A stretch of DNA of 20,878 nucleotides from a virus. The translations under genes and the position numbers were made by a program. The notes under the pieces are model-generated. The model did no database searches, had not been told where the DNA came from, and saw only the letters and a list, made by a program, of their open reading frames with translations. The stretch is taken from positions 1 to 20,878 of IMG/VR virus record IMGVR_UViG_3300042503_001359. One strand, given 5' to 3'. Within the stretch, counting starts at the first letter, position 1; each line of letters starts with the position of its first letter. Below are positions 1-20,878 of this stretch, piece after piece.

Positions 1-35
1 TCATATTCAATGCCACGATATACTACTTTAGCCAT
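1..35 (-). CDS. Start of a small DUF4278-like protein (partial, runs off the left edge)
   Basis: Only the first 11 codons are inside the window. They read MAKVVYRGIEY, which matches the N-terminal pattern of small cyanobacterial DUF4278 proteins (a YRG-x-x-Y signature close to the start). The start is the ATG at 35-33, preceded by a strong GGAGG ribosome site at 43-47. That site lies inside a small inverted repeat (GAGG-AAT-CCTC, 36-46) that could hide it. The gene sits directly downstream of a glutamine-riboswitch-like RNA (71-154) with its own promoter, so it is the likely regulated gene. The function of the family is unknown and the rest of the protein is outside the window. Confidence 0.6.
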   Translation of the reverse strand, partial: MAKVVYRGIEY

Positions 36-70
36 GAGGATTCCTCCAAAGAAATGAGATTTTTAGGTCC

Positions 71-154
71 CGTTCCTTCGGGCGGTTTGCGTCCCATTGG
101 GATGAACGTTCCGTTCCGCCGTCCTACTTGCGTCAGAGTTTTCTCTGATGAACG
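71..154 (-). ncRNA. Glutamine-riboswitch-like leader RNA (glnA / downstream-peptide type)
   Basis: Read on the minus strand, three blocks appear in the order remembered for the glutamine riboswitch: CGTTCATC (154-147), GACGCAAGTAGG (134-123) and CCGAAGGAACG (81-71). CGTTC (154-150) can pair with GAACG (75-71) as P1. AGAG-AAAA-CTCT forms a second stem right after the first block. GGCGG (120-116) pairs with CCGCC (85-81) as a third stem. The third stem encloses what looks like part of a second aptamer (CGTTCATC at 108-101, then GGGACGCAAA), so this may be a tandem or nested duplication. A promoter lies about 25 bases upstream and a DUF4278-like gene starts 36 bases downstream. The consensus is from memory; a covariance search would settle it. 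Confidence 0.72.
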
Positions 155-177
155 TAAGGTCATACTAGACCTATTGC

Positions 178-205
178 AGTATATAGTCAAATAAAATTGT
201 AACAA
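178..205 (-). promoter_or_regulatory. Promoter for the riboswitch-like leader
   Basis: A -10 box TATACT lies at 183-178 and a -35-like TTGTTA at 205-200, spaced by 16 bases. The -35 falls inside the 3' arm of the terminator hairpin of the preceding gene. Transcription would begin near 172, about 18 bases before the aptamer. Confidence 0.5.
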
Positions 206-218
206 GAGTTACAATTTT
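185..218 (-). terminator. Terminator after the 60-aa hypothetical gene
   Basis: There is a perfect 11-bp stem (AAAATTGTAAC / GTTACAATTTT, 218-208 and 203-193) with a 4-base loop, followed on the minus strand by TTTTATTT. It lies 6 bases past the stop of the upstream gene and overlaps the next promoter. Confidence 0.7.
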
Positions 219-224
219 ACAAAT

Positions 225-407
225 CTACTTATTTTTCTTTTTATCCATTTGCATCACCTGATACAAAGGAGTCTTTTGAAACTTTTTAATTTTCTTATAT
301 TCCTTTATAACTTTTTTGAGTTCGGTTTGATTTACCGTTACTCCCATCTGCTCTTCAAATTCCTTTCTTAGTTCTTCTCTAAGAATACTTTCAAAGTCTT
401 CATTCAT
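225..407 (-). CDS. Hypothetical 60-aa charged protein
   Basis: This 60-residue protein is very rich in Lys and Glu and probably mostly helical. It has an acidic N-terminal half (about residues 1-20) and a strongly basic tail ending in KKKNK. No catalytic motif, signal peptide or membrane segment is visible. Its ATG overlaps the stop of the upstream gene as ATGA, so the two are translationally coupled. A clear hairpin terminator follows, making this the last gene of a four-gene run from 1432. I do not recognise it; the operon position and coupling are the reasons for calling it real. Confidence 0.7.
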   Translation of the reverse strand: MNEDFESILREELRKEFEEQMGVTVNQTELKKVIKEYKKIKKFQKTPLYQVMQMDKKKNK

Positions 408-670
408 TTTTTCTTTTTAGGTTCTTTTGGTGTATTTCCCCATAGTTTTGGATTAACTCTACCTTCAGATTGTTTCCAGGGGGGTTTAAAATCTTCTTTG
501 TATTTGTCCCAATAATAATCAAATATTTCTATTTGTTTTCTTGGTTGGACAATATCATAACAAATCTTACCTTCCTCCATGTAAGTTACTACGTAGGTAT
601 CATATGGAAGTTCTCTATTATTGGCAATAGATAAATCACAATCTTTGTGTAGTATTTTAACTGGACTCAT
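404..670 (-). CDS. Conserved-looking cyanophage hypothetical protein, 88 aa
   Basis: The protein is 88 residues. The likely start is the ATG at 670-668, which overlaps the stop of the DUF6433-like gene as ATGA; an in-frame TTG at 685 is possible but has no need. The N-terminal half looks like a small beta-rich domain (SPVKILHKDCDLS, then YVVTYMEEGKICYDIVQ). An aromatic, charged stretch follows (IFDYYWDKYK), then a basic Pro/Lys tail (NTPKEPKKKK). There is no membrane segment. It resembles small unnamed proteins common in T4-like cyanophages near nucleotide-metabolism genes, but I cannot name a function. Confidence 0.75.
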   Translation of the reverse strand: MSPVKILHKDCDLSIANNRELPYDTYVVTYMEEGKICYDIVQPRKQIEIFDYYWDKYKEDFKPPWKQSEGRVNPKLWGNTPKEPKKKK

Positions 671-1236
671 GAACGTCCACCCCAAGTAATATCAGGATAT
701 GCTTCAGATACTATTTCTTTTGTAATTTTATACTTTTCTTGAAGTCTTTTATCTTTACATAAACAAATAATTTCTGCTTCCAAAGGATGCATACCTTCAA
801 GAAGATTGATAAAAATATTTTCCCTTCGCAGAGAACTTAAAGAATCATTGCCACCTTTGATGAAATTATAAAACTTTGTATATTCTGTTCTAATTGCTGT
901 ATGTTTTTGATCAGATGCTCCAATAGAATTGGAACTCAAATCCCCCATAGTATCAACTGCTTGCTGAATCCTTTCAGTCATAGTTGAAGTCTTAAAATCA
1001 TTGTCACCAAAATAAGGAACTTCACCTGGGGGAAGCATTGAAATCACACTTTCATCAAAGTTCCAAATAAAAATTGCCTTCAAAGAATCGTGTTCATATT
1101 CTCTGAGAATCTCTACTTTTTTTGCATTGCTTCTCTGTTTAGAAGCAAGTTGAAGAACTTCAAATGCAAATGGTTTTGGTGGCAACTTTACTGTTTTTGG
1201 TTCAGTCTTCGTCTTCGTCTTCGTCGTAGTCGTCAT
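667..1236 (-). CDS. DUF6433-like T4-type phage protein
   Basis: The protein has 189 residues from the ATG at 1236-1234; an upstream TTG at 1248 would add four residues. After a Thr/Lys-rich leader, the pattern fits DUF6433, a family found in T4-like phages. Its marks here are an early ISMLPPGEVPYFGDND block, a central YTKFYNFIKGGNDSL segment and a C-terminal RRENIFINLLEGMHPLEAEI helix. A closing KDKRLQEKYKITKEIV-x-EAYPDI stretch completes it. Its function is not known. Its first 35 bases overlap the end of the upstream membrane-protein gene in another frame, where a simple trinucleotide-like repeat encodes Asp/Glu in one frame and Thr/Lys in the other. Its stop is coupled (ATGA) to the next gene. 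Confidence 0.8.
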   Translation of the reverse strand: MTTTTKTKTKTEPKTVKLPPKPFAFEVLQLASKQRSNAKKVEILREYEHDSLKAIFIWNFDESVISMLPPGEVPYFGDNDFKTSTMTERIQQAVDTMGDLSSNSIGASDQKHTAIRTEYTKFYNFIKGGNDSLSSLRRENIFINLLEGMHPLEAEIICLCKDKRLQEKYKITKEIVSEAYPDITWGGRS

Positions 1237-1432
1237 AGCTATTTTCAAATCGTACTGCTATTATTTCGTCTGGAATTACATTTCCATTATTATCGAACAT
1301 TTCTGGATGTGTATATACTTGCAACTGCTGAGTACTATATACATGCTGTTTTGTTAGCCAACCAATCACTCCACCAACCAATAAAAATAAAAATGAAACC
1401 AGAGAGAAAATTGTGAGTTCTGCTGCTAACAT
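1202..1432 (-). CDS. Small single-pass membrane protein with acidic tail
   Basis: This is a 76-residue protein started from the ATG at 1432-1430, chosen because GGAGG (1440-1444) sits about 8 bases upstream; an earlier in-frame ATG at 1465 lacks such a site. A hydrophobic segment spans about residues 2-24 (LTIFSLVSFLFLLVGGVIGW). It is followed by a soluble region with THPEMFDNNGNVIPDEIIAVRFE and a final run of Asp/Glu/Tyr. It looks like a small membrane protein shared by many T4-like cyanophages; its role is unknown. A T4-type late promoter lies about 190 bases upstream, so it may be expressed late. Confidence 0.78.
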   Translation of the reverse strand: MLAAELTIFSLVSFLFLLVGGVIGWLTKQHVYSTQQLQVYTHPEMFDNNGNVIPDEIIAVRFENSYDDYDEDEDED

Positions 1433-1638
1433 TGCTGTTCCTCCGAGAGAGTTATCTTTTTTCAATTAAAGAAAATAAAAAAATTTATTTCGATTTCCCT
1501 CGAAAAGAGAGAAATTTTTTTTGAAAACCCAAACTTTTTTTGTTCGGTTTCTAAAAATTTTTTCTCCCTCCTTTTTCTGAGTAGTAATTCGACACCCTTG
1601 TTTATCTCTAGTGTGTCTGATTTATTTATAGGACCCAT
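1433..1638 (-). other. AT-rich leader without a gene
   Basis: This stretch of about 200 bases between the glutaredoxin stop and the small membrane protein holds long A and T runs and no credible reading frame. It carries a late-promoter motif at its upstream end (1623-1630), so most of it is probably an untranslated leader. A weak GACAC/GTGTC pairing is possible just after the promoter. Confidence 0.5.
1623..1630 (-). promoter_or_regulatory. T4-type late promoter (TATAAATA)
   Basis: On the minus strand 1630-1623 reads TATAAATA, the exact T4 late-promoter core. It is intergenic, just after the glutaredoxin gene, and points at the 1202-1432 operon. No good -35 is seen upstream, as expected for a late promoter. 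Confidence 0.6.
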
Positions 1639-1875
1639 TCAAATGATATTATTTTCAATGAAATAATTAACTGCATCTGAACAACCACCCAATTTTTGTT
1701 CATTATAAATTACCTGCGGGAATGTAGTTCCTACTCCAAACTCTTCATAAAATTCATCCCTGGTAAAATCCTCATCCAATTCATAAGCAGTATATTCAAG
1801 TTCCTTTTGATTCAAAACTGTCTTAATTTTATCACAATAAGGACAACCAGATCTACTATAAACTTTAATACTCAT
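1639..1875 (-). CDS. Glutaredoxin
   Basis: This 78-residue thioredoxin-fold protein has the redox pair in SGCPYCDKI (Cys11 and Cys14). It also has the cis-Pro loop GTTFPQV and the glutathione-binding GGCSDA near the C-terminus. These are the standard marks of dithiol glutaredoxins, and the length is typical. In T4-like phages such proteins (nrdC-type) reduce ribonucleotide reductase; that role is inferred, since no nrd gene is in the window. The start ATG overlaps the stop of the HNH nuclease gene as ATGA. Confidence in the fold is very high; the electron partner is not shown by the sequence. Confidence 0.93.
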   Translation of the reverse strand: MSIKVYSRSGCPYCDKIKTVLNQKELEYTAYELDEDFTRDEFYEEFGVGTTFPQVIYNEQKLGGCSDAVNYFIENNII

Positions 1876-2252
1876 AATACGTTATTTCTCCTTGGTTTAT
1901 ACTTGTAGAGAGTTAGGTCTTTCTCTAACATTTGTCTTTGCCAACGTACTATAGCATCATATCTTTCTCTTGTAAAGAACTTTTGGTTATAGAACCAATT
2001 TTCCCAATGCTCATGTCCTTTTGAATGATTGCATTTTGAACAACAACAAACTACATTTGTTATATGGTCATTTCCACCTTTCATTTGTGGAACTATATGG
2101 TCTATTGTTAATTCTCCTTCTTTATTTCCACAATAAGCACATGAATTATTCCACTTTTCCTTTATTGATTGTTTCCATAATCGTTTTGCTTCAGATGAGG
2201 TAGAAGCTTTTAAATTATACAAAAAGTCTTGAGGGGAATTTAACACATCCAT
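1872..2252 (-). CDS. HNH endonuclease
   Basis: The protein has 126 residues from the ATG at 2252-2250, which has AGGA a few bases upstream; a GTG at 2300 would extend into the preceding terminator and is unlikely. The HNH module has a CAYCG zinc knuckle followed by LTIDHIVPQMKGGNDHITN, which holds the catalytic DH pair. A second CSKCN knuckle and the closing N-H follow. The N-terminal part is helical (FLYNLKASTSSEAKRLWKQS). It may be a free-standing homing-type nuclease, which are common in T4-like phages, or a DNA-processing enzyme. It is coupled to the glutaredoxin gene downstream and preceded by a terminator, so it opens its own transcript. Confidence 0.88.
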   Translation of the reverse strand: MDVLNSPQDFLYNLKASTSSEAKRLWKQSIKEKWNNSCAYCGNKEGELTIDHIVPQMKGGNDHITNVVCCCSKCNHSKGHEHWENWFYNQKFFTRERYDAIVRWQRQMLEKDLTLYKYKPRRNNVL

Positions 2253-2281
2253 AAGTCCTTTGTTTTTGGTAATAAACTTAC

Positions 2282-2320
2282 AAAAACACCCCCCTGCCAC
2301 ACAAAATGTGGAGGAGGGTA
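2282..2320 (-). terminator. Terminator upstream of the HNH gene
   Basis: A GC-rich imperfect hairpin reads on the minus strand as CCCTCCTCCACA / TGTGGCAGGGGGG with a short loop, followed by TGTTTTTGT. It lies between the 63-aa gene and the HNH gene and would end the 3606-2377 operon. Confidence 0.65.
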
Positions 2321-2376
2321 TTAAAATAAGATTGTTTGTGTATTAGGCATAAAAATGTCTAACTTATATTATATAT

Positions 2377-2568
2377 TCATTTGCCACATTTCTTTTTGCA
2401 CGCCTGTCTAGCCCAAGCACGACTTAAACTGTTTATATGAGAACAAGGTTTTTTTATTTTACCGCAGTAAGGGCATTTGGCATCTGGGGGATCATTTATA
2501 TATCCTTCAGGTGTGTACATCCTTTTCTTTTTTAGATTATTTGATTGTTTTCTTTTACGATGATTCAT
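2377..2568 (-). CDS. Small basic protein with Cys pairs (possible zinc binding)
   Basis: This 63-residue protein has a strongly basic N-terminus (NHRKRKQSNNLKKKR), then KCPYCGKIKKPCSH and a C-terminal CKKKCGK. The CxxC, CxH and CxxxC spacing suggests a small zinc-binding or nucleic-acid-binding protein, but it matches no family I can name. Its ATG overlaps the upstream stop as ATGA, and it is the last gene before a terminator. Confidence 0.68.
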   Translation of the reverse strand: MNHRKRKQSNNLKKKRMYTPEGYINDPPDAKCPYCGKIKKPCSHINSLSRAWARQACKKKCGK

Positions 2569-2840
2569 ACAATCACTGGATGTCCATCACCTTCTTCAAG
2601 TTTGTAAATCTTACGATCTTCAATTTTATAAGTTCCTGGTGGTAACCCAATCTGCCCTGGAAGTTGCTTATCTACAGTAGAAGTTATATCAATAACTTGA
2701 TCAATAATAAATCTTTGACGATTATATGTACGATTATCTGGATCAAATGAAGTCATCATAATAGCATCATTAATATCACCACAATTTGCTATAATTCTTC
2801 CAGTTTTAGTGTCTCTTACCACCCAATATTCATTCATCAT
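2565..2840 (-). CDS. Hypothetical 91-aa protein
   Basis: The 91-residue protein starts at tandem ATGs (2840 or 2837) that directly abut the stop of the upstream gene. It looks like a small alpha/beta domain: EYWVVRDTKTGRIIANCGD, then a helix (INDAIMMTSF), a basic strand region and a Gly/Pro-rich loop (PGQIGLPPGTYKIED). There are no membrane segments or obvious catalytic residues. It is coupled to both neighbours in a four-gene run with the LOG-family gene, whose function it may or may not share. I do not recognise the family. Confidence 0.7.
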   Translation of the reverse strand: MMNEYWVVRDTKTGRIIANCGDINDAIMMTSFDPDNRTYNRQRFIIDQVIDITSTVDKQLPGQIGLPPGTYKIEDRKIYKLEEGDGHPVIV

Positions 2841-3053
2841 TTAAAAACCTTTCTTTTTTTCATTTTTATTTAAAGTTTCTTTATCTAAAACTTCAAAATA
2901 ATTTAAGTTGCCAAAAGATACATTTTGAAACCAGTATGCTTTTGCATCCTCCCAATTATCAAAAATAATAGTTTTCCCATTATTTTTAACTAATTTGTAG
3001 TTATGTCTATCATATAGCAAATCAGAAGTATTTGCAAAAATTGTAAGATTCAT
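2841..3053 (-). CDS. Hypothetical 70-aa protein
   Basis: From the ATG at 3053 the protein has 70 residues. A TTG at 3065, which has a better-placed AAGGA site, would give 74 residues and overlap the LOG-family gene, so the start is uncertain. The sequence has YKLVKNNGKTIIFDNWEDAK, reminiscent of small proteins with a strand-turn-strand plus a DNWEDAKAYW helix, and a basic KKKGF end. No membrane segment is seen. It is operonic with the genes on each side. Function unknown. Confidence 0.65.
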   Translation of the reverse strand: MNLTIFANTSDLLYDRHNYKLVKNNGKTIIFDNWEDAKAYWFQNVSFGNLNYFEVLDKETLNKNEKKKGF

Positions 3054-3057
3054 AAAA

Positions 3058-3606
3058 TTAAGCAAGAAGTCCTTTAAGTAAATGAGTTGCCTCTGAGAAT
3101 CTATCCACGTAATGAATTAGTTTCATTTCTTCATTACTTAGAAATCCATTATCAAGCATTTCGTCTTCAATCCAATTTTTTAATGTTCTCCACATTCTCC
3201 CTACACATATAATTGGTTTCTTATCAATATGATTTACTTGAACCAACTGATAAATCATTGCCATCTCAAGGACAGTTCCAATACCACCAGGAGTTACAAT
3301 AAAGGCATCACATTCTGAGAATGTATGCAATCTTGAATAAAATGTCTGATGTTTTTCATATTCTTGAACATAGGGATTCACTCCCTCCTCAAAAGGAAGA
3401 TAAATTGCTTCTGCAACAGAACAAAGAGAGTTGCCCATGCAAGCACTCATTGCTCCTTTATTTGCTGCTTCCATAGTTCCTGGACCACCTCCAGTCACTA
3501 CTATCCAACCTTGTTCTGCAATATTTCTTCCCAGTTTCTCAACTGCTTTATATAGTCCAGAATCAGGACTCGTTCTTGCGGATCCGAATACTGCTACTTT
3601 TTTCAT
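3058..3606 (-). CDS. LOG-family (lysine-decarboxylase-like) nucleotide phosphoribohydrolase
   Basis: This 182-residue Rossmann-like protein opens with KKVAVFGSAR. Its phosphate-binding TGGGPGTMEAANKGA sits at about residues 38-52, and the signature PGGIGTVLE at 106-114 contains the key Glu114. Arg92 lies at the usual place before the DAFIVTPGG strand. These marks define the LOG/TIGR00730 family, whose known members release the base from nucleoside 5'-monophosphates (cytokinin activation in plants and bacteria). The length is typical and all motif residues are present, so it is probably active. Its substrate here is unknown; nucleotide salvage is one reading for a phage. It heads a run of small genes ending at 2377. 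Confidence 0.85.
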   Translation of the reverse strand: MKKVAVFGSARTSPDSGLYKAVEKLGRNIAEQGWIVVTGGGPGTMEAANKGAMSACMGNSLCSVAEAIYLPFEEGVNPYVQEYEKHQTFYSRLHTFSECDAFIVTPGGIGTVLEMAMIYQLVQVNHIDKKPIICVGRMWRTLKNWIEDEMLDNGFLSNEEMKLIHYVDRFSEATHLLKGLLA

Positions 3607-3694
3607 CTTTTTTATTTGATGGCACTCTATATATCTGAGGCCAAGTATCTCTGATGATTTCTGCCATTTTGTAGGGAGTCTCCGAACTAATCAT
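3563..3694 (-). CDS. Possible 43-aa small gene between psbD and the LOG gene
   Basis: An ATG at 3694-3692 opens a 43-codon frame whose middle (PYKMAEIIRDTWPQIYRVPS) looks like natural protein. An internal ATG at 3667 would give 34 residues. It overlaps the start of the LOG-family gene by 44 bases in another frame. Its ATG directly follows the U-tract of the psbD terminator, so it would need read-through or a separate promoter. There is no strong ribosome site. It may be real or a remnant; evidence is limited to its composition and position. Confidence 0.35.
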   Translation of the reverse strand: MISSETPYKMAEIIRDTWPQIYRVPSNKKDEKSSSIRIRKNES

Positions 3695-3717
3695 AAAAAA
3701 AGGAGGGTTGCCCCTCC
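3695..3717 (-). terminator. psbD terminator
   Basis: A perfect 6-bp stem GGAGGG / CCCTCC with a GCAA loop is followed by seven Ts on the minus strand, 8 bases past the psbD stop. This is a textbook intrinsic terminator. Confidence 0.85.
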
Positions 3718-3724
3718 CAGTATA

Positions 3725-4786
3725 TCATAGAGCATTGCCTCTAGGCAACACTTCTTCTGGAAATACAAAATTTTCATGTGGTTGATCTACTGGTGCCATC
3801 CACGCTCTAAGTCCTTCATTAAGCAGGATATTCTTCGTATAGAAGGTTTCAAACTCAGGATCCTCTGCTGCACGAATCTCCTGACTTACAAAGTCGTAAG
3901 CTCTAAGGTTAAGAGCAAGACCAATAATACCGATAGAAGAAGTCCAGAGACCCATAACGGGAACGAAAAGCATGAAGAAATGAAGCCAACGCTTATTACT
4001 GAAAGCAATACCAAAAATTTGCGACCAGAATCTGTTAGCAGTAACCATTGAGTAAGTCTCTTCCTCTTGCGTAGGTTCAAATGCTTTGAAAGTGTTTGCT
4101 TGATCACTATCTTCAAATAATGTATTTTCTACAGTTGCTCCGTGAATCGCACAGAGCAGTGCTCCACCCAGTATACCAGCAACTCCCATCATATGGAAGG
4201 GGTTGAGGGTCCAGTTGTGGAAACCTTGAAGAAATAGAAGGAAACGGAAGATTGCTGCCACACCAAAAGAGGGAGCAAAAAACCAACTGGACTGACCTAG
4301 TGGATACATCAGGAAGACGCTAACGAACACAGCAATAGGACCAGAGAATGCGATTGCATTATAAGGACGAATACCTACCAGTCGAGCAATCTCAAACTGA
4401 CGCAGCATGAATGCAATCAGAGCGAAAGATCCGTGGAGCGCCACAAAAGGCCAGAGTCCCCCAAGTTGGAACCACCTGACAATATCCCCTTGAGACTCAG
4501 GACCCCAAAGTAGAAGAAGAGAATGACCCATAGCATCTGCAGGCGTCGAAACAGCTGCTGTGAGGAAATTAGCACCCTCAAGGTAAGAAGACGCCAACCC
4601 GTGGGTGTACCAGCTCGTAACAAACGTTGTGCCAGTAAGCCAGCCACCAAGGGCAAGATAAGCAGTGGGAAAAAGTAATAGTCCAGACCAACCCACAAAT
4701 ACAAAGCGATCTCTCTTAAGCCAGTCATCCAGGACATCGAACCATCCCCTTTGTGAAATTGGTTGTGAAAGTGTTGAAGAAGTCAT
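3725..4786 (-). CDS. psbD: Photosystem II reaction-centre protein D2
   Basis: The 353-residue D2 protein is full length, one residue longer than usual, in the N-terminal leader. Hallmarks are intact: [17 protein letters not shown] at the N-terminus and redox-active Tyr161 (TyrD) in [11 protein letters not shown]. The chlorophyll ligand His198 lies in [10 protein letters not shown] and the iron ligand His215 in CAIHGATVE. The second iron His is in NKRWLHFF, and the C-terminus is [12 protein letters not shown]. It pairs with D1 in the thylakoid membrane to carry charge separation; phage copies replenish D2 during infection. The ribosome site AGGAGG is only about two bases from the ATG, an unusually short gap. 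It has its own promoter and terminator, separate from psbA upstream. Confidence 0.98.
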
Positions 4787-4802
4787 AACCTCCTAGTGAT
4801 TT

Positions 4803-4836
4803 CTCATATTTAGTTTACAATAGTTTACAATATGAG
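4803..4836. repeat. 10-bp tandem repeat flanked by an inverted repeat
   Basis: TAGTTTACAA is repeated twice head to tail (4811-4820 and 4821-4830), inside an inverted repeat CTCATATT / AATATGAG (4803-4810 and 4829-4836). It overlies the psbD promoter and creates two possible -10 boxes ten bases apart, and the symmetrical arms could bind a regulator. Confidence 0.6.
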
Positions 4837-4840
4837 TCAA
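4807..4840 (-). promoter_or_regulatory. psbD promoter: sigma70-type plus overlapping late motif
   Basis: A -35 TTGACT (4840-4835) and -10 TAAACT (4817-4812) are separated by 17 bases. The last two bases of the -10 run into CTAAATA (4813-4807), a cyanophage late-promoter variant. The psbA and porin promoters have the same layout. The leader to the psbD ATG is short, about 20 bases. Confidence 0.65.
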
Positions 4841-4853
4841 TGAGTATTAATTC

Positions 4854-4976
4854 TCATCCCCAATAAATCTGTCCAAGAGTGAATAAAACAAACACAAGAA
4901 CTGTGAATGCCATCATACCTACACCTGCCCAAATGACCCAGGGTTCCATAGGATGATGTTGATTATTATGAGACAT
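4854..4976 (-). CDS. 40-aa single-pass membrane peptide between psbA and psbD
   Basis: A 40-codon frame begins at the ATG 4976-4974. It has a polar, His-rich start (SHNNQHHPMEPW) and one hydrophobic helix at about residues 14-34 (IWAGVGMMAFTVLVFVLFTL), ending QIYWG. The size and shape resemble the small one-helix subunits of photosystems and cytochrome b6f, but it matches none I know (PsbI, L, M, N, T, PetG, PetN were considered). It lies between psbA and psbD, right after the psbA terminator, so it would be made by read-through of psbA transcription. No ribosome site is obvious. Confidence 0.62.
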   Translation of the reverse strand: MSHNNQHHPMEPWVIWAGVGMMAFTVLVFVLFTLGQIYWG

Positions 4977-5003
4977 AAAAAAAGAGGGTTGTTACACCCT
5001 CTT
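4977..5003 (-). terminator. psbA terminator
   Basis: An 8-bp stem AAGAGGGT / ACCCTCTT with a 6-base loop ends in about seven Ts on the minus strand, 24 bases past the psbA stop. The U-tract runs directly into the ATG of the 40-aa peptide. Confidence 0.85.
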
Positions 5004-5027
5004 ATTATATCAGTTATTCAGTTTTTA

Positions 5028-6107
5028 TCAACCGATGGTAGGTGCGGTGAGAGCAACAGGAGTGTTCTCAACAGCAGCAAGGTCTAGAGGGAAGTTGTGA
5101 GCGTTACGCTCGTGCATTACCTCCATGCCTAGTCCAGCACGGTTAAGAACGTCTGCCCAAGTATTGAGCACACGACCCTGACTATCCAGGATACTCTGAT
5201 TGAAATTCAGACCGTTGAGATTAAAAGCCATCGTAGAAACACCAAGAGCAGTGAACCAGATGCCAACAACAGGCCAAGCAGCAAGGAAGAAGTGCAGTGA
5301 ACGTGAGTTATTGAACGATGCGTATTGGAAAATAAGACGACCGAAATAACCGTGTGCAGCTACGATGTTGTATGTTTCTTCTTCTTGTCCGAACTTGTAA
5401 CCATAGTTTTGGGACTCATTTTCTGTCGTCTCACGTACAAGACTAGAGGTGACAAGAGATCCGTGCATAGCAGAGAAAAGAGAACCACCGAAGACACCAG
5501 CAACTCCCAGCATGTGGAAAGGATGCATAAGAATGTTGTGTTCTGCCTGGAAAACAAGCATGTAGTTGAAAGTTCCCGAAATCCCCAGAGGCATTGCATC
5601 AGAGAAGGATCCTTGACCGAAGGGATAGACCAGGAACACTGCAGAAGCAGCAGCAACGGGTGCAGAGTAGGCAACACAAATCCAAGGACGCATACCAAGT
5701 CGGTAAGAAAGTTCCCATTCACGACCCATGTAGGCATAGATACCAATTAGAAAGTGGAAGACGACCAGTTGGAATGGTCCACCATTATATAGCCACTCAT
5801 CTAGGGAAGCAGCTTCCCAAATGGGGTAAAAGTGCAGTCCAATTGCGTTGGACGAAGGAATAACAGCACCTGAGATGATGTTGTTTCCGTACATGAGTGA
5901 ACCAGCAACGGGTTCACGGATACCATCAATGTCTACGGGAGGTGCAGCAACGAAGGCAACAATAAAACAGATAGTCGCAGCAAGTAAGCAAGGAATCATC
6001 AAGACTCCGAACCAACCAACATAAAGACGATTATCAGTTGAAGTAACCCAATTGCAGAACTGTTCCCAAGTATTTGATTGTCGTTGTTGTGAAATTGTAG
6101 CAGTCAT
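5028..6107 (-). CDS. psbA: Photosystem II reaction-centre protein D1
   Basis: This is a full-length 359-residue D1 in the standard numbering. Tyr161 (TyrZ), the chlorophyll and iron ligands His198, His215 and His272, and the manganese-cluster residues Asp170, Glu189, His332, Glu333, His337 and Asp342 are present. So is the Ala344 cleavage site, followed by a 15-residue removable tail. Residue 130 is Glu, the high-light D1:2-type form. D1 turns over quickly in light, so a phage copy sustains photosystem II during infection. There is no intron or gap in the frame, unlike some cyanophage psbA genes. The start has only a weak AAGAAAA ribosome site, and a long structured leader precedes it. Confidence 0.99.
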
Positions 6108-6135
6108 TTTTCTTAAAAGAGTAGTAAGACCATCA

Positions 6136-6227
6136 GGGAAATGGTGGAGTTACTATTTCCCAGTCACCCTCAGACTGGGTATGAGAGACGTAATTTATAC
6201 ACCCCATAGGTCTCGGTTAGTGGGTGT
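6136..6227 (-). ncRNA. Structured psbA 5' leader (candidate PhotoRC-type RNA)
   Basis: The leader between the psbA promoter and start is about 160 bases. It contains several perfect stems. ACACCC / GGGTGT spans 6199-6227 and GAGAC / GTCTC spans 6185-6214. CCCAGTC / GACTGGG at 6159-6179 has a 7-base loop. GGGAAAT / ATTTCCC spans 6136-6161. The last two share bases 6159-6161 and so compete. PhotoRC-I and PhotoRC-II are described RNA motifs found upstream of psbA in cyanobacteria and cyanophages; this leader is a candidate, but I cannot check the consensus. Confidence 0.5.
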
Positions 6228-6269
6228 TACAAAGATTAAAGAACTGTTACATTCCTTAACCTGTTGATG

Positions 6270-6303
6270 TATTTATCATACCATTGTTTGGAAACCCTGT
6301 CAA
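6270..6303 (-). promoter_or_regulatory. psbA promoter: sigma70 consensus fused to a late motif
   Basis: A perfect -35 TTGACA (6303-6298), 17 bases, then -10 TATGAT (6280-6275), whose last bases begin GATAAATA (6277-6270), a T4-type late motif. Transcription would start near 6268, leaving a leader of about 160 bases before psbA. Confidence 0.78.
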
Positions 6304-6328
6304 TTGGTTCAATCCTAAAACCGTCCAC

Positions 6329-6355
6329 CATAAATAAGACCTTAAAAACTAAATA
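6329..6355 (+). promoter_or_regulatory. Late promoter(s) for the plus-strand gene trio
   Basis: CATAAATA at 6329-6336 and CTAAATA at 6349-6355 both fit cyanophage late-promoter cores. They point at the plus-strand genes starting at 6377, with leader lengths of about 35 and 15 bases. The region is intergenic and divergent from psbA. Confidence 0.55.
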
Positions 6356-6376
6356 GTTAAAACTGCTTTCCCTCAT

Positions 6377-6568
6377 ATGCCTCGGGAATGGAACACTCCT
6401 ATTAGGGAACCTTGGAATGCACCAATACATAATACTCTAAAAGCAATAGACAATCATACTCAAGAATACTTCAAGAGTGGTGATAAATGGCATTTAGAAA
6501 AAGCAGATACGTTAAGAAACTATCTAACTGAACTTAAGACCTGGATCCATAAACAAGAAGGAAGATGA
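6377..6568 (+). CDS. Conserved-looking 63-aa hypothetical protein
   Basis: This 63-residue protein has a Pro/Trp-rich start (PREWNTPIREPWNAPIHN) followed by amphipathic helices (TLKAIDNHTQEYFKSGD and EKADTLRNYLTELKTWIHKQ). It has no membrane segment. It looks like a small protein shared among T4-like cyanophages, but I cannot name its role. It is the first of three plus-strand genes, behind two late-promoter motifs, and its stop overlaps the start of the next gene as ATGA. Late expression beside lysis genes is the likely context. Confidence 0.75.
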   Translation: MPREWNTPIREPWNAPIHNTLKAIDNHTQEYFKSGDKWHLEKADTLRNYLTELKTWIHKQEGR

Positions 6569-6735
6569 AATCAATACTTCTCCTTGGAATATTAATTATA
6601 AGATTGATAACTAACGAGGGAATATTCAATGAAGGACGAAGACCACAACCAAAAAGACAACCAACAGAAGTCATCAGGTTTATCAGAAGACCTGCTAAAA
6701 GAGGTAGGAAAAAAGCACGGTTCACTATTGAATAA
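6565..6735 (+). CDS. 56-aa membrane-anchored basic peptide, overlapped by the next gene
   Basis: The ATG at 6565 is coupled to the previous stop (ATGA) and has GAAGGA immediately upstream. The 56 residues comprise a short hydrophobic N-terminus (KSILLLGILIIRLIT) and a strongly basic remainder (RRPQPKRQPTEVIRF, then RRPAKRGRKKARF). Its last 107 bases are shared, in another frame, with the start of the 110-aa gene. Nested or overlapping membrane genes next to a lysozyme recall spanin gene pairs, but neither protein has a clear lipobox here, so this is only a suggestion. It may also be a small membrane-active peptide of unknown role. Confidence 0.55.
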   Translation: MKSILLLGILIIRLITNEGIFNEGRRPQPKRQPTEVIRFIRRPAKRGRKKARFTIE

Positions 6736-6961
6736 ACTAATCTTTATTATCTGCTGTGCGGTAATTGGGTTTGTTGGTATTAACTTTGTTGCCTGTAACT
6801 TTATGATTCCAGGAACAATTAATAAAGCAAATGTAAAGGGGGAACTAAAAAATCCCCCTCCTTTAGATTGCAAAGAATCTGAAAGAAGGGGGTATGAAAC
6901 TTTACTTACTATTCTTACTACAGTAATCGCACTAAGAACAAGAGTAGAAGATAGTGATTAA
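6629..6961 (+). CDS. 110-aa membrane protein next to lysozyme
   Basis: The 110-residue protein has a charged cytoplasmic-type N-terminus (KDEDHNQKDNQQK) and one long hydrophobic helix at about residues 36-62 (KLIFIICCAVIGFVGINFVA). After a Pro-rich linker comes a conserved-looking C-terminal helix (ESERRGYETLLTILTTVIAL), which could be a second membrane or amphipathic segment. The ATG has GAGGG about nine bases upstream. It converges with the lysozyme gene, overlapping it by four bases. A holin- or spanin-like role in lysis is plausible from topology and position alone. Confidence 0.72.
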   Translation: MKDEDHNQKDNQQKSSGLSEDLLKEVGKKHGSLLNKLIFIICCAVIGFVGINFVACNFMIPGTINKANVKGELKNPPPLDCKESERRGYETLLTILTTVIALRTRVEDSD

Positions 6962-7572
6962 GAAACCCAAAGTTTTCCTTCTGCTTTTCTTCTTCTCAGT
7001 AATCCTGCTTCCACTTTAGTACCAGGATTACGATAAAGTTCTAATGCTGCTGGAACTTCATTCCATTTCTTTTCTCTTAGGACTCTAGTTATGGTATTAA
7101 AATTGGGAGACCCGTAAAAACCAGCACCAAGATTATAAGCAAAAGATAGAAGAGCTCCTTGTTGATTTTCATTCATCTCATTCCAATATGGGATTTTTTG
7201 TAGTGATGGAAGAAATTCTCTGCGAAGTTGGAAGTATAGAAGATCATCTGCTTCTTCTTGAGTAATCTTATTACCAATCAAAAACCGAGTTCCATCTTTT
7301 CTACGAGTACTTCCCCATCCAATAGTAATGGGAAGTCCACCAGTAAGAGGATCATAATATGCCTTTAGATGACATCCTTCAAACTCCTTGATTAAATCTA
7401 CACCCGGAAATGGAAGACCATCAAGAGTTGGTTCTACTTTTTGATTCCGATACCTTCTAGCAAACTCATCAAGAATTTCTTTATGAATTGATGCCTGAAG
7501 AAAATTCCAAGCATCATTTTGATGTGGGAGATCCTTATGATTTTTTACTGCATCAATAAATTTAATACTCAT
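6958..7572 (-). CDS. GH24 (T4-type) lysozyme / endolysin
   Basis: The protein has 204 residues from the ATG at 7572-7570, chosen because it overlaps the upstream stop as ATGA; a longer frame to 7617 lacks that support. About 55 leading residues form a helical extension with no signal peptide. The muramidase domain follows: KEFEGCHLKAYYDPLTGG with catalytic Glu65 and Asp74, and PITIGWG with Thr83. Then come the helical NENQQGALLSFAYNLGAG block and AGLLRRRKAEGKLW, both typical of phage lysozymes. It cleaves peptidoglycan at the end of infection, or acts as a virion enzyme. It is the last gene of the C39-peptidase transcript and meets the plus-strand membrane genes head-on. Confidence 0.92.
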   Translation of the reverse strand: MSIKFIDAVKNHKDLPHQNDAWNFLQASIHKEILDEFARRYRNQKVEPTLDGLPFPGVDLIKEFEGCHLKAYYDPLTGGLPITIGWGSTRRKDGTRFLIGNKITQEEADDLLYFQLRREFLPSLQKIPYWNEMNENQQGALLSFAYNLGAGFYGSPNFNTITRVLREKKWNEVPAALELYRNPGTKVEAGLLRRRKAEGKLWVS

Positions 7573-8258
7573 TTGAAAACTCTTCCCCAACCTGATTTTG
7601 GACCATCTGGAGTCCATCTGCGAGCAAGTTCACTTCTCTTGTAAACCGCACCCTTTCCATTATACACGGAACCAGTATATCCGTCATTCAAAGAACCATA
7701 AGGATCGTTCACAACGTAATCTTCTCCTTTTTTACCAATCACGACAAGCATATGACCACCTACGGGACTAGATAAAGACCCCCGATGAAGAATACCAATG
7801 ATAACAGGTCTGCCGTTGGCAAGTTCACGATCAAGATCAGCAAAAGAAAGGTTATAACTAAAGGTTGATTTGACCCCATAAGATTCCAGAACTTTTGTCT
7901 GGACTGAGTGATCGGTTGTATCACCGATAGAAAAAACTTTTCTAACATAGGCATCGTCGCCTTTAGGTCCTACTAGTGTGCCAGGTTTAAAATACTCTAA
8001 GCACATAGCACAAGCAGATGAATTACAGGTCCTCTGAGCATCTCTGTAATTATCAGTTTGTGGAAAATATGGAACTTTAAGAACTTCAGGAACTGTTTGT
8101 TCTGCTTTTGTTCTATAAATTCTCACCCAATTTGCAGAATCATCCATCAACTCTGGGAATTTAGCTGCCAAATCAACCTCAAGTTGCTCCACAGCAGCAA
8201 CGTGCTTTGGATTTTTTTCATCGTAATGTTTGAAGAAGTTATGAAGATCTATTCTCAT
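7569..8258 (-). CDS. C39-like cysteine peptidase
   Basis: This 229-residue protein has a helical leader of about 55 residues, then a peptidase C39-type papain-like fold. Cys78 lies in QRTCNSSACAMC, His169 in PVGGHMLVVIG and Asp185 in YVVNDPYGS, in the expected Cys-His-Asp order. VPYFPQTDN just before the Cys is also typical of the C39_2 family. No ABC-transporter part or signal peptide is present. It is translationally coupled to the lysozyme, so a role in cutting peptidoglycan cross-links or another envelope or virion protein is likely; processing of a phage protein is the alternative. The catalytic motif is clear but the substrate is not. Confidence 0.82.
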   Translation of the reverse strand: MRIDLHNFFKHYDEKNPKHVAAVEQLEVDLAAKFPELMDDSANWVRIYRTKAEQTVPEVLKVPYFPQTDNYRDAQRTCNSSACAMCLEYFKPGTLVGPKGDDAYVRKVFSIGDTTDHSVQTKVLESYGVKSTFSYNLSFADLDRELANGRPVIIGILHRGSLSSPVGGHMLVVIGKKGEDYVVNDPYGSLNDGYTGSVYNGKGAVYKRSELARRWTPDGPKSGWGRVFK

Positions 8259-8277
8259 TGTTCTTTTGCAAATTTAC

Positions 8278-8439
8278 TTATCTATAATATTCTTCAATCT
8301 TATCTAATACTTTATTCAGATATCTGTGAGCAACTTCTTTAGGATTGCCACCCCAACTAAATTCATCTCTATCCAATTGATTTTTTATCTTGAGAACTTC
8401 CGTTCTCATAATATCCTTAGTAAGTTGTCCTCTTGGCAT
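8278..8439 (-). CDS. 53-aa hypothetical protein
   Basis: A 53-codon frame starts at the ATG 8439-8437. The sequence is highly helical and charged (PRGQLTKDIMRTEVLKIKNQ, then GGNPKEVAHRYLNKVLDKIE) and looks like a genuine small phage protein; no membrane segment is seen. The ATG falls just after the U-tract of a terminator, so it would begin a new transcript or depend on read-through. It ends 19 bases before the C39-peptidase gene. Function unknown. Confidence 0.65.
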   Translation of the reverse strand: MPRGQLTKDIMRTEVLKIKNQLDRDEFSWGGNPKEVAHRYLNKVLDKIEEYYR

Positions 8440-8442
8440 AAT

Positions 8443-8476
8443 AAAAAAACTCTGCTGTCTATTTAGCAGCAGAGTT
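8443..8476 (-). terminator. Terminator of the hli-petF-peroxiredoxin operon
   Basis: A 10-bp stem AACTCTGCTG / CAGCAGAGTT with a short loop is followed by about five to seven Ts on the minus strand. It lies just past the 29-aa membrane peptide. Confidence 0.85.
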
Positions 8477-8482
8477 ATATTC

Positions 8483-8572
8483 TCACAAGTCTTCAGTTGT
8501 TTTATTAATTGCGTAGGAAATAAGAACTAAGGAACCAATCCCAGTAAGAGTAAAAAGTATTTCGTGGAACAT
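8483..8572 (-). CDS. 29-aa single-helix membrane peptide
   Basis: A 29-codon frame from the ATG 8572-8570 encodes one hydrophobic helix (HEILFTLTGIGSLVLISYAI) and a short polar tail (NKTTEDL). It sits between the peroxiredoxin gene and the operon terminator, filling the gap exactly. Its size matches the smallest cytochrome b6f and photosystem subunits (PetN has about 29 residues), but I do not see specific identity to any of them. No strong ribosome site is visible. It could be a real tiny membrane protein or chance; the operon position favours real. Confidence 0.48.
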   Translation of the reverse strand: MFHEILFTLTGIGSLVLISYAINKTTEDL

Positions 8573-8598
8573 TGTTCTATAAAAAACTACATTACTAG

Positions 8599-9126
8599 TT
8601 ATGCAGCAACTACTTCACGAACTGTAGATTTAACATACTCAAGAAGATTTTCTGGGGTGCTCTTCTCGTATGGATCAGTATCTGCATTATCACGCATACC
8701 ATCTTCAACGAATAGTTTTTCAATAACTCCGTTATCAATAACAGCAGCATAACGCCAAGAACGTTGACCGAAACCAAGATTAGATTTGGTTACGAGATAT
8801 CCCATAGAACGAGTGAAATATGCATTACCATCAGGGATAAGTTTTACATTCTTGATATTCTGGTCTTGTGCCCAAGCATTCATCACAAACCCATCATTAA
8901 CAGAGATGCAATAAATATCGTCGATGCCACTACCAATAAAGTCTTCGTATTTCTCTTCGAATCCAGGTAGCTGATAGGCACTGCAAGTAGGAGTGAAAGC
9001 ACCAGGCAAGCTAAAAATGACAACACGTTTCCCATCGAAAAGTTCCGAAGATGTACGGTTTACAAATTCTCCGTTCTCACGGAATACAAATTCTACTTGT
9101 GGGATAATATATTTCTCTTTACGCAT
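8599..9126 (-). CDS. Peroxiredoxin (Prx5 / type II-like)
   Basis: The start is taken as the ATG at 9126 because GGGAGG lies about six bases upstream, giving 175 residues. An in-frame ATG at 9171 would add 15 (FNFFKKEETTREVP) and cannot be excluded. The peroxidatic Cys48 is in LPGAFTPTCS, the hallmark of Prx5/type II enzymes. NDGFVMNAWAQDQ and the Arg in GQRSWRYAAV complete the active-site region. A second Cys73 (DDIYCISV) might be resolving. It would reduce hydrogen or alkyl peroxides made by photosynthesis in the infected cell, with electrons from a thiol partner such as a glutaredoxin. It ends a redox and photoprotection operon. Confidence 0.93.
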   Translation of the reverse strand: MRKEKYIIPQVEFVFRENGEFVNRTSSELFDGKRVVIFSLPGAFTPTCSAYQLPGFEEKYEDFIGSGIDDIYCISVNDGFVMNAWAQDQNIKNVKLIPDGNAYFTRSMGYLVTKSNLGFGQRSWRYAAVIDNGVIEKLFVEDGMRDNADTDPYEKSTPENLLEYVKSTVREVVAA

Positions 9127-9176
9127 AGGAACCTCCCTAGTCGTTTCTTCTTTTTTAAAAAAATTAAACATAATTA

Positions 9177-9320
9177 TTAATCAAAAACAGCAGTAACTCC
9201 AACAACTTTAGCATTTGGATTTCGTGCAAGTGCAGTTTCCCTTGCATCCTGATAATCTCTTGCCTCTACGATTTCGTGGAAGACCTTACCTGCTACATAC
9301 AACTGCACTTTACACTTCAT
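9177..9320 (-). CDS. 47-aa conserved-looking protein
   Basis: From the ATG 9320-9318 the protein has 47 residues: KCKVQLYVAGKVFHEIVEA, then RDYQDARETALARNPNAKVV and a final GVTAVFD. The strand-helix-strand layout suggests a small compact fold. It begins one base after the stop codon of the short hli gene, so it is translated with it. Longer frames upstream overlap the hli gene and are rejected. I believe it belongs to a family common in cyanophages next to hli genes, but no function is known to me. Confidence 0.72.
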   Translation of the reverse strand: MKCKVQLYVAGKVFHEIVEARDYQDARETALARNPNAKVVGVTAVFD

Positions 9321-9321
9321 A

Positions 9322-9429
9322 TCACCAAATACCAGGAATAATTTGACCAGTGGCAGCATAACTACCAATTGCGGCAACAATACCGATCATTGCTGCCCAA
9401 CCATTAATACGTTCTGCACGTTCGTTCAT
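9322..9429 (-). CDS. hli: Short high-light-inducible protein (35 aa)
   Basis: This 35-residue one-helix Hli protein reads ERAERINGWAAMIGIVAAIG followed by SYAATGQIIPGIW. It keeps the Glu and Asn of the chlorophyll-binding ExxNGxxAMxG motif. Trp-Ala replaces the usual Arg-x after NG, a variant I recall from other short picocyanobacterial Hli proteins. The TGQIIPG end is the signature of multicopy and phage Hli proteins. It would bind pigment and quench excess light near photosystem II. Its start overlaps the stop of the upstream gene (ATGA). Confidence 0.88.
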   Translation of the reverse strand: MNERAERINGWAAMIGIVAAIGSYAATGQIIPGIW

Positions 9430-9638
9430 TTGTTTTCTCCTTGATAAATGTGTTTTTGTTTTAGTTCTGGGTCTGGGTTGCAGACCATTCGTTCTTTAAT
9501 TGGTTTGATTACGATAAACTTATCGTTTTTAAGGGTGCCTGCAATCTTAACTTCTAGTTCTACATCTCGGTCCCAAGCACCACTATCAACCAACTCTTGA
9601 AGGGCAAGATTAAATTGCCCTAGCATATTAGCACTCAC
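9426..9638 (-). CDS. 70-aa hypothetical protein after ferredoxin (GTG start)
   Basis: The best start is the GTG at 9638-9636: it overlaps the ferredoxin stop as GTGA and has GAGGAG at good spacing. An internal ATG at 9626 gives 66 residues. The protein reads [20 protein letters not shown], then a beta-rich middle ([20 protein letters not shown]), and ends in a charged tail. There is no cofactor or membrane motif. Tight coupling to petF and hli suggests a role linked to them, but the function is unknown. Confidence 0.7.
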
Positions 9639-9928
9639 AAATTCTCCTCTTGTTCGGTAAGAATCACACAATCACTTGTTGGATATGCAACACAAGTCAG
9701 AACCCAACCTTCTGCAATCTGGTCATCATCAAGGAAGGATTGCTCCTCATTATCTACGGTGCCAGAGATGAGTTTTCCTGCACAAGCCGAACAAGCACCT
9801 GCTTTACATGAAGAAGGAAGGTCAACACCTGCTTCCTCTGCTGCTTCAAGAATGTATTGATCGTCTTGGCATTGGATTGTGGTTTCAGTTCCATCGGGAG
9901 ATTGAAGAGTGATATTAAAAACGGTCAT
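9635..9928 (-). CDS. petF: Plant-type 2Fe-2S ferredoxin
   Basis: This 97-residue ferredoxin has the full cluster-binding set: Cys41, Cys46 and Cys49 in [14 protein letters not shown], and Cys79 in [27 protein letters not shown] is the usual loop. It accepts electrons from photosystem I and passes them to enzymes such as ferredoxin-NADP reductase, bilin reductases or, in the phage context, nucleotide-making enzymes. Length and motif spacing are normal. Its ATG shares one base with the stop of the 28-aa membrane peptide (TGATG), so the two are coupled. Confidence 0.97.
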
Positions 9929-10014
9929 CAGTAAGTCTCACAAATTTTTTCTACAGATGCTGCCAACAAAACGAAGAAGGCAACTGATGTGATTGTAAAG
10001 AGAAATGAAGTCAT
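9928..10014 (-). CDS. 28-aa single-helix membrane peptide upstream of petF
   Basis: A 28-codon frame from the ATG 10014-10012 encodes one hydrophobic helix ([20 protein letters not shown]) and a short polar end (EKICETY). Its stop and the petF start share a base (TGATG), the strongest sign that it is translated. It lies between an hli gene and petF. It has the size of small photosystem or b6f subunits, but I cannot match it to one, and it seems to be a phage-type membrane peptide. Role unknown. Confidence 0.65.
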
Positions 10015-10023
10015 TGTCAAGTA

Positions 10024-10233
10024 TCAAATAACACCGAAGAAAAGATTACCAGTTAGTGCATAAGAAATAGCACCTGCAACGATGCCGATCATAGCCCAAC
10101 GACCATTCATTTTTTCTGCCTTCTCAGCATAAGGTTCGATGCCGTAACGATCAAGGTCTTCCTTGGTCATATACATCGAAGGTTCTTTGGCAAACATATT
10201 CATTTGCCCGAACTCATTTTTTGTTACAGTCAT
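10024..10233 (-). CDS. hli: High-light-inducible protein (69 aa)
   Basis: This 69-residue Hli protein has a polar N-terminus (VTKNEFGQMNMFAKEPSMY) and then the pigment-binding helix at about residues 38-62 (AEKMNGRWAMIGIVAGAISY). The complete ExxNGRxAMxG motif is present, ending TGNLFFGVI. It would bind chlorophyll and carotenoid in the thylakoid and protect photosystem II from excess light. It is the first gene of the petF-peroxiredoxin operon, driven by the promoter at 10260-10288 within the porin terminator. Confidence 0.93.
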   Translation of the reverse strand: MTVTKNEFGQMNMFAKEPSMYMTKEDLDRYGIEPYAEKAEKMNGRWAMIGIVAGAISYALTGNLFFGVI

Positions 10234-10259
10234 TATCTTTTGTAAAGATTTACAACAAC

Positions 10260-10288
10260 ACTATATAGCAAAAAAAGAGGGGTGTCAA
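10260..10288 (-). promoter_or_regulatory. Strong sigma70-type promoter for the hli-petF operon
   Basis: A perfect -35 TTGACA (10288-10283), a 17-base spacer and -10 TATAGT (10265-10260). The -35 sits exactly in the loop of the porin terminator, and the spacer is its 3' arm and U-tract. The leader to the hli ATG would be about 20 bases. Confidence 0.72.
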
Positions 10289-10294
10289 CCCCTC
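10271..10294 (-). terminator. Porin terminator
   Basis: A 7-bp stem GAGGGGT / ACCCCTC with a 4-base loop is followed by seven Ts on the minus strand, about 30 bases past the porin stop. It overlaps the next promoter. Confidence 0.85.
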
Positions 10295-10324
10295 CTTAAG
10301 ATTTTGTTTAGATTTGCTAACTTA

Positions 10325-11794
10325 TCAGAACTTAAATGTCGTCTGAATTACACCACCCCAGTTGGAGGAATTACCAGCAAGACGCTGATTGTCGCTACCA
10401 TAGATGATAGCAGGAGTGACGCTGATGTTATCAGATACTTGATACTTGTAGAAGATTTCAAGAAGAGTGGACTTCTCAAGATTTTCACCAGTAGGTGCTT
10501 GACCGATAGCAACACCAGCGGAGTTACCATCAACAAACACATCATCCCAAGTTAGACCAGCAAACCAGGACTGACTATTGGTAGCATCACTTTGGGTGCC
10601 ACTTACAGTGTTCCAACCATAACCTGCGGAGATGGAAGGTGCCCAACCAGATTGGGTGGGTTCCCAGTATGCGTTGATAGCATAACCGTTAGAGGTTTGA
10701 CCAGGAACAAGAGTACCTGATGCACCGTTCAGACCGTTGTAGGTGCGAACACGGGTGCCTTCAGTACCATAACGATAACCGAAAGCAGCACCCCAGTTTT
10801 GACCACGATAACCGATTTGTGCCAGAGTGTTGAGAGCACCAGAACGGTCAAACTCACCAGTGGAACTATCGTTGCCATTTTGTGCAACGTAGTTTACACC
10901 AGCAACGAGACCTGTCTTCTTACCATACTGGATACCGAAACCAGAACCAACTGCCTTGTTATAAACACCAGGAGCACCTGCTACTTGGAAGAAGTCAAGA
11001 ATCTTAGATTCATATGCTGAAGGAACCCAAGCAATCTCAGTGTTACGAACAAGAGCACCAGCAGTAATAGTGGTGGTGTTATTGAATGCAGGGAACGAAT
11101 AGTACAGACGGTCGATAACTACATTGTTACCAACTTCACTGGAAGTGTTGTCTGCCTTATCCAGTTTGAAGATTGAAGAACTGGAACCGAAAGGATTGCT
11201 GCTGAAATTGGCAGAACGCAGACGAGTGCGAAGCAGATCCTTGCCAGTGAATGAAGTATCCAGGTTCAGACGCAGATCGTAGTTGAATGCGGTGCGAGTT
11301 GAATCACCATCTTTGGTTAGATAATCATCAACACCACCGATTACGAAGTTTGCTTCACCACGAAGTTTGGTAGTAGTGGAGAACTGTTGTGCTTCAAGTG
11401 TAGTAACTTGTGCTTCAAGACCATCTACACGACCTTTAAGAACTGCGAGTTCTTTTGCAAACTCAGTTTGCAGTTTACGAAGTTCGTCGGTAACTTCAGT
11501 TACACGATCAAGGCAAGCATTGAGAAGTGCTGCTGCCTCATAGCGGGTCATAGCACGACCACCACCATAAGTGCCGTTAGGATAACCAGCAACGCAACCA
11601 TAACGCTCTACCAGTTGCGACAGTGCTTGATATGCCCAATCGGTTGGTTGCACATCAGAAAATTGAGTGACGCTTGTAACCTGTTCAGAGGAATATTGAT
11701 TGACTGCTGCCATATTGAGATCTGCGGCATTCGCAGCAACAGGAGCAACCATTCCCAGAGCAACAGGTGCAAGCATCAGTTGTTTGAGTTTCAT
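10325..11794 (-). CDS. Cyanobacterial-type outer-membrane porin (SLH + OprB-like)
   Basis: The 489-residue protein begins with a signal peptide (KLKQLMLAPVALGMVAPVAA, cut near ANA-A). An SLH domain spans about residues 45-95 (FSDVQPTDWAYQALSQLVER, GCVAGYPNGTY, TRYEAAALLNACLD). A short coiled coil at about 97-137 is followed by a long beta-barrel domain ending in Phe (GGVIQTTFKF). This is the architecture of cyanobacterial outer-membrane porins (Som / Slr1841 / iron-uptake porin type), where SLH binds the cell wall and the barrel moves ions or small solutes. It looks complete, is more GC-rich than the sugar genes, and was probably taken from a host. It has its own psbA-like promoter and terminator. 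Confidence 0.93.
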   Translation of the reverse strand: MKLKQLMLAPVALGMVAPVAANAADLNMAAVNQYSSEQVTSVTQFSDVQPTDWAYQALSQLVERYGCVAGYPNGTYGGGRAMTRYEAAALLNACLDRVTEVTDELRKLQTEFAKELAVLKGRVDGLEAQVTTLEAQQFSTTTKLRGEANFVIGGVDDYLTKDGDSTRTAFNYDLRLNLDTSFTGKDLLRTRLRSANFSSNPFGSSSSIFKLDKADNTSSEVGNNVVIDRLYYSFPAFNNTTTITAGALVRNTEIAWVPSAYESKILDFFQVAGAPGVYNKAVGSGFGIQYGKKTGLVAGVNYVAQNGNDSSTGEFDRSGALNTLAQIGYRGQNWGAAFGYRYGTEGTRVRTYNGLNGASGTLVPGQTSNGYAINAYWEPTQSGWAPSISAGYGWNTVSGTQSDATNSQSWFAGLTWDDVFVDGNSAGVAIGQAPTGENLEKSTLLEIFYKYQVSDNISVTPAIIYGSDNQRLAGNSSNWGGVIQTTFKF

Positions 11795-11865
11795 AAAATT
11801 TTGTTTTTAGTACTAAACGACAGTTGTGTAACTTTGCAAATAGTTGCGGCATCGTCACATCACGG

Positions 11866-11900
11866 TATTTATCTTAACAGATTCTTTGGGATCGTGTCAA
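11866..11900 (-). promoter_or_regulatory. Porin promoter: sigma70-type plus overlapping late motif
   Basis: TTGACA (11900-11895), an 18-base spacer and TAAGAT (11876-11871), the last bases of which begin GATAAATA (11873-11866). The layout copies the psbA promoter. It overlaps the last codons of the GT25 gene and leaves a leader of about 70 bases. Confidence 0.7.
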
Positions 11901-12685
11901 GATTTTTCTGGTGAGGTTATTCTCCCAAGATATGGATCATAATTCATTAGATCTGTAATTTTTAAATTTGAACCATTTTGCTGCCAAAACTGTAATAACC
12001 CATCATGACTAGAACGATGGAAAATATCAATATGTTCTGGATGAATGGAAGATCCCAAAGCAATGCGATATAAGAAAATTGGAATGGAATATGTATTTCC
12101 AGAATTATAAATTAGGTCATCAGCAACTGCTCGTGGTTTTACACCATTATCAAGTTTATACTTTTCTCCCCTTATATGATGTTTAATTAATTTTTCTGCA
12201 TGATGACGAGAGATCATATAACAGGCAGTGGAAAAATCATTTACAAATCTTTTGTGCAATTGAACGTGAAGATTGCCAGTGCAAATAATTGCTAACTGAA
12301 TCACATCCCAATCATAAGGAATTAAAGAATAAAATTGACTCCAAGTAAAATCCCAATTTTTAACTATTTGAAGATCAACATCATCTTCCATAATAATTGC
12401 ATATGGACTATCTGATGTTTCATACCAGTGTTTAATTGCTTTCAAATGAGAAGTGGTACAACCAAGTTCACCAGAAGTCATCATTTGTGGATATCTCCCA
12501 GAGATAATATCACTCAAATCATCATCTCTACCATCATATGCAGAAATACGAGTATAGTTTTCAATCTCCCATTCTTTAAATTGGTCTTCCATATATTCTT
12601 TTCTTTCTGGTTGACCATCAAGATTCAGGTAATATATGGGTCCAATATTTTTAAGTTTATAAGAAGATTTATTAATCTCAGTCAT
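11897..12685 (-). CDS. Glycosyltransferase family 25
   Basis: The protein has 262 residues from the ATG at 12685, which overlaps the upstream stop as ATGA; an ATG at 12697 would add four residues. GT25 marks are clear: IYYLNLDGQPERKEYMEDQF near the start, SGELGCTTSHLKAIKHW, and the metal-binding MEDDVDL. A late helical region contains KPRAVADDLIY. Family members add galactose or glucose to lipopolysaccharide cores. Here it is the last gene of the ten-gene sugar operon and probably acts on the same glycan as the fucosyltransferase-like genes. The porin promoter starts within its last codons. Confidence 0.88.
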   Translation of the reverse strand: MTEINKSSYKLKNIGPIYYLNLDGQPERKEYMEDQFKEWEIENYTRISAYDGRDDDLSDIISGRYPQMMTSGELGCTTSHLKAIKHWYETSDSPYAIIMEDDVDLQIVKNWDFTWSQFYSLIPYDWDVIQLAIICTGNLHVQLHKRFVNDFSTACYMISRHHAEKLIKHHIRGEKYKLDNGVKPRAVADDLIYNSGNTYSIPIFLYRIALGSSIHPEHIDIFHRSSHDGLLQFWQQNGSNLKITDLMNYDPYLGRITSPEKS

Positions 12686-13539
12686 AGTACCATCCATTCA
12701 TCACAATACAAATCTTTAGTATCTTTGTCGGCATAATCTGGACCAAACCAGTTTTTAGGAGCAACTACAGGTCCTCTTCCATTCTGCAACCAAGCACCCC
12801 ACCAAGAAAGAGAACTATTAGCAATAATAGCACCAGAACAAAGAGACATCAAACATAAATCCACATAAGGTGTATATGATCCATCTGGATATTTTTCTTC
12901 AGGTTCTGATACAAAGAACCTATCTCCACTAAAAATTTCTTGCTCTTTTACCCATTCAGGAGAATCAGAACAAACAATAATAGGTTGATCTTCAGGAAAC
13001 TTCTCCAATGCCTTTTCATAATATTCCAAAGATTGAGGAGGATGTTGAGAAGAGCATTGAGTATAAGACCATTTAAATCCTCGTGCATCTATTAGATTTG
13101 GATCACCACGACGAACGTGAAGAAACAATGGAGGAGAATCCAATGAGTCAATCATTTCGGAGCAAGCAGTGAGAAACTCATCATAAAAAGTAAAGTCCCC
13201 ACGAATTTCACCTTCAATATCTTTAAAATATTTTTCGGATTGAAAAAATCCGTGAATACTTACATCATTAGGACAAAGATTATGCAATTCTCCATCATAA
13301 TGAAAATACTTTTCAACCACAATTGGTGCATGACCACCATCAAGTATACCAAAATTACTACTATTAAGAGAATCTAATTTAAAACATTTATTTAAACTAT
13401 AATTATCTACTCTAGGTGCATTAAAAGGTGGTATACAATACTCGTAACCCATTCTTCTAGCAATACCTTTAAGAGCAGCATATTGGAACATTTGATTCCC
13501 TAATCTTCCAATATTTCCCAATTGATTAAATGCCAACAT
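12682..13539 (-). CDS. GT11 alpha-1,2-fucosyltransferase-like enzyme (copy 3)
   Basis: This 285-residue GT11 protein has GRLGNQMFQYAALKGIA at the start. The GDP-sugar-binding LFLHVRRGDP is near residues 139-147, and the C-terminal block is IIANSSLSWWGAWL followed by VVAPKNWFG. GT11 enzymes transfer L-fucose from GDP-fucose to galactose. Its closest relative in the window is the gene at 15241-16110: FFQSEKYFKDIE and the NSS-x-SWWGAW block are shared. The start overlaps the previous gene by 14 bases. Donor and acceptor are inferred. Confidence 0.88.
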   Translation of the reverse strand: MLAFNQLGNIGRLGNQMFQYAALKGIARRMGYEYCIPPFNAPRVDNYSLNKCFKLDSLNSSNFGILDGGHAPIVVEKYFHYDGELHNLCPNDVSIHGFFQSEKYFKDIEGEIRGDFTFYDEFLTACSEMIDSLDSPPLFLHVRRGDPNLIDARGFKWSYTQCSSQHPPQSLEYYEKALEKFPEDQPIIVCSDSPEWVKEQEIFSGDRFFVSEPEEKYPDGSYTPYVDLCLMSLCSGAIIANSSLSWWGAWLQNGRGPVVAPKNWFGPDYADKDTKDLYCDEWMVL

Positions 13540-14347
13540 TTAATTCATTCCTCCTTTGTTTAACATATTCTTGTTTTTCATAATAGTCTATTATTGTTTC
13601 TTTGTCTTGGTTTCTCATCCATTGCCACAATTTATAATTATCAGAAAATTTAGGATTATTATAATGTGAATTAAATGTTCTTCCGTGTTCAAGGTGGAAT
13701 ATATCATCATTTATTCTACCAACAGTATAACCAAGAGAACTTAAACGATAATAAAATTCACAGTCTTCTGCACCCCAGGAAATGAAATTTTCATTCCACA
13801 TATAGCTGTCAATATAAACTTTTCTTTTTATCATCTGCCCCCATCCAATAGTAGAAGACCTTCTATTTGAATGAGATTTAAGTAGATTCAAATCAAATTT
13901 ATTCAAAATAAAATTATCCATCAATTCAGAAGAATAATCAACTGCCCATTGATATACTCCACAACCAAATGGATAAACTGCATCACATTGATTATCAGAT
14001 ATTGCTTGATAAGAGAACCCAATACTATCTTTTGGAACTACTATATCAACATCATAATTATAAACGACATCCGTTGTAGATAAACAAAGAAGGTCGTTTA
14101 AAATTTTAGTTTTATGAAAAAACTTTTCATCACTTTCTTCAAAATGATGAATTAATTTTGAAGTATCCGTATATTTTTTTATTTCTGGAAGTGCTCTAAA
14201 TTTAAAATGAGAATGAGAATCAACTTCTTTAACAATAACATTTGAATCAGGAAAAGTAGATAACAAATAAGTTATTGATGTAATAACATTTCTAAGTCTG
14301 TCTTCAGATTCTATCCTACAAGGTAAGAGAAATGATAAATTTTTCAT
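13526..14347 (-). CDS. GT-A fold glycosyltransferase (galactosyltransferase-like)
   Basis: The 273-residue protein has a GT-A layout. The N-terminus is LSFLLPCRIESEDRLRNV, and the metal-binding DxD is in VVYNYDVDIVVPKD. The acceptor-side block is ENFISWGAEDCEFYYRLSSL, followed by IFHLEHGR, which resembles the C-terminal galactosyltransferase (GT7/GT27-type) domain. It is cytoplasmic with no membrane segment. It lies between two GT11 genes and overlaps the downstream one by 14 bases. The sugar it moves is not evident; galactose or N-acetylhexosamine are likely from family behaviour. Confidence 0.78.
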   Translation of the reverse strand: MKNLSFLLPCRIESEDRLRNVITSITYLLSTFPDSNVIVKEVDSHSHFKFRALPEIKKYTDTSKLIHHFEESDEKFFHKTKILNDLLCLSTTDVVYNYDVDIVVPKDSIGFSYQAISDNQCDAVYPFGCGVYQWAVDYSSELMDNFILNKFDLNLLKSHSNRRSSTIGWGQMIKRKVYIDSYMWNENFISWGAEDCEFYYRLSSLGYTVGRINDDIFHLEHGRTFNSHYNNPKFSDNYKLWQWMRNQDKETIIDYYEKQEYVKQRRNELNVGI

Positions 14348-14370
14348 TATTTAAAAATATGTGCTCGTGA

Positions 14371-15228
14371 TTATACTGTAATAATATCCCTTTTAATTAT
14401 AACAGATCCTGGAGGATAATACCCAGAAGTGTCTAAATGACTTAATTTTTCCCCAAACCAAGGATCTGGAATACAAACTTTTTTGTCAATATTACTACCA
14501 AGGTAGGACATCCACCAAGAAAAAGTACTATTGGATATAATAAAGTCGCAACACAAAGATCCTATGCATAAGTCTAGGTGTCCTTTTTTTATTTCGTCAT
14601 TTTCTTCATCACAAAAAATAAAATTATTTTCTGTAAAAACTGTTTTACACCATTCAATATCATCAGAAATAACTACATACTGTCTATCATTACCTAATAT
14701 TTGAATACATTCAAAATAGTATTTTTCTGTACAAGGGGGATGATGATCTTGAAATTTTATAAAATCTCCTCTTCTAATGTTCAAACAAACAGGATGATCT
14801 GTATTATTTTTTCTATGGAAACTGGTTGCATCTTCTAAGATTTGTTCTTTGAACGTAAAGTCTTTTCTTACTTCCTCTTCTGCATTTTCAAAATACTTAT
14901 AACTTTCAAAATTACCAGTTAAGCTTGCGTTATCTGGACATTCATTAAACAATTCCTCACAAAATTCATGCTGATGTACATCAACTTCGTAACCATCAAT
15001 TAAACCAAATCTACCATTTAAATGATTTAGATCAAAGAGATGTTGAAGTTGATGGTAAAAAGTAGTGATATTATTATTCACATCATATCTGTGAAACCAA
15101 GGAACGTGAGAATGATCTGGAATGCAATGTTCATATCCCATATTCTTTGATATCCCAACCAAAGAAGCATATTGGAACATTTGATTACCAAGTCTTCCCC
15201 TAGATCCCAGGGCATTCATACCAATCAT
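14371..15228 (-). CDS. GT11 alpha-1,2-fucosyltransferase-like enzyme (copy 2, divergent)
   Basis: This second GT11 protein has 285 residues, with GRLGNQMFQYASLVGIS, CLNIRRGDFIKF and IISNSTFSWWMSYLG. It keeps the RRGD and NS-x-SWW motifs but diverges from the other two copies: an extended His-rich N-terminal region, and MSYL where the others have GAWL. A different acceptor is therefore likely. An in-frame ATG three codons later is an alternative start. It is separated by short gaps from its neighbours in the sugar operon. Confidence 0.86.
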   Translation of the reverse strand: MIGMNALGSRGRLGNQMFQYASLVGISKNMGYEHCIPDHSHVPWFHRYDVNNNITTFYHQLQHLFDLNHLNGRFGLIDGYEVDVHQHEFCEELFNECPDNASLTGNFESYKYFENAEEEVRKDFTFKEQILEDATSFHRKNNTDHPVCLNIRRGDFIKFQDHHPPCTEKYYFECIQILGNDRQYVVISDDIEWCKTVFTENNFIFCDEENDEIKKGHLDLCIGSLCCDFIISNSTFSWWMSYLGSNIDKKVCIPDPWFGEKLSHLDTSGYYPPGSVIIKRDIITV

Positions 15229-15240
15229 ATAAAATACCCC

Positions 15241-16110
15241 TCAACCAGCATCATCAATTTCAATCCAGTCATTTGGAATCAAATCCGACATATCATAATG
15301 ACTAAATTGATTACCAAACCATTTTTTAGGTGCAATGACTTTCTTATCTTTGTTCTTAATTAACCAAGCACCCCACCAAGAGAATGAAGAATTGGCAATA
15401 ATTGCATCAGTACAAAGACTCATTAAACACAAATCAGTCCAAGGAACTCTTTGACCATCATAAAATTCATCAGTAGTTTCAGAAAGAATAAATCTATCTG
15501 GTGCAAAAAACTCTTGCTCTTTACACCACTCAATAACATCAGAAAATACAATTACGGGAATATCATCTGGGAATTCTGCCAATGCCTTTTCATAATAATC
15601 CCAAGTCTGGAGTGGATGGGCATTTTGTAAATTTACATATGCCCAAGAAAGTTTTGGATCTCCTCTACGAATGTGAAGAAAGATCTTGCGTCCATCACCA
15701 AGAGAATCAATCATCTCTTTACAAGGTTCAAAAATTTCATCTCTAAATTTAAAATCTTCACGAATTTCATCTTCAATATTTTTGAAATATTTTTCAGACT
15801 GAAAATATCCATCAAGATTAATATTATCTGGGCAGTTATCAAACAATTCTTGATTAAAATGAAACTCCTTCCAAACTGCCCATTGATTTGTATTTTGAAT
15901 TCCTTGGTGATTTTCGGTTGCGTGAACCATCTCAAAGGTATCAAACATACAATAATTATTTTCTTCACCAAAATCACCTATACCACCAGCATCAGGAGGA
16001 GGAATAACCCAGTCAAATCCACGATTAGCAGCAACTCCCCTTAGTGCTGCATATTGAAACATCTGATTACCAAGACGACCAGACTTACCAAGTTTGTTAA
16101 AACTCAACAT
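15241..16110 (-). CDS. GT11 alpha-1,2-fucosyltransferase-like enzyme (copy 1)
   Basis: This GT11 protein has 289 residues, with GRLGNQMFQYAALRGVA, IFLHIRRGDPKLSW and IIANSSFSWWGAWL. The start has a good GGAGA ribosome site. It is a close paralogue of the gene at 12682-13539 and more distant from the one between them. The order copy 1, copy 2, GT-A, copy 3 suggests an old duplication with an insertion or rearrangement. It would transfer fucose, or possibly L-galactose, from a GDP-sugar. Confidence 0.88.
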   Translation of the reverse strand: MLSFNKLGKSGRLGNQMFQYAALRGVAANRGFDWVIPPPDAGGIGDFGEENNYCMFDTFEMVHATENHQGIQNTNQWAVWKEFHFNQELFDNCPDNINLDGYFQSEKYFKNIEDEIREDFKFRDEIFEPCKEMIDSLGDGRKIFLHIRRGDPKLSWAYVNLQNAHPLQTWDYYEKALAEFPDDIPVIVFSDVIEWCKEQEFFAPDRFILSETTDEFYDGQRVPWTDLCLMSLCTDAIIANSSFSWWGAWLIKNKDKKVIAPKKWFGNQFSHYDMSDLIPNDWIEIDDAG

Positions 16111-16130
16111 TATATTATCTCCAGATGTTT

Positions 16131-16931
16131 TTATTTAAAATAATTGGTATAGATGAAATCCTCTGCAACGGGAAGATTTAAAGAACGTTCAAAATTATCT
16201 TTAACTGCATCCATTTTAGAATAATAAAGGTCTTCTGTCAATGAGGAGATATCAAAATCATCATCTAAGAATATGATTCCGTCTTCATTGAAATACTCAG
16301 TAATTCCTTTACATCCGTAAAAAATTGGAATAGTTCCAGCAGCAAAACAATCTGTGATTTTCTCAGTGAAATAAGTATCATAGACTGCGTTTTCTACTGC
16401 AATAGAGAACATATAATCCTTTAGTGCTTCTTCTTTACAAGAAATATCTCGGATACCCCTACCAAACAAATCAACTTGGTCTTTGAACTTATTCACAAAC
16501 TCAAGTCTCTTTATATGCCCAGGAACCATAGACTTATTTGATGACACCATAGAGACCAATTTGGTCTTCTCAAATATCTGTCTGTCTACAACCCAAGGTG
16601 CAGCATTGCTGAGTGCATAGTTAATCTTAGGATACTTCTCGCACAATTCTCTATCACAACTAAAAATACCATCAACTCTGGTAGCAGCAAACTCATAATT
16701 TTTAATAATCCAATCATAGATTGGTTTGATGATTTGCTTGGATTCCAACAACCAAATATAAGTGGGTTTGGTTTGAACCGTAGAAAATGCTTCCAGAGAA
16801 CGTTGATTTACATAGAAATTAACTTCTCCAGAACCATCATAAACCCACTCAGTAAACTTAGAAGTATTGTTGTATGAAGTAGAAGGTAGAAGAGAGTCGT
16901 TACAATAAAGATTAATCTTAAATTTGCTCAT
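16131..16931 (-). CDS. GT10 alpha-1,3-fucosyltransferase-like enzyme
   Basis: The 266-residue protein carries the GT10 C-terminal signature: MFSIAVENAVYDTYFTEKIT, then DCFAAGTIPIFYGCKGITEY and GIIFLDDDFD. The KLVSMVSSNKS strand before it fits the GDP-binding domain. GT10 enzymes transfer L-fucose in alpha-1,3/4 linkage. The N-terminal acceptor domain is short, as in bacterial members. It overlaps the SDR gene by 14 bases. Together with the GT11 genes it points to a fucose-like glycan. Confidence 0.85.
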   Translation of the reverse strand: MSKFKINLYCNDSLLPSTSYNNTSKFTEWVYDGSGEVNFYVNQRSLEAFSTVQTKPTYIWLLESKQIIKPIYDWIIKNYEFAATRVDGIFSCDRELCEKYPKINYALSNAAPWVVDRQIFEKTKLVSMVSSNKSMVPGHIKRLEFVNKFKDQVDLFGRGIRDISCKEEALKDYMFSIAVENAVYDTYFTEKITDCFAAGTIPIFYGCKGITEYFNEDGIIFLDDDFDISSLTEDLYYSKMDAVKDNFERSLNLPVAEDFIYTNYFK

Positions 16932-17766
16932 TCTTCATTGCCTCAAAGACTTTAGCAATTCCTTGCTCAATAGTTGTTTTTGGCATCCACCACTTAGTCA
17001 AATATGTATCTGGAAGATTTCTTTTATCCATTTGAACAGAATCTTTTTCTTCTGATGGTTGAACTTTAATTTCTTTTCCAATCAAATTAAATTGACCAGA
17101 AATAATATTTGCAATATCAAGAATCTTTGTGGAATGGAAACTTGTGATATGGAGATTATCTTCCGAAGTAAAGTCATTATAGTTTTCCATAATTGCTTCA
17201 AGTGCTTCACAGCAATCTTCAGCATAAAGGAATTCACGTTCTTCTTTACCATCGGTAAGCATATCAATTACACCAGTCTCAAATCCTTTACGAATAAAGT
17301 CAGTAATAACGTGTGCTTTATCGTGGTCTTTTTCGATGCCATACACATTCCAGAACTTAACAATAAGTCCATTAAGAGACTTAGTATAAAGTTCTCCAAC
17401 ATTCTTCAGAACTCCATATGGAGAATAACTCATATTGCTCATCTGAGATGAAGCAAATACAAATCTCTTATTGTACTTTTTAAGAAGTCCAAAAGCATTT
17501 GCCATCAGACGTGCATTGTTATCAATGAACTGGAATGTGTGCTGATACTTTTTAAGGTATCTAGAACCACCCACATCAAATGCAAGGAAGAATACAAAGT
17601 CAGAATCTTTGATGTTATCTTCCAGATTTTGATTTGGGATAACTGTCATATCCTGTTCTGGTCCATTCACAACATCAAATTCATTGACGGTATGACCTTT
17701 CCCACGAAGATATTCGGTCAGGTATGCTCCAACCTGACCACTTGAACCTAATACTGAGATTTTCAT
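16918..17766 (-). CDS. Extended short-chain dehydrogenase/epimerase (nucleotide-sugar type)
   Basis: The 282-residue protein has the NAD-binding GSSGQVGAYL at residues 7-16 and the catalytic Tyr117 and Lys121 in SPYGVLKNVGE. The preceding SSQMSN supplies the Ser. VKFWNVYG and REFLYAEDCCEA are typical of nucleotide-sugar epimerases/dehydratases. The substrate is not clear. It may be a 4-reductase or epimerase acting with the GDP-mannose epimerase-like gene at the head of the operon. It is coupled by a four-base overlap to the TylF-like methyltransferase. Confidence 0.85.
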   Translation of the reverse strand: MKISVLGSSGQVGAYLTEYLRGKGHTVNEFDVVNGPEQDMTVIPNQNLEDNIKDSDFVFFLAFDVGGSRYLKKYQHTFQFIDNNARLMANAFGLLKKYNKRFVFASSQMSNMSYSPYGVLKNVGELYTKSLNGLIVKFWNVYGIEKDHDKAHVITDFIRKGFETGVIDMLTDGKEEREFLYAEDCCEALEAIMENYNDFTSEDNLHITSFHSTKILDIANIISGQFNLIGKEIKVQPSEEKDSVQMDKRNLPDTYLTKWWMPKTTIEQGIAKVFEAMKNEQI

Positions 17767-18455
17767 TCTAAGCTATCTACTATCCAAAGAGTTTGTACGT
17801 GTGGGTAAGAATTCCCACTTTGATATAATTTAGTCATAGAGATTCCCCACTGGTCTAGAATCTCTTTATGTGCTCTGGATTCTCCATCTTTGAATTCTTC
17901 AAACCCAGGAGTTCCACCCCAATCATCATACCCAATTAGTGTTCCAGGAACAATCAAATTATTCTCCATCAAATAATTAAATGCATATTTTGTTGGGGAA
18001 TAAATGTCCAAATCAAAATCAACGTAAAATGCTGGTTTTAAATCTTTTTGTTTTGGGAGAGTTTCCTCAACAAGTCCAGCAACAACAGATACTTTACTTT
18101 GATTATTTTTATTCGTAAAGATAGTTTGAACTTCTTTCTGAATATGATTTGCACACTCATCTGGAGTATCCAAACTCATATGCTTAAGAACATTAAATTC
18201 ATCTGGGAAAATATCTGGATTCCAAGAATCTTGGAAAATGGGTTCTGCAGTTTCTTTTGGCATTCCAGTAAAAACATCAAACCCGTGAAAAGTATTAACT
18301 TCTATTTTATGCTTGTTTAGAATAGAAGCAATTTCTTTCATTGATCCACCATTAAAAACACCAAATTGATAAACGTCGTAATTTACCAATTCTTCTTTTT
18401 CAAAACTATTAAAATCATTAATTGCAATGTCTAATAGAGCAGTTCTCCATCCCAT
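17763..18455 (-). CDS. TylF/MycF-like sugar O-methyltransferase
   Basis: This 230-residue class I methyltransferase resembles the TylF (macrocin O-methyltransferase) family. It has QFGVFNGGSMKEIA as the SAM-binding loop and FHGFDVFTGMP. FYVDFDLDIYSPTKYAFNYL and IGYDDWGG supply metal-binding acidic residues. TylF-family enzymes methylate sugar hydroxyls. In this operon it probably caps or modifies a sugar of the glycan, which could mask it from host or rival recognition. It is coupled to the SDR gene (ATGA). Confidence 0.85.
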   Translation of the reverse strand: MGWRTALLDIAINDFNSFEKEELVNYDVYQFGVFNGGSMKEIASILNKHKIEVNTFHGFDVFTGMPKETAEPIFQDSWNPDIFPDEFNVLKHMSLDTPDECANHIQKEVQTIFTNKNNQSKVSVVAGLVEETLPKQKDLKPAFYVDFDLDIYSPTKYAFNYLMENNLIVPGTLIGYDDWGGTPGFEEFKDGESRAHKEILDQWGISMTKLYQSGNSYPHVQTLWIVDSLE

Positions 18456-18482
18456 TTGTTAGTACCAATAAAAATATAAAAA

Positions 18483-19079
18483 TTAAGTGTTAATGATGAT
18501 CAACTTATCATCCCATCCACCAAAATCATAAACTTCAGCAGTATCTTGATATTTTTCATCAACGTATTCAAACAAATCGTCATGAGGATACCGAACATCT
18601 TCAATGACAATAACCCCACCTTCATTCATTTTGGAGGTATACAGTTCTAAAAGTTTAATGTGACTCTCAAAACTATGCGGTCCATCATCTATTAAAATAT
18701 CAATTTTTTCAGGAAGTTTTTTTAATGCTTCTTCTTCATATGCATTACCAACTATATACTGAACATTTTTACCAGAAGTCCATTCATCATTTACTGGAAT
18801 ATCATTTTCATTATTATCCGACAAATCATCCATTCCAATAATAGTTGAATTTTCTGAAAAATAATTTTTCCATAGGCATAGAGATGCTCCACTTCGCACA
18901 CCTATTTCAACTAAAACTATATCTTTGGATTTATATTTTTTGAAATTTTCTTCATAGTATCCCTTTACATAACTATGACTTGTTCCCTTATCTGTTCCAA
19001 AGTCTGGTTTATTTGGGTAAAAATAAGTGTTTAACTTGAACTCCTCTAGAATCTTCTCAAGAGTTTTATCATTTTCCAT
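18483..19079 (-). CDS. Class I SAM-dependent methyltransferase
   Basis: The 198-residue protein has a SAM-binding region (IVLVEIGVRSGASLCLWKNY) and an acidic loop (STIIGMDDLSD). ILIDDGPHSFESH carries a metal-binding Asp pair, and GGVIVIEDV a later strand. This layout is seen in CmcI/rhamnosyl O-methyltransferase-like and mycinamicin methyltransferases. It is the second methyltransferase of the operon and overlaps the epimerase gene by 11 bases. The acceptor is inferred to be a sugar. Confidence 0.82.
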   Translation of the reverse strand: MENDKTLEKILEEFKLNTYFYPNKPDFGTDKGTSHSYVKGYYEENFKKYKSKDIVLVEIGVRSGASLCLWKNYFSENSTIIGMDDLSDNNENDIPVNDEWTSGKNVQYIVGNAYEEEALKKLPEKIDILIDDGPHSFESHIKLLELYTSKMNEGGVIVIEDVRYPHDDLFEYVDEKYQDTAEVYDFGGWDDKLIIINT

Positions 19080-20118
19080 TGTTCAATTGCTCCATAATCC
19101 AGTTATAAGTTTTACTAATTCCCTCTTCAAGAGTTTGCGAATAATCCCATCCAAGTTTTTCACGAATCAAATCATTATTTGAATTACGACCACGAACTCC
19201 GAGAGGACCATCAATATGATTCTTCTCTACAGTTTTACCAGAAACTTTAGCAGCAGTATCTACAAGTTGGTTAATGGTTACCATTTCTTCTGATCCAATG
19301 TTAACTGGTCCAATGAAATCGGAACCCATCATTCTTCTAGTTGCTTCAATGCACTCGTCAATATAGAGGAAAGATCTTGTTTGTTCACCATCTCCCCATA
19401 CTTCAATAGTGCCCCCTTCAGTCGGAAGATATGCCACTTTTCTACAAATCGCAGCAGGAGCCTTTTCTCGTCCACCTTCCCAGGTCCCCTCTGGTCCAAA
19501 GATGTTATGATATCTAGCAACACGTACAGGAATGCCGTAATTCCGATTGTAAGCAAAATATAGACGCTCACTAAAAAGTTTTTCCCAACCGTATTCAGAG
19601 TCTGGATTGGCAGGATAAGCAGAAGACTCCCTACAATCAGGATTATCGGGATCAAGTTGGTTATGCTCAGGATACATGCAAGCAGAACCAGAATAGAAAA
19701 TTTTAGTAGTATTCTTACCGACTCTTTCATTTAATTTACGTTGTTCCTCAAGAACGTTCAAGTTTATTGACACTGAATTATGCATAATGTCTGCATCATT
19801 CTCACCAGTGAAGACAAATCCTGCTCCACCCATATCAGCAGCAAATTGATATACCTCATCAAATGCTTGAATATAACGATAGGGAACATGATTATAAAAA
19901 TTACCACGATCACCCTTATATTCAAGGACACGACTAACAAAATCTACATCACGCAAATCTCCTTGGACAAATTCATTTGCCTCTGTAGGAGAAAACTCAG
20001 GATACTTAAGATCTACACCTCGAACCCAATATCCCTCAGAACGTAATCTACGAACCATATGACTTCCAATAAAGCCACCAGCACCAAGAACGAGTGCTGT
20101 TTTAACATATTGACTCAT
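19069..20118 (-). CDS. GDP-mannose 3,5-epimerase-like enzyme
   Basis: The 349-residue extended SDR has GAGGFIG (12-18), FAADMGGAGFVFTGENDADI, and Cys147 in SGSACMYPEHNQLD. Tyr176 and Lys180 lie in YGWEK, and Lys219 in WEGGREKAPAAICRK. GEQTRSFLYIDECIEA and GPLGVRGRNSNNDLI follow. These blocks closely follow plant GDP-mannose 3,5-epimerase, including the Cys and Lys used for epimerisation. That enzyme makes GDP-L-galactose (and GDP-L-gulose). About 15-20 extra residues near 66-85 are an apparent insertion. As first gene of the operon it would supply the donor sugar; an epimerase for another GDP- or dTDP-sugar is the alternative. Confidence 0.88.
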   Translation of the reverse strand: MSQYVKTALVLGAGGFIGSHMVRRLRSEGYWVRGVDLKYPEFSPTEANEFVQGDLRDVDFVSRVLEYKGDRGNFYNHVPYRYIQAFDEVYQFAADMGGAGFVFTGENDADIMHNSVSINLNVLEEQRKLNERVGKNTTKIFYSGSACMYPEHNQLDPDNPDCRESSAYPANPDSEYGWEKLFSERLYFAYNRNYGIPVRVARYHNIFGPEGTWEGGREKAPAAICRKVAYLPTEGGTIEVWGDGEQTRSFLYIDECIEATRRMMGSDFIGPVNIGSEEMVTINQLVDTAAKVSGKTVEKNHIDGPLGVRGRNSNNDLIREKLGWDYSQTLEEGISKTYNWIMEQLNNGK

Positions 20119-20153
20119 TTTTTAATCAAGAAAATAATAATTCTTTAGTATAT

Positions 20154-20182
20154 ATCATACTAAAAAAGGGGGGTCTTGTAAA
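20154..20182 (-). promoter_or_regulatory. Promoter of the sugar operon
   Basis: A -35 TTTACA (20182-20177), a 17-base spacer and -10 TATGAT (20159-20154). The -35 lies in the loop of the preceding terminator, as at 10260-10288. An inverted repeat TTAGTAT / ATACTAA (20145-20163) overlaps the -10 and might be an operator. The leader to the epimerase ATG is about 30 bases. Confidence 0.62.
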
Positions 20183-20190
20183 CCCCCCTT
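20162..20190 (-). terminator. Terminator upstream of the sugar operon
   Basis: A strong stem AAGGGGGGT / ACCCCCCTT with a 7-base loop is followed by six Ts on the minus strand. It ends transcripts coming from the 20201-20878 genes. Confidence 0.87.
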
Positions 20191-20200
20191 ATAATAAATT

Positions 20201-20323
20201 TTATTTTTTAACTGGAATAATAACCAGGCGGGAGTTATCCCATCCGCACCACCAATTCTTTAGAGAAATTGGAAACTCAATCAGTTGTTCGATTTCTTGG
20301 CTCCACCACCTAGTTTTACTTAA
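20201..20323 (-). other. Open reading frame without a start (possible gene remnant)
   Basis: Between the small membrane gene and the terminator, one minus-strand frame stays open to a TAA at 20203-20201. It encodes a Trp-rich, protein-like stretch (RWWSQEIEQLIEFPISLKNW, then CGWDNSRLVIIPVKK). It has no ATG or GTG; an in-frame TAG lies just upstream at 20326. It begins within the last codons of the upstream gene in a +1 frame. It may be the decayed or frameshifted end of a gene, or be reached by ribosomal frameshifting. Confidence 0.35.
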
Positions 20324-20582
20324 CTAGGAAAAGTTGTATTAGTTTAGGTATTTCTATTGCAGCATAAAATCCACATAAAAATAAAATATCCCAAAACTTA
20401 TATTTAATTGCAAAAGGAACGACAAAAATATTGCCAATACATTTCACAAATAAACCAATTTTCATATCACCCCATAGCAGGAAAAAATATCCCGATAAAA
20501 GGAGAATATTGCCAATGTATCTGAAAAAATCAGATTTTGCCATAAGGGGGGATTGCTTCCGACCAGTACTGTTAGAGTCCAT
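20316..20582 (-). CDS. Small multi-pass membrane protein
   Basis: The 88-residue protein starts at the ATG 20582, seven bases after the previous stop; an ATG at 20543 would give 75 residues. Three hydrophobic segments are visible: NILLLSGYFFLLWG, GLFVKCIGNIFVVPFAI and WDILFLCGFYAAIEIP. No known motif stands out. It sits after two other small genes, with which it probably shares a transcript. Function unknown. Confidence 0.65.
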   Translation of the reverse strand: MDSNSTGRKQSPLMAKSDFFRYIGNILLLSGYFFLLWGDMKIGLFVKCIGNIFVVPFAIKYKFWDILFLCGFYAAIEIPKLIQLFLVK

Positions 20583-20588
20583 CCGTGA

Positions 20589-20723
20589 CTATTTTCCACC
20601 ATCACTAATGTGATTTTTGTGTATATACATAATACCTGCAAATGGCACTATTGTCAATCCACATCCACAAAGAAAAAGAAAGAAGGGATTTGCTGCTAGT
20701 TTTTCTACTATATGAAATATCAT
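20589..20723 (-). CDS. 44-aa single-pass membrane peptide
   Basis: A 44-codon frame from the ATG 20723-20721 encodes a short amphipathic start (IFHIVEKLAANP), one hydrophobic helix (FFLFLCGCGLTIVPFAGIMY) and a polar tail (IHKNHISDGGK). It begins five bases after the stop of the upstream gene and ends six bases before the next start, so it fits an operon. I do not recognise it. Confidence 0.6.
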   Translation of the reverse strand: MIFHIVEKLAANPFFLFLCGCGLTIVPFAGIMYIHKNHISDGGK

Positions 20724-20728
20724 TTTAA

Positions 20729-20878
20729 TTACCAGTCATCATTGCCTTCGTAATCACCAGAAAGTTCTCTGAGATAATCAGTCCACCACTGCGGATCTTT
20801 TTTCATCTTCCAATCAGGAACAGGTTTACCTTGCTCGAAATACCAATCAAAGATTGCCTTTTCGATTATTTCTTTAGT
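20729..20878 (-). CDS. C-terminal part of a hypothetical protein (runs off the right edge)
   Basis: The last 49 codons of a gene are in the window. They encode an aromatic, charged segment (EIIEKAIFDWYFEQGKPVPD, then KMKKDPQWWTDYLRELSG) with an acidic end (DYEGNDDW). It looks like a small soluble phage protein. The start and family lie outside the window. It heads the run of small membrane genes down to 20316. Confidence 0.65.
   Translation of the reverse strand, partial: TKEIIEKAIFDWYFEQGKPVPDWKMKKDPQWWTDYLRELSGDYEGNDDW

Follow-up and report, generated by a model that had tools for sequence, protein, structure and literature searches.

A second, circularly permuted junction nested within a glutamine-I-like leader of cyanophages

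The leader of a DUF4278-type gene at the end of a viral contig holds the conserved strands of a glutamine-riboswitch-like RNA twice over, and raises the question of whether they form two aptamers in a row or one aptamer inside another. The window, which is the whole contig of 20,878 bases, bears psbA, psbD, and PhotoRC-II and wcaG RNAs and is therefore taken to belong to a cyanophage. The two RNAs are known cyanophage elements: the PhotoRC-II RNA lies 5' of psbA (6145-6239, minus strand, 85.4 bits) and the wcaG RNA lies at 20176-20280 (minus strand, 60.9 bits).

Judged by its sequence, the minus strand at 154-70, 5' of the DUF4278-type gene, is a glutamine-I-like riboswitch leader of a virus of marine cyanobacteria. 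The element is very probably the minimal, ORF-less form of a cyanophage-specific composite glutamine-I riboswitch with a nested, permuted second junction. An earlier note on this DNA had described a glutamine-riboswitch-like RNA with a second aptamer copy nested in its third stem. The kind of RNA is borne out by the half matches to the Rfam glutamine-I model and by the same leader in relatives, and the nesting by compensatory changes among those relatives. The extent of 36-218 given there has shrunk to a structured core at 154-70, and the note had missed the circular permutation of the inner copy and the ORFs inside the P2 loops of most relatives.

The element in the window

All features described here lie on the minus strand. 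Read from 220 to 1, they follow one another as an NtcA-like box, a promoter, the element at 154-70, a ribosome site and the gene start. The conserved blocks were found in the order that had been claimed for them: a first CGTTCATC (154-147), GACGCAAGTAGG (134-123), GGCGGAACG (120-112), a second CGTTCATC (108-101), GGGACGCAAACC (95-84) and CCGAAGGAACG (81-71).

The 5' strand of the outer P1, CGUUC (150-154), pairs with 75-71. It is followed by the P2a hairpin UCAGAG-AAAA-CUCUGA (133-148) and by the outer junction strand CGCAAGUA (125-132), which contains the ligand-site base G131, the long-range-pair base C130 and the 5' strand of the E-loop, AGUA (128-125), and which matches the glutamine-I structure (PMC6698751). 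The 5' strand of the shared P3, GGACGG (119-124), pairs with CCGCCC (80-85) with one mismatch, A122.C82; the third stem had been placed at 120-116/85-81, which is a wrong register for 124-119/85-80. Inside P3 lie the inner permuted P1 hairpin GAACG-GAA-CGUUC (104-116, with 116-112 paired to 108-104), the P2b hairpin UCCC-AAU-GGGA (92-102) and the inner junction CGCAAA (86-91). The inner junction carries the inner ligand-site bases G90 and C89, which are conserved in relatives, and has no AGUA E-loop. The last strands, at 70-79, are the 3' strand of the E-loop, GAA (79-77), the 3' strand of the outer P1, GAACG (75-71), and the long-range-pair base G70; they are invariant or compensated among relatives.

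In a search of 400 nt, the Rfam glutamine-I model matches 110-67 with 31.5 bits (E=4.5e-5) and 154-112 with 18.5 bits (E=0.18), and the glutamine-II model matches 111-69 with 23.2 bits. The search with these two models, which the earlier note had proposed, gives a glutamine-I match beyond chance at 110-67, yet a weak one: every glutamine-I and glutamine-II score of the window element is below the gathering cut-off (35 bits for RF01739 and 33 bits for RF01704). Folding of 201 nt around the element gives z=-3.3. The same leader precedes homologous genes in S-PM2, Bellamy, S-CAM7, S-H34 and others, and in the S-H34 homologue the outer Rfam match covers the whole 91-nt element and exceeds the cut-off with 43.7 bits. 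At the gathering threshold Rfam detects 1 of 10 loci, and standard annotation overlooks the nested element. As the model handles the insert in P3 poorly, the element is filed as a variant working like glutamine-I and not as a plain member of RF01739.

Pairing among relatives

Relatives were gathered from phage records similar in DNA, from a pattern scan of IMG/VR, from a scan with the downstream protein only and from scans leaving particular strands free. The resulting set of 220 distinct parsed elements consists of related sequences, so that not every compensated cell stands for a separate event. The order of strands is B1 CGUUC, P2a, CGCAAGUA, P3-5', B3 GGAACGG, a short loop, B4 CGUUC, P2b, CGCAAA, P3-3' and B6 GAAGGAACGG. 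A tandem reading pairs B1 with B3 and B4 with B6. The nested reading pairs B1 with B6 on the outside, the two P3 strands in the middle and B3 with B4 on the inside. The E-loop strands AGUA and GAA, both of which are parts of the canonical aptamer, face each other solely under the nested reading.

The outer P1 is complementary in all 214 elements with a readable B1 (200 CGUUC/GGAACG and 14 CGUUU/GAAACG), although conservation in the blocks fixed by a scan is partly selected. The variant scans spare the partner strand: a scan for a changed B6 that left B1 free found a compensating B1 in 16 of the 16 elements with a complete upstream part. The inner P1 is complementary in 214 of 220 elements (176 GGAACG/CGUUC, 36 GCAACG/CGUUG and 2 GAAACG/CGUUU), and in the remaining 6 it is disrupted by an insertion, an endonuclease ORF. 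A scan for a changed B3 with the last base of B4 left free found a compensating B4 in every intact element. The outer (C-G or U-A) and inner (G-C, C-G or A-U) pairs vary independently and are always compensated. Their identities combine separately across several P3 backgrounds and ORF types, and the inner change therefore arose or spread repeatedly; a single clade may account for the outer U-A state.

P3 covaries in both length and sequence: its strands occur in 16 combinations, with 5 to 8 pairs each. Examples are AGUCG/CGACU, AGUCA/UGACU, GAUCG/CGAUU, GGACGG/CCGCCC, GGAAGG/CCUUCC, GCCAACG/CGUUGAC and GAGAUAUG/CAUAUCUU. Its mean paired fraction is 0.89, compared with 0.54 (sd 0.05) after shuffling of strands among the types, in a set for which the parser retained only elements with reasonable P3 pairing. 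The P2a hairpin is supported by covariation. In P2b, pairs 1-4 are formed in each of the 214 elements examined, and compensatory changes occur even where an ORF intervenes; the same holds for the first four positions of all 176 long-loop cases.

When 27 ORF-less elements are aligned, 11 pairs of the nested structure show two-sided changes, and none of 500 shuffles does as well on any measure. The outer P1 and the inner hairpin are recovered unprompted both by RNAalifold and by single-sequence folding of the window's own 84 nt. Among loci selected by the downstream protein only, both halves are present in 69 of 80; most of the other 11 are cut by a contig end or have an endonuclease insertion in the inner P1. 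One locus (L265) has lost the inner P1 and kept the outer junction and P3, and two more (L275 and L290) are variants. The nested element is present at every one of the 14 phage-isolate loci examined. The nested form is absent from the 386 cyanobacterial genomes searched, where the lone pattern match is an unrelated sequence. The nested fold is shown by this covariation; compensatory stem changes in related phages had been set beforehand as the test of the proposal, and they were found in strength.

Reading frames inside the P2 loops

ORFs are lacking in 29 elements, that of the window among them. Most relatives carry a small ORF of about 50-65 codons in one of the P2 loops, inner or outer, or in each of them. 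P2b is the host in about 175 of the 220 relatives, and its loop is 100-250 nt long in 175 of them. The P2b ORF of 170 elements has its ATG directly after the 5' arm of P2b, and in 167 the stop codon, TGA or TAA, is made from the last base of P3 and the first two bases of the E-loop. P2a has a long loop in 56 elements and hosts an ORF in 55 of the 220. Inner loops starting with AG, which places GGAG before the ATG, are found in 121 ORF-bearing elements and in 0 ORF-less ones.

The P2a and P2b ORFs form one family, as illustrated by the P2a ORF of one locus (L031), which is 81% identical to the P2b ORF of S-RIM8 (L011). All aligned members have two cysteines in common, and the family has a hydrophobic start. 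Differences at the three codon positions number 2980, 1203 and 4761, which shows that selection acts at the level of the protein. Matches to the inner-loop family occur in 312 phage records, and in S-SM2, S-CAM4, ACG-2014d and P-SSM4 annotated genes of unknown function lie inside intact nested elements. A Pfam search of the nested ORFs gave nothing above the cut-off. The family corresponds to PHROGs 504 and 13397 (unknown function), and its AlphaFold model (mean pLDDT 79.8) has the invariant cysteines flanking a pair of helices.

The ribosome site of the inner ORF, often GGAG, and its start codon sit in the inner P1 and P2b, so that a closed aptamer should block the inner ORF. Ribosomes traversing this ORF should, for their part, unfold the aptamer.

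A different ORF, resembling GIY-YIG endonucleases, breaks the inner P1 in L252, L323, L441, L484, L490, L491 and L493. It is inserted after GGAG or CGT, reads MIYYTYYSYEPFGRGYIG... in L323 and leaves the outer pairs intact, as if the riboswitch served as its homing site.

Promoter and downstream gene

A sequence resembling an NtcA box, GTAACTCTTGTTAC (GTA-N8-TAC, 199-212), is a candidate NtcA site. GTAN8TAC is found within 110 nt upstream in 119 of 197 distinct homologous regions, compared with 9.4 expected from shuffles (about 13-fold), and is mostly positioned 53-61 nt 5' of B1. A sigma-70-type promoter at 162-190 consists of TTGACT (190-185), 17 nt and TAGTAT (167-162). The corresponding pattern TTGACN-N16-18-TANNNT is present in 137 of the 197 homologues and mostly ends 7-9 nt before P1; for this reason the mRNA should start at or just before P1, and the transcript of the window would begin close to position 155.

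A palindrome lies over the -10 box (158-171), GGTCTAGTATGACC in the window and often GGTCTATAATAGACC in relatives. Its arms have at least 6 pairs in about 130 of 189 relatives, compared with about 4 expected, and it may be an operator or an RNA hairpin of read-through transcripts. A 12-bp inverted repeat at 194-220, TAAAATTGTAAC-TCTT-GTTACAATTTTA, encloses the NtcA-like box and may double as the terminator of the upstream gene.

The downstream gene has its Shine-Dalgarno sequence GGAGG at 43-47 and its ATG at 35-33; it begins MAKVVYRGIEY... and is cut by the contig end (1-35). The DUF4278-like target that had been proposed is confirmed by its homologues, which are small YRG-repeat proteins with a best Pfam DUF4278 match of 27.7 bits (cut-off 25.3). 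According to a review (PMC6316151), cyanobacterial glutamine riboswitches have DUF4278 genes as their main partners and raise expression with glutamine, and the N-terminal part of IF17, the glutamine synthetase inactivating factor, is covered by DUF4278. The claim that the target gene was new thus does not hold. The phage protein would be a small relative of the N-terminal part of IF17.

The hairpin GAGG-AAT-CCTC at the ribosome site, which had been proposed as a gate, is present in the window but absent from relatives, and it was rejected as a conserved gate. No conserved expression platform for the downstream gene was found among the relatives. A small hairpin right after the outer P1 and a pairing of YUAAA/UUURG with the Shine-Dalgarno sequence are modestly enriched over shuffles. 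In many cyanobacterial host glutamine-I loci (L132-L251), P1 is directly followed by CGCCUC, and the ribosome site contains the complementary GAGGCG; this simple translational switch is absent from the phage elements. An additional conserved stretch, ACGGATCC-hairpin-GAGAAGGTT, lies between the outer P1 and the Shine-Dalgarno sequence in L004, L007, L025, L063 and L092. It has no Rfam match at the gathering threshold in the loci searched, and could be an expression platform of its own or another small RNA element.

The inner unit and its possible function

The long-range pair of glutamine-I aptamers is numbered 23:60. The ligand-site bases of these aptamers are C1:G59, G2:C58 and G22 (PMC6698751). 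Their outer counterparts, by sequence, are C154:G71, G153:C72 and G131, and the long-range pair is C130:G70, swapped to C-G as in glutamine-II. The outer junction has all three stems, P1, P2 and P3, each of them compensated in relatives, together with the AGUA/GAA E-loop. From P3 inwards, the strands of the inner unit are GGAACGG, a loop, CGUUCAU, P2b and GACGCAAA. The 3' part of the aptamer comes first and the 5' part follows, which is a permutation closed at P1 and opened at P3. The inner unit retains the ligand-contact and long-range-pair bases of glutamine-I and is devoid of the E-loop.

Covariation shows an outer aptamer made up of P1 (154-150/75-71), P2a and P3 with the E-loop. Rather than ending in a short loop, P3 (124-119/85-80) opens into a second three-way junction, where the same conserved strands, circularly permuted, are closed by GAACG-GAA-CGUUC and possess their own P2b. 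L-glutamine is the presumed ligand, and the conserved nucleotides suggest that both junctions can hold it, the outer one as a full site with the E-loop and the inner one with contact bases and no E-loop. Because P3 is common to both, the junctions are expected to fold and bind jointly, and they would stabilize each other through this helix. The inner junction may, given its missing E-loop, be structural and not ligand-binding. By analogy with host riboswitches, glutamine binding would then lead to more translation of the downstream DUF4278-type protein. As the promoter also bears an NtcA-like box, the unit would read the nitrogen status of the host twice.

Further-reaching is the tentative proposal, to which we give a somewhat less than even chance, that a single helix joins two glutamine pockets whose strands run in opposite order, that the riboswitch also acts as a carrier of genes, and that translation of the P2-loop ORFs and glutamine binding are mutually exclusive. 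The leader would then choose between the small two-cysteine protein at low glutamine and, at high glutamine, the DUF4278 protein, possibly acting on the glutamine synthetase of the host.

Alternative explanations

Two ordinary glutamine-I aptamers in tandem, comparable to the known pseudo-cooperative doublets (PMC9481103), would explain why Rfam gives two side-by-side matches in the window, and the P1 strands of 170 elements would also permit the pairs B1:B3 and B4:B6. However, 38 elements fit the nested pairing only and none fits the tandem pairing exclusively. Neither of the tandem units would own a P3, and the halves of the E-loop would be split between units that are joined through the covarying P3, whereas each unit of real doublets, in SAR86 and other bacteria, has a complete P3 and GAAGGAACG. 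A tandem arrangement is thus highly improbable, and as the sole fold it is ruled out by the compensatory changes; the tandem pairing could be a transient alternative state. A glutamine-II (Downstream-peptide) riboswitch, or one that combines the two classes, would be in line with the RF01704 match at 111-69, the C-G long-range pair, the ending GGAACGGG and the short downstream ORF. Its score of 23.2 bits falls short of the cut-off of 33, the element has no stem for the pseudoknot of CGUUC with a 3' hairpin loop that defines this class, and its outer P1 forms a nested helix at the base of a three-way junction containing an E-loop, which is the plan of glutamine-I. Score and architecture rule out an identity with glutamine-II, and a relationship of this kind has hardly any probability.

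A possible, though doubtful, explanation is that the outer aptamer is the sole glutamine sensor and that the inner junction, having lost glutamine binding, caps P3 structurally and offers ORFs and homing endonucleases a place to settle. The confinement of the AGUA/GAA E-loop to the outer junction speaks for it, as do L265, which keeps the outer junction and P3 without an inner P1, and the several contigs in which GIY-YIG-like ORFs break the inner P1 and spare the outer pairs. Against it, the inner contact bases (CG of B4, ACGG of B3 and CGC of B5) are kept in nearly all elements, and the inner P1 is maintained by compensation in nearly all of them, which would be needless for a mere cap. The composite riboswitch with a permuted second junction is the preferred explanation. 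If confirmed, it would be a natural system in which to test whether sites that share a helix cooperate, whether binding survives the permutation of a pocket, and how ribosome and ligand compete for one RNA. It would also tie widespread marine cyanophages to the nitrogen status of their hosts by a promoter box and an RNA sensor, the latter preceding the gene for a relative of a glutamine synthetase inhibitor.

Comparison with known systems

Glutamine riboswitches have been noted earlier in cyanophages (PMC9964418, PMC9602691) and in other marine phages (PMC9004378). The match in S-CREM1 (99 nt, 44.0 bits; PMC9964418) is consistent with the same nested element. The reviews consulted cover single and tandem aptamers and not an aptamer grafted, permuted, onto an arm of another of its class. 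No published account of the nested permuted layout or of its ORFs was found among the papers surveyed.

The phage element shares with glutamine-I (glnA RNA, RF01739) the P1 CGUUC/GAACG, the P2 hairpin, GACG-AAGUA...GAAGGAACG with the E-loop in P3, and the DUF4278 target. It differs in that P3 of glutamine-I ends in a short loop whereas the phage P3 bears a second, circularly permuted junction, in that the long-range pair is C-G and not G-C, and in that the P2 loops of its relatives hold ORFs. Tandem glutamine-I leaders, of which 157 doublets and 4 triplets have been counted (PMC9481103; see also PMC2864571), likewise have two copies of the conserved strands. Their units are complete, each with its own P1 and P3, and ordinary bacterial glutamine-I aptamers, the SAR86 doublets included, have a short P3 loop and a complete GAAGGAACG each; the phage units are incomplete alone and share one P3, with outer strands pairing to outer and inner to inner ones. 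Glutamine-II (RF01704) resembles the phage element in CGUUCA..GG-CGCA..GGAACGG, in the C-G long-range pair and in its location upstream of short DUF4278 genes in marine cyanobacteria, but the phage element lacks its pseudoknot architecture and scores below its cut-off. The gifB and PMM1846 glutamine riboswitches of cyanobacteria (PMC6316151) have the same family of downstream genes, and the promoter region of PMM1846 has an NtcA motif; these host elements are single aptamers, whereas the phage element is nested.

Mobile introns with ORFs in peripheral loops also hold a protein gene in a loop of a structured RNA with an unbroken core. They are splicing ribozymes, whereas the phage element is a riboswitch-like leader, and the phage P2-loop ORFs are not endonucleases, although the GIY-YIG-like ORF of a few elements is one.
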